A stretch of DNA of 64,000 nucleotides from Allomuricauda sp. (GTDB lineage Bacteria; Bacteroidota; Bacteroidia; Flavobacteriales; Flavobacteriaceae): the NCBI RefSeq assembly GCF_028280385.1, contig NZ_JANQLX010000003.1, positions 248,001-312,000 on the forward strand, in the 5' to 3' direction. Made by a program: the position numbers and the translations under genes. Shown piece after piece: positions 1-64,000 of the stretch. Within the stretch, counting starts at the first letter, position 1; each line of letters begins with the position of its first letter. The notes beneath the pieces are model-generated. The model made no database searches and was not told the DNA's origin. It was given only the letters and a program-made list of their open reading frames with translations.

Positions 1-2
1 AC

Positions 3-2750
3 CACACCTGGTCTTTTGAAAGTGAAGGTACCGGAGTGCAGGCCGAACCAGCCAGTGGTACCACCATTATGGGTTATGCCGGTATCGTTCAAGGAAACAA
101 TGTGGCGCCCAATGGCAGCGATTATTTCCATTTTAATAGCATTCAGCAGATATCCACTTATTTGCAAACGGTATCATGTGCACAAGAAACAGGATTGACC
201 AACAATCCACCAGTGTTGACCCCCGTGGGAGACTATGTGATACCCAAAGGAACCGCCTTTGTTTTGGAGGGCATTGCCACAGATAGCGATGTAGGTGATG
301 TGTTGACATATACTTGGGAACAGATAGATAATGGGGTAGTGACCACCTCCACATTTGGACCAGATAATCCAAGTGGGGCCAATTTTAGGTCATTACCACC
401 TTCCATGGACCCCAAAAGGTATTTTCCCCGCCTATCCAGGATAATACAGGGACAGCTCACACAAACCGAACCCGAAACCAATGACGCTTGGGAAACCGTT
501 TCCAATGTGGCCAGAAATCTAAATTTTGCCTGCACCGTTAGGGACAATGCAGCCGGCGGTGGTCAGGTGGTGTCGGATGTCCTTACCGTTGAGGTGGTTA
601 GCGCAGCCGGCCCCTTTGCGGTCACCTCACAGGCTACCAATGAAGTCTATGAGGGTGGCAGTCTGCAACAAATAACTTGGGATGTGTCCAATACCAATGT
701 TGCTCCCGTGGATGCCAAAATGGTGGATATCATGCTTTCTTTGGATGGAGGGGTTACGTTTCCAATCATGTTGGCCGATGATACCCTGAACGATGGTTCC
801 GAGGAAGTGCAAATGCCGGGAGATGCGACGACCCAGGCCCGGATCATGATCAAAGCAAGTGATAATGTGTTTTTGGCGGTGAATACTTCCGATTTTACCA
901 TTCAGGAATCGGAGGTGGTGCTCGATTTTCAACAATTAAAGTTTGAAGGTTGCCAGCCCGATGACATCCTAATTCCATTTACCTACCGGACTTTTGGAGG
1001 GTTTAATGAGACCTCAACCTTTTCTGTTGATCTACCGGTAGGACTCACCGGTGCCTTTGTACCCACCCAAGCCAGTGCGGATGATACTTCGGTGCAATTG
1101 ACCATTTCAAACACCAATGGAGTGGCCACAGGTGAATACACCATTACTGTTACTTCCACTTCCACTTCGGTAACCAAGAATGTTCCCTTGTCACTGATCA
1201 TTAAGGATAATACTTTTTCCGATGTTACCCTGCAATCCCCTGCAGATTTGGAAGCCAATGTTACTTTGAATACCCAGTTGGTGTGGGAGGACAATGCTAC
1301 CTATTCCAATTATGATGTTGAGGTAGCCACGGATGTTGGCTTTACCAATATCGTGGAATCGGCCAATGTACCTTTCAATTTCTATCAGGTTACCAGTTTG
1401 CAGGCCCAGACGGAATATTTTTGGCGTGTAAGGCCCAACAATGAATGCGGTGCAGGAACTTTCGGAACCCCCTTCAGTTTTACCACGGATCAATTGGATT
1501 GTAAGACCATGGAGCCCATCGGATTGCCTCTGACCATATCCGCTGTGGGTACTTCAACGGTGAGCACCAGTGTTCAAATCTTTGAAGATTTAACCGTTTC
1601 CGATGTCAATGTAACTTTGGAATTAAACCATACATATTTAGAGGATTTGATCATTAGTTTGATTTCTCCCGCGGGGACCAAAGTGGCCCTGGTATCCAAT
1701 ACATGCGGGGATGCGAATAACATCAATGCAATTTTTGACGATGATGGTACCGCCATTGTCTGCTCCGATAATCCTGCTATTTCCGGGACCGTGCAGCCTT
1801 TGGGTGCGCTTAACTCTTTTAATGGCGAATCCACTTTGGGCGAATGGACCTTGGAGATTTCGGATACGGCCACTGGGGATGGTGGGTCCTTGGTAGCCTT
1901 TACGCTAGAAGTTTGTGCCGAAGGTAATTTTAGGCCCGATGAAGATGAGGACGGCGTATTTGATGACGGGGATGATCTTTGTTTAGGAACTCCCAAAGGG
2001 GTGGAAGTGGATACCACAGGCTGTCCTATCAACCGCTTTCCCGAAGATAACTTTACCGTGGAGATTCAAAGTGAGAGTTGCCGAAGTAGTAATGATGGAA
2101 ACATCAGTATAACCGCACAGGATACTTCGTTGACATATACGGCGGTCTTGGACAATGGAGGATCCCAGGTCAACGCGGACTTTACCAATTCCCATCAGTT
2201 TAACAATCTAGAGGCAGGTAACTATACCCTTTGCATTACCGGTACGGACGGAATGATCAACTTTAGGGAGACCTGTTTTAATCTGGTCATTGCCCAACCG
2301 GAAGAGCTTTCCGTGTTTGCGGATTTGGTAGGGCAATCTGTGGAACTCACCCTGGAAGGGTCCAGTTTTTACAATGTGGAACTTAACGGATTGGTTACAC
2401 AGACCCAGGCTAACAAAATTCAATTGGAATTGAAAGAAGGGCGAAATACCCTTAGGGTGTTTGGGGCTTTGCCCTGCCAAGGAACTTATGAGGATTCCTT
2501 TTTTATAGCTACAAAGGCCATATTGTATCCCAATGCGGTCAGTCAACATGCACGGGTTTTCCTGAATGGGTACAATGGGAAGGCTAATGTGCAGTTGTAT
2601 GCTACCAACGGACAATTGGTTTTATCCCAAATTCAGGATTTGAACGGTACGGAATTGGAGGTTGATGTCTCGTTCTTACCCAAAGGGACTTATTATATGA
2701 GCATTGAGACGGAAGAAAGACGGGAAGTAATTAAAATGATCAAGGAATGA
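3..2750 (+). CDS. Reprolysin-like M12B zinc metalloprotease, C-terminal part, with proprotein-convertase P-like domain and T9SS C-terminal sorting domain (truncated at window start)
   Basis: Frame is open to the window edge (HTWSFESEGTG...TTIMGYAGI); P-domain-like ISAVGTSTVSTSVQIFEDLTVSDVNVTLELNHTYLEDLIISLISPAGT; C-terminus ILYPNAVSQ...GTYYMSIETEERREVIKMIKE resembles a T9SS sorting domain. Confidence 0.85.
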   Translation, partial: HTWSFESEGTGVQAEPASGTTIMGYAGIVQGNNVAPNGSDYFHFNSIQQISTYLQTVSCAQETGLTNNPPVLTPVGDYVIPKGTAFVLEGIATDSDVGDVLTYTWEQIDNGVVTTSTFGPDNPSGANFRSLPPSMDPKRYFPRLSRIIQGQLTQTEPETNDAWETVSNVARNLNFACTVRDNAAGGGQVVSDVLTVEVVSAAGPFAVTSQATNEVYEGGSLQQITWDVSNTNVAPVDAKMVDIMLSLDGGVTFPIMLADDTLNDGSEEVQMPGDATTQARIMIKASDNVFLAVNTSDFTIQESEVVLDFQQLKFEGCQPDDILIPFTYRTFGGFNETSTFSVDLPVGLTGAFVPTQASADDTSVQLTISNTNGVATGEYTITVTSTSTSVTKNVPLSLIIKDNTFSDVTLQSPADLEANVTLNTQLVWEDNATYSNYDVEVATDVGFTNIVESANVPFNFYQVTSLQAQTEYFWRVRPNNECGAGTFGTPFSFTTDQLDCKTMEPIGLPLTISAVGTSTVSTSVQIFEDLTVSDVNVTLELNHTYLEDLIISLISPAGTKVALVSNTCGDANNINAIFDDDGTAIVCSDNPAISGTVQPLGALNSFNGESTLGEWTLEISDTATGDGGSLVAFTLEVCAEGNFRPDEDEDGVFDDGDDLCLGTPKGVEVDTTGCPINRFPEDNFTVEIQSESCRSSNDGNISITAQDTSLTYTAVLDNGGSQVNADFTNSHQFNNLEAGNYTLCITGTDGMINFRETCFNLVIAQPEELSVFADLVGQSVELTLEGSSFYNVELNGLVTQTQANKIQLELKEGRNTLRVFGALPCQGTYEDSFFIATKAILYPNAVSQHARVFLNGYNGKANVQLYATNGQLVLSQIQDLNGTELEVDVSFLPKGTYYMSIETEERREVIKMIKE

Positions 2751-3433
2751 AACGGGTATTGATGATATTGTGCATATTGGTTTCTTTGCAGTCCTGTAAA
2801 AAAAGTGACGACACGCCACCTGCCCCGGAAGGAGCCAATTTGGTTTTTCCTTTGGAAAATTCTGAATGCACCACAGGGGTTAGTGTAAATGAAGCGCTAA
2901 GTCAGGTGACATTTGAATGGCAGGCATCGGCCAACACGGATAGCTACACCTTGAATGTGGTGAATTTGGAAACCAATATTCCACAAACCATCTCAACGGC
3001 GGCCACACAAGCCAGCTTGTCCATTGAAAAGGGAACCCCCTTTTCTTGGTCGGTCACTTCCCTGAACTCCAATACCGATCAGGTGGCCACAAGTAGCACC
3101 TGGTTGTTTTACAATGCGGGTGCGCAGACCAACTATGCTCCGTTTCCTGCCCAGTTGGTGAGTCCAATTTCAGGTTCCACGGTACAGAAAAGTTTGTCCA
3201 ACGAAGTGCTTTTGGAATGGAGTGGGGCCGATGTGGAAAATGATATTGTTTCCTTTCAGCTATTTTTTGCCGACCAAAATCCACCAGAAACCTCTGCGGG
3301 TACACTAGATGCCGAGACCATGGAATTGTCCGTGGCGGTCCTATCGGATACCATTTATTATTGGCGGGTAATTACTACGGATGAGCAGGGCAACACCTCG
3401 GATTCAGGTGTATTTGACTTTAAGGTCTTTTAG
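2747..3433 (+). CDS. Lipoprotein with fibronectin-III-like repeats, hypothetical
   Basis: Lipobox-like LVSLQSC after signal peptide; ATGA overlap with upstream CDS; two FN3-like segments. Confidence 0.7.
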   Translation: MKRVLMILCILVSLQSCKKSDDTPPAPEGANLVFPLENSECTTGVSVNEALSQVTFEWQASANTDSYTLNVVNLETNIPQTISTAATQASLSIEKGTPFSWSVTSLNSNTDQVATSSTWLFYNAGAQTNYAPFPAQLVSPISGSTVQKSLSNEVLLEWSGADVENDIVSFQLFFADQNPPETSAGTLDAETMELSVAVLSDTIYYWRVITTDEQGNTSDSGVFDFKVF

Positions 3434-4066
3434 TCACGCACCGTTATACTGGTTCATGGTGTTCTTAACCCCTGAGAAAATAAAGGAACGAACCAAATCT
3501 GTAGATTTTCCCAATCTTTCCAGAAGGGCCTTTTCCTCCTCTTCATTCCATTTCCCCAATACATATTCCACCTGTCTGCCTTTGCCGAATTCGGCACCCA
3601 CACCAAATCTAAATCGCGGGTAATTGGTGGTCTGCAGGATATTCTGAATGTTTTTTAAACCGTTGTGGCCCCCATCACTTCCTTTGGTCTTTAAACGCAA
3701 AGTGCCAAAGGGAAGGTTAATGTCGTCGGTGATTACCAGGACATTGTCCATTGGAATTTTTTCCTTTTCCATCCAGTATTTTACGGCTTTTCCGCTCAAA
3801 TTCATATAGGTGGATGGTTTTAGACAGACAATGCTCCGGCCTTTGTGCTTAAAATTGCCCACGGCACCCAATTTGGCGTTTTCAAATGTAAAGTGTTCCT
3901 GCTCGGCCAAAAAGTCTAGGATTTTGAAGCCTACATTATGACGCGTGTCTTCATACTCCAAACCGATGTTTCCTAGGCCAACAATTAGAAATTTTTTCAT
4001 GGGATCAGTTTCTTCAATCAGCGGTTTGGTGCTACCAAAAATGGACTTTAAAAAATGAATTATCAA
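3434..4066 (-). CDS. pth: Peptidyl-tRNA hydrolase
   Basis: KKFLIVGLGNIGLEYEDTRHNVGF, KPSTYMNLSGKAV, GSDGGHNGLKNI signature motifs. Confidence 0.95.
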   Translation of the reverse strand: MIIHFLKSIFGSTKPLIEETDPMKKFLIVGLGNIGLEYEDTRHNVGFKILDFLAEQEHFTFENAKLGAVGNFKHKGRSIVCLKPSTYMNLSGKAVKYWMEKEKIPMDNVLVITDDINLPFGTLRLKTKGSDGGHNGLKNIQNILQTTNYPRFRFGVGAEFGKGRQVEYVLGKWNEEEEKALLERLGKSTDLVRSFIFSGVKNTMNQYNGA

Positions 4067-4093
4067 CTATTCTGGATTTGTCCAAAAATAAGA

Positions 4094-4136
4094 AAGCATC
4101 CCCAGATTTTATACAAGTATAAAACAGGGATGCTTT
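4094..4136. terminator. Hairpin between pth and rplY, probable rplY terminator
   Basis: AAAGCATCCC ... GGGATGCTTT with inner ATTTTATAC/GTATAAAA arms. Confidence 0.6.
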
Positions 4137-4156
4137 GTATAGGTTTCTGTGGAGGA

Positions 4157-4816
4157 TTACTCCGTGGCTTCGGCAGCTGGAGCTTCTGCGGCACCTTCCG
4201 CAGCTGCTTCTGTGCCTTCTGCACCTTCTGCACCTTCTTCTTCCTCTTCTTCTTCCTCGTCATCAACAGATGTTCTAGAGGCTTTTACCTGCACAACAGC
4301 TGTGCTGTCAGGGTGAAGAATGGTATAATCGTCACTCAAAAGGGTTTCCACTGGAATGGTCCCCCCAATTCTCAACTTGGAAATATCCACTGTAATAAAA
4401 TCAGGAAGTAGATTTGGCAATGCCTTAATGGATAGTTTTCTTTTCCTGAACAACAAACGTCCACCGTTTCGCACTCCTGGGGAGTTTCCTTCCAGACGTA
4501 CGGGGATGTTCATGGTTACAGGCTTGTCCTCGAACAACTGATAAAAATCGATGTGCAGGATTTTATCCGTTACTGGATGAAACTGGATATCCTGTAATAC
4601 AGCATCAAACTTTTGACCATCTTCCAATTCAATCACCGCCGTGTGTGCATTGGGAGTGTACACCAAGTGTCTGAACGCTAGCTCATCTGCTGAAAAGTGC
4701 AATGGCTTATCCCCTCCGTACAGCACGCAAGGGACCTTTCCAGCATTACGTAAGGCCTTGGTAGATACCTTGCCCACGCTTTCTCTTTGGGATCCTTTGA
4801 TAGTAATTGACTTCAT
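4157..4816 (-). CDS. rplY: 50S ribosomal protein L25/general stress protein Ctc
   Basis: [35 protein letters not shown] start; acidic Glu/Ala-rich tail; start chosen at MKSITIK inside the ORF. Confidence 0.93.
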
Positions 4817-4886
4817 TCTTACTAATTGTGATATTAAAATTATTTCAACGTTGTATCGATTTGCCAAGTAATACTTGGTGTAGCTT

Positions 4887-4901
4887 CCTGCCTGAGGCAG
4901 G
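4887..4901. repeat. Short palindrome CCTGCCT-G-AGGCAGG in the prs-rplY intergenic region
   Basis: Perfect 7-bp arms, same core as the two palindromes inside the split tRNA fragment at 6024-6076. Confidence 0.7.
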
Positions 4902-4909
4902 CTCGATGG

Positions 4910-5851
4910 CTACATTAAAAATTTTGATGAAATCGAGGTGTTGTGGTGAACCCTGTGCATTACATCCGCAAAAAGGTCGGCACAACTCAATACCTTGATT
5001 TTATTCTTATTATGTTCTACCGGAATGGAATCTGTTACAATAAGTTCCGATAATCTTGATTTTTCAATTTTTTCGTAGGCATTTCCGGACAATAGTCCAT
5101 GAGTGGTAATGGCCCGTACACTTTTGGCTCCCCGCTCCATCATTAGATCGGCAGCTTTGGTCAGTGTCCCCGCTGTATCCACCATGTCATCCACAAGCAC
5201 CACATTCTTTCCCTTAACCTCCCCTATCAGCTCCATATGTGAAATTACATTGGCCTTAGCCCTTTGTTTGTAACAAATGACCACATCGCATTCCAATGCC
5301 TTGGAATACGCGTAGGCCCTTTTGGAACCTCCCATATCTGGGGAAGCAATACAAAGGTTGTCCAGATTAAGTCCCTTCAAATAAGGAAGGAACAGGGTTG
5401 AAGCAAAAAGATGGTCTACCGGCTTTTCAAAAAAGCCCTGAATTTGGTCTGCGTGGAGATCCATGGTTATAATCCTGGTGGCACCGGCGGTCTCAAGCAT
5501 TTTGGCGATCAACTTGGCTGCAATTGGAACGCGTGGTTTGTCTTTCCTGTCTTGTCTGGCCCAACCAAAATAGGGCATTACTGCAGTGATATGCCTTGCC
5601 GAAGCTCTTTTGGCCGCATCCAACATCAACAGCATTTCCATGAGGTTTTCCGAGCTTGGATTGGTGGAACCTATAATGAAAATTCTTGCCCCACGGATGG
5701 ATTCTTCAAATGAAGGTTGGAACTCACCATCACTATATCTGGAAAACTGCACCTTTCCCAAATCGGCGCCATAGGAAGCTGCGATTTTTTCCCCTAACAA
5801 CGTACTTTGGGTGCAGGCAAAAATTTTGGGTTCTGGAACTTGGTACGGCAT
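4910..5851 (-). CDS. prs: Ribose-phosphate pyrophosphokinase
   Basis: KIFACTQSTLLGEKIAASYG, RQDRKDKPRVPI, VVLVDDMVDTAGTL PRPP motif. Confidence 0.96.
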   Translation of the reverse strand: MPYQVPEPKIFACTQSTLLGEKIAASYGADLGKVQFSRYSDGEFQPSFEESIRGARIFIIGSTNPSSENLMEMLLMLDAAKRASARHITAVMPYFGWARQDRKDKPRVPIAAKLIAKMLETAGATRIITMDLHADQIQGFFEKPVDHLFASTLFLPYLKGLNLDNLCIASPDMGGSKRAYAYSKALECDVVICYKQRAKANVISHMELIGEVKGKNVVLVDDMVDTAGTLTKAADLMMERGAKSVRAITTHGLLSGNAYEKIEKSRLSELIVTDSIPVEHNKNKIKVLSCADLFADVMHRVHHNTSISSKFLM

Positions 5852-5950
5852 GGTAAACTCTTGTCGACTAGTTTATTAAAGTTCTTTTCTGCAAAAGAGG
5901 TGCAAATTTAAAAATTAATTCGGGTTGCTAAAGGAATATTCAAGGTATTT

Positions 5951-5982
5951 TTGGTGGTAAATAAAATAATTTTTTAGCTTTG
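5951..5982 (+). promoter_or_regulatory. Putative Bacteroidota promoter (TTG -33, TAGCTTTG -7) upstream of the tRNA-fragment/GIY-YIG/tRNA-Leu unit
   Basis: TTG at 5951-5953, 21-bp spacer, TAGCTTTG at 5975-5982 matches TAnnTTTG. Confidence 0.5.
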
Positions 5983-6023
5983 CAGTCCCATTTCAAAAAG
6001 GGGATACAAATTAAGCCTTGGTG

Positions 6024-6042
6024 CCTGCCTACCGCAGGCAGG
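6024..6042. repeat. Palindromic insertion 1, CCTGCCTACCGCAGGCAGG
   Basis: 7-bp perfect arms, 5-nt loop; interrupts the tRNA fragment between tRNA nt 9 and 10. Confidence 0.85.
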
Positions 6043-6056
6043 GCGGAATTGGTAGA

Positions 6057-6076
6057 CCTGTCTGCCGACAGGCAGG
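6057..6076. repeat. Palindromic insertion 2, CCTGTCTGCCGACAGGCAGG
   Basis: 8-bp stem with one T-G wobble; interrupts the tRNA fragment in the 3' strand of the D-stem (1-nt ambiguity of boundary). Confidence 0.85.
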
Positions 6077-6090
6077 CGCGCTGAAATATT

Positions 6091-6342
6091 GTGTTGAGTA
6101 TTGTGTATGCCATATCAAGTTTGGATTCGAACTACATTTATGTGGGAATGACCAAAAATCTTGAAGAGAGATTAAGAAGGCATAACAGCGGATGGGAAAA
6201 AACGACCAAGCCCTATGCTCCTTTCAAATTGATCTATCAAGAATCATGCAGAGATAGGAGAGAGGCAAGGAAAAGGGAAAAATGTTGGAAGTCGGGAGTT
6301 GGCAAAGAGCAGCTCCGCAAGCTTAGAGATAAGCTTAAATAA
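6091..6342 (+). CDS. GIY-YIG domain endonuclease-like small protein (UvrC N-terminal/YhbQ type)
   Basis: VYAISSLDSNYIYVGMTKNLEERLRRHNSG...PFKLIYQESCRDRREARKREKCWKSGVGKEQLRK; GTG start; stop codon 1 nt before the tRNA. Confidence 0.85.
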   Translation: MLSIVYAISSLDSNYIYVGMTKNLEERLRRHNSGWEKTTKPYAPFKLIYQESCRDRREARKREKCWKSGVGKEQLRKLRDKLK

Positions 6343-6343
6343 T

Positions 6344-6425
6344 GCCTTGGTGGCGGAATTGGTAGACGCGCTGGATTCAAAATCCAGTTCTTTCGGGAGT
6401 GTGGGTTCGATTCCCACCCAAGGTA
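6344..6425 (+). tRNA. tRNA-Leu (anticodon CAA)
   Basis: Acceptor GCCTTGG/CCAAGGT, anticodon stem-loop CTGGA-TTCAAAA-TCCAG, long variable arm TTCTTTCGGGAG, T-arm GTGGGTTCGATTCCCAC. Confidence 0.93.
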
Positions 6426-6431
6426 CATAAG

Positions 6432-6464
6432 AAAAAGCCGAGATTAAGAATCTCGGCCTTTTTG
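6432..6464 (+). terminator. Rho-independent terminator after tRNA-Leu
   Basis: GCCGAGATT-AAG-AATCTCGGC followed by CTTTTTGTTTT. Confidence 0.85.
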
Positions 6465-6604
6465 TTTTGGTACAACAATGGTCCCCTTTTCAGATTAGTC
6501 ATTTCAACTTGCCCCAATTGCCCTTTGTGGCATTACTGTTCATAATTAAGCCATAGGATTCTTCATTCAACACAACAATCGGGATGGAAAGAGTAAAAAT
6601 TAAA

Positions 6605-6642
6605 ATTTTGTTTAAATAATATTAAAAATTATTAAACAAAAT
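6605..6642. promoter_or_regulatory. Putative TetR operator A (11-16-11 inverted repeat)
   Basis: ATTTTGTTTAA - 16 bp - TTAAACAAAAT, perfect 11-bp arms; second copy with identical geometry at 13912-13949. Confidence 0.7.
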
Positions 6643-6678
6643 AAGTTTTTGCTACTTTAGCATCAAATAGACGTAAAA

Positions 6679-7335
6679 ATGGCTACGAAGAAAAAAGTAA
6701 CTGAAAAATTTCTGGTATCAACATATATGAACCATGTTCTACAGCACAATGAAGCGCCTAGAACGGTATTCAATTTTGCCAAGGAAAACAACTTTGACGA
6801 GCATAGCTTTTATGAGCATTTTGGAAGTTTTGAAGCGTTGGAACAAAAAATATTTACCTCCTTTTTTGAGCAGACCCATCAACTACTCGAAAAAAACAAA
6901 GATTACCAAGACTTTGACGCACGCAACCAATTGTTAAGCTTCCACTATACTTTTTTTGAGCTGCTAACCGCAAATAGAAGTTATGTGGTTTATGTGCTGG
7001 ACGCGAAAAAATCAATGCTCAAATCAGTCAAGTCTTTAAGGGGCTTAAGAAAAGTTTTTATGGCGTATGTTGAGTCCTTGGACATTGAAACTTTGGATAT
7101 CAAGAATAAGGAACTGGAACGCTTTCAATCCAAAACACTCCAAGAAGGGGCTTGGTTGCAACTGTTGTTGACTCTTAAGTTTTGGCTGGACGACGATTCA
7201 GCATCATTTGAGAAAACGGACATTTTCATTGAAAAATCTGTAAATACCAGCTTTGATTTAATACTGACACAACCCTTGAAAAGTGTTATGGATCTGGGCA
7301 AATTTCTGTACAAGGAAAAAATGCACATGAATTGA
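6679..7335 (+). CDS. TetR family transcriptional regulator
   Basis: N-terminal HTH-like region (PRTVFNFAKENNFDEHSFYEHFGSFEALEQKIF), length about 220 aa, first gene of operon. Confidence 0.8.
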   Translation: MATKKKVTEKFLVSTYMNHVLQHNEAPRTVFNFAKENNFDEHSFYEHFGSFEALEQKIFTSFFEQTHQLLEKNKDYQDFDARNQLLSFHYTFFELLTANRSYVVYVLDAKKSMLKSVKSLRGLRKVFMAYVESLDIETLDIKNKELERFQSKTLQEGAWLQLLLTLKFWLDDDSASFEKTDIFIEKSVNTSFDLILTQPLKSVMDLGKFLYKEKMHMN

Positions 7336-8645
7336 TGAAGACACTCGACAAAATTCCCACCACTAAAATTCAGAGAGCTACAAAACTCATGGCCACCGGG
7401 GCAAAGGTCGGTGTAAACTACATTAAGTATTACGGCGATAAATTGATCAGTCCAAAGGATGAGGCCAAAGCGCGCCTGAATGAAAAAAATGCGGAGGATA
7501 TCTACGACGGCCTTAAAGAATTGAAGGGGAGTGCACTTAAAGTGGCGCAGATGTTGAGTATGGAAAAAAGTGTATTGCCAAAGGCTTACGTGGAAAAATT
7601 CTCCTTATCGCAATTCTCCGTGCCCCCACTGTCACCGCCATTGGTCATCAAAACCTTTAAGAAGTATTTCGGGAAACATCCTGACCAACTGTATGATTCA
7701 TTTGCTACCAAATCGGTAAACGCTGCCAGCATTGGGCAGGTTCACATTGCGGAAAAAGACAACAAAAAGCTTGCGGTAAAAATTCAATACCCGGGAATTG
7801 CGGAAAGCATTTCCTCCGATCTGTCCATGGTAAAGCCCATGGCCATAAAAATGTTCAACATCAAAGGAAAAGATTCAGATAAGTATTTCAACGAGGTGGA
7901 AAAAAAGCTGTTGGAAGAAACCAACTATATCCTTGAGATTGAACAAAGTAAGGAAGTTGCCAAAATGTGCAAGCACATCCCCAATCTCAAATTCCCGGGA
8001 TACTATGAAAAGCTTTCATCCGATAGGATCATTACCATGGATTGGATGGAGGGCGTACATCTATCGGAGTTTGCAGGTAAAAATGCCGATCAGACCTTAC
8101 GGAACAAAGTGGGGCAGGCCCTTTGGGATTTTTATATGTACCAAATGCATTGCTTAAAGAAAGTACACGCGGACCCACATCCCGGTAACTTTCTGGTTTC
8201 GGAAAAAGGGGAACTCATCGCTTTGGATTTTGGATGTATGAAAAAAGTTCCCGAAGATTTCTATGTCCCCTATTTTGAATTGGCTGAAAAGCAAAACATC
8301 GACAATCCTGAATTGTTTACCCGAAAACTATATGAATTGGAGATTCTTCGCGAAGATGATTCTAAAGAAGAAATCGAGTTTTTCTCAGAAATGTTCCATG
8401 AAATGCTCAGTCTCTTCACCCAGCCTTTCCATTCGGAATATTTTGATTTTTCGGACGCGGACTTTTTTGGCAAGATTGCCGAACTAGGTGAAAAATACAG
8501 CAAGAACACTGAACTGCGCAAAATGAATGGTAATAGGGGTTCCAAACATTTCATCTATATCAACCGGACCTTTTTTGGACTGTACAATTTAATGCACGAC
8601 ATACAGGCGACCTTCATCAAAATCGATAATTATAAATCGCATTAA
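7335..8645 (+). CDS. ABC1/AarF/UbiB family atypical kinase
   Basis: LKGSALKVAQMLSME (KxGQ-like motif), VNAASIGQVHIA, LAVKIQYPG, HADPHPGNFL, LDFGCMK; start overlaps TetR stop (TGATG). Confidence 0.9.
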   Translation: MKTLDKIPTTKIQRATKLMATGAKVGVNYIKYYGDKLISPKDEAKARLNEKNAEDIYDGLKELKGSALKVAQMLSMEKSVLPKAYVEKFSLSQFSVPPLSPPLVIKTFKKYFGKHPDQLYDSFATKSVNAASIGQVHIAEKDNKKLAVKIQYPGIAESISSDLSMVKPMAIKMFNIKGKDSDKYFNEVEKKLLEETNYILEIEQSKEVAKMCKHIPNLKFPGYYEKLSSDRIITMDWMEGVHLSEFAGKNADQTLRNKVGQALWDFYMYQMHCLKKVHADPHPGNFLVSEKGELIALDFGCMKKVPEDFYVPYFELAEKQNIDNPELFTRKLYELEILREDDSKEEIEFFSEMFHEMLSLFTQPFHSEYFDFSDADFFGKIAELGEKYSKNTELRKMNGNRGSKHFIYINRTFFGLYNLMHDIQATFIKIDNYKSH

Positions 8646-8712
8646 GGGGGTCATCCAATCAAATGAGGGAAATGGGATTCAGGAATTGGTAACGTGCACT
8701 GGCAATGAATCC

Positions 8713-9435
8713 ATGCTAACATTAAAATCAGATACTATGAACGACCACGGAGCCGTATTGAATGTCCTTATCAAGAAAAATGGATTAAACGGATTTTCAG
8801 ACCAGGAAATTGGTGATGACCATCTTTCCACTGGGCTGGACACCCCAATGAAGAAGGATGCGTTTGCCATATCTGACGAGGAAAAAAAACTGAAGATTGC
8901 CGATCTATTTGAACAAATAATGGATGTGATGGGGTTGGATTTGGAAGACGACTCTTTGCGGGGAACTCCCAATCGAGTTGCAAAAATGTATATAGATGAG
9001 ATTTTTTCAGGCTTAAACCCAGCCAATAAGCCTAAGGTGGCTCTGTTTGAAAATAAATATAGATACAACCAAATGTTGGTTGAAAAGGAGATCACTTTTT
9101 ACTCCAACTGCGAACACCATTTTGTACCCATTATTGGCAAAGCACATGTGGCCTATATATCTTCAGGCAAGGTGATTGGTCTTTCAAAGCTTAACAGGAT
9201 TGTTCAATATTATGCCAAACGGCCTCAGGTGCAGGAACGATTGACCAACCAAATAGCCAAAGAATTAATTGATATTTTGGAAACCGAGGATGTTGCAGTG
9301 ATCATTGACGCCAAACACTTATGTGTTTCTTCTCGTGGGGTCAAGGATGATACATCGGCTACGGTGACCTCATTCTACGGAGGAACCTTCAATAATTCCG
9401 ATAAAATTGCCGAGTTACAGAATTATTTAAAGTAG
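8713..9435 (+). CDS. folE: GTP cyclohydrolase I (copy 1, in photolyase cluster)
   Basis: DDSLRGTPNRVAKMY, SNCEHHFVPIIGKAHVAYI, SRGVKDDTSATVT; exact start uncertain. Confidence 0.92.
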   Translation: MLTLKSDTMNDHGAVLNVLIKKNGLNGFSDQEIGDDHLSTGLDTPMKKDAFAISDEEKKLKIADLFEQIMDVMGLDLEDDSLRGTPNRVAKMYIDEIFSGLNPANKPKVALFENKYRYNQMLVEKEITFYSNCEHHFVPIIGKAHVAYISSGKVIGLSKLNRIVQYYAKRPQVQERLTNQIAKELIDILETEDVAVIIDAKHLCVSSRGVKDDTSATVTSFYGGTFNNSDKIAELQNYLK

Positions 9436-10125
9436 TTGATGATGAGGTCTATAGCAATAATTGGCGGTAGTCGGGGCATTGGAAATGCCATTTTAAATGA
9501 GTTGTCCGAAACCTGTCGAATTTACAACATCAGTAGAACCGAACCTCCGGAAATGCCATCCAATGTTACGCATTTCCCGTGTGACGTTTTAGTGGACGAC
9601 TTGCCTGATATTGAGGAATTGGATGGACTGGTCTATTGCCCGGGAAGCATTAACCTAAAGCCAATTTCAAGGTTGGGTGTGGAAGACTTTAGAGCAGACT
9701 TTGAAATAAATGTGGCTGGAGCCGTAAAGGCCATCCAGAAATACCTGCCACAACTGAAAAAAGGAGCAAACCCATCCATTGTACTTTTTAGTACGGTGGC
9801 TTCCAAATTGGGAATGCCGTTTCACGCAAGTGTGGCCACATCCAAGTCTGCTGTTGAAGGGTTGGTTAAATCTCTGGGCGCGGAACTCGCCCCACATATT
9901 CGTGTGAACGCCATTGCGCCGACGGTAACTGACACAGAACTTGCCGCTAAGCTGTTGCGCAACGAAAAAATGATTGAAAACATAGCGGAACGTCACCCAC
10001 TAAAACGATTTTTAAACCCAGGGGAAGTAGCTGCAATGGCGCAATTTTTACTCTCTAACAAGGCCGGTTCACTTTCAGGTCAAATATTTAGGATGGATTG
10101 CGGCATTGTATCCTTTAAACTATAA
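9436..10125 (+). CDS. SDR family NAD(P)-dependent oxidoreductase
   Basis: IIGGSRGIG Rossmann motif, SxK catalytic region STVASKLG...HASVATSKSAVEG. Confidence 0.9.
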   Translation: MMMRSIAIIGGSRGIGNAILNELSETCRIYNISRTEPPEMPSNVTHFPCDVLVDDLPDIEELDGLVYCPGSINLKPISRLGVEDFRADFEINVAGAVKAIQKYLPQLKKGANPSIVLFSTVASKLGMPFHASVATSKSAVEGLVKSLGAELAPHIRVNAIAPTVTDTELAAKLLRNEKMIENIAERHPLKRFLNPGEVAAMAQFLLSNKAGSLSGQIFRMDCGIVSFKL

Positions 10126-10128
10126 CAG

Positions 10129-10650
10129 ATGAAGATTATTTCTAAGGCCAAAATACCTTCTAAAAAGTCCGGGGGCACTAAAAAATCCATATACGATATC
10201 TCCATCAACGCACTTGATGGTTCCGCTATTCACCTGGCCGAATTTAAAGGAAGGCACCTTCTTTTTGTCAATGTAGCTTCGGAATGCGGCTTTACCCCGC
10301 AGTATAAGGATTTGCAAAAATTGAGTGATGCATATCCTGACTCATTGGTTGTTGTAGGACTACCTTGCAATCAGTTTGGAAAACAGGAGCCTGGCAATTC
10401 CACCGAGATACGGCAGTTTTGTGAACTCAATTTTGGAGTTACTTTTCCATTGACCGAAAAAATTCATGTCAAAGGCCCAGGGCAACATCCCTTATACCAA
10501 TGGCTCACATCCAAAGCGTTAAATGGGAAAAAGAGCTCAAGCGTTCGCTGGAACTTTCAGAAATACCTGGTTGACGACAAAGGGAATCTCGTGGACTATT
10601 TTTATTCCATTACTTCTCCTTTGAGCTCCAAAATTACCAGACATCTCTGA
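10129..10650 (+). CDS. Glutathione peroxidase family protein
   Basis: LLFVNVASECGFTPQYKDLQ, LPCNQFGKQEPG, VRWNFQKYLVD. Confidence 0.93.
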   Translation: MKIISKAKIPSKKSGGTKKSIYDISINALDGSAIHLAEFKGRHLLFVNVASECGFTPQYKDLQKLSDAYPDSLVVVGLPCNQFGKQEPGNSTEIRQFCELNFGVTFPLTEKIHVKGPGQHPLYQWLTSKALNGKKSSSVRWNFQKYLVDDKGNLVDYFYSITSPLSSKITRHL

Positions 10651-10658
10651 GGATTGAC

Positions 10659-11189
10659 TTACTCCAGACCTATGAAATTAATTTCAAGTTTAAAATCCTC
10701 CGCGGTTTTGTTTCCAATTAGGAATGCGATTTCTTCTATGGTATCTCCGTTGTAATTTGGGATATTGAGCTTGCGTCCTCGAAAAGATGGATACATGTCC
10801 GCTAATGGAATTTTGATGGTCTGCCATCCTGTGGATGTAGTGAAAGAACCTATATACGAATAACTATGGGATAGTTTGTCCTTGATTCTGAATTGGAACT
10901 TTTTACCATCCCCCTTCACTTTCAACACAACTGCGGAATATTGCCTGACTCCTTTTTTGTCCAATCTATGCCTAACCGAAGAAAAACCGCCATTGTTTTC
11001 TAGCGATACCCGGCCTTCAAAAACTCCGTTTCCTTCTTTGTTTATAAAAAAGTTTCCGGAAGACCGTCCTCCCATCACAACATCGTCAACAATACGCCAA
11101 TCCGAACTATCCGATGCATTGCTGAATTGATATAACATGGTGGACTGTATCATTACTGTAATTAAAATTAACGGTATACCTGGGTTCAT
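10659..11189 (-). CDS. CIA30 (NDUFAF1-like) family protein
   Basis: DWRIVDDVVMGGRSSGNF...GVFEGRVSLENNGGFSSVR. Confidence 0.85.
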   Translation of the reverse strand: MNPGIPLILITVMIQSTMLYQFSNASDSSDWRIVDDVVMGGRSSGNFFINKEGNGVFEGRVSLENNGGFSSVRHRLDKKGVRQYSAVVLKVKGDGKKFQFRIKDKLSHSYSYIGSFTTSTGWQTIKIPLADMYPSFRGRKLNIPNYNGDTIEEIAFLIGNKTAEDFKLEINFIGLE

Positions 11190-11199
11190 ATATTGTATT

Positions 11200-12702
11200 T
11201 TACGGTATCAACAAATTTTTGGAGCTTAATTTCGCTAAATAGGCTTCGCCATTTTTAAGGTGTAATTCCCTTTTTCCCGGAGACATTTTATCAAAGCTTC
11301 GGACAAGCAAACCCAATCTTGGGTTGGACAGAAAAAAGTTACGCTGCTTATTCATAAACCGCCAAAAAAGCCCATCCCATATGGCTTGCCATTCGCCTTT
11401 TTTGTAATTGCCCATTTTCATCAAATAATTACTGCCGCTGATATACGGTTTGGTGGCCATTAATCCGCCATCCGCAAATTGGCTCATGCCGTATACGTTG
11501 GGAACCATTACCCAGTCGTAAGCATCCACAAAAAGCTCCATAAACCAGCGGTAGACTTCATCTGGATCAAACTCGCACAAAAGCATAAAATTTCCCAAAA
11601 CCATGAGACGCTCAATGTGGTGACAGTAACCGGTCTTAAGTACTTTTTTTATGGTTTGGTCCACTGGATGGATACCGGTACTTCCGTTGTAGAATTCCGG
11701 TGGAATTTTCCTTGTAAACCCCCAAAAATTTCTTGTGCGCCCATCACTCCCCCTGCTTTCATACATACCGCGTATAAATTCGCGCCAACCTATAATTTGT
11801 CGTACGAACCCCTCCGTAGAATTGATGGGAATTTGGTGTTTTTCAGCATAAGCCAAACTTTCTTGGACAATGGTTTGGGGTGTAATCAGTCCAACATTGA
11901 GCATGGGCGTAAGCACGCTGTGGTTAAGAAACGAATGTTCAACCACAATGGCATCTTCATAGGTGCCAAAGTCCGTAAATCGGTAGTCCAAAAATTGTTG
12001 GAACCAAGCTTGGGCAGCTGCAAAACTTGTTGGATATAGAGGGTGGTCCGCAAGACTTCCTGGATGATCTGAAAAATGAGCTTTCACATACTCCAAAGCT
12101 TCAGCATAAAAACCATCTGTGTCGGGGAATTGGATTGGGGGTGGAATCTTTTTGGCTGGGTATTTTTTTCTATTCTCCGTATCAAATGTCCATTTCCCAC
12201 CTTTTGGTTTGCCATCTGTTTCCAGAAGTATATTCCGTAGCTTGCGCTGTTCGGTGTAAAAAGAAGTTTGGTGGTACTTCTTCTTGTCCTTTCTGAAGAA
12301 TGCGGATAGTTCTACTTTGGTATTCAAAAACAAGGGGGAATCAAAAACGGTAGTGGTTATTCCATTTGCCTTACAGCTCTTCTGAATTCGACGGTGCAAC
12401 CAATTGTCAGTGGGATCTACATAGTTGATATGGTCCACTCCCAACTGCTTCAATTGTGGAACCAATTTTCGAACGTCAGCACTGTCCATGGTGGATGCTA
12501 TATAGTGCACTTCCATTCCCCTGGATTTTAGATAGGCCTCGTAGGTCTTCATGGAAGCTCTGTGAAAAGCTATCTTTTGTTTATGGAATGGGTATTGCCT
12601 AAAGAAAAGGAATTCCTCAACCAGATAAACCGGTACTGCTTCCTCCATAAACGGGGAACTTTTAAAAAGTTGATGGGGGAAAATAAGATGTATCCGGTTC
12701 AT
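11200..12702 (-). CDS. Cryptochrome/photolyase family protein (deoxyribodipyrimidine photolyase-related, PhrB/6-4 FeS-type lineage)
   Basis: [94 protein letters not shown]. Confidence 0.93.
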
Positions 12703-12833
12703 TGATGTCTATTGTGCCTACAGCGCTCACTGCAATATTTGATGTTGTTCCAATTCTTTTCCCATTTTTTTCTCCACGAAAAAGGACGCTGGCAAGTCGC
12801 ACATATCTTTTCTGGCAACCGATGCTTTTTCAT
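12699..12833 (-). CDS. DUF2256 family small Cys protein (44 aa; absent from the supplied ORF track)
   Basis: Manual translation [48 protein letters not shown] overlaps with both neighbouring genes. Confidence 0.9.
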
Positions 12834-13462
12834 CCGTTGAATTCAGGGACCTCGTTGGCCCTAACATATGGATGTTGTGCAATCTTCTTCAGTTCGTAGT
12901 AGCTGTTGAGTCCTGAAATCCCGATGCTGTTGAGGTCTTCCAAATTGATATCCCCCTTTTCCAACGCAGTATCTGGAAGTATCAGGTGGGCAATTTCCCC
13001 GATTACCAGAATAGTTCCGTTCAAAGGGATGGGAATGGCCTCTTTAAACTGCATTCCAACTTTAACCCTACTTTCTTTTACAAAAGGCGCAGCAAAACCT
13101 TCAATGTATTCTTCACTAAAACCACATCTTGCGAATTCCGAAACAGAACGGTCGAACTTTGCGGAGGTATAATGGGCCTGTTTTGTGAATTCTGGATGAA
13201 TATGATTTATGGTAAACACCCCATTTTGTTTGATGTTTTCAAGGGTATGCCCCGACTCCCCTGTTTGGGGCCGGGAGACAAAACCCAACAGCGAAGGATT
13301 GCTTCCGAGGTGAACTACGGAACTAAAGACCGCCAAGTTGGTAGTTTGTTTACTATCTATGGTCCCAATTAAATTGGCAGGTTTTATCCCAGATACCGAG
13401 TTGACAAGTTTGAGTCGGGTGATACGGTCTAAATTGGCAATGTCTTTATGGCTGTAATGCAT
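12830..13462 (-). CDS. Flavin reductase family protein
   Basis: [58 protein letters not shown]; start set at MHYS. Confidence 0.88.
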
Positions 13463-13567
13463 TTTATCTGTTTTGTTTTTCAGCTTTTTTTGATGAGCGT
13501 TTCCTTTCCTTTTTTGAAGCAGCAATATTCCAAAAACGCTACGTGAATCCAATTGCTGACAATGGGT

Positions 13568-13864
13568 TCAATGGCGTTTGCTGATTTTGTTTCCTGAAAT
13601 GATTCTTTGACGAGTACATTTAAAGCGATTGATATCCGGATTTCGTTTTTTCAGATGTTTTTGACTTACACCACTATTGACACGTTTTCTCCAGCGTTTA
13701 AAGCTCGACTCCTTAAGATTGGACCGCATTAATTTTATGACCTCTTTCTCCGCCAGACCAAATTGAAAACGAATGGCCTCGAAAGGCGTGCGGTCTTCCC
13801 ATGCCATTTCTATGATTCGATCTAACTGTCTTGGGGTAAAAACATTTTCTTTTGCCAACGTCAT
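13568..13864 (-). CDS. TIGR03643/DUF2805 family protein
   Basis: RQLDRIIEMAWEDRTPFEAIRFQFGLAEKEVIKLMRSNLKESSFKRWRKRV; start set at MTLAKENVF. Confidence 0.88.
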   Translation of the reverse strand: MTLAKENVFTPRQLDRIIEMAWEDRTPFEAIRFQFGLAEKEVIKLMRSNLKESSFKRWRKRVNSGVSQKHLKKRNPDINRFKCTRQRIISGNKISKRH

Positions 13865-13904
13865 TTTTGTTGCCACCGAAATCGACAAGGAATCGATTCC
13901 TGTT

Positions 13905-13912
13905 CAAAACTA
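13905..13912 (-). promoter_or_regulatory. Predicted -7 element (TAGTTTTG) for the TIGR03643-photolyase operon
   Basis: Minus-strand TAGTTTTG matches TAnnTTTG; abuts operator B. Confidence 0.55.
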
Positions 13913-13949
13913 TTTTGTTTAATCAAAATTATTAAAAGTTAGACAAAAT
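13912..13949. promoter_or_regulatory. Putative TetR operator B (11-16-11 inverted repeat, one mismatch)
   Basis: ATTTTGTTTAA - 16 bp - TTAGACAAAAT; same arms and spacing as 6605-6642. Confidence 0.7.
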
Positions 13950-14340
13950 ATAAAATTATGTGCCATAAAGATAGCCAGTATTAAAAACGTCTTTCCAAAA
14001 GAAGTTGATTTGGATGCTAGATGTGTAAAGAAAATTTCGGTATTCATAGGAATATTGGCCCTTCTTAATGTTTTGACCTTTATTAAGGATTGTTAGATGA
14101 CCTGTCAAAACCCGGTTGTTTTTCACATGATGGATTCCAAATAGCCTCACACTTATGGGCTTTGCAGAATGTACCTTACCCCATGCATGTTTAGTTGGTG
14201 TTAGCAAAACGTTTTAAAATCTATAATGGGCCAATTATTTTATTTCATTGAATAACTTTGTTGGGAAGCTCCCCGTGCATGCACGACTTCAAAATCAAAT
14301 AAGGTTTGCCAATTAGGACTATAATATTCAATCATTTATC

Positions 14341-15753
14341 ATGAACAGCGATCAGAAAGACTATACCCGAAGACATTTCATCAGACAATCCACCCTTACT
14401 TCCTTGGCGTTGATATCATTGGCAAGTTGCACCAATGGGAAAAAGAAAGCCAAGACTGTCGAGGTTACGGAAGAAGATGGATTGAAACTTAAGCTTGACC
14501 CCAAGGGCTATCTTGATTTACCGGAGGGATTTTCCTATAAAGTAATATCAAAATCAGGCAACAAAATGTCTGACGGGCTGTTGGTCCCCGGGCGACCTGA
14601 TGGAATGGGAGCTTTTCTTAACGGGGATGGTAAAATTGTCATTATACGAAACCATGAAAATGGCGCAACAGATTTGGAAAACAGTCCTTTTGGTTCGGAC
14701 AATGCATTGTTGTCCAATGTCGATTCAAATCAAATCTATGACAATGGAAATGGGACCAATCCAGGTCTTGGAGGTACCACAACCCTGATATATGACGAGA
14801 ACAAGGCGGAGGTCGTGGAAGAATTCATGAGTCTGGCCGGAACCTATAGAAACTGTGCCGGAGGAGTATCTCCTTGGGGTACTTGGATAACTTGCGAAGA
14901 AGATGTGACCAAAGCGGACGGGAAGCAAATCCTTAAAGACCATGGATATGTATTTGAAGTCCCGATGGAAGGCAAGGGGATGACCGTCCCTACCCCAATC
15001 AAGGCCATGGGAAGGTTCAATCATGAGGCAGTTGCCGTAGATCCGGTTTCTGGCTGTGTATATCTTACGGAAGATCGGCATGATGGTCTGATCTATCGTT
15101 TTATTCCGAAGGAAAAAGAAAACCTAATGGCAGGAGGGGTTTTGCAGGCTTTGGCCATTCGGGATAAAAAAAGTTTGGATACCAGAAATTGGGAAGGTTC
15201 GGTGGTTGCCAGAAATACTCCAATGGAAGTGTTTTGGATAGATTTGGACGATGTGGAGGCTCCGGAAGACGATTTGAGGTTTAGGGGGTTCGATGCTGGG
15301 GCAGCCCGGTTTGCTAGAGGTGAGGGCATATGGATGGGAGAAGGAGAACTCTTTTTTGCCTGTACCAATGGAGGTCCGGATAATTTCGGACAGGTTTTTA
15401 AATACACCCTGTCCCCAAAAGAAGGTTCGGAAGCGGAAAACGAAACACCTGCCCAGTTGGAATTGTATGCTGAATCCAATGACAAAACAGTGTTGCACAT
15501 GTGCGATAATCTTACCATTGCACCCTGGGGCGATGTTCTCCTATGCGAAGACAACGGGGAATTGAACCACATAAGGGGAATTGATAAAAAGGGAAATATT
15601 TACACATTGGCCTGCAACAGAAGTTCCAAATCCGAACTTACCGGCTTGGTTTTTTCACCTTCCGGGAAGACCCTTTTTGTAAATGTTCAGGAGAACGGGG
15701 ATACCGTTGCCATTACAGGACCATGGGAGCAAATGGGCGCGCTGACCAGTTAA
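14341..15753 (+). CDS. PhoX/DUF839 family alkaline phosphatase-like protein, Tat/lipoprotein signal
   Basis: TRRHFIRQSTLTSLALISLASC; GTWITCEEDV, FNHEAVAVDPVSGCVYLTEDRHDGLIYRFIP. Confidence 0.88.
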   Translation: MNSDQKDYTRRHFIRQSTLTSLALISLASCTNGKKKAKTVEVTEEDGLKLKLDPKGYLDLPEGFSYKVISKSGNKMSDGLLVPGRPDGMGAFLNGDGKIVIIRNHENGATDLENSPFGSDNALLSNVDSNQIYDNGNGTNPGLGGTTTLIYDENKAEVVEEFMSLAGTYRNCAGGVSPWGTWITCEEDVTKADGKQILKDHGYVFEVPMEGKGMTVPTPIKAMGRFNHEAVAVDPVSGCVYLTEDRHDGLIYRFIPKEKENLMAGGVLQALAIRDKKSLDTRNWEGSVVARNTPMEVFWIDLDDVEAPEDDLRFRGFDAGAARFARGEGIWMGEGELFFACTNGGPDNFGQVFKYTLSPKEGSEAENETPAQLELYAESNDKTVLHMCDNLTIAPWGDVLLCEDNGELNHIRGIDKKGNIYTLACNRSSKSELTGLVFSPSGKTLFVNVQENGDTVAITGPWEQMGALTS

Positions 15754-15764
15754 TGTTCCGAAAG

Positions 15765-16430
15765 TTACTTTTTTGAATTTTCAGTAACCAGGGCAAGAAA
15801 CTCGTTTCGGTATTGGGAGCTCTCAAAAACACCACCATATTCCACAGTGGTAGTGGTGCTGTTTTTGTCCTTGATTCCACGCGAGGAAACGCAAAGATGT
15901 TCGGCATGTACCACTACGATCACATCTTCCGTGTTCAAGGTTTGCTGTAGGTCCTTCAAGATTTGAAGGCAAAGTCGTTCTTGAACCTGGGGGCGATGGG
16001 CATAGTAGTCCACCAACCTGTTTATCTTGGACAGCCCTACTACTTTCCCGTTGGGGATATACCCAATATGGGCTTTTCCGATTATCGGAAGAAAATGGTG
16101 CTCGCAGGAAGAATCTATGGTGATATCCTGTTCCACCAGCATTTTTTGGTAGCCATATTTGTTGTTGAAGGTAGATATTTTGGGCCTGTTTTTCGGATCT
16201 AGACCATAGAACAACTCCTTCACATACATTTTCGCAAATCTGTAGGGAGTGCCTGATAGACTATCATCAGTAAGGTCCAAACCAAGGGCTTCCATGATTT
16301 TTTGAAAATGATATTGGATGGTTTCAATCTTTTCATCATCGCTTTTATCGAATGCATCCGGACGCAATGGTGTTTCCAACGAAGTTGGAAGGTGTTGGTC
16401 ACCTATAAGTTCTATTTTATCAATATCCAT
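15765..16430 (-). CDS. folE: GTP cyclohydrolase I (copy 2)
   Basis: DDSLSGTPYRFAKMYVKELFYGL, SSCEHHFLPIIGKAHIGYIP, SRGIKDKNSTTTT; start set at MDIDKIEL. Confidence 0.94.
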   Translation of the reverse strand: MDIDKIELIGDQHLPTSLETPLRPDAFDKSDDEKIETIQYHFQKIMEALGLDLTDDSLSGTPYRFAKMYVKELFYGLDPKNRPKISTFNNKYGYQKMLVEQDITIDSSCEHHFLPIIGKAHIGYIPNGKVVGLSKINRLVDYYAHRPQVQERLCLQILKDLQQTLNTEDVIVVVHAEHLCVSSRGIKDKNSTTTTVEYGGVFESSQYRNEFLALVTENSKK

Positions 16431-16458
16431 TATGGTAGTTAGTAGGATTAAAAGTGTG

Positions 16459-16866
16459 TTACTCCTCTGTACTGCAGGCTTCTTGGCCACCTTTGCAGTA
16501 CTTTCGATTGTACAAATGGAAAAAAATGAGTCCTACGGTTGGGATATACACCGCTTCTTCCGCCAGGTGTACCCAAGAAATTTTTTCATTCAAGACCACA
16601 ATGGCCAAGAGCAACCAGCTTGCCCAAAGGGCATTGCCCACCCATTTTTTGGTGGTGGTCTTGTTGGTCCAAATAATTGCGAACAAGGAAATGGTAAGAA
16701 AGACCAAATCCAAAATCCCCCACCATTGTGGGCGAGATTCGCCCGCGGACATGACCCCGGCCTGCACAACAAAAAGCAAGGGAGTGGCCAAACAGTGAAT
16801 AAGGCAAAGAGCACTTGCAGTAGCTCCGATCACATCAGATTTTGATGTTATATCTGCGGATTTCAT
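16459..16866 (-). CDS. MerC domain-containing membrane protein
   Basis: SDVIGATASALCLIHCLATPLLFVVQAG; four hydrophobic segments; start set at MKSADITSK. Confidence 0.85.
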   Translation of the reverse strand: MKSADITSKSDVIGATASALCLIHCLATPLLFVVQAGVMSAGESRPQWWGILDLVFLTISLFAIIWTNKTTTKKWVGNALWASWLLLAIVVLNEKISWVHLAEEAVYIPTVGLIFFHLYNRKYCKGGQEACSTEE

Positions 16867-16934
16867 AGTACACCTTTTTTTAAATATATCCCCATGAATT
16901 GGGGATAGGAGGGACAAAAATAGTTTAAATATTT

Positions 16935-16955
16935 AAATGCAACTCTGTTGCATTT
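16935..16955. promoter_or_regulatory. Putative Fur/Zur box in divergent promoter
   Basis: Perfect 9-3-9 inverted repeat AAATGCAAC-TCT-GTTGCATTT, flanked by TATTTTTG -7 boxes at 16967-16974 (+) and 16915-16922 (-). Confidence 0.75.
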
Positions 16956-16988
16956 GTAATAATTTATATTTTTGCCAAAAACATTCCA

Positions 16989-17615
16989 TTGATCAAGACA
17001 GCCGCTCTAAAGTTTTCGTACGAAAATGAATCGGAATTTACTTTTCCGGACATCCAATTAAAATCGGGGGAGCATCTTTTGATTCTAGGACCATCAGGTG
17101 TTGGCAAAACAACCTTATTGCATTTGTTGGCTGGTCTTCTCCCTCCGGAAAGTGGTACCATAACAGTGGCTGGAACCACATTGCAATCCTTGTCGCGAAA
17201 AGCTTTGGATCATTTTAGGGGCGAACATATTGGATTGGTTTTTCAGCAATATCACTTTATCAGGTCCCTTAGCGTATATGAGAATCTGATTCTGCGCCAA
17301 AGCTATCCATCAAAATCACTGGATAAAAAGCGCATCAACGAGCTTGCTTCACGCTTGGGGCTCACCAACAACCTACATAAAAAGGTAATGCATCTCAGCC
17401 AAGGACAGCAACAGCGACTTTCCATTGCTTTGGGTTTGATACATAAGCCGGATGTCATCTTTGCAGATGAGCCCACATCCAATCTTGATGATTCAAACTG
17501 TTCTGCCGTCATTGAGTTGTTAAAGGAAGAAGCGGAAATCTGCCAAAGTAGTTTGGTGATCATCACCCACGACCATAGGATAAAGTCCCATTTTAAAAAT
17601 CAGTTGACGCTATGA
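16989..17615 (+). CDS. ABC transporter ATP-binding protein (LolD/MacB type)
   Basis: LGPSGVGKTTLLHLLAGLLPPESG Walker A, HLSQGQQQRLSIALGLIHKPDVIFADEPTSNLD; TTG start. Confidence 0.92.
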   Translation: MIKTAALKFSYENESEFTFPDIQLKSGEHLLILGPSGVGKTTLLHLLAGLLPPESGTITVAGTTLQSLSRKALDHFRGEHIGLVFQQYHFIRSLSVYENLILRQSYPSKSLDKKRINELASRLGLTNNLHKKVMHLSQGQQQRLSIALGLIHKPDVIFADEPTSNLDDSNCSAVIELLKEEAEICQSSLVIITHDHRIKSHFKNQLTL

Positions 17616-18952
17616 GCCTGGCATTACTTGCATTCCGAAATATGGTGTCCAAACCGCTTAATCTTTTATTAAGTCTGTTGCTCCTGGTGTTGAGTGTTTC
17701 GCTGGTCACCTTTGTATTGCAATTGAGCAAGCAATTAAGTGGTCAGCTCGATAAAAATATTGCACCATTTGATATGGTGGTGGGAGCGAAAGGCAGTCCA
17801 TTGCAACTTGTATTGTCCTCTGTGTTACATGTGGATGTCCCCACTGGAAATATTCATATGGAGGAAACTGGCTTTTTGACCAAAAACCCTATGGTGGCAT
17901 CGGCTATCCCAGTTTCTTATGGCGATAATTATAAAGGGTATCGAATTTTGGGAACTACCCATGATTATCTGGATAGCTATGGGGCGTCTCTTTTGGAAGG
18001 GGAATTGTATTCCAAATCTTTTGAAGTAGTGGTAGGGAATACCATTGCCCAAAAATTGGGATTAAAACTGGGGGATACTTTTACAGGGGCGCATGGACTG
18101 GCAGCTTCTGGCGGGGAAGCCCATGACGATCATCCCTATGTGGTAACAGGACTTCTAAAACCCACTGGAACGGTGGTGGACAGGTTGTTGATCACAAATT
18201 TAGAAAGCATATGGGAGGCTCATGAACATGAAGAGGACCATAAGGAAGATCACGATGGGGAACCTACCGATGAGGAACATCACGCCGAAGATCATGATGA
18301 AGAACATGATCATGATGACCATAAGGGAGATCACCATCACGATGAGGAACACGATCATGATGAGGAACACGAGCACGGAGGTCATGACGAAGAACACCAC
18401 CATGAAGAGCGGGAAGTCACCTCGTTTTTGGTGAAGTTCAAAAACCCCTTGGCCATGGTACAGCTGCCCCGATTTATAAATGAAAATACAAACATGCAGG
18501 CTGCTCTGCCGGGTTTTGAGGTACAACGCCTTTTAGGGTTGTTGGGGTCTGGGATTAAGACCGTGAACGGAATAGCATTCGCCATTCTATTGGTTTCTGG
18601 ACTTAGTATTTTTATCAGTTTGGTAAAAACCATTCGGGAACGCAAGCAAGAATTGGCTTTGCTTCGGACCTATGGTCTTGGTACCGCACAGCTGTTGTGG
18701 TTGGTATTTTTGGAGGCATTGTTTTTGACCCTAGGGGGATTTTTTCTTGGTTGGATATTGGGGCGAGTGGGCATTTGGGTCGCATCTTATTTTACCAAAG
18801 CTTCCTACGGACACAAACTCATCCTATCCGGATTTGATTCCACGGAATTGGCTCTATTGTGTGTGGCTTTGGTAATTAGTCTAGTAGCAACTTTGCTGGC
18901 TTCAAAATCTATTTTTAACTTGAACATCTCAAAAACACTTTCGGATGCGTAA
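17612..18952 (+). CDS. FtsX/MacB-type ABC transporter permease with His/Asp/Glu-rich loop
   Basis: Four TM segments; HEHEEDHKEDHD...HDEEHHHEEREV in large extracytoplasmic domain. Confidence 0.9.
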   Translation: MSLALLAFRNMVSKPLNLLLSLLLLVLSVSLVTFVLQLSKQLSGQLDKNIAPFDMVVGAKGSPLQLVLSSVLHVDVPTGNIHMEETGFLTKNPMVASAIPVSYGDNYKGYRILGTTHDYLDSYGASLLEGELYSKSFEVVVGNTIAQKLGLKLGDTFTGAHGLAASGGEAHDDHPYVVTGLLKPTGTVVDRLLITNLESIWEAHEHEEDHKEDHDGEPTDEEHHAEDHDEEHDHDDHKGDHHHDEEHDHDEEHEHGGHDEEHHHEEREVTSFLVKFKNPLAMVQLPRFINENTNMQAALPGFEVQRLLGLLGSGIKTVNGIAFAILLVSGLSIFISLVKTIRERKQELALLRTYGLGTAQLLWLVFLEALFLTLGGFFLGWILGRVGIWVASYFTKASYGHKLILSGFDSTELALLCVALVISLVATLLASKSIFNLNISKTLSDA

Positions 18953-19385
18953 TTTTATTGTACTACCCTTGATTTTGACATTTATGGTCCAAGGATTATC
19001 TGCCCAGATAGAACTAACCTGGAAGGATTTTGCCGATGTGAATTTTGAACCAAAATACAATGCCACTTACGATGTGAATTTTTTGATGCCGACTTTTGGA
19101 TCTACCATCAAATCTTTCCAGGGAAAGGAAGTCCAGATTAAGGGGTTCTTTCTGGATATAGCAGGAAACGGTGAGGTGTTTTTGGTGTCGGCAAACCCCA
19201 TGGCATCCTGTTTTTTTTGCGGGGCGGCAGGACCTGAAACCATAATTGAGGTCGATTTTAAGCAAAAGCCCCCCTTTAGAACAGACCAAATCATCATGGT
19301 CACAGGGGTGCTGGAACTTAATGCCGACAACGTAGATCGCTGCAATTACATTTTAAATGGGGCTACTGGCCAATTAATAAATTGA
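18945..19385 (+). CDS. Secreted CFFCG-motif protein, DUF3299-like (copy 1)
   Basis: Signal peptide; NPMASCFFCGAAGPETIIEVDF. Confidence 0.65.
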   Translation: MRNFIVLPLILTFMVQGLSAQIELTWKDFADVNFEPKYNATYDVNFLMPTFGSTIKSFQGKEVQIKGFFLDIAGNGEVFLVSANPMASCFFCGAAGPETIIEVDFKQKPPFRTDQIIMVTGVLELNADNVDRCNYILNGATGQLIN

Positions 19386-19816
19386 AGACATTAAGTTTAC
19401 TGGTTGCGGTACTATTGGGAAGCTGGGGAATGGACGTGCATTCGCAGGAGCTATTACAATGGTCCGATCTCCAAAGTGGAATATCTTGGAAATCCAATGC
19501 GGATATACCTGTGTTCAGACAGGCCATTTTTGCTCCGGAACTTGTGGCTTTGGAAGGTGAAGAAGTACTGGTAACGGGATATTTTTTGGTTTTGGATGGA
19601 ACGCAATCCGTGTATCTATTATCCAAAAACCCGATGGCATCCTGTTTTTTTTGCGGGAACGGAGGTCCCGAAACCATTATGGAACTTGAATTTGCGGAAA
19701 AGCCCGCTTTCAAAATGGATGACTTACTTTCAGTAAGTGGTCTGCTTCGACTTAATGCTGATAACCCCAATCAATGTTACTACCGTTTGGAACAGGCGGA
19801 GGCAATAGCGCTATAA
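19382..19816 (+). CDS. Secreted CFFCG-motif protein, DUF3299-like (copy 2, paralogue of upstream gene)
   Basis: NPMASCFFCGNGGPETIMELEFAEKPAFKMDDLLSVSGLLRLNADN; TTG start overlapping stop of copy 1. Confidence 0.65.
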   Translation: MKTLSLLVAVLLGSWGMDVHSQELLQWSDLQSGISWKSNADIPVFRQAIFAPELVALEGEEVLVTGYFLVLDGTQSVYLLSKNPMASCFFCGNGGPETIMELEFAEKPAFKMDDLLSVSGLLRLNADNPNQCYYRLEQAEAIAL

Positions 19817-19818
19817 AA

Positions 19819-20247
19819 ATGTTGGAAAAGATAACAGTGGACATATTCAATGATAGCTCCCAAAATCTTCTTGAAAAAAAGGGACTCAAAAAAACCAAAT
19901 TGCGTTTGGAGCTCATTCAACATTTTAAGGAGGCAAAGCATGCACAGGCTTATAGCGATTTAAAACAAGCGTTGGTTAGCGATGTGGATAAATCCACGCT
20001 ATATCGCAATCTTTCCATTTTTGAGGAAGTAGGTCTGATCCACGGTATAAATGACCATACCGGGGTTACCAAATATGCACTCGGATCTGAACCTTCATCT
20101 GGTCATGGTCATGCCCATTTTGTATGTGAATGCTGTGAGACCGTTTATTGCATGAACGGTACCACCGAACTTCAATTTGAAATGCCCCATGGGTTTAAAC
20201 CCAAAAATGTGCAAACCATTATTAAGGGCATTTGTGCTAATTGTTAA
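19819..20247 (+). CDS. Fur family transcriptional regulator, Zur-like
   Basis: KKTKLRLELIQHF, DKSTLYRNLSIFEEVGLIH, HAHFVCECCETVYC metal-site region. Confidence 0.88.
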   Translation: MLEKITVDIFNDSSQNLLEKKGLKKTKLRLELIQHFKEAKHAQAYSDLKQALVSDVDKSTLYRNLSIFEEVGLIHGINDHTGVTKYALGSEPSSGHGHAHFVCECCETVYCMNGTTELQFEMPHGFKPKNVQTIIKGICANC

Positions 20248-20492
20248 AATTCGAGATTTCTACCGGTCCGGACCTGTATGGGATCCCCCTGAATTGAAAG
20301 GCAAAATTCAATTTATCCTTCCTTCTATTTCATAATCAAAAAAGGGTTATGGATCCTTTCTCGGGAGAGGATTTTGTAGAGAGCTAAAACTCTAGCATTC
20401 AGCTTATTTTAAAGCAATTTCAGAAGGGCTAAATCACATTTAGCACGTATAATCCTACAGGCGCTCCCAAGATTCTGTTAAAACACCCATCG

Positions 20493-20522
20493 AATATCCG
20501 ATGTTTCACAACAAATGATCGA
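20493..20522. promoter_or_regulatory. Degenerate 21-bp-phased direct repeat upstream of giant adhesin
   Basis: AATATCCGATGTTTCACAACA followed by AATGATCGATGAAATACAACA, 14/21 identical; additional ATTTAACCG at 20543-20551. Confidence 0.35.
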
Positions 20523-20610
20523 TGAAATACAACATATATTCCATTTAACCGATGCTAGTGGATATGTTTGAATATTCTTACAGGGTAAGAGCAACCTCAT
20601 TTTTTTGACT

Positions 20611-23600
20611 ATGAACAAACCCCTAACCCCCCAAAAAAAAGGAATTCTTCCGTTTTTTTTCCTGCTTTTGTTTGCCTCCATTCAATGGGGTTATTCCCAA
20701 AACTGTTCGGTCAATGCCGGGATTCCGGAAACCATATGTGAAAATGTTTCTAGCTATACACTTTCTGGGTCTACATCGGGTTTGGTTCAAAGTGGTCCAA
20801 CTTGGTCGCAGGTAGGGGGTCCTTCCGTGATCATTGTAGATGCTTCCAATCTAAATACCCAAGTTAATGGATTGGTAGGAGGTAATACCTATACCTTTCG
20901 CTTAAGCGCCGTCTGTACCGATGGCACTCCACAATTTCAAGATGTTGACATCACCGTACAGCCCATTACCCTATCAAACGCTGGGAGTGATATTGCATCA
21001 TGCCCGGACAACACAGGAACCATATCCACAAATGCCAATACTCCGCTCAACGCTGGGGAAACTGGAAGTTGGAGCATTGTAGGAGCCAATAATGCGGGAG
21101 TTACAATCAATTCTCCCAGCTCTCCCACAACAACTTTGACCTTGGCCGAGACCAACGCCGGGATTACCACCTTGCAATGGACGATTACCGGTCCGGAATA
21201 TGCCCCCGGGCAATCATGTGAATCCACTTCCACCATATCTGTGACCAATTATGGGGGAGAGTCCATTGTGGATGCAGGTGCCGATCAAAACCTGGACAAT
21301 TGCTATACCACCACGCAGACCACCAATATGGCGGCAAGCTTTGGCGGAAATAATATTAATGGGCAAGTAGGAACCTGGTCTTTTGTCAGCGGCCCCAACA
21401 CTCCGGTAATAGCGGATGTAAACAACAATAACTCTGGTGTATCCAATCTTATTGAAGGGGTCTATACATTCAGATGGTCAGTTAATGGGCCTTGTGCAAC
21501 AGGATCCGATACCATGACCATAACCGTGGCCGAGGCTACCCAGGAAATATCCACAGCCTCTATCCAAAATGATGATGTACGGTTTTGTGATGCAGGCATT
21601 ACTACCGTTACCTTGGTGGGTTCCCTGCCTCTTTTTACCAATGAAACAGCTACATGGACCCAGACCGGTGGCCCTGTGGCCGGGGTCAGTATTCTTAACC
21701 CAACCTCAAGTACTACCCAAATAACAGGTTTGGATGGGAGCAGTACTTATCAGTTCACTTATACCATTGAAAATGGAACGACGCTGTGTAGCGATTCAGC
21801 AACAGCTACCATTAACTATTCTACCGCTGCAGTGTCCATAGTGGCCAACGGCGGAAATGATATTCAGGCCACATGTGGTGTTACCAGTGTGGATATCCCA
21901 TTTGTTACCTCAGGAAATGGAACCAACACCTATAGCATTGTAAGTGGACCCAGCGGTTCTGCTTTAGTAAACCCAGGAACTTTTTCCAATACGGGAGGTT
22001 CTCCTCTTACCATTGATTTTGATGTGGAAGGAACTTATACTGTTTTGTTGAGGAGAGCCTTGAGCGGATCCATTCAAACAGGTTGTGATGTGGCCACCGA
22101 TGCCATTAATGTAACGGTTGCCCTAACCCCAACACCAGCCAATGCTGGGACGGACCAAACCTTGGCCTGTAATGTGACCAGCACGGACATCACTGGAAAT
22201 GCAGTGGCTGTTGGGAGTTCGCTTTGGTCTCAAATAAGTGGGCCAAACACGGCCACCATCGCCAGTCCATATGGTCAAACCACCAATGTTTCCAATCTTG
22301 TCCCTGGAACCTATGTTTTCCAGTATGCAATATCCGGTGGAAACTCATGTGCCCCATCTGAGGAGGACACAGTTCAAATAGTAGTGTCTTCGGACGCGGC
22401 TATAGTTACTACAGCCGGTCCTGACCAAAGCATCTGTTTTGGAGCACCCATTCAATTAAGCGGAAACGACCCTATATCAACCAATCTTGAAGGTGTTTGG
22501 ACAGTAAACACCGCTCCAATTGGGGCGACTATTGTTTTTGAAGATGAAAATGACCCCAATACTTTGGTTTCAGGCTTGGACAATCCCAACGAGACCTATG
22601 TTTTCAGGTGGACCATTTCCAATCCAAACGATGCTACCTGTCCTACCCCGGGTACGGATACAGTGACCATCACCACCAATGCTACTCAAGGGCCTACTCT
22701 GGCAGATGCCGGAAGTGATCAATGCCTGACCACCGGAACTTCTTCGGTAACCCTGGCTGGAAACCAACCTGCAGTGGATGAAATTGGAACATGGACCGCA
22801 GTTCCAGCAATTGGAATTGCCTTTGATGATGTGAATCAGTTCGATACGGATGCCACTATAACCGTTGAGCAGAGTTATGTCCTTACCTGGACTATCTCCA
22901 AAACAACTCCAGGGTGTCAATCAACCAGCGATGAAGTGGAAATAACTGTGGGGCCGGATGCCGTGGCAGATGCGGGTCCTGATCAGACGGAATGTCAGTC
23001 CGTATTTACCATGGATGCTTCAGCCTCGGTGGGAACCAGTGGATTTTGGACACAAATTTCAGGACCAGGGGGCTACCAAATTGATGATGCCGCCAGTCCA
23101 ACAGCACAATTGACTTTTGGTTTTTCAGGCCAATATGTATTTCAATGGACCGCCAATAACGGCAGTTGCTCTTCGGATACAGACCAAGTAACACTGAATG
23201 TAGGGATTCCACCCACAACTGCTGTGGTAACGAGCCCTACGGAAACCATTTGCTCTTCCACCACTATTACGTTGGATGGTAATCCATTTGATAGCAATAT
23301 AGAAACAGGTTACTGGACCCTTTTGTCCGGTGCTCCAAATACTCCCACTTTCTCTGATATCAATGACCCGAATGCCATGGTTTCAGGAATGGTTTCGGGA
23401 ACATACACCTTCCGCTGGACCATTGCAGGAGATAGCAATTGTCCCACTAGCTTTGCAGACAAGACGGTAGATGTGTATGTGCCGGCAAATGCCGGTGCTG
23501 ATATGGAACTATGTAATGTCCAAAACTTTCTTTTGGAAGCTACGTTTGGTTCCACGGGTACATGGACCCAGGTTTTTGGTCCAGGTGTTGGAGGTGCTCC

Positions 23601-26600
23601 GGGTACCCCCGCAACCATAACCCAAAATCCCGTAGGAAGTAACGTCGCTGAAGTAAGTGATATCGTTTTTGGCAGCTTCTACATTTTTGAATTCACTACC
23701 AATTATCCTGGAGCCACAGGATGTGGAAATACCTCCGATCAAGTTCAAGTGGAATCTAGTGGATTGCCCACTATATTGCCAGATGCTGGTCCTGATCAGC
23801 TTTTATGTTTAGGTGATCTGCCAGTTCCCAACCAAACCACTTTGGCAGGAAACCCGCCACCGGATGATGTGGATGACGCCACATGGAGTTTTACGGAGCA
23901 ACCTGCCGGTAGTACCACGGTGATTACCAATATCAACGATCCAACCTCTACGATTACTGGACTCACGGTACCAGGGATATATATATTGGAATGGAATTTT
24001 GAAGCCGGTTTTTGTTTCAACACTTCAGATGTGGTTCGGATTGAGGTATACGAGGCCCCGTCCACTGCTGATGCCGGACCGGACCAAATTAATGCTTGCC
24101 AGTTGAGCGCACAATTGAACGCTGTTCCACCTACGGTGGGTACCGGAACATGGACCCTTACCACAGACCCTTCTGGAGGTGCTGCGGTTATCGATAACCC
24201 CAATTCTCCTACATCGACTTTATCAAACATTACGGTTACAGGAACTTATGAGTTAACCTGGACCGTTGCACATAATGGAATCACTTTTGTGGATAGTCCT
24301 TCCGCTTGTGATCCGAGCTCAGATACAGTAAATATTACCTTTCCTGATGATGCACCTTCCACAGCGGATGCAGGTCCGGATCAAGAACTATGTGATGCCA
24401 CCCAGGCCAATATGGCCGCTACCGGATTAGCGATTGGCACCGGTACATGGACCCAAACTGCAGGTCCAGGTATTGGAGGAACGCCTGGAACCCCCGCAAA
24501 TATTGTTGCACCAAATAGCGAAACCACCTTAATTGACACTTTGGAACCTGGAACCTATGAATTCACTTGGACCGTGGTCAATGGGGGGTGTACATTTGTG
24601 GATACCATGCAGTTGGTGAACTATGCCGACCCAACGAGTACCAACGCGGGTCCTGATCAATCCCTCAATCAGTTTGCCACTGTGGTTATGGCTGCAGATG
24701 CTCCCATTGCCGGAACGGGAATCTGGACGCAAGTTTCTGGTCCAACCACGGTTGGGTTTGTCAATGAAAATGACCCGAGTACTGAGGTTTTTGGAGCTAC
24801 TTCCGGAACTTATGTGTTTCAGTGGACCGTTTCCAACGGCGTCTGTACACCTGTTTCCGATACAGTTGAGGTGTCCTTGTTGGGCATTGATTTGGAATTG
24901 GGCAAATCCGTTTCACCTACCAATGTGGTTCCTGGAGATACGGTAACCTTTACCTTGGATGTATTTAATAACAATGCGAATAGTGCAGCGGATGCCACGG
25001 GAGTTTCCGTCCGGGATGTAATTCCGTCCGGCTATACCCTTGTTCCCGGAACGGTTAGCAATGGTGGGGTTTACAATATTGGTGATCTCTCCATTACCTG
25101 GTCCAATTTATCCATAGCCAATGGCGCCACCTTGAGCCTTACGTTCGATGCTACGGTTAATGCCTCTGGAACTTATGTGAACACTGCTGAAATCACAGCG
25201 AATGACATTTTTGATATAGATTCTACCGAAGGCAATGGTATTACAGGAGAGGATGATCAGGATACAGCGCAGATCACCATCCAAACATCCGATCTTGGAT
25301 TGAACAAATCAATAAGTGCTGCTTCCAGTGCCACCCCAAATGTTGGGGACACGGTAGTTTTTGAATTGACCGTTACCAATGCAGGTCCAGACGCCGCTAC
25401 CAATGTGAGTGTGGAGGACGTTGTCCCGTCTGGCTTAACCATAGGAACCATCAACAATGGAGGGGTAAACACTTCAGGAACCATAAGTTGGACTATTGCC
25501 AATCTTGGAGTGGGGTCAACAACCTTAAGTTATGAAACCACCGTAAATGCCCCTTTGGGATTGGTGGGTGAATACACGAACATTTCGGAAATCACAGCCT
25601 CCGACCAATATGATCCAGACAGTACACCGGACAATGACGATGGGGATCAAAGCGAAGATGATGAGGATCTTTATACAGTAGTGCCACAATCCATTGACCT
25701 GGAAATTGAATTGTTGGCCAGTAACCCCACTCCAGATGTTGGGGATGTGGTCGCATTCTCTATCAATATCAGCAATTTTGGTGCCGATGCGGCAACAAAC
25801 GTATCCTTGGAAAATCTTGTACCTCCAGGATATGCCACCATTACAGGTATCAGTAATGGAGGAACCTTTAGTTTTATCACAGATATTATTAGCTGGACGG
25901 GATTAAATGTGCCTGTAGGGCTAAATTCGCTGGTGTTGACCTTTAACGCCACAGTTCAAAATCCGACAGGGGCTGCAGGCGAATTCACCCATATTGCCGA
26001 GGTGACATTTGCAGACCAATACGATACCGATAGTACACCCAACAATGATGATGGCGATCAAAGTGAAGATGACGAAACATCAGTGACCGTCGCCCCGCAA
26101 CAAGCTGACCTTTCCTTGACCAAAATTGTCGTGGGCAATGATCTTTCGCCAAGTGTTGGGGAAGAAATAAGTTTTGAGATTACCATATCCAATAGCGGAC
26201 CCGACGATGCCACCAACGTTGTGGTCCAGGACGTACTTCCAAGCGGATTCAACTATGTACTCTATAGTGCCACGACAGGAACTTATGATGATGCCACAGG
26301 ATTGTGGCAAGTGGGCACCGTTGCCAATGGCTCCAACGAGACCTTGATCATAGATGTTCTGGTAAACAATACGGGCGATTTTACCAATGTGGCCCAGATT
26401 ACAGCTTCTGATGGTTTTGATATAGATTCTACACCAAGTAATGGGGTTGGTGCCGAAGATGATCAGGATGAAGTAGTGATCACTCCAGTGGCAGTGGCAG
26501 ATCTTGCCCTCACAAAAGATGTGGACAATAACAATCCTGATGTAAACACCAATGTGGTATTTACCATTACCGTTAATAATTCTGGACCTAGTGATGCTAC

Positions 26601-29493
26601 CAATGTAGTGGTGACTGACCAGCTGCCTTCTGGCTACACCTATGTTTCTGATGACGGAGGGGGTGCATATGCCAACGGAACTGGGATTTGGAATGTGGGT
26701 GCCTTGGCAAATGGAGCTACATCCACCTTAAATATTACGGCTACGGTTAATCCAACAGGGGTTTATACCAATGTGGCGGAGATTACCGCTGCAGATCAAC
26801 CTGATAGTGATTCTACACCCAACAACGGATTACTTGCTGAAGATGACCAGGATGATGCAGGAATCAATCCAAATCCCCTAGTGGACATTTCAGTAACCAA
26901 AACGGCGGATGACCTAACCCCCAATGTGGGCGACCAGATTGTTTTTACGGTGACCATTACCAACGATGGGCCAAATGATGCCACAAATGTGGTAGTGACT
27001 GATTTCTTGGCTTCTGGATATGCCTTTGTAAGCGCAGTTCCTTCCACTGGAGTGTATGAACCCTTGAACGGTTCCTGGACCATCGGAAATTTGGCCAATG
27101 GAGGCACCGAAACTTTGGTGGTAACTGCAGATGTGTTGGCCAATGGGGTGTACACCAACATAGCGGAACTAACCGATTTGACAGAAACGGATGTGGATTC
27201 TGTACCGGCCAATAATGATGATACCGAAGATGACCAACAAACCGTGGAACCTGTTCCAGTTTTGGTGTCCGACCTTGTGCTGAGGAAATCTGTTGATATC
27301 CTAAGTCCATTGGTTGGGGAAGAAGTTATTTTTAACATCAGCATCACCAATGATGGACCTAGCGATGTTACCGGAGTAGAAATCCTGGATTTGTTGCCAG
27401 ATGGATATACTTACGTTTCCAATAGCAGAACTGCTGGAGTTTATACTCCTGCCACGGGAATATGGGAGTTAAATGGGGTTATTCCAAATGGAACCACGGA
27501 AACCTTGAACATTGTGGCCACGGTTAACCCTTCTGGGGATTATTTTAATGTGACCGAGGTGTTCTCTTCCAATAACTTTGATCCTAATTCCGTGCCCAAT
27601 AACAACAATGTCTTTGAAAACGATCAAGATAGTGCGGGGACTACCCCCATTCCAAGTTCGGACCTAAGTCTTTCAAAAACCGTTGATAACCCAACGCCAG
27701 ATGTAGGCACCAACGTGGTCTTTACTATAAGCTTGGCCAACGATGGATTGAGCGATGCTTCGGCCGTGGTGGTTTCAGATGCCCTACCGTCCGGATATAC
27801 CTATGTCTCCGATGATTCAGGAGGGACTTATAGCTCAGCAAGCGGATTGTGGAACGTTGGCAATTTGGCCGCGGGAAGCACCATCAATTTAAACATAACG
27901 GCCCAGGTCAACGCATCAGGAGACTACAATAACATTGCAGAAGTAATTTCGGTGATTCAACTAGATCCAGATTCAACTCCTGGGAACAATGACCCTACCG
28001 AAGACGATCAAGCTGAGCAGTCCATTGCACCAAGGACCGTCTCAGATATTTCAGTGACCAAAACCGCAAACACGCTAACACCTTCCGTTGGTGAAAACAT
28101 CGTGTTCACTGTTACCGTAAACAATGCCGGACCCAATGATGCCACTGGAGTAGTGGTGGAAGATTTGCTCAACTCGGGATACAGTCTGGTATCCGTACTT
28201 CCATCAACAGGAGTGTATTATGGCATTACAGGAAGCTGGGACATCGGCACTTTGGCCAATGGAACATCAGCAACACTTCAAATTACCGCCCAAGTACAGG
28301 CGAGTGGAAATTACAGCAATACGGCCGAATTAATAGCCTTGGATACCTTCGACCCGGATTCTACTCCCAACAACAATCTGAATACAGAAGATGACCAGGA
28401 TACTGTTGTGGCGGTTCCCAACGGGCAAGCTGACTTAGAACTCACAAAATCCGTGGACAACCCCAACCCTAACGTAGGAGATGTGGTTGAATTTACCGTT
28501 AGCATTACCAATAACGGCTTTAGTGATGCTAGCGGGGTGGTGGTCACCGATAATTTGCCTGCTGGCTATACCTATCAATCACATATAGCAACAGCCGGAA
28601 TATATAATTCAGGGACTGGATTGTGGACACTAAATGGGGCGATTTTTAACCAAAGTACGGAAACATTGGTTGTTTTGGCAACGGTCAATACACCAACTGG
28701 CGCTACTGATGAATATATGAATGTTGCTGAAATTACAGCCAGTGATTTCAATGACCCGGATAGTGATCCCAACCAAGATATTAATGTGGACGACTTATCC
28801 GATGGATTGGCCGATGATGATGAGGCCGTCGCGTTCGTGACTCCCCAGACAACAGATATTGCCATTACCAAATCAGTGGATAATAGCACGCCAAATATTG
28901 GGGACCAAGTGGTGTTCACCATTACGGTAGGCAATCAAGGATCGGTGGAAGCTACCAATATTGGGATTGAGGAAATACTTCCATCAGGATATCATTTGAT
29001 TTCTGCCCAGGCCTCAGAAGGAGTTTATGATGAGGATGCCGGTTTTTGGGAAATAGACCGATTGGCTTCCCTAGGCACCGCCAACCTGCTACTTACGGTA
29101 GAAATTTTGGATATCAATGATTATCTCAACACAGCGAGCTTGGCTTATGTGGATCAATTGGATACCAATAATACCAATGATGTTGATCAGGCAGAGGTTT
29201 CGCCTTCATGCCTGACCGTATACAACGAATTCTCACCCAACGGAGATGGAGTCAATGAATTTTTTAAGATCGACTGTATCTCAAGATACCCTAACAATGT
29301 GCTTCAGGTGTACAACCGATGGGGCAATATTGTCTACGAAATGCGATCCTACAATAATGATTGGAACGGTACCTCAAATGGAAGGGCCACCGTTCAAAAA
29401 GGAGATCAATTGCCTGTAGGAACCTATTACTATGTATTGGATCTGGGCGATGGCTCGGAACCTCGAACAGATTGGTTATACATAAACAGATAG
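20611..29493 (+). CDS. Giant (about 2960 aa) PKD/Ig-like plus DUF11 repeat protein with gliding-motility-associated C-terminal domain (T9SS type B-like)
   Basis: Repeated DAGPDQ...GTWT units, then many DLxLxKSVDNxxPxVGxxVxFTITVxNxGPxDATNVxVxDxLPSGY units; end VYNEFSPNGDGVNEFFKIDCISRYPNNVLQVYNRWGNIVYE. Confidence 0.95.
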   Translation: MNKPLTPQKKGILPFFFLLLFASIQWGYSQNCSVNAGIPETICENVSSYTLSGSTSGLVQSGPTWSQVGGPSVIIVDASNLNTQVNGLVGGNTYTFRLSAVCTDGTPQFQDVDITVQPITLSNAGSDIASCPDNTGTISTNANTPLNAGETGSWSIVGANNAGVTINSPSSPTTTLTLAETNAGITTLQWTITGPEYAPGQSCESTSTISVTNYGGESIVDAGADQNLDNCYTTTQTTNMAASFGGNNINGQVGTWSFVSGPNTPVIADVNNNNSGVSNLIEGVYTFRWSVNGPCATGSDTMTITVAEATQEISTASIQNDDVRFCDAGITTVTLVGSLPLFTNETATWTQTGGPVAGVSILNPTSSTTQITGLDGSSTYQFTYTIENGTTLCSDSATATINYSTAAVSIVANGGNDIQATCGVTSVDIPFVTSGNGTNTYSIVSGPSGSALVNPGTFSNTGGSPLTIDFDVEGTYTVLLRRALSGSIQTGCDVATDAINVTVALTPTPANAGTDQTLACNVTSTDITGNAVAVGSSLWSQISGPNTATIASPYGQTTNVSNLVPGTYVFQYAISGGNSCAPSEEDTVQIVVSSDAAIVTTAGPDQSICFGAPIQLSGNDPISTNLEGVWTVNTAPIGATIVFEDENDPNTLVSGLDNPNETYVFRWTISNPNDATCPTPGTDTVTITTNATQGPTLADAGSDQCLTTGTSSVTLAGNQPAVDEIGTWTAVPAIGIAFDDVNQFDTDATITVEQSYVLTWTISKTTPGCQSTSDEVEITVGPDAVADAGPDQTECQSVFTMDASASVGTSGFWTQISGPGGYQIDDAASPTAQLTFGFSGQYVFQWTANNGSCSSDTDQVTLNVGIPPTTAVVTSPTETICSSTTITLDGNPFDSNIETGYWTLLSGAPNTPTFSDINDPNAMVSGMVSGTYTFRWTIAGDSNCPTSFADKTVDVYVPANAGADMELCNVQNFLLEATFGSTGTWTQVFGPGVGGAPGTPATITQNPVGSNVAEVSDIVFGSFYIFEFTTNYPGATGCGNTSDQVQVESSGLPTILPDAGPDQLLCLGDLPVPNQTTLAGNPPPDDVDDATWSFTEQPAGSTTVITNINDPTSTITGLTVPGIYILEWNFEAGFCFNTSDVVRIEVYEAPSTADAGPDQINACQLSAQLNAVPPTVGTGTWTLTTDPSGGAAVIDNPNSPTSTLSNITVTGTYELTWTVAHNGITFVDSPSACDPSSDTVNITFPDDAPSTADAGPDQELCDATQANMAATGLAIGTGTWTQTAGPGIGGTPGTPANIVAPNSETTLIDTLEPGTYEFTWTVVNGGCTFVDTMQLVNYADPTSTNAGPDQSLNQFATVVMAADAPIAGTGIWTQVSGPTTVGFVNENDPSTEVFGATSGTYVFQWTVSNGVCTPVSDTVEVSLLGIDLELGKSVSPTNVVPGDTVTFTLDVFNNNANSAADATGVSVRDVIPSGYTLVPGTVSNGGVYNIGDLSITWSNLSIANGATLSLTFDATVNASGTYVNTAEITANDIFDIDSTEGNGITGEDDQDTAQITIQTSDLGLNKSISAASSATPNVGDTVVFELTVTNAGPDAATNVSVEDVVPSGLTIGTINNGGVNTSGTISWTIANLGVGSTTLSYETTVNAPLGLVGEYTNISEITASDQYDPDSTPDNDDGDQSEDDEDLYTVVPQSIDLEIELLASNPTPDVGDVVAFSINISNFGADAATNVSLENLVPPGYATITGISNGGTFSFITDIISWTGLNVPVGLNSLVLTFNATVQNPTGAAGEFTHIAEVTFADQYDTDSTPNNDDGDQSEDDETSVTVAPQQADLSLTKIVVGNDLSPSVGEEISFEITISNSGPDDATNVVVQDVLPSGFNYVLYSATTGTYDDATGLWQVGTVANGSNETLIIDVLVNNTGDFTNVAQITASDGFDIDSTPSNGVGAEDDQDEVVITPVAVADLALTKDVDNNNPDVNTNVVFTITVNNSGPSDATNVVVTDQLPSGYTYVSDDGGGAYANGTGIWNVGALANGATSTLNITATVNPTGVYTNVAEITAADQPDSDSTPNNGLLAEDDQDDAGINPNPLVDISVTKTADDLTPNVGDQIVFTVTITNDGPNDATNVVVTDFLASGYAFVSAVPSTGVYEPLNGSWTIGNLANGGTETLVVTADVLANGVYTNIAELTDLTETDVDSVPANNDDTEDDQQTVEPVPVLVSDLVLRKSVDILSPLVGEEVIFNISITNDGPSDVTGVEILDLLPDGYTYVSNSRTAGVYTPATGIWELNGVIPNGTTETLNIVATVNPSGDYFNVTEVFSSNNFDPNSVPNNNNVFENDQDSAGTTPIPSSDLSLSKTVDNPTPDVGTNVVFTISLANDGLSDASAVVVSDALPSGYTYVSDDSGGTYSSASGLWNVGNLAAGSTINLNITAQVNASGDYNNIAEVISVIQLDPDSTPGNNDPTEDDQAEQSIAPRTVSDISVTKTANTLTPSVGENIVFTVTVNNAGPNDATGVVVEDLLNSGYSLVSVLPSTGVYYGITGSWDIGTLANGTSATLQITAQVQASGNYSNTAELIALDTFDPDSTPNNNLNTEDDQDTVVAVPNGQADLELTKSVDNPNPNVGDVVEFTVSITNNGFSDASGVVVTDNLPAGYTYQSHIATAGIYNSGTGLWTLNGAIFNQSTETLVVLATVNTPTGATDEYMNVAEITASDFNDPDSDPNQDINVDDLSDGLADDDEAVAFVTPQTTDIAITKSVDNSTPNIGDQVVFTITVGNQGSVEATNIGIEEILPSGYHLISAQASEGVYDEDAGFWEIDRLASLGTANLLLTVEILDINDYLNTASLAYVDQLDTNNTNDVDQAEVSPSCLTVYNEFSPNGDGVNEFFKIDCISRYPNNVLQVYNRWGNIVYEMRSYNNDWNGTSNGRATVQKGDQLPVGTYYYVLDLGDGSEPRTDWLYINR

Positions 29494-29530
29494 GAAGATG
29501 GGTATTAGATTAGAAAGAAAAACACAACGA

Positions 29531-30451
29531 ATGAATAGGCATTTCCGAATTAGCTGTTTTGTGGCCCTATGCATGGGAATATGGTCGATTTCCGCACAAC
29601 AAGACCCCCAGTTCACGCAATATATGTACAATACGCTGAACGTTAATCCGGCCTATGCGGGATCTCGCGGACACCTAACGGCACTGCTCATGCACCGTTC
29701 CCAATGGGTTGGGGTAAACGGGGCGCCTACCACCCAAGTATTGGCGGTGGACGGGCCTATGGGCAATAATGTTGGCCTAGGTTTGGTATTGTCCCACGAT
29801 GCTTTGGGCCCAGCTTCAGAAGTCTTTGTGGATGCCAATTTTTCGTATACCGTAAAACTCGATGATAAGGATAAAAAGCTCTCATTCGGACTAAAGGGAG
29901 GAGGTCGTATGTTCAACGTTGATTTCTCAAAAGGATTGGTGGAAAATCCGGATGTGGCCTTCCAAAACAATATCAAGAACAAATTCTTTCCGACCATTGG
30001 GGCAGGAATCTACTATCACAACAATAAAAGTTATTTGGGTCTTGCTGTTCCCAATTTCTTTGCCCAGGACCACTATGATGGCGAAGAACAGGAAATTGCC
30101 GCAGAAAGACTCCATTACTATCTGATAGGGGGCAAGATCATCGATTTGACCCCTGACATAAAATTTAAGCCCGCGTTTTTTGTTAAATGGGTTCCGGGCG
30201 CACCGGTCATAGCCGATGTGTCTGCCAATGCCATGCTCATGGAAACATTTACGGCCGGACTGGCCTATAGATGGGACGATTCATTTTCGGCCTTGTTGGG
30301 ACTTCAGATTTCTCCGGATTTAAGCATGGGCTATTCCTATGATTTGACCACTTCTGATTTAAGAAGCTACACCAGCGGCACCCATGAGGTGTTCCTGCGA
30401 TATGAGTTCAAGACCGTTGAAAAACGACTTAAATCTCCAAGATTTTACTAA
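29531..30451 (+). CDS. PorP/SprF family type IX secretion membrane protein
   Basis: QDPQFTQYMYNTLNVNPAYAGSRG, HRSQWVGVNGAPTTQ. Confidence 0.93.
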   Translation: MNRHFRISCFVALCMGIWSISAQQDPQFTQYMYNTLNVNPAYAGSRGHLTALLMHRSQWVGVNGAPTTQVLAVDGPMGNNVGLGLVLSHDALGPASEVFVDANFSYTVKLDDKDKKLSFGLKGGGRMFNVDFSKGLVENPDVAFQNNIKNKFFPTIGAGIYYHNNKSYLGLAVPNFFAQDHYDGEEQEIAAERLHYYLIGGKIIDLTPDIKFKPAFFVKWVPGAPVIADVSANAMLMETFTAGLAYRWDDSFSALLGLQISPDLSMGYSYDLTTSDLRSYTSGTHEVFLRYEFKTVEKRLKSPRFY

Positions 30452-30452
30452 A

Positions 30453-32402
30453 ATGAACAACCTAAAAACCAACATATCCGTTCTTATCCTCCTATGGGGC
30501 GGTTTTATGCACGCACAACTAAAGTTTAATGACGCAGATACCAACTTTGATAATCTATTGTACGTAAAAGCGGCCAAACAATACGAAGTATTGGCCCAAA
30601 AAGGAGATGATTCCCAACACCTGTTGCAACGTTTGGGAGATGCTTATTACTTCAACACCGACATGCAAAATGCAGTTAAGTGGTATGAGGTGCTTTTTTC
30701 TAAATATGAGAAGGTTCTAGAACCGAAATACGCATTTAGATACGTTCATGCCCTAAAAGGCGTAGGGAACTACAAGCAAGCCAAGGGGATCATGAAAATC
30801 TATGCCCAAAAATTGGATTTGTCCGAATTTCAGGCGGGTCAACTTCAAAATAATGATGAAGCCCTGGATGAGCTCCTTAAACGCCAGCCGCAATTTTATA
30901 TCAGCAATTTGGCGATCAACTCCGCGGTTGCCGATTTTGGACCTATGTACTACAAGGACAAAATTGTGTTCTCTTCAAGTAGGGACTCCCTAAAGTTTGA
31001 GACCCGTGTTTATGAATGGAACAAACAACCCTATCTGGATTTCTTTATGGCCGATACCATGGCCTCTGGATCAGACCTCACCAACGTAATTCCGTTCTCT
31101 TCCATTCTGAATACCAGGTACCACGAAGCGGCAGCCACATTTATTCCGGAAGGGAATAAGGTCTATTTTACTCGGAACAACTATACCCAGCAAACCCTGG
31201 GAAGGGATGAGGAAGGGACCAATCATTTAAAGATCTATACTTCTGAACTCCGGGGAGGAGAGTGGACCGAGGCCGAGGAAGTTTCCTTTAACAGCGAAAA
31301 CTATTCTGTGGGCCAACCCGCCTTAAGCCCGGATGGCCGATATATGTATTTTGTTTCCGACATGCCAGGAAGCATTGGTGAAACCGATATTTTTGTAGTT
31401 GAGATTTTAAGGGATGGGAGTTTTTCACAACCTAGGAATCTTGGACCTGCCATCAATACCAGTGGAAGGGAAATGTTCCCTTATGTGACCGGTGAAAAGA
31501 TCTATTTTGCTTCGGATGGGCACGTAGGACTTGGGGGCCTTGATATTTTTGAAAGTGAAATTTCCAACACTGGCTTCAGCACGCCCAAAAATTTGGGGGT
31601 GCCCGTGAACAGCAATCGGGACGATTTTGGATATATCGTAAAAGAATCCACCCAGCGCGGCTATTTTTCCTCCAATCGCGAAGGGGGGAAGGGGGATGAT
31701 GATATCTATTCCTTCCAACGCATGGAGGAAACCTGTGAGCAGACCGTAAAGGGAAGCGTCATCCGTAAATCCAACGCTCAGCCCATTGTAAATGTGGTTG
31801 TGGAACTAATGGATGCCGAAGGCAATTCTTTGGGCCGGACAGCAACAGACCCCTATGGTGCATTCGAATTTGAAAACGCCTTGGAATGTGAAGAGGGCTA
31901 CGAGATCAAAATCAACAAACAGGGATTTTTACCCAATGAGGCATTGTTCATTACCTCCAAACAAAAGGATTTTGTGAACGATGTGCCGATGGAGATTACC
32001 AAAGAACTCAATAAATTGATTGTTCGGGAAAATGGCGTGCTAAAAATTAAAATAGATAATATCTATTTTGACCTGAACAAAGCGGATATTAGGCCAGATG
32101 CCGCCCAAGAGCTCAATAAGATTGTTGAGGTGATGAAGGAATATCCCAAAATGGTCATTAAAATTGAGGCCCATACGGATTCCAGGGGTAGCGATCGTTA
32201 TAACGAGACGCTTTCGGACAAGCGCGCCAAATCCACAGGCAATTACATCATTTCCCAAGGAATAGAATCCGATAGGATAGAAAGTGCCATAGGTTATGGA
32301 GAAAAAAAACTGTTGAACCACTGCAACAACGGTGTAAAATGTTCCACCGAAGAACATGATGTAAATAGGAGATCGGAATTTATTATCGTACAATTGGATT
32401 AA
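30453..32402 (+). CDS. OmpA family protein with TPR-like, PD40 beta-propeller and carboxypeptidase-regulatory-like domains
   Basis: FNSENYSVGQPALSPDGRYMYFVSDMPGSIGETDIF; IDNIYFDLNKADIRPDAAQELNKI...IEAHTDSRGSDRYNETLSDKRAKS. Confidence 0.93.
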   Translation: MNNLKTNISVLILLWGGFMHAQLKFNDADTNFDNLLYVKAAKQYEVLAQKGDDSQHLLQRLGDAYYFNTDMQNAVKWYEVLFSKYEKVLEPKYAFRYVHALKGVGNYKQAKGIMKIYAQKLDLSEFQAGQLQNNDEALDELLKRQPQFYISNLAINSAVADFGPMYYKDKIVFSSSRDSLKFETRVYEWNKQPYLDFFMADTMASGSDLTNVIPFSSILNTRYHEAAATFIPEGNKVYFTRNNYTQQTLGRDEEGTNHLKIYTSELRGGEWTEAEEVSFNSENYSVGQPALSPDGRYMYFVSDMPGSIGETDIFVVEILRDGSFSQPRNLGPAINTSGREMFPYVTGEKIYFASDGHVGLGGLDIFESEISNTGFSTPKNLGVPVNSNRDDFGYIVKESTQRGYFSSNREGGKGDDDIYSFQRMEETCEQTVKGSVIRKSNAQPIVNVVVELMDAEGNSLGRTATDPYGAFEFENALECEEGYEIKINKQGFLPNEALFITSKQKDFVNDVPMEITKELNKLIVRENGVLKIKIDNIYFDLNKADIRPDAAQELNKIVEVMKEYPKMVIKIEAHTDSRGSDRYNETLSDKRAKSTGNYIISQGIESDRIESAIGYGEKKLLNHCNNGVKCSTEEHDVNRRSEFIIVQLD

Positions 32403-32425
32403 TACCTAATCAACATAAACACGAG

Positions 32426-32458
32426 AAGGCCTTCAACGAAAGTTGGGGGCTTTTTTTG
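32426..32458 (+). terminator. Rho-independent terminator of the adhesin-porP-ompA unit
   Basis: GGCCTTCAAC-GAAA-GTTGGGGGCT followed by TTTTTTT. Confidence 0.75.
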
Positions 32459-32537
32459 TTAAAAATCCGCGCCGTGCAACCCTTGCCAGATTGATCTGTC
32501 TTTGTCATAGATGAATAAGGATTATTTTTAGCCGTCA

Positions 32538-33098
32538 TTGAATAATCGTCCAGAATTTTTGGAAGCAAACGTACGTTTTACGCACCAAGCGTTGGTGGAA
32601 CAGAGCAAAGCAGGGGACCGGAATGCCCAATACCGGTTATATGGGCTGTATGTGGATGCTATGTTCAATGTGGCCATGCGAATGCTCACCATTAGGGAGG
32701 ACGCCGAGGATGTTTTACAGGAAAGTTTTGTAGAAGCCTTTAAAAAGCTGGACACCTTTAGGTTTGAAAGCACTTTTGGCGCCTGGCTCAAACGCATCGT
32801 GATCAACAGGAGCATCAACCATTTAAAAGCAAAGCGGCTGTTGTTGTCTTCCTTGGAAAATGAAGGAGAACCTTTGGAGGAAGATGGGGAAGTGACAGTG
32901 GATAACCTGGAAATAGAAAAGATAAAACTGGGTCTTGGGCAATTGCCTGAAGGGTACAGACAAATAATTACCCTATACCTGATTGAAGGATATGACCATG
33001 TGGAGATTGGGGAGATTTTGGGAATCTCAACCTCCACATCCAAGTCCCAATACCATAGGGCCAAAAAGAAATTGATTCAAATTGTAAATGAACTGTGA
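32538..33098 (+). CDS. RNA polymerase sigma-70 (ECF) family factor
   Basis: AMRMLTIREDAEDVLQESFVEAFKKLDTFRFESTFGAWLKRIVINRSINHLK; YDHVEIGEILGISTSTSKSQYHRAKKKL. Confidence 0.93.
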   Translation: MNNRPEFLEANVRFTHQALVEQSKAGDRNAQYRLYGLYVDAMFNVAMRMLTIREDAEDVLQESFVEAFKKLDTFRFESTFGAWLKRIVINRSINHLKAKRLLLSSLENEGEPLEEDGEVTVDNLEIEKIKLGLGQLPEGYRQIITLYLIEGYDHVEIGEILGISTSTSKSQYHRAKKKLIQIVNEL

Positions 33099-33643
33099 TG
33101 GACAATTTTGAAAAATTTATAAAAGAGAACAAAGAATCCTTTAATGTCCACAAGGTGGACCAGGACAAACTTTGGCAGGGCATAGCCCAAAAATTGGATG
33201 AAAAAGAAGAGGTGAAGGTGGTTCCCCTTTGGCGGTCCGCAAAGCTAAGAATTGCCGCTTCGGTGATTTTCTTGATGGGACTGTCGCTGGTAACCTTTAT
33301 GCTGGTGGGCAATCCGGTCACCCAGGAAATAGAGGGTTATGCCAGCGAGGAACTTTTTGAGATTGACCTCCACTATAAAAATCTGGTGTACCAACAAGTG
33401 CAATTGGTTAAAAACCATCCCAAATTGACCGCACTGGATAAAGAGGAGTTTTTGTCCTTTATGGATGAATTGGACCAGGAATATGAACAACTGAAATTGG
33501 AAATGCAGCATAATTTGGATAATGAAAGGGTCTTGGAGGCCATCGTAAACAACTACAAAAAACGCATTGAACTTATTGAGAATTTGTTGAAACAGATCAA
33601 TGCTTCTAAAAATGAGACGGATTATGAAGGGTATATTCTTTAA
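33098..33643 (+). CDS. Single-TM protein, putative anti-sigma factor
   Basis: Follows sigma gene directly; cytoplasmic N-terminus, TM RIAASVIFLMGLSLVTFMLVG, coiled-coil C-terminus. Confidence 0.6.
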   Translation: MDNFEKFIKENKESFNVHKVDQDKLWQGIAQKLDEKEEVKVVPLWRSAKLRIAASVIFLMGLSLVTFMLVGNPVTQEIEGYASEELFEIDLHYKNLVYQQVQLVKNHPKLTALDKEEFLSFMDELDQEYEQLKLEMQHNLDNERVLEAIVNNYKKRIELIENLLKQINASKNETDYEGYIL

Positions 33644-34712
33644 ATATCGACTTATGGCCATTCTACTTGGCCTTGTGGTCCATGTAGTGGCGGCGCAGAG
33701 CGAGCGAACAAAGCAATGGAAGCGTAGTTATGACCTGCCCGGGAACGCCACAGTACAAATAGAGAACAAGTACGGAAATGTGGTGGTAAATGGTTGGGCA
33801 AAGAACAAACTCCAGGTGAACATCAATATAAAAGTGGTGCACCGCAAGGATGAAAATGCCAAAAAACTATTGGACCGCATTCAGCCCGAAGTGACCCAGG
33901 CTGGGGATTATATCCGAATCACTTCCGAAATTGTGGATCGCAGTTCCAGCTTGTTTAGCCGGTATTTCAACAAGGCAAATCCCTTCGATTTTGATAAATC
34001 CAATGTCCAAATTGATTTTGAGATCTATATGCCGGAAAATGCCGAGCTCAATGTAACCAATAAATTTGGAGACCTGGTAGTTGGTGCTTGGCATGGCGAT
34101 CTTGAGGCCAATGTGCAACATGGCGATGTTTGGGTAAATGATGAAATGTCTACGGCCAAAGTGGATATGCGCTTCGGGAAACTGAACTTGGGATCCATTG
34201 GCTATGGAAATATTAAAATGAGCAACGGGAGCATTGATGTGGAAGATGCCCAAAAATTAAAGATCATCAGCAGCGGCAGCACCATAAAACTGGACGATAT
34301 AACCAATCTGGAGCTGTATTCCAGCAAAGACGAAGTTGGTCTGGAGAATATAGGAAGTTTGCGAGGGGATTTTAAATTTTCCAATGTGGATATTGGCAGC
34401 GTGGATACGGAAATGTTCCTTACCCTTAGAATAGCCGAAGTGGAGATCCGCAAGTTTTTAAACCCGGCACCGGAAATTGATATTGTTCAGGAATCCTCGG
34501 AAATCAATATGGATGTTTCTGGCCTTTCCTTCGATTTTAAGGCCACTTTGGAGCAAGGACTTTTGCGGGTTCCCAGGACCTTCGCAAAGGTAAACAGCAA
34601 TGTAAAAAATGCCGGGCGAAAGATTAGGGACATCACTGCAACCTACGGTGACGGGGAAAAAGGTGATTTTACCATAAATGGCATAAAAGGTGTTATCGTA
34701 ATTACCGATTAA
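33612..34712 (+). CDS. DUF4097-like beta-helix adhesin family protein
   Basis: QIENKYGNVVVNGW, ELNVTNKFGDLVVGAWHGDLEANVQHGDVWV repeats. Confidence 0.65.
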   Translation: MRRIMKGIFFKYRLMAILLGLVVHVVAAQSERTKQWKRSYDLPGNATVQIENKYGNVVVNGWAKNKLQVNINIKVVHRKDENAKKLLDRIQPEVTQAGDYIRITSEIVDRSSSLFSRYFNKANPFDFDKSNVQIDFEIYMPENAELNVTNKFGDLVVGAWHGDLEANVQHGDVWVNDEMSTAKVDMRFGKLNLGSIGYGNIKMSNGSIDVEDAQKLKIISSGSTIKLDDITNLELYSSKDEVGLENIGSLRGDFKFSNVDIGSVDTEMFLTLRIAEVEIRKFLNPAPEIDIVQESSEINMDVSGLSFDFKATLEQGLLRVPRTFAKVNSNVKNAGRKIRDITATYGDGEKGDFTINGIKGVIVITD

Positions 34713-34812
34713 TCAAGTTTCAGCAATCAAAAAATAATCCAAAAAAAAATCAGCAACCATGCAACCTTCCAAAAAATGCAATGTCTTTACAACAGCAACC
34801 ATAACCAAAAAC

Positions 34813-35472
34813 ATGTTACAGCACAAGCTTCTTTTTGCCATACTGTTAATCAGTTCATTTGGTTTTGGCCAAGATGATGACAATACCGATTATATAGAGT
34901 TCAACGATCGCAAAAATGTGGTACATGGGGTCTATCTGGGCCTTACTACCTATTTTGGTGAAATTGACGGCAAGGACACCTACATAGGAGGCCTAAAAGT
35001 GGCCTATGTGGCCAATAGAAAATTTGAAGTGGGCTTTGTGGGTAATTTTTTCTATTCGGAACAAGACAACCCAAGAACCATTAATGAGGATTTGATCGGG
35101 GTATATGGTGGACTTCATCTTGAGCCCATTTTATTTAGTGAAAATTTGGTGAACCTTTCCTTTCCAATTTTAATCGGAGCTGGGGGAGTGGGGTACTTTG
35201 GCAATAATTTTGATGACCCTATTGACGAAGATATTGATGAAGATGAAATCGATGCCATTTTTGTGGTGGAACCAGGGGTAAGTGTGCTGTTCAATGTTTC
35301 GCGATATGTCCAGTTGGAAGCAGGGGTAAAATACCGGTTTTCCAACAAATTGGACCTGGACCTGAACCCGTTGGACAGGATCAACGGATTCTCTGGTGGC
35401 ATTGGGGTTAAAATTGGCGTTTTCAATATGGGACGCAACAGGTATAAAAAACATATTTCCGATGAACAATAG
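34813..35472 (+). CDS. Outer-membrane beta-barrel-like protein, hypothetical
   Basis: Signal peptide LLFAILLISSFGFGQ; alternating beta pattern. Confidence 0.6.
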   Translation: MLQHKLLFAILLISSFGFGQDDDNTDYIEFNDRKNVVHGVYLGLTTYFGEIDGKDTYIGGLKVAYVANRKFEVGFVGNFFYSEQDNPRTINEDLIGVYGGLHLEPILFSENLVNLSFPILIGAGGVGYFGNNFDDPIDEDIDEDEIDAIFVVEPGVSVLFNVSRYVQLEAGVKYRFSNKLDLDLNPLDRINGFSGGIGVKIGVFNMGRNRYKKHISDEQ

Positions 35473-35664
35473 CAAATCAAAAAACGAACAGTCAATCAAT
35501 CACGGTCTGGTGGCCAAACACGTATTTTCAGAAAATGGGTCGGTATTTATCCGAAGCTCACAAAATTTGGAGACCGATGAATGGTCGGTCATCAATTTCT
35601 ACTGGATGCCGGTCCTAAGACTGGAAAAGGAACTTCGCTAACAACATCCCTCAGACACCAAACC

Positions 35665-38007
35665 ATGAAACCAAACAAAAGAAATATCCCATTGACTTTG
35701 GGAATTTTGTTCGCATCCATTTTTCTGGCAAATGCACAAGACCTAAAACAGACCGTTAAGGGAAGGGTGACAGACATCGTTACCGGCAGTCCGTTGATGG
35801 GAGCCACCATTGTGCTGTTGGATTCCAATCCACAAGTGGGAGTGGTGACCGATATGCAGGGATTTTTTACCATGAAGAATGTGCCGGTGGGAAGGCATTC
35901 ATTTGCATGCAGTTTTTTGGGTTATGAAGACGCTGTTGTTTCGGAGGTGTTGGTTGGTTCCGCCAAGGAAATTAATTTAACCATACGACTTACGGAATCT
36001 TTGAACCAACTGGGGGAAGTGGTGATTTTGGCAAGAAAGGACCAGGTGAAACCCAATAATAAACTGGCTACAGTCAGCGCACGTTCCTTTGGGGTGGAGG
36101 AAACCAAACGTTTTCCGGCCAGTATAAGTGACCCGGGCCGAATGGCACTTTCATTTGCCGGGGTAACGAATACCGATGATACCACCAACGAAATTGTAAT
36201 TCGCGGTAATGCACCCAACCAATTGCTTTGGAAAATTGAAGGGGTGGAGGTGCCCGAGCCCAATCACTTTTCGGAAGAAGGGTATTCCCCCGGCGCGGTG
36301 AGCCTCTTAAGTACAAACATGTTGGGAAATTCCGATTTTTTCACCGGAGCCTTCCCTGCAGAATACGGTAATGCCACTTCCGGGGTGTTCGACATCCGGT
36401 TGCGAAATGGGAATTCGGAAAATACGGAATATGCATTTCAATTTGGGGTCTTGGGGACCGACCTGGCCGTTGAAGGTCCGTTTTCCAAAAACTATAAAGG
36501 ATCATATTTGGTAAACTACCGATATTCCACGCTCACCATTCTGAACAACATCATAGAAGTTTCAGAAGGCTCCGTGCCCACCTTTCAAGACCTTTCATTT
36601 AAGGTGAACCTACCCTTGGGGACCAAAACCAATTTGTCCGCATGGGGTATTGGGGGGATTAGTGAAGATAACCAGGACAATGCGGAACAAGTAGTTCCAG
36701 ATGTGTTTGAAGATGAGATTTTTGAATCCAAAACGTATATGGGCGGAATTAATCTCAAGCATTTCTTTAGTAACAACACCTCCTTGGACGGGGCCATTTC
36801 TTATTCCGGCAACCGAAGCGATTATGACTTTTCCGTGGACAACCGATTCAATGGCAATTTTTTCCAAGAGCGGGACATTCTAAGAAATAGCGCCTTTAGG
36901 ATCAGTGCCAACCTTAATCAGAAGTTCAATGCAAAATCCACGTTGAAATCAGGGGTGGTCTATAGCCGTTTGGCCTACGATGTACTTTCTGATGAGACCA
37001 GCGACTCCCAGACTGCCATCTTGGTGGATGCTGAGGGCAGCGGTACCTTTTTACAGCTATTTTCACAGGCAAAATACCGTTTTACCGAAAATTTTTCCAC
37101 CACTTTTGGTCTACATGCCTCTTCATTTTCCGTAAATGATGATTTTGTATTGGAACCTCGCGGAGGATTTGAATATCAATTGGCACCAAAGCATACGCTA
37201 AGCGGAGGGATAGGTTTGCATTCCAGGCGAATGCCCTTGAACCAATATTTTATTGAGGTGGAAGATGGACAGGGGAACGTGTCCACCCCAAATAAAGCCT
37301 TGGATTTGATGCGGGCCATACATTATGTGCTGGGTTACGATTGGCGAATAATTAAAAATGGCCATTTAAAAATTGAGGCCTATTACCAAGATTTAAGGAA
37401 AGTGGCCATATCGGCTGATTCCAATATAACCGATTCGTTCCTCAACGGACAATTTATCACCACAGCACTGGTAGATTCTGGAAAAGCCAGAAACTATGGT
37501 TTGGAGCTTACGTTGGAGAAGTTTTTTTCAGACCAGTACTACTTCCTGATCACAAGTTCCCTTTTTGATTCCCAGTACAGGGCTGGGGATGGTAATTGGT
37601 ACAACAGCAGGTACAATGCCCAATATACCTTTAATGTGGTGGGAGGGAAAGAATTTAAGGCTGGTAAATCCGGCAACAACATATTGGGGTTGAATGCCAA
37701 ACTCCTTTGGAACGGGGGTAAACGGGGTACTCCGGTTGACCTGGAATTCTTTGACCAAACAGGAAGGGTACGACTGTTGCAAGACCAACGCAATACCCTG
37801 GAATTTGCTGATTATTGGCGTTTGGATACCAGCATTTCCTATAGGATCAATAGACCCAAGGTGGCCCACGTAATCTCCTTGGACATCCAAAACCTCACCA
37901 ACCGTCAAAATATTGACGAGATGTTTTTCAATACCCGCACCCGTACCATGGTGCCGGAATATCAGTTGGAACTATTGCCATTGCTGAATTATAGAATAGA
38001 ATTTTAA
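35665..38007 (+). CDS. TonB-dependent receptor with carboxypeptidase-regulatory-like N-terminal domain
   Basis: KQTVKGRVTDIVTGSPLMGATIVLLDS; plug NEIVIRGNAPNQLLWKIEGVEVPEPNHF. Confidence 0.9.
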   Translation: MKPNKRNIPLTLGILFASIFLANAQDLKQTVKGRVTDIVTGSPLMGATIVLLDSNPQVGVVTDMQGFFTMKNVPVGRHSFACSFLGYEDAVVSEVLVGSAKEINLTIRLTESLNQLGEVVILARKDQVKPNNKLATVSARSFGVEETKRFPASISDPGRMALSFAGVTNTDDTTNEIVIRGNAPNQLLWKIEGVEVPEPNHFSEEGYSPGAVSLLSTNMLGNSDFFTGAFPAEYGNATSGVFDIRLRNGNSENTEYAFQFGVLGTDLAVEGPFSKNYKGSYLVNYRYSTLTILNNIIEVSEGSVPTFQDLSFKVNLPLGTKTNLSAWGIGGISEDNQDNAEQVVPDVFEDEIFESKTYMGGINLKHFFSNNTSLDGAISYSGNRSDYDFSVDNRFNGNFFQERDILRNSAFRISANLNQKFNAKSTLKSGVVYSRLAYDVLSDETSDSQTAILVDAEGSGTFLQLFSQAKYRFTENFSTTFGLHASSFSVNDDFVLEPRGGFEYQLAPKHTLSGGIGLHSRRMPLNQYFIEVEDGQGNVSTPNKALDLMRAIHYVLGYDWRIIKNGHLKIEAYYQDLRKVAISADSNITDSFLNGQFITTALVDSGKARNYGLELTLEKFFSDQYYFLITSSLFDSQYRAGDGNWYNSRYNAQYTFNVVGGKEFKAGKSGNNILGLNAKLLWNGGKRGTPVDLEFFDQTGRVRLLQDQRNTLEFADYWRLDTSISYRINRPKVAHVISLDIQNLTNRQNIDEMFFNTRTRTMVPEYQLELLPLLNYRIEF

Positions 38008-38024
38008 TCAAAAAATAGCACATC

Positions 38025-38858
38025 ATGAGAATTGTAAAGTTTACTTTGCTAGCCATAGGTATGGCCTTTTTTGGCGGTTCCTGTAGCTATGAGACCATCA
38101 GGGTTTCCGACGAAATTTCCACAAGGGAGTACGGTTTTACGGACATTACTGAACTGGCCGTTGCCACTGATTTTAAGGCCTATGTTAGTTTTTCAGATAC
38201 TGGGGATCATGTGAGTATTAGGGCCAACGACAATCTTTTTGACAAGATCAGGGTGTATCAGGAGGGGAGTAAGCTCACCGTGAAACTCAGGAACAATATC
38301 AACATTAAGGGTAAGGAAACCTTGAATCTCTTTATTACCATGCGTGAGATTCGGGATTTTAGCGCCTCCTCGGATGCAGCCATTTATCTGGATGACCCAT
38401 TGACGGCCGATAGGGTTACTGTTGATTTGAGTTCCGACGCCTATTTTGAAGGCGATATCACCGCAGATAATTTTGATTTTAGGGCATCTTCAGATAGCCA
38501 TGCAGACCTTTTTGTTGATGCTTCGGATGCCTTTCTGGATTTATCATCAAGCGCAAGATTGGAAGGGGAAATCCAGGCTGAAGAGACCCGGGCCAGATTA
38601 TCATCAGATGCCACTGTGGATATGATTGGGCAAATGGGAGCGCTGGATGCCACCCTCACATCCGATAGTAAATTTGCGGATTTCGGATTGCACGTCGAGG
38701 ATTTGGTGATTTCCCTATCTTCAGATAGTGATGCCTATCTTACCGTTAACAAGACCATTGATGTAACGGCCAATTCGGATAGTAGATTGTTTTATAAAGG
38801 GGATGCGGACATTATCCGGCAGCATCTTTCCAGCGATGGCCGGGTCATCAAAAAATGA
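38025..38858 (+). CDS. DUF2807 (head GIN domain) lipoprotein
   Basis: Lipobox FFGGSC; TELAVATDFKAYVSFSDTGDHVSIRANDNLFDKI and Ser/Asp-rich beta-helix repeats. Confidence 0.75.
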   Translation: MRIVKFTLLAIGMAFFGGSCSYETIRVSDEISTREYGFTDITELAVATDFKAYVSFSDTGDHVSIRANDNLFDKIRVYQEGSKLTVKLRNNINIKGKETLNLFITMREIRDFSASSDAAIYLDDPLTADRVTVDLSSDAYFEGDITADNFDFRASSDSHADLFVDASDAFLDLSSSARLEGEIQAEETRARLSSDATVDMIGQMGALDATLTSDSKFADFGLHVEDLVISLSSDSDAYLTVNKTIDVTANSDSRLFYKGDADIIRQHLSSDGRVIKK

Positions 38859-38946
38859 CGGACAATTAAAATTTAGACCAATTAGACTTTGGGAGTACTT
38901 TGTATATATAGGTTTTTCTGAATAGCTTTAGAAAAAATCCCGGAAC

Positions 38947-39543
38947 ATGGTGTCCCAAAAGTTAAAGGAAGCGTTTCATTATTTTGATGAGGCCAATGGC
39001 AAAGACCCTAACAAGGAAATAGTTGATGGGATTTCATTGCCGAAGGAACTACTATATGCCCAACAGATGACGGAAGAGTTGATGCATTTTATGCCTAATG
39101 CATCCGAAGCACTACAATTGGCCGCGCGTTGCCAGCATTTGAGAAGATGGGAAATTCCGAGGGATTCCTATGAAATGGACCGAGTAGGGTATTTGAAATG
39201 GCGGGAGGCCCTTAAAAGATTCCATGCGGAAAAGGCAACGGAAATTTTGGAACGAGTTGGGTACGAATCGGAAATTTTGGAACAGGTCCGATTCCTTTTG
39301 CTTAAAAAGCAGCTTAAGAAAAATCAGGAAAGCCAAACCTTGGAAGATGTGATCTGTATTGTTTTCCTCAAATACTATTTTGGCCCGTTTGCCGAGAAAC
39401 ATTCAGAAGAAAAATTGGTGGACATCCTTCAAAAAACTTGGAAGAAAATGTCTCCCCAAGGACAAAAAGCGGCCTTGGAACTATCTTTGCCCAACCGGGA
39501 AACCGAACTCATCAAGAAAGCCCTGGATTATGGAGCGGAATGA
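38947..39543 (+). CDS. DUF4202 domain-containing protein
   Basis: FHYFDEANGKDPN, LQLAARCQHLRRWEIPRDSYEMDRVGYLKWREALKRFHA. Confidence 0.85.
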   Translation: MVSQKLKEAFHYFDEANGKDPNKEIVDGISLPKELLYAQQMTEELMHFMPNASEALQLAARCQHLRRWEIPRDSYEMDRVGYLKWREALKRFHAEKATEILERVGYESEILEQVRFLLLKKQLKKNQESQTLEDVICIVFLKYYFGPFAEKHSEEKLVDILQKTWKKMSPQGQKAALELSLPNRETELIKKALDYGAE

Positions 39544-40117
39544 ACTGTACCCCATTTTTTTGAAAGTAAACAACCTGCAGGTACTTATTGTGGGGGGTGG
39601 AAATGTAGGTTTGGAAAAGCTGACCTTTCTGTTAAAATCCAGTCCAAACGCCTGTGTTCAGATGGTGGCACCGGAGTTTTTGAAGGATACGGAAGTATTG
39701 GCCCAAAAGCACAAGGTGGAAATGGTACAAGAGGAGTACGACAAAAATTATCTACAGGGAAAACATATTGTAATTGCCTGTACGGATAAGCCCGAGGTAA
39801 ACCAACAAGTGTACCGCGATTGTAGGGCAGAAAGTATACTGGTGAATGTGGCGGACAATCCACCTTATTGTGATTTTTATATGGGCGGAATTGTCACCAA
39901 AGGGAATGTAAAAGTGGCCATTTCCACCAATGGGAAATCGCCCACAACTGCAAAGAGATTGCGACAATTCTTTGAAGAAGTGCTACCAGAAAATATTGAC
40001 GACCTGGTAAAAAACCTGAATCGATATCGCGAAACCCTAAAAGGGGATTTTGAGGAAAAAGTGGAAGCTCTGAACGAGTTTACCAAAAGTCTTGTGGAGA
40101 AAAAGAAGGAATCATGA
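39530..40117 (+). CDS. Precorrin-2 dehydrogenase/sirohydrochlorin ferrochelatase-like protein
   Basis: LYPIFLKVNNLQVLIVGGGNVGLEKL, VADNPPYCDFYMGGIVTKGNVKVAISTNGKSPTTAKRLR. Confidence 0.88.
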   Translation: MERNELYPIFLKVNNLQVLIVGGGNVGLEKLTFLLKSSPNACVQMVAPEFLKDTEVLAQKHKVEMVQEEYDKNYLQGKHIVIACTDKPEVNQQVYRDCRAESILVNVADNPPYCDFYMGGIVTKGNVKVAISTNGKSPTTAKRLRQFFEEVLPENIDDLVKNLNRYRETLKGDFEEKVEALNEFTKSLVEKKKES

Positions 40118-40479
40118 AAATTAGGATAAAGGGCAATTCTGTTCGATATAGATTAACAAAAACTGAAGTGGAGACTTTTTGCGAGGAGGGCATCTACAGC
40201 GAGCAGACCCAGTTCAATGCCCGAACGTTTATCTATCGGTTGGAAGCCAAAAAAGGAATCAATGGTCTGCAAGCCAGTTTTGATGGCAGTGCCATTACCA
40301 TGTTTGTACCTGAAGAAATCACCAAAACCTGGGCAGACAGTTCCAGGGTTGGCTATGAGAACACCATAAAACTCCAAAACGGCTCGGATCTCTATCTTTT
40401 ATTGGAAAAGGATTTTGTGTGTATGGACGAAACCGTGGAGGACCAGTCCGATAATTATCCCAACCCCAAGGCCTTATAA
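40114..40479 (+). CDS. DUF7009-like conserved hypothetical protein
   Basis: MKIRIKGNSVRYRLTKTEVETFCEEG; ATGA overlap with upstream gene. Confidence 0.6.
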   Translation: MKIRIKGNSVRYRLTKTEVETFCEEGIYSEQTQFNARTFIYRLEAKKGINGLQASFDGSAITMFVPEEITKTWADSSRVGYENTIKLQNGSDLYLLLEKDFVCMDETVEDQSDNYPNPKAL

Positions 40480-41226
40480 TCTTTTCATGGCCTCAATAAG
40501 ATCCTCTTTTTTGCGGGGCGAGAGACTCACGTGCATATCATTGCTCATGATGATATAACCGCCATCTGCCTTGATGTATTTTTTGACCTCCTTTAAATTG
40601 ATCAAATAACTGTTGTGCACCCTCATAAATTGATGGTCCCCTAGCAGGATTTCGTATTCTTTGAGGTGTTTGCTCACCATAAGTTTGCTCTTATTTTTTA
40701 ACACAAAGGTTGTGTAGGAACCGTCCGCCTTACAGACTACAATGTCCTCAATGGCTATAAATTCCATACCGGTGGTGGTGGCCAGACAAATTTTCTCCTG
40801 GCGGTAATTTTCTTTGGAAATGTTCTGCATCAAGGTGTCAATTTGCTGCTTGTAGACGTTGGTGTCCATCCTGTTTCTAGCTTTTTCCACGGCTTGTTTG
40901 AGCTCGTCCAGATCAATGGGTTTCAACAAATAGTCCAAGGAACTGAACTTGATGGCCTTTATGGCATATTTTTCAAAGGCGGTGGTAAAAATGACCTCAA
41001 AATTAGGGTCCTTGATTTGCTCCAGCACATCAAAACCTTGCCCCGTCTGTAGTTCAATGTCCAAAAAAACAACATCTGGACTCACTACAGACAATACCTT
41101 TACGGCTTCTGTGACATTACTTGCGGTGGCCAGCACCTTTACATCTTTGCAGAATTCCTCCAGCATGGCTTTTAGGGTTTCCCTGCTCTTTTTTTCGTCC
41201 TCTATAATTACAACTTTTAGGATCAT
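40474..41226 (-). CDS. LytTR-type response regulator
   Basis: Receiver KVVIIEDEKKSRETLKAML...VVFLDIELQTGQGFD; LytTR domain MRVHNSYLINLKEVKKYIKADGGYIIM. Confidence 0.95.
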   Translation of the reverse strand: MILKVVIIEDEKKSRETLKAMLEEFCKDVKVLATASNVTEAVKVLSVVSPDVVFLDIELQTGQGFDVLEQIKDPNFEVIFTTAFEKYAIKAIKFSSLDYLLKPIDLDELKQAVEKARNRMDTNVYKQQIDTLMQNISKENYRQEKICLATTTGMEFIAIEDIVVCKADGSYTTFVLKNKSKLMVSKHLKEYEILLGDHQFMRVHNSYLINLKEVKKYIKADGGYIIMSNDMHVSLSPRKKEDLIEAMKRL

Positions 41227-43070
41227 ACTGCGGTTTTTAATATTTCAAGAATTCGAATTATCACTTTGGTCCCACTGGGATTTCCTTTGTTATCAAACAA
41301 ATCAATGATTTCCACTGAGTTTTTACCGGGTTGTGACTGTCCAAGAAGCTCCAGTCTTTTCCCAGTGATTTCCATCCCCCTGGATTTCTTTTGCGCATGG
41401 GGATGTAGCGAGGTTTTTTGCGCCTTCAATCTTCCGACACCGTTGTCTTCAATGGTACAAATTATGTTGTTTTTTTCTCTTTCAAAACTTATTGTGAGTA
41501 ACTTTTTGCCCTTTTTCTTTGGTAAAAGTCCATGTAGAATGGCATTTTCCACATAGGGTTGCACTAGAAATAGCGGAATTTCTGCCATATCCGGGTCCAA
41601 GTTCTCGTCCACTTTGATCTCATAGGAAAATACGCCTTCAAAACGGAGCGATTCCAGCTCCAGATAGGATTTCAGCAACTCAATTTCCTTGCTTAAAACA
41701 GATTGGGTCTCAATGGAGCTCTCCAAAACATTACGGGTAAGTTTCCCAAATTTGGAGAGGTATTTTAAAGCTGAGACCCGGTTGTCATTTAATATCAGGT
41801 GTTGAATGGAATTAAGTGAGTTAAATATAAAATGCGGATTCATTTGGGCCCGCAAAGCACTGACTTCTTTTAGGGATACTTCGTTTTGCAGTGTAATCTT
41901 TTCTTCAAATTGCTGCTTGATCTTGTAGGCCAATCCAAGGGAAAAAACCAGCATTTCCAAAATGGAACCAATGATCATCAATGACCTGTTGTCAAAAAAT
42001 AAGTATCCCAAAGCTCCCATCATATATAGGAAGGAACCCGCCACCACAAAATAAGGAAGCCTGTCCTTGGCCTTTATAAGAAGGTATAACATTGCCGAAA
42101 GTCCCCATAGTGTCATGAGCAATCGCTGAAAACTCAAAATATCCATGTGCAGTTGATAGTGGCCTCTCAGGAAAATAAACCCATCAAAAATGACAATACC
42201 GGCAAGCATGGTTATGATAACTATGATCGATGTGTGCAAGAGGGAATAGTTTTTTCTGGTTTCCAAGTAGTATACCACAAACCAGACATAAAACAGATTG
42301 ATCATCACTTGGGAAATGCTAGTGACCCAATGACCAAAAAAAGTGCCGGTTACCTGAGTTACAATATTACTGTTAAGGTAGGGATAGACAAGGTAGGCTA
42401 TGGAAGTAGCGATGTATAGCGAGTAAAAAAGGAACTGCAGCCTTTTGGTATACAGGTAAATAATAAAAAAGGTAAGGAACATGATGGTGCAGACCCCCAA
42501 ATACAAATAATCGTTGGACAAGGTGCGCACATCTTCCTTGGTGTAGTAGTGAATATAATAGTTGTTTGCCTGATCCGAGAGATAACCCAATTCCCAGGTG
42601 GATATGCTGGAGTAGTAGTTGAAAACACAGGTTCTAAGATAGAGGTATCTCCCATGGATCAAGTTTTCCTTGCTAAACGGGATTCCAGGGTGGTGCAATA
42701 TGGAGTTGATGTCCTCGGACATGTTAAAGGTGCCGAAGGTAATATTGGTAATTGAATCTTTTTCTTTGTAAAACATGTCGGCATAGCCAAATGCCGGGGC
42801 CCGAAGTCGCCATATGGAATCTGTTTCCAAAGTATCCAATTCGTTATGTAGGTCTACCCGGATCCAGAACGATTCATCTGGATTCATCATTCCACCAACC
42901 GCTTCTGCACTTTTAAATTTGGAATTCAATGTGAGCACTGAATCAATGTCGATGGAAAAATTCTGATCTTTTAGAACCGAAAAGGGCAATGTTTTTAGTT
43001 TTCTTTCCTTCAGTTCTTGAGCTGTTCCCCGGATACAAAAAAGACCAATGGAAAAAACAAGAATACACAA
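41223..43070 (-). CDS. 7TM-DISM-type sensor histidine kinase (His_kinase/LytS-like)
   Basis: LRAQMNPHFIFNSLNSIQHLIL, SYLELESLRFEGVFSYEIKVD, seven TM helices; ATGA overlap with response regulator. Confidence 0.93.
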   Translation of the reverse strand: MCILVFSIGLFCIRGTAQELKERKLKTLPFSVLKDQNFSIDIDSVLTLNSKFKSAEAVGGMMNPDESFWIRVDLHNELDTLETDSIWRLRAPAFGYADMFYKEKDSITNITFGTFNMSEDINSILHHPGIPFSKENLIHGRYLYLRTCVFNYYSSISTWELGYLSDQANNYYIHYYTKEDVRTLSNDYLYLGVCTIMFLTFFIIYLYTKRLQFLFYSLYIATSIAYLVYPYLNSNIVTQVTGTFFGHWVTSISQVMINLFYVWFVVYYLETRKNYSLLHTSIIVIITMLAGIVIFDGFIFLRGHYQLHMDILSFQRLLMTLWGLSAMLYLLIKAKDRLPYFVVAGSFLYMMGALGYLFFDNRSLMIIGSILEMLVFSLGLAYKIKQQFEEKITLQNEVSLKEVSALRAQMNPHFIFNSLNSIQHLILNDNRVSALKYLSKFGKLTRNVLESSIETQSVLSKEIELLKSYLELESLRFEGVFSYEIKVDENLDPDMAEIPLFLVQPYVENAILHGLLPKKKGKKLLTISFEREKNNIICTIEDNGVGRLKAQKTSLHPHAQKKSRGMEITGKRLELLGQSQPGKNSVEIIDLFDNKGNPSGTKVIIRILEILKTAV

Positions 43071-43735
43071 TAGGCTCGATTTGACCGCGGAACTATGTGT
43101 TGTTTTTTGGTTTTGGTTCTAAAGTACCCCATGGGTTATTTATCCAGTTGCCGGTGGATGGGTGTTGGGTTAGCTTTGAAGTAGCTTCTAAAGGTCCACT
43201 GTAATCAAAGTACAGGATTTATTTGGTATAACCATAGAAAAACTAGGATTTTTATGCAATGTATATTGTATAAAAACCTTATTAAAACTATGGATTTCAT
43301 GCAATTGTAAAACAAGAGGGGAGAATGCTGGAATATGCATAGGGAAACAAGGGGCAACAACGGAATTTTGGTAAATGGCGATTGGAAGAAGAAATGGGGA
43401 GGGGCATTTTTTATGGCCAGAAAGTAGTTTAAAACCCACCATGTTCCGAAAAAGAACCGCCAAAACGCAGCATAACCCCATACCCGTGCTTAGCTTGGTT
43501 CTTTAAGGTACTAATGGTGGGCTTTTTGTTTACCATTAACTGTGCTAAAAGTAGGATGGAGGTGATATTTTTGACCCTTACGTTTGACGAAACCCCGTTT
43601 TGAATTGACCAATGAGGTTTTTGGAATAAAAAGGTGGAAATTGAAAAAATATTGATTTGGTCTTTTAACCAAAAATGCCACCGCAGCCAAACCCCCGATA
43701 TTTGAATTTGTACGATCTGCGATGACATAAAAAAA

Positions 43736-43761
43736 ACCTGCAGCCATGGGTAACTGCAGGT
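43736..43761 (-). terminator. Terminator of collagen-like lipoprotein gene
   Basis: ACCTGCAG...CTGCAGGT hairpin followed by T-run on minus strand. Confidence 0.7.
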
Positions 43762-43796
43762 CTCTGGTTAGCAGCCCAAGTGGGCTAAGGGAAATC

Positions 43797-44729
43797 TCAA
43801 TTTTTCGCCGCCAAGTACTTATATAATGGCGCCATTTTTTCTGCATAGGTCTTTGTTTCCCAATCCTGTGCCTTAGCATTGGAAACAGAAGCCTTACTTG
43901 CTTCACTGGTTTCAATTTTTTCGGTTTCTATGACCAATAGAGGGCGAAGATCGGCTTCCTCGTGTTCGCTGGATGCAAAACTCAAGTCAGTGCCATTTGT
44001 AACGGCATTACTAGTGAGTCTTAATCTAAGTCCCTTATCTAGACTTGGATTACACAACCAATTTTCAACGATACTTCTTGGCAATAGTATTGGCACCCAT
44101 CCAATATTTTGATGTGGCCCAAGTTTCGGTAAATATCTGTACGCATACGAATCATCTGAGAATGGGCCTGCCCATTCCTCACTTTCAGCGCCATCGTCAC
44201 CCCAATCGTCATTATCATTGGCGGCAGTCCAACTTACTTGTTCTTCTTGAAAAAGTGGGTCTTGATCCCCATAGAAACCTATGTTAATATCAAATTGGGG
44301 AATATCTGCATCTTCTGCCGTAACGAATAAATACAATATAGCTTGATTCATATAAAACGAGGTATTACAGTCTTCACCTTCGCCAACCAAAGCTTCATGA
44401 ACTGCCAAATCCACCCCGGAAAAATGGATTACACCTCTTTTGTTTTGATCAGGAACGTTGGTATTTAGTCTTAAATCAATTTCTGAGTCACTTCCGCTTG
44501 ATGCAAACGAAGATAAACTGGCATCGTTAGTCCCATCATAACCTTTAAATCCATCTTGGAAATAGAAATCTTTGTTGGGCAGGTCGTCCCCAGAATCACC
44601 TTTGGGCCCTGTATCCCCTGTGGCTCCCGTGGCTCCTGTTGGACCTTGTTTCCCATCCTCAGGGGAACAGGCAGTAAACACTAGGGCCAAAACGCTACAG
44701 CCAAACATCAATAATCTACATAATTTCAT
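43797..44729 (-). CDS. Lipoprotein with short collagen-like GXY repeat and unknown C-terminal domain
   Basis: VFTACSPEDGKQGPTGATGATGDTGPKGDSGDD. Confidence 0.75.
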   Translation of the reverse strand: MKLCRLLMFGCSVLALVFTACSPEDGKQGPTGATGATGDTGPKGDSGDDLPNKDFYFQDGFKGYDGTNDASLSSFASSGSDSEIDLRLNTNVPDQNKRGVIHFSGVDLAVHEALVGEGEDCNTSFYMNQAILYLFVTAEDADIPQFDINIGFYGDQDPLFQEEQVSWTAANDNDDWGDDGAESEEWAGPFSDDSYAYRYLPKLGPHQNIGWVPILLPRSIVENWLCNPSLDKGLRLRLTSNAVTNGTDLSFASSEHEEADLRPLLVIETEKIETSEASKASVSNAKAQDWETKTYAEKMAPLYKYLAAKN

Positions 44730-44797
44730 AATCGTAATTTTTTAACGGGTTAATTAAGGCTCCAAATGTAAAAGGGGTACAGGCAAGATGTTTGCCC

Positions 44798-44839
44798 CAA
44801 TTGATCGTTGGCCCATATCAATTGACGGTTGGCCTATAT
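44798..44839. promoter_or_regulatory. Two tandem 21-bp direct repeats, LytTR-like site
   Basis: CAATTGATCGTTGGCCCATAT then CAATTGACGGTTGGCCTATAT, contiguous, 18/21 identical, 69-110 bp upstream of the gene start at 44729. Confidence 0.6.
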
Positions 44840-44870
44840 GGGTTTACCGCTGTGTATTAGGGGAAGTTTT

Positions 44871-45503
44871 TTAAGAAGCCAAGGAACCCAGTTTCCCGGA
44901 AACCGAAGGCAACTCTTGTACCTGGGGATTGTTTAAGGGGGCAATCCCATATTGTTCAAAGTATGAGAGCACCTCCCCATATTGGGATAAATTTATTTTG
45001 GCAGCTTGCAAGGTTTGATGTACAAGTGTTTTATAAGAGGTATTGCTTTGCGGCGCCAATGACCCCAGCAACCTGGGTTTGATGATAAGGATTTTTAAAT
45101 GTGTGGCATGCCAACAGGGTACGTGAAAATTGGAAACACTGTCTTTTAGGCATTTAAAGGTAAGGTAGACCTTGCCGGTATTCTTATATACTTCGGCGGT
45201 ATAACCCAAGGCCTGGTTGTTTACAGGTAGTTTTAAAAATGTCTCTTCGGTTTCCAGATAAAAAAGGATGGGACAGTGGCCCAATACATCTTCGGTAATC
45301 TGTGGGACCTCCAATGAAACTGACCATCCAGGCAGCTGGTCCCGAATATCAAAAGACAAGAGCTCTAGTTTATGGCTGGCCTTAATGGCCGCACTTTTTT
45401 TTGATTTCTTTAGCAACAACATGGACTGATGATACAGGTATACGGGGTACCCAATAATCAGAGCTGCACAGAAAAGTGCCCAGAGTATGGAAAAGTAATG
45501 CAT
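44871..45503 (-). CDS. Hypothetical membrane-anchored protein
   Basis: N-terminal TM; uninterrupted ORF, coding-like composition. Confidence 0.55.
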   Translation of the reverse strand: MHYFSILWALFCAALIIGYPVYLYHQSMLLLKKSKKSAAIKASHKLELLSFDIRDQLPGWSVSLEVPQITEDVLGHCPILFYLETEETFLKLPVNNQALGYTAEVYKNTGKVYLTFKCLKDSVSNFHVPCWHATHLKILIIKPRLLGSLAPQSNTSYKTLVHQTLQAAKINLSQYGEVLSYFEQYGIAPLNNPQVQELPSVSGKLGSLAS

Positions 45504-45678
45504 GGTTGTAGGTTTAGGTTATTATTTGGGATAATACATGCTATTTGTGGGGCAAGTAACAACTTTCACAGGAGGGGTCACTTCATTAATGGACCAAAGC
45601 CGTTTTTCAATTGACTTGCACTTTTTGCTCGATAAACTGCACTTTTTTGGGCTGAAATGCATTGGGACAGGGTTCATA

Positions 45679-46071
45679 TTAGCCGCTCATCTTCAAGTCT
45701 TTCATGGCTTTGAGATGATCAAGTTCATCAACTACCTTGTCAACATCGTAATTTGCAATTCTCCGGCAACTATAATTTCTTTTAATGTCATTGACATAGG
45801 TGTGAATCTCCAGGGCATAATAATTTTCCAATTCAAATATGGGGTCATTCAGCATGGGGAGACGTTCATCCACCATGTGCTTGCCGAAAGATCGTGCACT
45901 ATATATTAATTTGAAATCATTTTCAAGGGTATCCGACCATTCAATGGTCACCTCAATAAAATTGTCCATTTTCTCTCTCAATTTATAGGTTGCTTTTTTA
46001 GGTATTTTTCCGGTTTCGTATTCCAATTTCACGAGGTCCATTATCCATTTTTCAAGAAAATTCTCCTTCAT
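45679..46071 (-). CDS. Hypothetical protein
   Basis: MKENFLEKWIMDLVKLEYETGKIPKKATYKLREKMD; uninterrupted ORF, coding-like composition. Confidence 0.5.
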   Translation of the reverse strand: MKENFLEKWIMDLVKLEYETGKIPKKATYKLREKMDNFIEVTIEWSDTLENDFKLIYSARSFGKHMVDERLPMLNDPIFELENYYALEIHTYVNDIKRNYSCRRIANYDVDKVVDELDHLKAMKDLKMSG

Positions 46072-46277
46072 TTTTCGTTTGATTTAGGTGTTCTGATTTT
46101 GTCCCAATTGGGATTTGGTTTATTGGAAGTTGAAGATGTTCCCATTTTGACGATATGCCCACTGAAAGGAACCCCAAAGGATATTTTGGGAACGATGGGG
46201 AAAGGTTGAAGAATGTACCTGGGTTAAGGGGGTGGGAAAGTACGTAGGTTAGGTTCCTGTGCAGATTTGGGTGTTGA

Positions 46278-47273
46278 CTAGTCTATTTCATGTAAGTGTA
46301 ATTTTAAAAAGTTTATTGTTTTGGTCCTTGCCTCCTCGCTTGGCGGGAGCCCATCATCATCAAAACCGTGGCCAACGTTATTATAAATTTCCATTTCCAC
46401 GGGAAATCCTTTTTTCTTTAGCAACTGGAACATGCACAAAGTGCTTTCGGCCAGATAATCGTTTTCTGGCAGTTGATATAGAACAGGGGCATAATTACCA
46501 TATATGATTTTTTCGTTGGCATTATCGCTGCATGGGTCTCCACCCCAATAACCATGGGCGATAGCCCCGCCGTAGTTAACCACACCACAGGCAAATCCAC
46601 CTTCCTCGGGCCTCTGGGCCGGTTCCCTAACACCATTGGAAATTCCGTATTCCTTGCCATCATAGCTTTGTGTCCAATTCCAATCTTGTGGGGTTAGATC
46701 GGTGTCAAATAAGGTGGCTGCAGTTGTATTTCCGCCATGCGAAAACCCAATAATGCCAATATCTTTGCTTCTTACTATGTTTGATCCCGCATGATTCTTT
46801 AGATTTCTAAGCATGCGCAAAGTTCCATAGGCATATCTAGGTCTTACAAATTCCGAGCTTATTTTGAAGGCATATGGAGGTTTCTTCCATTTCCCGGTTC
46901 GTTCCGCCGTTCCAGCGGGGGTATATCCATCCACCACGGCACATACAAAACCATTTTGAGTCAAAATTTCTTTCCACTCCTGAAATTGTCTGGACAGTTT
47001 CTTGGTTTTTGGGTTATCATGTTTCCACATACCGCCAGAGCCATGTTTTACCACAACAGCTGGCAATTGTCCTTCAGCCTTTGGGATGGATAGAAAAACG
47101 GGAACTTGTTTGCCTTCAACCACTATTTGGATAATGGTGTCAGTGGTGGCCGCATGAATGATAACTTCCTCATCAATTTCTTGAAAGTCATCTCCTTTTT
47201 GACATGAATTCAAAGAACTGAGTATGGCAATGAGGATTAATTTTGAATAAAAATGTATTTGGATGCTTTTCAT
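46278..47273 (-). CDS. Dienelactone hydrolase family alpha/beta hydrolase, secreted
   Basis: LPAVVVKHGSGGMWKH, IGIIGFSHGGNTTAATLF, NNVGHGFDDDG catalytic motifs. Confidence 0.85.
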   Translation of the reverse strand: MKSIQIHFYSKLILIAILSSLNSCQKGDDFQEIDEEVIIHAATTDTIIQIVVEGKQVPVFLSIPKAEGQLPAVVVKHGSGGMWKHDNPKTKKLSRQFQEWKEILTQNGFVCAVVDGYTPAGTAERTGKWKKPPYAFKISSEFVRPRYAYGTLRMLRNLKNHAGSNIVRSKDIGIIGFSHGGNTTAATLFDTDLTPQDWNWTQSYDGKEYGISNGVREPAQRPEEGGFACGVVNYGGAIAHGYWGGDPCSDNANEKIIYGNYAPVLYQLPENDYLAESTLCMFQLLKKKGFPVEMEIYNNVGHGFDDDGLPPSEEARTKTINFLKLHLHEID

Positions 47274-47286
47274 ATACGAATGGTTG

Positions 47287-48234
47287 TCAATAAGTACAGG
47301 TACAGTTTGAAATACCCCTTAAAAAGTTAACTCCTACGGTGAGCTGCAATGTACTTGTGGCTATAGAGGGCACGCTGCCCATGTAAAAATGGTAGGCCAG
47401 CCCAAAGTATAAATCCCCCTTTTGTGCCCCTAACATTGGGCCTAGAGACAAGGGTTGACCCAATTGATCATTTAAAAATCGATAGGTGATACCGGCATAA
47501 TAATAATCATGAAAATCATACCACCTGAACTTGGTGTTGACATCGGTGGAAGAACGACCATCACTTTCATAATACTGGAACATGAGGGAAGGCTCCAGCT
47601 CAAACACAGCTCTTTTGTCGCTTCTAAAGCGCATTCCCGCATAGGCGTAATAGTTTCTTAGGATATTGGGTTCATACAAAAAGTCATAAGCCTGAAAGTC
47701 CTTGTTCAAAATATTGGATGCATTGAGACTCAGATAAAAGTTCTTTTTGCGATATAGGATGCCTACATCAAAATTGGGATTGCTCGAAGCTTTGTTACCA
47801 ACAATGGCAGGATCATTTTCCCCGCCAAATTCATTGGTGTTGATTCGGAATTGGTTCAAATTGAAGGAAAGTGCAAATGAGAAAAATTGTTCAGTATGTT
47901 CGTCTATAGTAAGGTGGTGTGCAAAGGAAACTTTGGCACCTTTTTGTTGGGTTTCCCCGTTGGCATCATTGTAGAGTACCATGCCAATGCCAGACCTATA
48001 TCCCAAACGGACATCTGCGGATAAAGTTTGGGTTTCCGGGGCTTCTTTTATCCCCATCCATTGGGTAACCCCACTTAACCGAACTTTTACAAAATTTCCT
48101 ATCCCGGCATAACTTGGGGACATCACAAAGGGATTATCAGAAAGGTATTGTGAGATTTGCGGAATATTGACCTCTTGTGAATTGGAAGCTGTGGCCCAAA
48201 AAAACATCAATATCAAAACATTACTTTTTTTCAT
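47287..48234 (-). CDS. PorP/SprF family type IX secretion membrane protein
   Basis: IPQISQYLSDNPFVMSPSYAGIGNFVKVRLSGVTQWMGIKEAPETQ; start set at MKKSNVL. Confidence 0.88.
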   Translation of the reverse strand: MKKSNVLILMFFWATASNSQEVNIPQISQYLSDNPFVMSPSYAGIGNFVKVRLSGVTQWMGIKEAPETQTLSADVRLGYRSGIGMVLYNDANGETQQKGAKVSFAHHLTIDEHTEQFFSFALSFNLNQFRINTNEFGGENDPAIVGNKASSNPNFDVGILYRKKNFYLSLNASNILNKDFQAYDFLYEPNILRNYYAYAGMRFRSDKRAVFELEPSLMFQYYESDGRSSTDVNTKFRWYDFHDYYYAGITYRFLNDQLGQPLSLGPMLGAQKGDLYFGLAYHFYMGSVPSIATSTLQLTVGVNFLRGISNCTCTY

Positions 48235-48245
48235 GATCAATTGCA

Positions 48246-51200
48246 TTAACGGTATAGGGTAAAGTTTCCAATCCATGAATTCTCATTGGGGATATAAATA
48301 CCCTGCCCCTGCTCATTAAGTTTACCAGGATTGATAATTTCCGCTCTATACCAATAGTCACCTGAAGGCAGTTCTTTGCCATTATAGGTTCCGTCCCAAC
48401 CTTGATCTTGCAGGCCGTTACCACTTTGCAACAGTTGGTGCAAGGGTCTGCCGTAACGATCAAAGATCCATGTGGCAAATTCCAACTCAGGATGCCCTTC
48501 TATGGTGATCTGCCAAGTATCCTTATATCCATCACCATTGGGAGTGAATACAGGGGGAATATGAATTTTTAGAGGTTCGATGAAAATGGTGGCCGAGGTT
48601 TCACAACCATTGACATCCCGAACGCTTACTTTATATATTCCTGTTTCCGATATGGAAAATGTGTTTTGGGAAGAACCAGGTTCGTTTTCAGAATAGAAGG
48701 TATAAGGAGCCTCACCGCCTACGGCCGTTGCTGAAATCTGGTTAATTCCAGTTTGTGTTATTTCCAGTTCTATCGTAGCAACGCTGTCCAGACTGAATTC
48801 CACAATGTTTTCACAACCATCGCTGTGTAAAAGGTATAGGAAATGGTCCCCGGGAGGTATGGCTCCAAATTCCGAACTCGATTGTAAGTTGGTGGTATCT
48901 GTAGTGTTGATGCCATAGAGCACGTCATTGCCAACACCCGTATCTTCCAAGTGGATTGAAATGGAATAAGTAGCTAGGGTACAATCGTATTGTTCGGTAA
49001 CTGATGCCTCTAGATTGGTTCCGGGAGCTATGGTGATGATTTCTTCCTGCACACATCCGCTGGCATCCACTATGCTAATCTCATAGGTGCCTGCTGGAAG
49101 CCCGTCCAAGGAAAAAGAATTATTGGGAAAGCTTAAGGGAACGCCGGAGTTAACTTGAACGGAATAGGGAGGCGCTCCGTTTTCAACTGTAAATTGAATA
49201 TATCCGTCTTGGGCATCCTTACAAGATTCATTGCTTTGCGAATATGAAACTGTAAAACATAAGAATGAAATTACTTGTTTGACCATATGGATATTCCCAG
49301 ATGCGTCGGTAATGCTATAATACCGATTAATGGTATTCTCCAATTGTTCATCTAAATGGTGTGCAACAATAGGTATACTGCAGTTGTCAGCGGCATCAGT
49401 AACCACAGAGATATCTGGGGTTGGCACCTCCTCTGGTGAAGTCACAATTATGGGCGCAGGGTCGCTTGCCGTTGGGTCTGTGGTGTCGTTGACGGTTATG
49501 ATCTGTTGTACGTTGATGGAGTTCCCGGCTGTATCCTCGACACCATAGGTTCGTGTGATAACCTCCGGGTTGTTACCCGCATCGGAAACATCGAGGATAT
49601 GGGTTACTAAGGGAGGTCCGCAATCATCACTGGCCGTAACGATGGAGATATCGGGTGCGGGAACGTCAGCTGTGCACTGTACGGTCACCGGAGAAATGGG
49701 AAGGGCAGAGGGGGGCGTATCGTCTATGGTAACGGTCACGGATGCGGAGGCATCCCCACAAGGAGGAGCCCCTGCCACGGTGTATGTGTATACGCCCGCC
49801 CCTGCGAGTGCGGGGCTCCAAGTTCCGCTTCCATCGGGTGCTCCCCCGAGCTCTGCGAATAGCTGTGGGGCCGTTACGAGATCGCCTCCACATATGGTCA
49901 GGCTTCCGTCGGTCCCTGCTTCGGGCTGTGGCTGTTCGCTCACGGTGACCTGTGCTGTTGCGTCTGTTGTACATGGTGCTGTTGCGGCCACGGTGTATGT
50001 GTATACGCCCGCCCCTGCGAGTGCGGGGCTCCAAGTTCCGCCTCCATCGGGTGCTCCCCCGAGCTCTGCGAGTAGCTGTGGGGCCGTTACGAGATCGCCT
50101 CCACATATGGTCAGGCTTCCGTTGGTCCCGGCGTCGGGCTGGTCGTTGTTGGTTATGGTGACCTCGTCAAAGGAATCCGTGCAGTTGCCGTTGGTTATGG
50201 TCCACCTGAGGATGGCGCTCTGCCCGGCTGCCAGTCCGGTGACATTGGTCGTTGGGTCGGTGGGTGTCTGTATGGTCACGGCCCCGCCGCTGACGTGGGT
50301 CCAAGTTCCGGTCCCCGCGCTGGGGCTGTTGGCAGCCATGGTGAAGTCCCCGTGGTCGCACTGTTCGATGTCAGCCCCGGCGTCGGCCACGGGCTGCTGG
50401 TCTATGGTAAGGTCCATGGCATCAACGGCACTAGGGCATGTACCTGTGCTGGCTGCCGTAAGGGTAAGGGTGACAACGTTCCCGATGTCCGCGGGGACGG
50501 GGTTGTACTCCGCATTGAGCACCGTCGGGTCCGTGAAGCTGCCCCCACCGTTGTGGGTCCACACCACAGTGTCGAAACCACCTGCGCTCGCGCCGGCAAC
50601 AGTGTAGGGAAGCGCACCGCATATCTCCTCGTCAGCCCCGGCGTCGGCCACGGGGGCCGGGGTGATTGTGATATCAAAAAAATGTTGGTCAGTACAAAGC
50701 GGACTTATTCCTGTTTGGTCATATACATAATATGTGCCAGAAGTAGATATACTTTCCCCCTGTAGGTATTTGTTTCCAGTTCCATTTGGGCCGTCATAAT
50801 AGGCTTGATTACCACTTAAATTAAAGCCATTGATGAAGAGTAATTCATAAGACCCGCATGCATTTACATTTGCAATGGGATCGAGATTGGGAGTGGTATA
50901 GACATTAATGGTTTGTTGAAGATCCAAAGTATTACCAGCTGCATCTGTGATTCGATAGGTGCGGGTCATTGTACCTGGATTTGAGCCTACCAAAGGGCTA
51001 TCATTTACAAATACAATTGGATCTACAGTTGTCAAAGCACAATTGTCATCTGCATTAACTACTTCTGCTATACTTGGGGGTGGAATTACATCGCAGACTT
51101 CCAAGGAAATATTTGTCAGATTGCCGGTAGGTGGAATAAGATCACCGTACCCAAGGGTGAATACATTTACACCAGCAAAATCTACATCGTCAAAATAGAC

Positions 51201-52838
51201 ATAACCGAGTAACGGGTCATAGCTGGTAGCATTCACTATTTCCAATGGTTTCCCGTCATTGAATTCACCATCGCCATCTTTTTCAATGATGAGTTGCAAA
51301 CAATCACCTGCATCTTTTAAATTGGAACCACTCACATCAATTCGAAGACTAACCCCAGAGATCGGAGGAACCGTAACCGATTGACTTGATTGAACCCTCC
51401 ATTCCCTTGCCATCCTAGATTGAATTCCTGTAGGAACGTCTATATTAGTGCCATCCAAGCTGGCATTATCATGGGCCATGAGCAGGTAGTTGTGTTTGAA
51501 CGAAGAATTTGAAGGACTAAATGATGGTCTCGATTGATCTAGATTATCTTTGTCAAAAACATTGTTCGTGGAGATTGTTACAATGTCTCCTGTAGAAATA
51601 CGTTGGTGTATACTATAATATAATTTAAAATCTAAATCTCCGTTAAGGCCGGTATCATGATCGTCCTTATCATAGTTAAAAATTCTTTCTTTGGCCAGGC
51701 CGTGAATATTAAACCTATAAGAAGGATTGGCCTTCCAAACAACAGTACTATCCATAGCGTAGTAATCCGAATTACCATTGTTTAAAGTTATTCCATACTT
51801 GATCGCCAAATAAGATTCAATCTGTTTTTGTGACAAACTGGACAGAACTTTGTCCACTAATATGATTTCCGCTATATCCGCATTGAGATTTTTGTCCTCG
51901 TGGTCGCCATTAAAGTGCTTTCCTATTGTCTTATAGAAAAATAATCTGTTGGAGGATTTTAGGGTTGTTCGTAGTAGATTGATATCCGGTTCACCATTTA
52001 TATATGTTTTTAATACTTCTTCATCTTCTACCTTATCAGGTAACCGGGTAATTGTTGCAATGGTAGGGCCATTGATTACTTTTGTTCCTGTATACAATTC
52101 TCCCCCGGAATCATTATGCCAAGTTCTACTTATTGCCAAATGATTGTTCTTATCAACCCCAATAGACATGTTGGTGCGCCATTGATTCTCGATAGATGAT
52201 TCGTGATGTACGTCCACATCTCCCCCCAATAATGGGGGAATGGTCTCTGGAGTGTCTCCGGCACCTTGAATGTTATTAAAAACGATAAATGCAGAAATAG
52301 AGTCAAGATTAACAGATTTAAAATACAGCCCTTCACCATTTCCACTTGCATCAAAATTGATGACGGGATTGTGGTTTAGATTATCAACACTATTTCTTCT
52401 AAATGTAGGTCTGCCGGGTACTGTGCCACTTGGGGAAAGATGACTTGAATATCCAAAAGAGTATTCATAACCATTAGGATACGGAGAGGGCCATTGGGTA
52501 TTGTCGGATTGAAATGGAACCCCGTCTTGTTCAATGTAATGTACCACATCCCACCATTTATCCACTTTTGTTCCATCTCCGCCTGGTACGCCAAATGTGC
52601 CCGGCACACCAGGGTCAGGAAGATATAGGTAATATGGACTTGGATCTGCATTTACAGCTTTGTCTGCTCTTAGCCAAGTGTCCGTAAAGGTGGGTAATTG
52701 TCCATGTACACTTAGGTTGGTGCCGAGAAATGAGCATACCAGCATGAATAACTGAACCCAAGAAATTATGCTTTTTTCCTGGCTTTTTGTAAAAAATTTG
52801 GCATATGGCAATGCGTTGGAATGTAGAAACAGTATCAT
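48246..52838 (-). CDS. Large repeat adhesin with HYR/PKD-like domains and gliding-motility-type C-terminal domain (T9SS type B-like)
   Basis: SLEVCDVIPPPSIAEVVNADDNCALTTVDPIVFVNDSP; end IPPVFTPNGDGYKDTWQITIEGHPELEFATWIFDRYGRPLHQ. Confidence 0.92.
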   Translation of the reverse strand: MILFLHSNALPYAKFFTKSQEKSIISWVQLFMLVCSFLGTNLSVHGQLPTFTDTWLRADKAVNADPSPYYLYLPDPGVPGTFGVPGGDGTKVDKWWDVVHYIEQDGVPFQSDNTQWPSPYPNGYEYSFGYSSHLSPSGTVPGRPTFRRNSVDNLNHNPVINFDASGNGEGLYFKSVNLDSISAFIVFNNIQGAGDTPETIPPLLGGDVDVHHESSIENQWRTNMSIGVDKNNHLAISRTWHNDSGGELYTGTKVINGPTIATITRLPDKVEDEEVLKTYINGEPDINLLRTTLKSSNRLFFYKTIGKHFNGDHEDKNLNADIAEIILVDKVLSSLSQKQIESYLAIKYGITLNNGNSDYYAMDSTVVWKANPSYRFNIHGLAKERIFNYDKDDHDTGLNGDLDFKLYYSIHQRISTGDIVTISTNNVFDKDNLDQSRPSFSPSNSSFKHNYLLMAHDNASLDGTNIDVPTGIQSRMAREWRVQSSQSVTVPPISGVSLRIDVSGSNLKDAGDCLQLIIEKDGDGEFNDGKPLEIVNATSYDPLLGYVYFDDVDFAGVNVFTLGYGDLIPPTGNLTNISLEVCDVIPPPSIAEVVNADDNCALTTVDPIVFVNDSPLVGSNPGTMTRTYRITDAAGNTLDLQQTINVYTTPNLDPIANVNACGSYELLFINGFNLSGNQAYYDGPNGTGNKYLQGESISTSGTYYVYDQTGISPLCTDQHFFDITITPAPVADAGADEEICGALPYTVAGASAGGFDTVVWTHNGGGSFTDPTVLNAEYNPVPADIGNVVTLTLTAASTGTCPSAVDAMDLTIDQQPVADAGADIEQCDHGDFTMAANSPSAGTGTWTHVSGGAVTIQTPTDPTTNVTGLAAGQSAILRWTITNGNCTDSFDEVTITNNDQPDAGTNGSLTICGGDLVTAPQLLAELGGAPDGGGTWSPALAGAGVYTYTVAATAPCTTDATAQVTVSEQPQPEAGTDGSLTICGGDLVTAPQLFAELGGAPDGSGTWSPALAGAGVYTYTVAGAPPCGDASASVTVTIDDTPPSALPISPVTVQCTADVPAPDISIVTASDDCGPPLVTHILDVSDAGNNPEVITRTYGVEDTAGNSINVQQIITVNDTTDPTASDPAPIIVTSPEEVPTPDISVVTDAADNCSIPIVAHHLDEQLENTINRYYSITDASGNIHMVKQVISFLCFTVSYSQSNESCKDAQDGYIQFTVENGAPPYSVQVNSGVPLSFPNNSFSLDGLPAGTYEISIVDASGCVQEEIITIAPGTNLEASVTEQYDCTLATYSISIHLEDTGVGNDVLYGINTTDTTNLQSSSEFGAIPPGDHFLYLLHSDGCENIVEFSLDSVATIELEITQTGINQISATAVGGEAPYTFYSENEPGSSQNTFSISETGIYKVSVRDVNGCETSATIFIEPLKIHIPPVFTPNGDGYKDTWQITIEGHPELEFATWIFDRYGRPLHQLLQSGNGLQDQGWDGTYNGKELPSGDYWYRAEIINPGKLNEQGQGIYIPNENSWIGNFTLYR
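49774..49928 (-). repeat. 155-bp intragenic repeat, copy 1
   Basis: Nearly identical to 49987-50141 (a few substitutions by eye), offset 213 bp. Confidence 0.85.
49987..50141 (-). repeat. 155-bp intragenic repeat, copy 2
   Basis: Nearly identical to 49774-49928; encodes SLTICGGDLVTAPQLxAELGGAPDGxGTWSPALAGAGVYTYTVA. Confidence 0.85.
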
Positions 52839-52930
52839 AGGCTAGTAGGTTTAACCGACACTTTCCATTGAAAGATTGGGACATGAATGCACCATAAAAG
52901 AAAATATTTCCATTTAATGCTTGGAGGCGG

Positions 52931-52960
52931 AATTAACCGATGGTGCTTCCCAATTGACGA
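52931..52960. promoter_or_regulatory. LytTR-like direct repeat pair upstream of large adhesin
   Basis: AATTAACCG (52931) and AATTGACGA (52952), 21-bp period. Confidence 0.5.
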
Positions 52961-53043
52961 ATGACGCTGCTGAATCCATAAAACGACGAATGGTCCTGAA
53001 ATCTTAAAAGCGAAGTTTCTTAACTAGTTTTCAGCTAGTAAAA

Positions 53044-53069
53044 AGCCGCCAAAGAATCCTTTGGCGGCT
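53044..53069 (-). terminator. Terminator after OmpA-family gene
   Basis: AGCCGCCAAAG-AATC-CTTTGGCGGCT; minus-strand T-run. Confidence 0.85.
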
Positions 53070-53150
53070 CAACCAATGCTGCAGTCAAGAACACACATAT
53101 TGCACCAAATCCTATATTCTCAGATTACCATATAGATGGGAGCAGCATGG

Positions 53151-55307
53151 TTATTTTATTAAATTGATCTCTACCCTTCGGTTTTGTTTTCTTCCTTCTT
53201 TGGTGGCATTGGATGCAATGGGCCTTTCTTCCCCATACCCAATGGCAGTGAGTCGCGAAGGATCAATATTGTTCTGAATCAGAAAATCACGAACTGCATT
53301 TGCCCTGGATTCTGACAAACGTTGGTTGCTTGCAGAGCTCCCTACACTATCTGTATGACCTTCCACCGTAAATTGGGCCGTTGGGTATTCGTTAAGAATT
53401 TGGATGATATCGATCATGACCGATAAAGATTCAGACTGTATGGTGGATTTACCGGTATTGAACAGGATGGTTTTGGCATAACTGTTCAACTGTTTTTGTA
53501 CTTCTTCCGTTACTTCTGGGCATCCATGATTACTCAATGTACCTGGTACTTCAGGGCAGATGTCATCGATGTCCACCAAACCATCCCCATCAGTATCTGG
53601 GCAACCTAGTTTTTCTACAGGACCTGGTTCCTCTGGACATGTGTCATCTTTATCCAATACCCCGTCTCCATCAGTGTCCTTCCAGGGACAACCATTATTT
53701 TCTTTGGGACCGGCAAGTTCTGGGCAACTGTCCTCTTTATCCTTGGTGCCATCACCATCAGTATCTGGCCATGGACAACCTTGGTTTTCAACGGGGCCTG
53801 CTTGCTGCGGGCAGGCATCGTCCTTGTCCAATACCCTATCCGCGTCCGTATCCGGCCATGGGCATCCACCATTTTCTGTGGGGCCGGCCGTATCTAGGCA
53901 ACCATCTTTTCTATCCTTGATCCCGTCCTGATCGCGATCTTTTAATTTTCCTTGATACACGGGAACTTTTAATCCGGCGTAGACATCCAAGGATCGGGTA
54001 TTTTCGCCAAGTAGCGTTGATAGAACGGAACCAGAACCTACGTATAGCGGCCCCAATCGGAGTCCCGCGCCCCATTGCGGCCCAGCTCCTTGCAAAAGTG
54101 TTACGGGGGAGTAAATGCTCAACCATGTTGTTTCCAATCTGGGTGAAAGGGTAAGCCTATTAAGGATACGGTTGGTGTTTACTTTGTTTTTAGCAGTAAG
54201 AGAAAGATCGGAGCTTAGATTTAGATATAATTTGGAATACATGTTCCAGTCCACAGTGGTGTGAAGGGCCGTTGGCAAATGGCTATCAGCGGTTGCCGAT
54301 GTGCCCCCTTCAGTATCAAAGTTTTCTTCAAGGGCCTCTTCCAAATCTTGTCCATCAAAGGCATCTATATCCACCGTTGTATTTAGGTCATAAGTAGTGC
54401 TTTCGCCATTGGAGTTGGAAATTTTCCCGATATCGGTTACGGAAAGTCCAAATTTTAGTTTGTACTTGTTAACACCTTTGTTTATGATGGTTTTACCTTG
54501 GGAATCTTTATAGGAGTACTGTGCATGATCAGGCCGCCATTCGTACACAAAACCTAGATCTGCCCCAAAACCACTTGCATTGCTGGTGTCCAGAATGTTG
54601 GATACGCTTATGTCATTATCTGTAACATCGGTACCATAAGTTAAATTACCATTGGTGGTCACCTCTCGAGTGGCAGCATTATAATCCAACGAGATATTGG
54701 TACCATTTACATAGGCATGATGTGACCCCAAAAGATATTTTAAGGTTACACCTCCTTTTATAAAATGTTGGCCGCGGTCCATTAATACCCGTGCATAGCT
54801 GGCGCCAAATTCCGCCCAAAGGTTGATGGCACCGGAAACTTCCCCTTCATCAACAAAAAAATCTTCGCTCTCATCAATACCGCCCTCACTATCCAAAGTA
54901 GAGCCATTTACGTCATCCAGATTAAAAAAGAGCCTACCCCTGGTGTATAGCGCTATACTGTTTTTCGGGTTTATGGATAGCATAAGGGCAGGTCCCAAAA
55001 TATCTACATTGGTACTGAGAAAATTATTTTCCTTGGGAGTGATTGTTGCTTCATCAAAGATGTTGTCGATATCGGTTTTAAAGGCATCCGAAAGGTCGAC
55101 ACCCATATAATTATTTCCGAAAAATGTACTTAGACCAACAAGATTTAGGTCAAATTTAGTTCTGGAATCGGCAATTTCAGCTGGATTTAGCAATATTCCA
55201 TGTACACCGCTATAATTGTCGACCAAGTAGCCTGTATAGGATTGGGAATGTGTCTTATTAAAAAAAGTCAGAATGAAGATTCCGACCAATACGATTTTAG
55301 ATTTCAT
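53151..55307 (-). CDS. DUF5723-like outer-membrane protein with thrombospondin type-3 repeats and OmpA C-terminal domain
   Basis: [32 protein letters not shown] repeats; [19 protein letters not shown]...[29 protein letters not shown]. Confidence 0.9.
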
Positions 55308-55393
55308 TGTTTGGGGTTGTTTATTAATTGTTCGGGCAAATAGATGGCAACCCTTTGGAATTATGTCCTACCAATGAATAAACCCCTAGTTTG

Positions 55394-55423
55394 AATTGAT
55401 GGATGGTGCTTTTGGGTTAACGG
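55394..55423. promoter_or_regulatory. LytTR-like direct repeat pair upstream of OmpA-family gene
   Basis: AATTGATGG (55394) and GGTTAACGG (55415), 21-bp period. Confidence 0.45.
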
Positions 55424-55688
55424 TTATTAGCTGATAAACCACACATTTGGGTAGCCGAAAGTTGATGTCTGGTATTCTAAAAAAGCGTTTGGACTGGTAC
55501 CAACAAAAAATCCATTACAACCAAGGAATTTTTTAATTCCTTGGCGCAATGGAAACCTCAACTAAACTAAACACTTTGTGACCAACAGCCTAAAGTGTAT
55601 TGCTATGAACAGTAGTCAAATCTGAGAATCAAACCAACTACTAATTACACTACAAACTTAGGTATAGGAGGGCTTTGGTTGGTGCGGG

Positions 55689-55739
55689 AATTAACGGATG
55701 CCCGGTTTGGCTTCATGAATGCCCTGTTTCAACCAACGG
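55689..55739. promoter_or_regulatory. Three 21-bp phased units upstream of OmpA-family gene
   Basis: AATTAACGGATGCCCGGTTTG / GCTTCATGAATGCCCTGTTTC / AACCAACGGATGGG. Confidence 0.4.
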
Positions 55740-55775
55740 ATGGGATTTAAGTAATTATCCGTCATGGGACGTATC

Positions 55776-56717
55776 TTAAAGTTCAGGAAGATTGTCCTTT
55801 ACATTTTTCCAGAAGTAGTGGTCAAAGACGCGGGTACAGCCCACAATGGCACCTTTTTCCATATGGTTGGAAATCCGGATGGGAATCGAAATACCGTTTT
55901 CATTCAAACTTGCCTGGAGCGCTTGACCAAAACAAGCGTAGGATTTGGAAATATTCCCACCCAATACCATGGCATCGGCCTTGAACTTTTCCAACCACGG
56001 AGCAAGAAAGTTTCCTAGGTCGTGGCCAAAATTTTCAAATACTTGTTTGGCCAAAGGGTCAGTTTCAAACCGGATGGCCAGTTCCTTTACGCCAGTAACG
56101 GTTATTCCGCTCAATTCATCATAGGCATTGATACATCCACGGGTTGAGAAGTAATCATCGGCCATACCATCCTTGTAGGGAATGTTCCACAAGCAACCGT
56201 TGGGCGGTACATTGCACCCATTTACCACTGGGATTCCGTTTTCTATGAATCCAGCGCCAAGGCCAGTGCCCAAAGTAATACAGAGTTGCCTTTTTATACT
56301 TTCATCCTCGGCAAGCCAGGCCTCTCCAACAGCAAAGGAGGTGGCATCATTTAAAAAACGAATGGGCAAGGTATCCGATGATATCAACAAGGGAGCAAGG
56401 ATTTGGTCCACCTTTACTTCATTCAGGGCGCCGTATTTAAATCCTTCAGGGTACATGGCAATGCCCTTTTTATAGTTAAAAGGTCCGGGAATGGCAAATC
56501 CAATGCCTTCAAGGGATAAATCGTGGGAGGCACTTAAGGTTTTGTTGAGGGTGTTGGCCCAGGTCTCCATGATCACATCAAAGGGTTCCAGATTGGCCAC
56601 ATGGCTTGTGGCGTAGGTTTCCTTAAGGATTTTCTTTTGTCTTACATCCACCACAGCGGAAGATATATGGGTTCCCCCAATATCCACACCAACAACATAT
56701 GTCCCATTTTCGGCCAT
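55776..56717 (-). CDS. ROK family sugar kinase/regulator
   Basis: VVGVDIGGTHISSAVVD, LGTGLGAGFIENGIPVVNG. Confidence 0.92.
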   Translation of the reverse strand: MAENGTYVVGVDIGGTHISSAVVDVRQKKILKETYATSHVANLEPFDVIMETWANTLNKTLSASHDLSLEGIGFAIPGPFNYKKGIAMYPEGFKYGALNEVKVDQILAPLLISSDTLPIRFLNDATSFAVGEAWLAEDESIKRQLCITLGTGLGAGFIENGIPVVNGCNVPPNGCLWNIPYKDGMADDYFSTRGCINAYDELSGITVTGVKELAIRFETDPLAKQVFENFGHDLGNFLAPWLEKFKADAMVLGGNISKSYACFGQALQASLNENGISIPIRISNHMEKGAIVGCTRVFDHYFWKNVKDNLPEL

Positions 56718-56719
56718 GA

Positions 56720-58159
56720 TCAAGCTTTTAAGGGTTTTACCTGATATCCCTTCAATCCATAGAAAATAAGATAGGCATAGCAGAATACGGGAACAATAAA
56801 CGATAGTTGGATTCCAATTTCATCGGCAACAGCACCTTGAAGAATGGGAACCAATGCCCCGCCAACGATCATCATAACCAAAAGGGAGGAGGCTTGACTG
56901 GTGTATTTGCCCAAGTCCTTGATGGCGAGGGTGAAAATATTGGACCATAAAATGGAATTAAAGGCCCCAATGGCAATGGCGCTCCAAAAGGCAACGGCCC
57001 CACTGGTGCTGATCATTACCGCCAGCAATACAATTACAATGGTGGCAAACAAGGTAAGCACCCTGTTCGGCTTAGAACCCCCCAAGAGGAAGGCCAAATA
57101 GTTGATGATCAAGAAAAAGATAAAGAACTGGATCTCGGCGAAAGGAATGAGTTCCAAAGAAAACACCCCATCGTTGTTCTTTACTCCGGTTATAAAATAG
57201 ATGACCATAAAAGAAAGTATGGAAAGGCCTGCCATGGACAAATATTTTTTGACCTTATCCGTCATACTTCCCATGGCAATTGAGCCTAGAAACCGGCCGA
57301 TCATGGCACCACCCCAGTAATAGGACAGAAATACACCTCCCTGGGATTCATCCATTCCGGCAATGCTCTCCAATTTAAAGAAGTTGATCAAAAAGCTTCC
57401 AATGGTCACTTCGCCACCCACATAAACAAAAATGGCGATCATGCCCAGGACCACGTGCCTAAATTTTAGTACATACAATCCCTTTTCCAAGGTTTCGGTG
57501 TTTTTAAAGGAAGGCAGGTTGATGAATTTGATCACCACAGCCAATAAAAAGAACAGTCCGCCATAAATCAAATATGGAATTTTAAGGGAATCCACAGTAA
57601 TCTCACCATTGGAGAACACCTTGTACAAAAGAATGGCGCCCACCAGCGGGGCCAAGGTTGCTCCGAAGGAATTAAATCCCTGGGCCAAATTGAGCCGACT
57701 CGATGCCGTCTCTTGTTTTCCTAATATAGCGGCATACGGATTGGCGGCAATCTGCAAGATCGTCACACCCGAAGCCAACACAAACAAGGCACTGAGAAAA
57801 ATACCATAACGTTGGAAAATGGTGGCGGGATAAAACAGACAACAACCCAATCCACAGAGCAGTAGCCCGATAATGATCCCATTCTTATATCCAATCCTGG
57901 AAATGGGATCTCCTTTGCTCACCGAAACAATAAAGTACAACAGGGATATGATAAAAAATGCGCCAAAAAAGGCAAATTGAATCAGGGCCGCCTGAAAATA
58001 ACTTAGCTCAAAGACCTCCTTCAGGTGGGGAATGAGCACATCGTTCATGACCGTAATAAACCCCCACATAAAAAACAGGAAGGTTATGGTCAAAAAAGGT
58101 TTCCTGTAATTGGTGGTAGCCGATGCTACAGTAGGAGGGGAGTTGGGTATAGTCGCCAT
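56720..58159 (-). CDS. Sugar MFS transporter (FucP/GluP-like)
   Basis: FFMWGFITVMNDVLIPHLKEVFELSYFQAALIQFAFFGAFFI; SSRLNLAQGFNSFGATLAPLVGA. Confidence 0.93.
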   Translation of the reverse strand: MATIPNSPPTVASATTNYRKPFLTITFLFFMWGFITVMNDVLIPHLKEVFELSYFQAALIQFAFFGAFFIISLLYFIVSVSKGDPISRIGYKNGIIIGLLLCGLGCCLFYPATIFQRYGIFLSALFVLASGVTILQIAANPYAAILGKQETASSRLNLAQGFNSFGATLAPLVGAILLYKVFSNGEITVDSLKIPYLIYGGLFFLLAVVIKFINLPSFKNTETLEKGLYVLKFRHVVLGMIAIFVYVGGEVTIGSFLINFFKLESIAGMDESQGGVFLSYYWGGAMIGRFLGSIAMGSMTDKVKKYLSMAGLSILSFMVIYFITGVKNNDGVFSLELIPFAEIQFFIFFLIINYLAFLLGGSKPNRVLTLFATIVIVLLAVMISTSGAVAFWSAIAIGAFNSILWSNIFTLAIKDLGKYTSQASSLLVMMIVGGALVPILQGAVADEIGIQLSFIVPVFCYAYLIFYGLKGYQVKPLKA

Positions 58160-58202
58160 CAGGGTCGGGTTAGTTGTTTATTGGTTAAATTGTTGGTTGT
58201 TC

Positions 58203-61200
58203 TTAAGGTGTTGGATTGGACGTGATTTCCAAAAAATCCAAGGGTTCGTTATTGTTGCCCACAACAATATGGGTCTTGTCCTTTATCTGGATATAACTCA
58301 TGTTCTTAACATCCCTGGAAAGGAATAATCCGGATTCATCCGCATTGATAGCCGCAAATTGGGCGTTTCCTTTATTTTTCAATAGCATGCCATAGCCTGC
58401 ATCATTTCTTGGGGTCTCAATCTCAGAGGCAAAAAGATTACCAGCAATGATCAGATCTTCCAGTCCATCTTGGTCCATATCTTGGAACAAAATGGCATTG
58501 ATGGATGAGATCTGCGCAATTTCAGGGAATGCTACAAATTCAAAATTCCCCCCGCCGTTGTTTTTCAGTACACCACTTTTAAAGTTATAGGCGGTTAAAT
58601 GGAGGGCTTCTGATAGGTTGTCTTGCCCATAAATATCCTTTACCGTGGATTTTCCGAACACATCGTAGGTCGGGGTAATCTTTTTAATGGAAGGCATTTG
58701 TTGGGAAGAGCATTCCCTCCCACGAACGGGATAAAGGTCTCCAAAATTGTAGTACCCCAATACGAGGTCCCTTTTGCCATTCCCGTCAAAATCGTGATAA
58801 AAGACTTCAAAGGGTTCTTCGTGGTTGGCCTTGTATTTATAATTCTGGCCCAAATTGCCCAGAACATAGTCCTCATCGCCGTCATGGTCTATATCCATGG
58901 CATTAATAGCATAGTACCATCCGGAAAGCCCTTCAACCGAAGGAAGGTTTCCATTCCCAAAAATCCCGTTTCTATTTTCGAGAAAAGTGGGTTGCATCCA
59001 TTCTCCCACCACGCAGAGGTCCAAATCATTGTCTTGGTCAAAATCGGTCCATACCGCATCGGTGACCAAACCTATGGAGCTTAGGGATGGGGCCATCGTT
59101 TCCGTTATGTCCACAAAGGTTCCCTTTTCGTTTTTGAGCAAATAACTGCTGGCCGGTGCCGGATAGTCATGGGGAATAAACCTACCTCCAACGAATAGGT
59201 CCTTATAGCCATCTTGGTCAAAGTCCGCTATTTTGATTTTTGAAGTACTGGCGTGTATTTGTGGCAACAGGTCTTTTCTTAGTCTGAATGTACCGTTCCG
59301 GTTTTCATATAATCTATCAGCGTAATTTGCGGAGCCCTGTTCAAACTCATTGCCGCCAGATGCCACGATAAGGTCCTGGTCCCCATCATTGTCAAAATCG
59401 AAAAACTGGGCATCCACATCTTCAAAGTCCACTTCATTTTCGAAGGATTGATGTAATTTAAAAGTACCATCCGCCCGTTGTACATAGACTGATGAAGCAT
59501 TGCCGGTACTTTGGCCCACAAACAAATCTTCTTTTTGGTCTCCATTGACATCGCCAACGGCAACCGCGGGCCCAAAATTGGACAATTTATGGGGTAACAA
59601 AACTTGAATGCGGTAATCATCAAAATCGTTTTCCACATGGGCTATTTCCTCTATCCCGGTGGATTTTTGAAAGAGCGCGTCGGCTTGGCCATCTGAACTT
59701 TTGTTTTGGGCAGTTGGATCATAGGTGATGGTAAGCGTGGTATTGATTTCCGGGTTGGGGATGTGCTGGGCTTCATCTTTTGACCAGTAGACGACCAAGG
59801 AATCCACCTTGAGTTTATCTCCCAATCCTATATTGATCTTTGGGGGAACGGAGGATTGATATCCCCGCACGCTATAGTTGTCATATACCTGGGAGGTGCC
59901 ATCCATATAAAGTTTGACCTTGGCACCAATTCCCATCGAATTTTTTTCTGGCCCTTTGAACTGTAGTTTCAAAAAGTTCGCATTGGGCAATACATTGGAG
60001 TTGTTTTTAAGGATGGTGGCTTTTTCATCCACGTTGTTCACCACAACATCCAAATCGCCATCGTTGTCCAAATCGGCATAGGCGGCACCGTTGGAGTAGG
60101 TGCTCTTTACATTCTTAACCCAGGTTTTGGACGTGTTTTGGAACGATAGACCTCCTAGGTTTCGGTAGAAATAGTTTTCATAGGGGCGATGCGGTGTGCT
60201 ATTGATCAAGTACATGATCTTTTCCGGATTGGAAAGTGCATCGGAATGCTCCCCGAGGTATTGTTTCATTTTGGCATCAAAATCCTTGTTCCTAAAATCC
60301 CTTTTGATCCCGTTGGTAATAAAGATGTCTTTAAGACCGTCATTGTCAAAATCGGCCATAAGCGGGGCCCAGCTCCAATCCGTATTGGAAATACCGGTCA
60401 TTTGGCCAATGTCTGAAAAGAAGGGAACACCGGCACTGTCAATATGGGAGCTATTTTTTTGAAGGGTATTGTACATGTATTGGTAGTGCTTGCCAGCGGC
60501 CACATTGTCGTTGAACTTCTGTGGATTCATGCTTGCCATACTGGTTTTCATCCCATAATTGTCCTCAGAAACCATGTCCAAGGTCATTATATCCAGATAG
60601 CCGTCATTATCAAAGTCGGCAATATCGTTGCCCATGGAGAAGTTTGACATATGGTTCATGGCCTGTTTGCCCACTTCCTTAAAGGTGCCGTCCTTTTGGT
60701 TGATGTATAAGTAGTCCGGTTCATCGTAGTCATTGGAGATATAGAGGTCGGGCCAGCCATCTTTATTAAGGTCGCCCACCCCAACTCCAAGGCCATAGGC
60801 AATGGCATTGGAATATATGCCGGCTTTTTCGGTTACGTTGACGTAGGTGCCGTCTTGGTTTTCGTAAAATCTGTCACCATAGGGAGAAATGGTGTTCACA
60901 TCTCCCAGCCCAAACGTCTGGGGGTTATGGTTCATGAGATACATGTCCAAATCGCCATCCAGGTCGTAATCTATAAAAGCTGATTGAATGGAGTTTCCGG
61001 TATCGTTGAGACCATACTGCTCGGCGGCTTCCTCAAAAATTGGAATTCCCTTGGCATTGGGGCCTTTGTTGATATAGAGTTCGTTTTGTATCAAGGCTTT
61101 TCGGGAATACGGACCTGATTTACATACGTAGATGTCCAAAAGGCCATCATTGTTGATATCCACCATATTGGCCCCTGTTGTCCAACCTTTTTGACCTTTG

Positions 61201-61535
61201 GTACCCGAAGGTCCCGTAATGTCCTCAAACTCCAAATCCCCTTGGTTGAGGTACAGGACATTGTCACTCAAATTGGAGGTAAAATAAATGTCTTCCAGAC
61301 CATCGTTGTTTACATCGCCCACGGCAACGCCACCACCGTTGTACACATATTCGTATACGAAGGAATTGGTAAGTGAATTTTCCACTATGGTATTCACAAA
61401 GTGGATATTGGTATGATCGCTGTCCAGTTCTTCAAACAGAAACGAGGGATCGTCTTTTTGTGTGCTGCACGAGATGACAAGCGTGGCCATGATCATATGG
61501 AATGACCATAGTACAGAGGTTGTTTTCATTTTCAT
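58203..61535 (-). CDS. VCBS repeat/ASPIC-UnbV (CRTAC1-like) lipoprotein
   Basis: YNGGGVAVGDVNNDGLEDIYFTSNLSDNVLYLNQGDLEFEDIT repeats; NYSVRGYQSSVPPKINIGLGDKLKVDSLVVYW. Confidence 0.93.
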   Translation of the reverse strand: MKMKTTSVLWSFHMIMATLVISCSTQKDDPSFLFEELDSDHTNIHFVNTIVENSLTNSFVYEYVYNGGGVAVGDVNNDGLEDIYFTSNLSDNVLYLNQGDLEFEDITGPSGTKGQKGWTTGANMVDINNDGLLDIYVCKSGPYSRKALIQNELYINKGPNAKGIPIFEEAAEQYGLNDTGNSIQSAFIDYDLDGDLDMYLMNHNPQTFGLGDVNTISPYGDRFYENQDGTYVNVTEKAGIYSNAIAYGLGVGVGDLNKDGWPDLYISNDYDEPDYLYINQKDGTFKEVGKQAMNHMSNFSMGNDIADFDNDGYLDIMTLDMVSEDNYGMKTSMASMNPQKFNDNVAAGKHYQYMYNTLQKNSSHIDSAGVPFFSDIGQMTGISNTDWSWAPLMADFDNDGLKDIFITNGIKRDFRNKDFDAKMKQYLGEHSDALSNPEKIMYLINSTPHRPYENYFYRNLGGLSFQNTSKTWVKNVKSTYSNGAAYADLDNDGDLDVVVNNVDEKATILKNNSNVLPNANFLKLQFKGPEKNSMGIGAKVKLYMDGTSQVYDNYSVRGYQSSVPPKINIGLGDKLKVDSLVVYWSKDEAQHIPNPEINTTLTITYDPTAQNKSSDGQADALFQKSTGIEEIAHVENDFDDYRIQVLLPHKLSNFGPAVAVGDVNGDQKEDLFVGQSTGNASSVYVQRADGTFKLHQSFENEVDFEDVDAQFFDFDNDGDQDLIVASGGNEFEQGSANYADRLYENRNGTFRLRKDLLPQIHASTSKIKIADFDQDGYKDLFVGGRFIPHDYPAPASSYLLKNEKGTFVDITETMAPSLSSIGLVTDAVWTDFDQDNDLDLCVVGEWMQPTFLENRNGIFGNGNLPSVEGLSGWYYAINAMDIDHDGDEDYVLGNLGQNYKYKANHEEPFEVFYHDFDGNGKRDLVLGYYNFGDLYPVRGRECSSQQMPSIKKITPTYDVFGKSTVKDIYGQDNLSEALHLTAYNFKSGVLKNNGGGNFEFVAFPEIAQISSINAILFQDMDQDGLEDLIIAGNLFASEIETPRNDAGYGMLLKNKGNAQFAAINADESGLFLSRDVKNMSYIQIKDKTHIVVGNNNEPLDFLEITSNPTP

Positions 61536-61594
61536 TAGTAGTGGTTATAAACCATCCGGGGATGGTATTGACTAACGTGAAAGAAGTTATAAAA

Positions 61595-61624
61595 AAGTAA
61601 AGGAAGATTGCTCTTCCTTTACTT
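61595..61624 (-). terminator. Terminator after susD-like gene
   Basis: Perfect 13-bp arms AAGTAAAGGAAGA-TTGC-TCTTCCTTTACTT, minus-strand T-run. Confidence 0.85.
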
Positions 61625-61695
61625 ATTTAAGTACAAATGAAACTAACTCAAACTATAAATTAATCTAACTTAATGGATTACTCTACAGTAAGCTC

Positions 61696-63384
61696 TTATT
61701 GCGCAAACCACAAGGTTGTTGCTTGCTCATCAGGCCCTTGGGCAGTGATGGCTGCAGCGAAATTTGGGTTTTCTTGCGCGCCAGAACCATATCTCATACG
61801 TTGAGGATAGGCTCCGTTCAATTCTCCTAAAGCAAAGATGATCGGATCGGTAACACCAGCAGACAATTCGGCTGGATACCCTGTCTTACGAACTACGGAC
61901 CAAGCTTCAAAACCATCAGTATAGCTAGCTAACCAACGTTGGTTTGCAATTTTCTCCAATCTTTCATCTTCAGTTCCTCCTGTGATGTCTGCGATGGGCT
62001 GTGCAGCATAAGCGGCAGCATCCCCGGCACCAATGCCCCAAAGTTTCATGGCTTCTTCAATTCCAGCATTCATCATTGCCTGGGCATCTCCAGTGGCAAT
62101 ACCTCTTACTATAGCTTCAGCTTGCAAGAAATAGGCCTCTGCACTGGAAAGGATGATTTCTGGATATCCGTCCACTTGCTTTCCGCGAGGAGTGATAACG
62201 TCATCAGAAGGTGTAGAGAACATATCGTATCTCATAAAGGAATATGTATCTCCGTTAACCCTTACCGGCTGACCAATGAACTGTCCTGAACCAACTTCAA
62301 TAGTGGTTACGGTTCCTGCAGTGGACATAGTGTAGTTGGCACCAGCAGCGTCCAAATTAGCTACAATAAAATCCAAACGATCCTGGAAGTTAGGGTCTGG
62401 TGGATCGGAAGCAGCAGAATCAAAGTCGAAAGAACCTCCTTTAGCTGGTTGTACGTAGGCCGTTAAGCGTGGATCATTGTTGTCCTTCAACATGTTCACC
62501 AACGTGCTGGAAACGGTCCAGTCAGAACCACCTCCGAAATCGTGCCATACGTCACCGTAGGCGGCTGAGGCCCATTTGCTGATCTCGAAATCCTTGATCA
62601 TGGTAACGCTACCTGAAGAGGCATCCAATAATGGAGCACCCATGGCAGAGGTAATGGTAGCTGTGGCAAAATCATCACCAGGAGCTCCCAAGGCTCTCAT
62701 CCCTATTCTAAGCTTCAAGGTATTGGCCAAACGCTTCCACTGTTGTAGGTCTCCCCCACAGTAGATGTCATTGGAACCTGCATCATCAACCCCGATACCG
62801 GTTCTTTCGGTATCACCAATAATGGACATGGCTTGATCTAGGTCGGCAATAATACCTTTGTAGATAGTTGCTTGTGTATCATACGCAGGAGTCAGAATAC
62901 CATCTACACCGGCTTCGGTGAAAGGAACCATACCAAATGTATCCGTGTACAACTGATAGTAAAGGCCTTTCATGATCAAAGACATGGCGTACATGTACTG
63001 ATTCTCGAACTCGCCACCTTCCGCGGTCAAATCCCCAAAGGACTTGATGTTGCCAAAGTAACCGGCCAACCAGCCGTAGGTTGCATCTGTATAACTTGCG
63101 TTGAAGTTGTAGCAAAGTCCATCACTCCACCAAGAGGAATTGTGTCCAAAAGTAAAGTGACCTGCAAATCTATCCGAGTGGATCAACTGCGCTCTCCAAT
63201 ATACAAATCTGTTTGGAGCATAAAGACCCACCTGGGAACTCGTCAAAAAGAACTTGGCACTTACCTCGTCGGTAAGAAAACCTTGTGTGTTTGTGTTAAT
63301 GTCATCAAAGTCCTCGGTACAGCTATTGAAGACAAACATAGCCGCAACAAGACCAAATAACCATAATTTGTTTTTTCTCATCAT
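61696..63384 (-). CDS. SusD/RagB family nutrient-binding lipoprotein
   Basis: Lipobox VFNSC; SQVGLYAPNRFVYWRAQLIHSDRFAGHF; QWKRLANTLKLRIGMR. Confidence 0.93.
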   Translation of the reverse strand: MMRKNKLWLFGLVAAMFVFNSCTEDFDDINTNTQGFLTDEVSAKFFLTSSQVGLYAPNRFVYWRAQLIHSDRFAGHFTFGHNSSWWSDGLCYNFNASYTDATYGWLAGYFGNIKSFGDLTAEGGEFENQYMYAMSLIMKGLYYQLYTDTFGMVPFTEAGVDGILTPAYDTQATIYKGIIADLDQAMSIIGDTERTGIGVDDAGSNDIYCGGDLQQWKRLANTLKLRIGMRALGAPGDDFATATITSAMGAPLLDASSGSVTMIKDFEISKWASAAYGDVWHDFGGGSDWTVSSTLVNMLKDNNDPRLTAYVQPAKGGSFDFDSAASDPPDPNFQDRLDFIVANLDAAGANYTMSTAGTVTTIEVGSGQFIGQPVRVNGDTYSFMRYDMFSTPSDDVITPRGKQVDGYPEIILSSAEAYFLQAEAIVRGIATGDAQAMMNAGIEEAMKLWGIGAGDAAAYAAQPIADITGGTEDERLEKIANQRWLASYTDGFEAWSVVRKTGYPAELSAGVTDPIIFALGELNGAYPQRMRYGSGAQENPNFAAAITAQGPDEQATTLWFAQ

Positions 63385-63392
63385 TGCAATTT

Positions 63393-64000
63393 TTAGAAGT
63401 TAACATTTAAACTCAAGCCTAGACTCCTTGAGGTAGGAAGGGCATAGAATAGAACACCTTGCCCAAAGTTGCCTGTAGAGTAGCTAGACTCGGGGTCAAA
63501 ATTATCAGCCTTTTTATAAATAAAGAACAGATTCCTTCCAATAAAGCTAAGTGAAGCATTTTGGATAAATGTATCTTTTAACAATTTATTAGGAAATTGG
63601 TAACTTAAGCTTAATTCCCTGAGTCTGAAGTTGGTTTGGTCAAAAACATACTCCGAACCGATACCACTTACAGAGCCCCAGTAATCTTGCGCACTGATGG
63701 TAGTGGTGTTAGGTGAGAAAGTTCCATCGCCATTGTCAACAACACCTTCAACCAAGATTCCTCCATCACGGAACTGTAGGGATCTTTCAGAAACCCCGGT
63801 TGCATCCATGGCTGAATCAGTGAAAGAGAATACTTCACCACCTACCCTGAAGTCAACCAAGGTGTTCAAAGTGAAGTTTTTGTATCTAAAGGTATTGGTA
63901 ATACCACCAGAATAATCTGGCTGATAGTTACCGAATTTCTCACGCTCTGCAGTAGCTCTTGGACGACCTTCTGCTGTTACGATCAATTGTCCATCGTCAT
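63393..64000 (-). CDS. SusC/RagA family TonB-linked outer membrane protein, C-terminal end (truncated at window edge)
   Basis: NYQPDYSGGITNTFRYKNFTLNTLVDFRVGGEVFSFTD; frame open to window edge. Confidence 0.92.
   Translation of the reverse strand, partial: DDGQLIVTAEGRPRATAEREKFGNYQPDYSGGITNTFRYKNFTLNTLVDFRVGGEVFSFTDSAMDATGVSERSLQFRDGGILVEGVVDNGDGTFSPNTTTISAQDYWGSVSGIGSEYVFDQTNFRLRELSLSYQFPNKLLKDTFIQNASLSFIGRNLFFIYKKADNFDPESSYSTGNFGQGVLFYALPTSRSLGLSLNVNF

Follow-up and report, generated by a model that had tools for sequence, protein, structure and literature searches.

Mobile endonuclease genes that carry an end of their host gene are described from fungal mitochondria, where they occur in atp6 of Allomyces and in atp6, atp9, cox2, and nad3 of Glomus (PMC3630166; related, PMC7315562). 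Such an ORF enters a gene and brings a replacement for the severed end, and the native end stays behind (PMC3630166). SegB of the T-even phages, a GIY-YIG endonuclease, is encoded among tRNA genes, cuts inside them, and drives tandem tRNA-segB amplification (PMC13096335).

In the 64-kb stretch of Allomuricauda sp. DNA analyzed here (the window), a small GIY-YIG ORF lies between a tRNA gene and a fragment of that same gene. The initial annotation proposed a minimal mobile unit with a restored tRNA half; empty sites and recurrence in relatives support this proposal, while mobility and cleavage are inferred only. We put the probability at roughly two in three that the unit (~0.33 kb in the window, 0.3-0.4 kb in relatives) is a minimal homing-type mobile element, made of a gene for a domain-only GIY-YIG nuclease and a replacement piece of the tRNA gene that it inhabits; that the protein is active as a nuclease, that the unit moves, and what the hairpin does are all inferences.

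The tRNA-Leu(CAA) locus and its empty counterparts

The sole tRNA gene of the window is a tRNA-Leu(CAA) at 6344..6426 on the plus strand, found by ARAGORN and matching the Rfam tRNA model with 61 bits, and its sequence is the same as that of the tRNA at an empty site in a relative (L046). Upstream on the same strand, at 6015..6083, lies a copy of its 5' half containing two GC-rich palindromes, and the claim that nt 1-30 are repeated here once the palindromes are removed held exactly, with 30/30 identity. Three pieces of this fragment match the intact gene without error, namely tRNA nt 1-9 (6015-6023), nt 10-24 (6043-6057), and nt 25-30 (6078-6083). The first palindrome, CCTGCCTACCGCAGGCAGG, follows nt 9 (6024..6042, no strand assigned) at a position that recurs in relatives, and the second, CTGTCTGCCGACAGGCAGGC, follows nt 24 (6058..6077, likewise unstranded), the commonest position in class II tRNAs. 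The chained fragment match scored 25.9, whereas 500 shuffles gave at most 15.7 and 419 other plus-strand pieces of the window at most 13.8; the shuffles, together with the recurrence in relatives, rule out a chance duplication of the tRNA 5' half.

The ORF between the two copies (6091-6342, plus strand) encodes a putative nuclease of 83 aa that consists of the GIY-YIG domain only (Pfam PF01541, E=2e-17). It opens with GTG, a TTG at 6094 is a possible alternative start, and it ends 1 nt short of the tRNA gene, as had been reported, although the earlier length of 84 aa was one residue too long. Directly before the fragment, at 5985..6014 on the plus strand, is a leader that matches the leaders of empty sites in two relatives (L046 and L045), which we read as the native leader of the tRNA-Leu(CAA) gene. 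Just upstream of it, the TAnnTTTG-type motif TAGCTTTG is kept at occupied and empty sites alike; we take it to be a putative promoter on the basis of the Bacteroidota consensus.

Since tRNA genes are common integration sites, and since the ORF shows a weak partial similarity to TIGR01453 (group I intron endonucleases), below the cutoff of that model, a degenerate group I intron or the remnant of an integrase-type tRNA island was considered. We find this barely credible: there is no Rfam match to a group I intron in 5850-6500, the tRNA-Leu(CAA) is complete and uninterrupted, and a ribozyme or an integrase would hardly fit into a unit of ~350 bp. The GIY-YIG ORF is the sole gene of the unit, which therefore lacks a tyrosine integrase, and no integrase was seen among the listed neighboring ORFs, which were annotated by eye.

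Empty counterparts of the locus, which the initial annotation had named as a check, do exist. Most same-genus genomes (records named Allomuricauda, Muricauda, or Flagellimonas) carry the leader and tRNA-Leu(CAA) but neither the fragment nor the ORF. The upstream tRNA match was at shuffle level in all tested ORF-less tRNA-Leu(CAA) loci except one (27 loci); at one further ORF-less locus, the upstream sequence was too short to test. In the eight empty-site loci that were aligned, prs lies upstream (76-81% identity) and the tRNA leader matches the leader before the fragment, not the sequence before the intact gene, which places the element inside the native gene and identifies the fragment as the native 5' half and the 5' half of the intact gene as newly supplied. 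A second case was found at tRNA-Leu(TAA), where the 55-nt tRNA-Gly/tRNA-Leu spacer of an empty locus (L312) matches that of an occupied one (L013) up to the fragment start with one difference, and where the supplied copy also includes the last leader bases, AAGTCCT. Occupied and empty alleles of the same site are thus available for both genes, compared between species and not between strains.

Judged by these alignments, the element has its place within the native tRNA gene, close to the anticodon stem, with the native 5' half left beside the native leader and a second 5' half completing the gene. A replacement gene end that is supplied and a native end that is left behind are accordingly both present at two loci, where the native leader precedes the fragment. 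The breakpoint falls in the region of the anticodon stem, originally proposed as the target, and we infer that nt 1-30 of the intact tRNA-Leu(CAA) come from the element and the remainder is native. The one exceptional ORF-less locus, L056 (G029:C1:1456736-1456879), has a solo 44-nt tRNA-Leu(CAA) 5' fragment 13 nt before the intact copy, with no ORF and no hairpin; intact copy and fragment differ by paired changes in the acceptor and anticodon stems. It is possibly a scar.

Recurrence across tRNA genes and conservation of the ORF

Close homologues in relatives adjoin tRNA-Leu(CAA), Leu(TAA), Arg(ACG), and Arg(TCG). Scanning species genomes turned up 80 loci, mostly with a tRNA directly adjoining the ORF, in Bacteroidota and more rarely in Balneolota, Ignavibacteriota, and several Patescibacteria MAGs. 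At the Flavobacteriaceae level, 285/400 genomes had a profile match, sister genes away from tRNAs included, and the search returned 110 loci, 102 of them tRNA-adjacent and 90 with a fragment. When all loci were pooled with the genus relatives, a tRNA lay beside the ORF in 190/208 (one being a tmRNA) and a fragment of the same tRNA lay opposite in 168/208, for a test whose false-positive rate across different tRNAs was 34/1289. Loci were drawn from the strongest matches, and the fractions hold for this subfamily, not for all small GIY-YIG genes; no tRNA was found in the ~3-kb loci of 12 more distant GIY-YIG ORFs from relatives.

The expected homologues beside other tRNAs, each with a fragment of that tRNA opposite, were therefore found, and the family is not specific for tRNA-Leu, the gene first suggested as its target: the main targets are tRNA Leu, Arg, Ala, Met, Ser, Val, and Asp. 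A mirror-image version exists as well, with the order 5' fragment, ORF, intact tRNA in 128 loci and intact tRNA, ORF, 3' fragment in 40. Most 5' fragments stop at nt 28-38 and many of the 3' ones start at nt 24-34, so that the breakpoints of both layouts point to the anticodon arm, with those of the 3' fragments being more spread. In 53/133 5'-type loci, the reading frame continues into the tRNA, which then encodes the C-terminus (e.g., RPRGATE in tRNA-Arg). Tandem clusters of 2-8 ORFs occur at 32/208 loci with a median period of ~355 bp; neighboring units are at least 90% identical where measured, and each array displayed has one intact tRNA, at one end.

The predicted nuclease is under constraint. 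Across 202 sequences, each catalytic residue (Tyr, Tyr, Gly, Arg, His, and Glu) is conserved to at least 99%, and with the Pfam GIY-YIG match this makes a homing-type nuclease domain with intact catalytic residues. An AlphaFold2 model built on an alignment of 60 relatives reached a pLDDT of 96 and was used in place of a poor single-sequence model; among solved structures, it is closest in fold to UPF0213 and Slx1, with a weaker resemblance to the I-TevI catalytic domain. There is no DNA-binding domain beyond the GIY-YIG fold. dN/dS was 0.06-0.22 in the relative pairs that allowed estimation, indicating purifying selection. The target amino acid changes 19 times on the FastTree tree, compared to a mean of 75.8 with shuffled labels; the choice of target thus follows the nuclease. 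Seven Patescibacteria rows are scattered on this tree and need seven changes, which suggests repeated transfer, with the caveats of short sequences and MAG binning.

Apart from their inserts, the fragments are exact, and their best match is generally the tRNA of their own genome (for Leu(CAA), 2829 comparisons for and 139 against). No foreign-donor signal was seen in the supplied end: the window copies are 30/30 identical and fragments generally match their own tRNA best, although gene conversion could hide a foreign donor. This tracking of the host tRNA, the low dN/dS, and the probable co-transcription of the ORF with an essential tRNA would also fit a resident module that is vertically inherited, non-mobile, and useful to its host, perhaps through the dosage or the processing of tRNA. 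Such a module is nonetheless improbable, given the patchy presence with clean empty sites within the genus, the many different target tRNAs, and the scattered Patescibacteria rows.

No vehicle was matched at 1e-8 in the phage and plasmid collections, and the window ORF itself had no match in PHROGs and none in the phage collection at 1e-8. Two IMG/VR contigs classed as viral (L279, L299) carry such units, one at tRNA-Arg(ACG), where the fragment is short, scores weakly, and is accompanied by a hairpin, and one at tRNA-Lys in the 3' layout; these may be prophage borders rather than viral cargo. Another locus, L256 (G235:C34:5800-10900), has eight tandem GIY-YIG copies with a period of ~365 bp and no tRNA recognized within 5.1 kb. 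In the window's own genome, a GIY-YIG ORF follows the tmRNA gene (L003; C7:299952-300152), and the tmRNA trailer and ORF start are repeated beyond the ORF; a clear tmRNA fragment was looked for at this locus and not found.

Hairpin inserts in the abandoned halves

The palindromes, which the initial annotation had set aside, are a conserved part of the element. An insert of 10-60 nt, nearly always a hairpin, is present in 120/128 5'-type fragments, and 141/158 such inserts fold better than shuffles (z < -1.5). Insert sites concentrate at nt 24 in tRNAs of >80 nt and at nt 22 in other tRNAs, which we read as the structurally equivalent place in the D-arm, and they cluster again at nt 8-16; many inserts of 3'-type fragments lie in the T-arm. 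Since the hairpin sequence varies by element (CCTGCC..GGCAGG, CCCGCCCG.., TCCCGAGTACTCGGGA), it is position and shape that are conserved, not one repeat. A single repeat family landing everywhere is ruled out, as the sequences differ between elements and the positions agree. Palindromes of the CCTGCC type are few, numbering 0-17 per genome in the genus sample, and are also present elsewhere.

Hairpins also occur away from tRNA genes. Sister small GIY-YIG ORFs are preceded at 30-75 nt by a hairpin such as ATTCCTGCGAAAGCAGGAAT and sometimes followed by another (L004, L006, L027, L032, L033, L034), including two ORFs in the window's own genome (C7:283149-283343 and C6:29994-30191), where exact copies of two tested sister-ORF hairpins are confined to the surroundings of those ORFs. 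Palindromes of the type CCTGCCTGCCGGCAGGCAGG were seen in intergenic DNA without a GIY-YIG ORF (L148, L150, L158, L161, and others; G001, G005, G019), several of them adjoining TCGAGAAC-type repeats.

The main rival to homing is that the GIY-YIG protein acts on its companion palindrome to transpose, in the manner of RAYT and REP, which would make the tRNA fragment a long target duplication and not a homology arm. The frequency of inserts in 5'-type fragments, the upstream hairpins of several sister ORFs off tRNAs, and the restriction of the two own-genome hairpins to those ORFs all speak for it. We nevertheless regard it as unlikely, because hairpin sequences are highly variable at a fixed tRNA position and target, the tRNA elements have a hairpin on one side only, and CCTGCC palindromes exist without any GIY-YIG ORF. 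A broader idea, which we hold tentatively and at somewhat worse than even odds, is that small domain-only GIY-YIG proteins, together with the hairpins that accompany them, constitute a two-part mobile system of general occurrence in Bacteroidota and Patescibacteria, of which one branch has specialized on tRNA genes and can inhabit these essential genes because it rebuilds them, with the hairpin as built-in immunity or as an end signal.

In an RNA folding model that asked whether the hairpin keeps the abandoned half from pairing with the tRNA 3' half, the fragment paired with the 3' acceptor strand in most loci whether the hairpin was present or not, probably an artefact of a multiloop energy without length penalty. 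On the homing explanation, a preserved fragment with a hairpin looks as we would expect of a homology arm whose recognition site has been destroyed, although this too is inference.

A possible homing mechanism and its known relatives

If the unit is a homing-type element, its nuclease would cut an uninterrupted tRNA allele in the D-arm/anticodon-arm region, and the break would be repaired from an element-bearing copy, with the leader and 5' half on one side and the rest of the tRNA on the other serving as homology arms. Repair would copy in the hairpin, the ORF, and the replacement half, and the essential tRNA would stay functional. Since the rebuilt tRNA equals the empty-site tRNA, a nuclease that read the tRNA alone would cut its own locus, so recognition would have to use the flank too, presumably leader plus D-arm in the 5' type. 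The leader is missing from the rebuilt copy, and only the abandoned half would still offer a full site unless it were broken; the hairpin would destroy this sole remaining leader-plus-D-arm site, and the occupied allele would not be recut. Such joint recognition would account for the hairpin position, the preservation of the fragment, and the mirror layout together, with no cutting or copying having been observed.

Several lines of evidence favor homing: the two empty-site loci with the native leader before the fragment, an architecture shared over many tRNA genes in two mirror layouts with anticodon-arm breakpoints, purifying selection on an ORF with intact catalytic residues, a phylogeny that tracks the target amino acid, a match of fragments to the tRNA of their own genome such as homology arms would show, ORFs that run into the tRNA, and tandem arrays that end in one intact tRNA. 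Against it, cleavage, homing, and transposition have never been seen, the recognition of one tRNA gene is unexplained without an extra DNA-binding domain, no phage or plasmid vehicle is at hand, the closest empty-site comparison is between species only, and the match of fragment and tRNA could also arise by gene conversion in a non-mobile locus.

If self-sustaining, a unit of ~0.35 kb that lives within essential tRNA genes would rank among the smallest autonomous mobile elements, and the explanation, if true, would account for many of the small GIY-YIG genes of Flavobacteriaceae. It opens to testing the choice of a single tRNA gene by a nuclease of 83 aa, the avoidance of self-cutting when the rebuilt gene equals the target, and the origin of stray partial tRNA duplications, which may be scars left by such elements, and it bears on the annotation of tRNA genes and tRNA fragments.

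We found no description of an abandoned, hairpin-bearing half of a bacterial tRNA gene in the open-access literature searched, which did not cover bioRxiv and most subscription journals and is no proof of novelty. By sequence and fold, the nearest solved relatives are the small GIY-YIG proteins of UPF0213 (PDB 1zg2, 1ywl), which are likewise of domain-only size. REP/RAYT systems also tie a small enzyme to GC palindromes, but RAYT is an HUH tyrosine enzyme and is not known to restore a tRNA; a system defined by an HUH Y1 transposase with palindromes is not what we see, since the protein is GIY-YIG, although the association with palindromes is present. By analogy, the nearest known systems are the fungal mitochondrial mobile ORFs that carry host-gene ends, with phage SegB also near. 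The family resembles SegB in joining a GIY-YIG gene to tRNA genes, at some loci in tandem units, and in its inferred cut inside them; SegB differs in being a larger phage enzyme that is not described as lying within a tRNA gene with an abandoned half or as having a hairpin. With the fungal ORFs, the element would share entry into a gene by an endonuclease ORF with a replacement end, and some of the fungal ORFs are GIY-YIG, with an ORF that is sometimes in phase with the host gene. The fungal ORFs reside in mitochondrial protein genes and encode larger, mostly LAGLIDADG nucleases, with no hairpin described in the abandoned piece, whereas the element described here lies on a bacterial chromosome, in a tRNA gene, and encodes a predicted nuclease of 83 aa that is no more than its domain.

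Follow-up and report, generated by a model that had tools for sequence, protein, structure and literature searches.

A lone GIY-YIG gene between a palindrome-bearing tRNA-Leu remnant and an intact tRNA-Leu: a candidate family of tRNA-invading mini-elements

The window analysed here, a stretch of 64,000 nucleotides from Allomuricauda sp., contains at 6015-6426 a 5' remnant of tRNA-Leu(CAA) with two palindromes, followed by a GIY-YIG ORF and an intact tRNA-Leu(CAA). Judged from its sequence and that of its relatives, this unit is probably one copy of a family of very small, homing-like elements that invade tRNA genes, the tRNA being kept or regenerated. The arrangement is a recurrent feature rather than a product of chance, and the palindrome-bearing remnant is a standing part of the tRNA-targeting element. 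This was overlooked in a preliminary description of the locus, which noticed neither that a GIY-YIG gene separates the fragment from the intact tRNA nor that the tRNA copy is truncated.

Architecture of the unit

The unit consists of the following parts.

6015..6023, + strand: remnant of tRNA-Leu(CAA), nt 1-9 (GCCTTGGTG), identical to nt 1-9 of the intact tRNA
6024..6042, + strand: palindrome 1, 19 bp (CCTGCCTACCGCAGGCAGG), between nt 9 and 10, the acceptor/D-stem junction
6043..6056, + strand: remnant of tRNA-Leu, nt 10-23 (GCGGAATTGGTAGA), 5' D-stem and D-loop, identical to the intact tRNA
6057..6076, + strand: palindrome 2, 20 bp (CCTGTCTGCCGACAGGCAGG), between nt 23 and 24, the D-loop/3' D-stem edge
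6077..6083, + strand: remnant of tRNA-Leu, nt 24-30 (CGCGCTG), end of the fragment
6091..6342, + strand: ORF of an 83-aa single-domain GIY-YIG endonuclease (Pfam PF01541, E=2e-17)
6344..6426, + strand: intact tRNA-Leu(CAA) without inserts (ARAGORN; Rfam RF00005, 61 bits)

The positions given earlier for the two palindromes were confirmed, as was their absence from the downstream tRNA. The remainder of the upstream copy had been described as intact, which is wrong: only nt 1-30 of 83 are present before the GIY-YIG ORF begins. Palindrome 2 does lie in the D-arm, as had been stated, but at the edge of the D-loop and the 3' strand of the D-stem (with one base of ambiguity) and not within that strand. 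The palindrome family has two matches in the window, against 0.01 expected from shuffled sequences. The palindromes break up the remnant copy of the tRNA, and the intact tRNA-Leu(CAA) keeps the presumed target sequence. The ORF starts with GTG (a TTG at 6094 is an alternative) and stops one base 5' of the intact tRNA.

The profile of the nuclease matched solved structures (PDB) of UPF0213 (E=6e-9) and SLX1 (E=7e-4), and Y6, Y17, G19, R27 and E63 are invariant in A1. The protein thus has the GIY-YIG fold with the conserved Tyr, Arg and Glu residues of SLX1-like enzymes. Carriage of the nuclease by a phage or plasmid was rejected, as no match was found; there was none to the window protein in phage records. 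A group I intron in tRNA-Leu was ruled out, since the Rfam scan of the locus matched the tRNA alone, with no group I intron or other known RNA, and the downstream tRNA is complete. An integrase-type tRNA island was likewise ruled out: there is no integrase between remnant and tRNA, where the GIY-YIG gene is the sole sense-strand ORF of at least 60 aa, and the overlapping ORF on the opposite strand (63 aa) is too short for one.

Empty and occupied sites among congeners

The unit was present in 3 of 37 congeners, namely the window genome (G000), G006 and G028, the latter two reappearing as L071 and L075 in the later set of loci. At the empty site, as in G027 and G005, the same upstream sequence directly joins a single intact tRNA-Leu; in the window this sequence is continuous with nt 1-9 of the remnant (6015..6023). 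In this respect the locus resembles a free-standing homing endonuclease gene: the nuclease ORF is intact, and its target exists in both an occupied and an empty form. G028 contains palindrome 2 and is uninterrupted between nt 9 and 10, so that a pre-insertion site of palindrome 1, as sought in the preliminary description, does exist, and the two insertions are separate events, as proposed there. In G006 palindrome 1 is inverted, its sequence being exactly the reverse complement of the G000 version.

The ORF is under purifying selection: among the three congeners pS was 0.60-0.80 (saturated) and pN 0.15-0.18, with dN far below dS. Because of the saturated synonymous sites, it was considered whether G000 and G006 had each acquired the ORF independently and recently; the neighbouring prs gene of the same three genomes is equally saturated (pS 0.77-0.83), and the ORF may therefore have descended vertically in these two genomes. 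Palindrome 2 is letter-identical in the three congeners, and the remnant identical, despite the saturated synonymous sites, and each remnant equals its own genome's tRNA over nt 1-30. Such identity at this divergence therefore needs constraint or repeated re-creation.

Distribution of the family and its two mirror forms

A collection search yielded the best 80 relatives of the nuclease, mostly from Bacteroidota, with some from CPR and other phyla. The nuclease gene adjoins a tRNA gene (ARAGORN) in 76 of these 80 loci, nearly always for Leu or Ser, and in the remaining four (L099, L119, L134, L135) pieces of tRNA are present in tandem arrays or at contig ends. Within the genus all of the closest relatives adjoin a tRNA, compared to 4 of about 16 more distant GIY-YIG genes. 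The close relatives lie 5' of tRNA-Leu(CAA), Leu(TAA), Arg(ACG) or Arg(TCG), and each is accompanied by a 5' remnant of the same tRNA with a palindrome within it.

A palindrome was present in a tRNA remnant in 79 of the 80 loci, the exception being L130. A pattern scan detected it near the ORF in 69 loci; it was added by reading the sequences in L113, L120, L127, L132, L134, L142, L145, L147 (cut by the contig end) and L150, and that of L110 was counted in its upstream 5' remnant. Within these loci, the 34 kb near the ORF contained 94 palindromes and the 194 kb at greater distance 8.

The family occurs in two mirror forms, remnant-ORF-tRNA (5' form) and tRNA-ORF-remnant (3' form), with remnants of 20-60 nt. 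On a poorly resolved tree the form switched no fewer than 12 times and the amino-acid target no fewer than 7 times. Remnants are found on both sides in L087, L110, L113, L122, L133, L138 and L146, as though an older tRNA had received a cassette composed of ORF and tRNA. The intact tRNA and the remnant are identical in most loci; in contrast, the intact tRNA of L110 ends in CCAAGGTAC and its 3' remnant in CCTTGAGTAC, so that their acceptor stems differ and they are not copies of each other. The intact tRNA of L110 looks as though it was imported. A functional gene is thus restored and a native remnant left, on one or both sides, as in the mORFs of fungal mitochondria (see below).

In L078, L099, L134 and L135 the remnant-palindrome-ORF unit is repeated in tandem. 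A tRNA-Leu(CAA) fragment reaching up to the anticodon stem (nt 1-44) is present in L026 (G029 C1:1456736-1456908), L078 and L127. After a short spacer it is followed by a different tRNA-Leu(CAA), which is complete; in G029 no ORF separates the two.

Position and orientation of the palindromes

In the 5' form the palindromes are inserted after nt 8-9, 14-18 or 22-23; most insertions of the 3' form lie 21, 15 or 9 nt upstream of the tRNA end. Mapped onto the tRNA-Leu cloverleaf, these points fall on the acceptor/D-stem junction, the D-loop, the D-loop/stem edge and the positions between nt 53 and 54, 59 and 60, and 65 and 66. All 75 scored palindromes of the 5' form and 20 of the 21 of the 3' form are at a helix edge or in a loop, none and one, respectively, being inside a helix; these are not independent events, since a tRNA-Leu template was used for the scoring and many loci share ancestry. 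Between nt 23 and 24, CCTGTCTGCCGACAGGCAGG is letter-identical and in the same orientation in 25 loci (two duplicate loci removed), and its reverse complement does not occur. Between nt 9 and 10 the reverse complement of the CCTGTCTGCCGACAGGCAGG form was found four times and the forward form never. Some palindrome variants include the D-loop word GGTAGA. The copies in relatives for which the preliminary description called were found, and their boundaries are fixed at a few sites rather than varying freely. The strong site preference suggested there is strongly supported, as the same few tRNA positions are occupied in loci of several phyla. The other possibility raised there, a structured RNA product, is hypothetical; the hairpins are predicted to fold strongly.

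Palindromes elsewhere and co-occurrence with the nuclease

The palindromes and the nuclease co-occur. Over 61 congeneric genomes, further palindromes elsewhere were detected in 13 of the 15 genomes with a Leu-clade nuclease (recognised by the palindrome next to the match) and in 8 of the 46 without, with means of 3.0 and 0.28 per genome, respectively; the p-value of 2e-6, uncorrected for kinship, is optimistic because the genomes are related. Mobilisation of the RAYT type was rejected, as Y1 transposases were not associated with palindromes over the same 61 genomes (p=1) and had 0 matches in the window genome. The palindromes elsewhere reside in attC-like sites, in a TTCTCGA/TAC repeat and in a tRNA-Arg remnant without an ORF. 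Two palindromes of the same family are located inside integron attC-like sites at L005 1980-2600 (G000 C16:621.5-622.1 kb). In L173, L180, L187, L188, L191 and L192 the palindrome occupies one fixed point, between TTCTCGA and TAC, of another palindromic repeat family.

Proposed mechanism and alternative explanations

We propose that a lone SLX1/UPF0213-like GIY-YIG gene, residing in a tRNA gene with an intact tRNA on one side and a truncated remnant on the other, encodes a nuclease that would open tRNA genes at or near a foldable arm, the D-arm in the 5' form and the T-arm in the 3' form. The opened gene would then be repaired, either from an occupied copy or with tandem duplication, and would thereby receive the ORF together with a tRNA segment or a whole tRNA, which would let the essential tRNA survive. 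The left-over half would be dispensable to the cell and would bear, at its helix edges, a mobile or partner palindrome. SLX1 cuts branched DNA at borders between single and double strands, and palindromes at the helix edges of foldable arms fit an enzyme acting on such borders. By its SLX1-like fold, the nuclease would be the likeliest enzyme to act on the resulting hairpin or cruciform, and the palindrome is probably a partner on which it acts; the spent copy would thereby be marked or blocked, or recombination initiated. Several observations count against the proposal. The intact tRNA retains the presumed target sequence, and the nuclease would nonetheless have to spare its own genome; palindromes are also present outside tRNA genes, and 8 genomes contain them without having a Leu-clade nuclease; and the Arg, Ala and tmRNA relatives have other hairpins. 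More tentatively, the unit may belong to a two-part selfish system, in which the mini-nuclease invades tRNA genes and itself inserts the palindrome at helix edges (tRNA arms, attC hairpins), one intact tRNA always being regenerated.

The palindrome could instead be an independent REP/MITE-like repeat moved by another enzyme, the remnants being a tolerant landing site and the GIY-YIG element a separate entity. Its presence in integron attC-like sites, in another palindromic repeat and in some genomes without a Leu-clade nuclease would agree with this explanation. However, 79 of the 80 nuclease loci carry it in a remnant of 20-60 nt, at the same few positions and in a site-dependent orientation, and its copy number follows the nuclease and not the Y1 transposases, of which the window genome has no match. 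We therefore consider an independent repeat unlikely.

Selection of the hairpins as RNA devices, blocking pairing or processing of the tRNA half or tuning the nuclease mRNA made from the tRNA promoter, seems less likely still. The palindromes always lie in the remnant, occupying the D-arm if it is a 5' remnant and mostly the T-arm if it is a 3' one, and the predicted fold is strong (−36.7 kcal/mol for the window remnant with inserts versus −4.8 kcal/mol without). On the other hand, the insertions leave the arm helices uninterrupted, simple mutations would be a cheaper way to disable a tRNA half, and the same palindrome recurs in non-tRNA DNA. Plain decay, that is, a tandem tRNA duplication with a passenger ORF and palindromes generated by template switching, is very improbable. 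The exact inversion of palindrome 1 between G006 and G000 is what template switching between inverted repeats would produce, and the D-loop word GGTAGA within some variants points in the same direction; but decay can hardly account for a 20-mer that has the same site and orientation in 25 loci and is shared between genera, the ORF is under purifying selection and the association spans phyla.

Relation to known systems

Among the closest parallels are the mobile ORFs (mORFs) known from fungal mitochondria (Allomyces atp6; Glomus atp6, atp9, cox2 and nad3), in which an endonuclease ORF arrives with a replacement gene end (PMC3630166); the enzyme of the Glomus atp6 example is of the LAGLIDADG type (PMC3630166). 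As in the present family, the ORF is inserted in an essential gene and the native end is left as a remnant, whereas the family described here targets bacterial tRNA genes, measures about 0.3 kb and has palindromes in the remnant. SegB of phages T4/T6 (PMC13096335) is also a free-standing GIY-YIG enzyme associated with tRNA genes, and tRNA and nuclease are amplified in tandem there too, but it is a phage-borne homing enzyme without a palindrome-bearing remnant, and the window protein has no phage match. SLX1 and UPF0213 resemble the window nuclease in that its profile matches their solved structures; SLX1, however, is a cellular repair enzyme with a further domain, and the window protein consists of a single 83-aa domain and is associated with tRNA genes. 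REP/RAYT and the Rickettsia palindromic elements are likewise short palindromes invading genes and spacers, unlike which the present ones have no Y1/RAYT link and occupy fixed tRNA-remnant positions beside a nuclease gene. In the open-access literature searched we found no description of the combination of nuclease, tRNA remnant and palindrome, although a prior description elsewhere is possible; the arrangement looks like an undescribed family of tRNA-invading mini-elements. If the proposal is right, the essential tRNA genes of many bacteria would be homing grounds for an element of about 0.3 kb, one of the smallest known, which saves its target by reconstructing it. The family would provide a candidate enzyme for the movement of short palindromes without a transposase and explain sporadic tRNA duplicates and tRNA gene replacement; the action of a lone GIY-YIG domain on hairpin DNA is clearly testable at the bench.

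Related units in the window genome

A second such unit (L007, G000 C7:216371-216583) has a 5' remnant of tRNA-Arg(ACG) with a 32-bp hairpin between nt 9 and 10, and a GIY-YIG ORF that extends into the intact tRNA-Arg. In L010 (G000 C16:274252-274443) an intact tRNA-Ala is followed by a GIY-YIG ORF and a 3' remnant of tRNA-Ala, in which other hairpins replace the anticodon arm and the T-arm, and then by a repeated ORF start. In L008 (G000 C7:299952-300152) a tmRNA is directly followed by a GIY-YIG ORF, with direct repeats on both sides. Finally, the GIY-YIG ORFs of L009 and L011 (G000 C7:283149 and C6:29994) are flanked by palindromes of the ATTCCTGCTTTCGCAGGAAT and ATTTCCGCCTTCGCGGAAAT types, possibly a second pairing of nuclease and palindrome.
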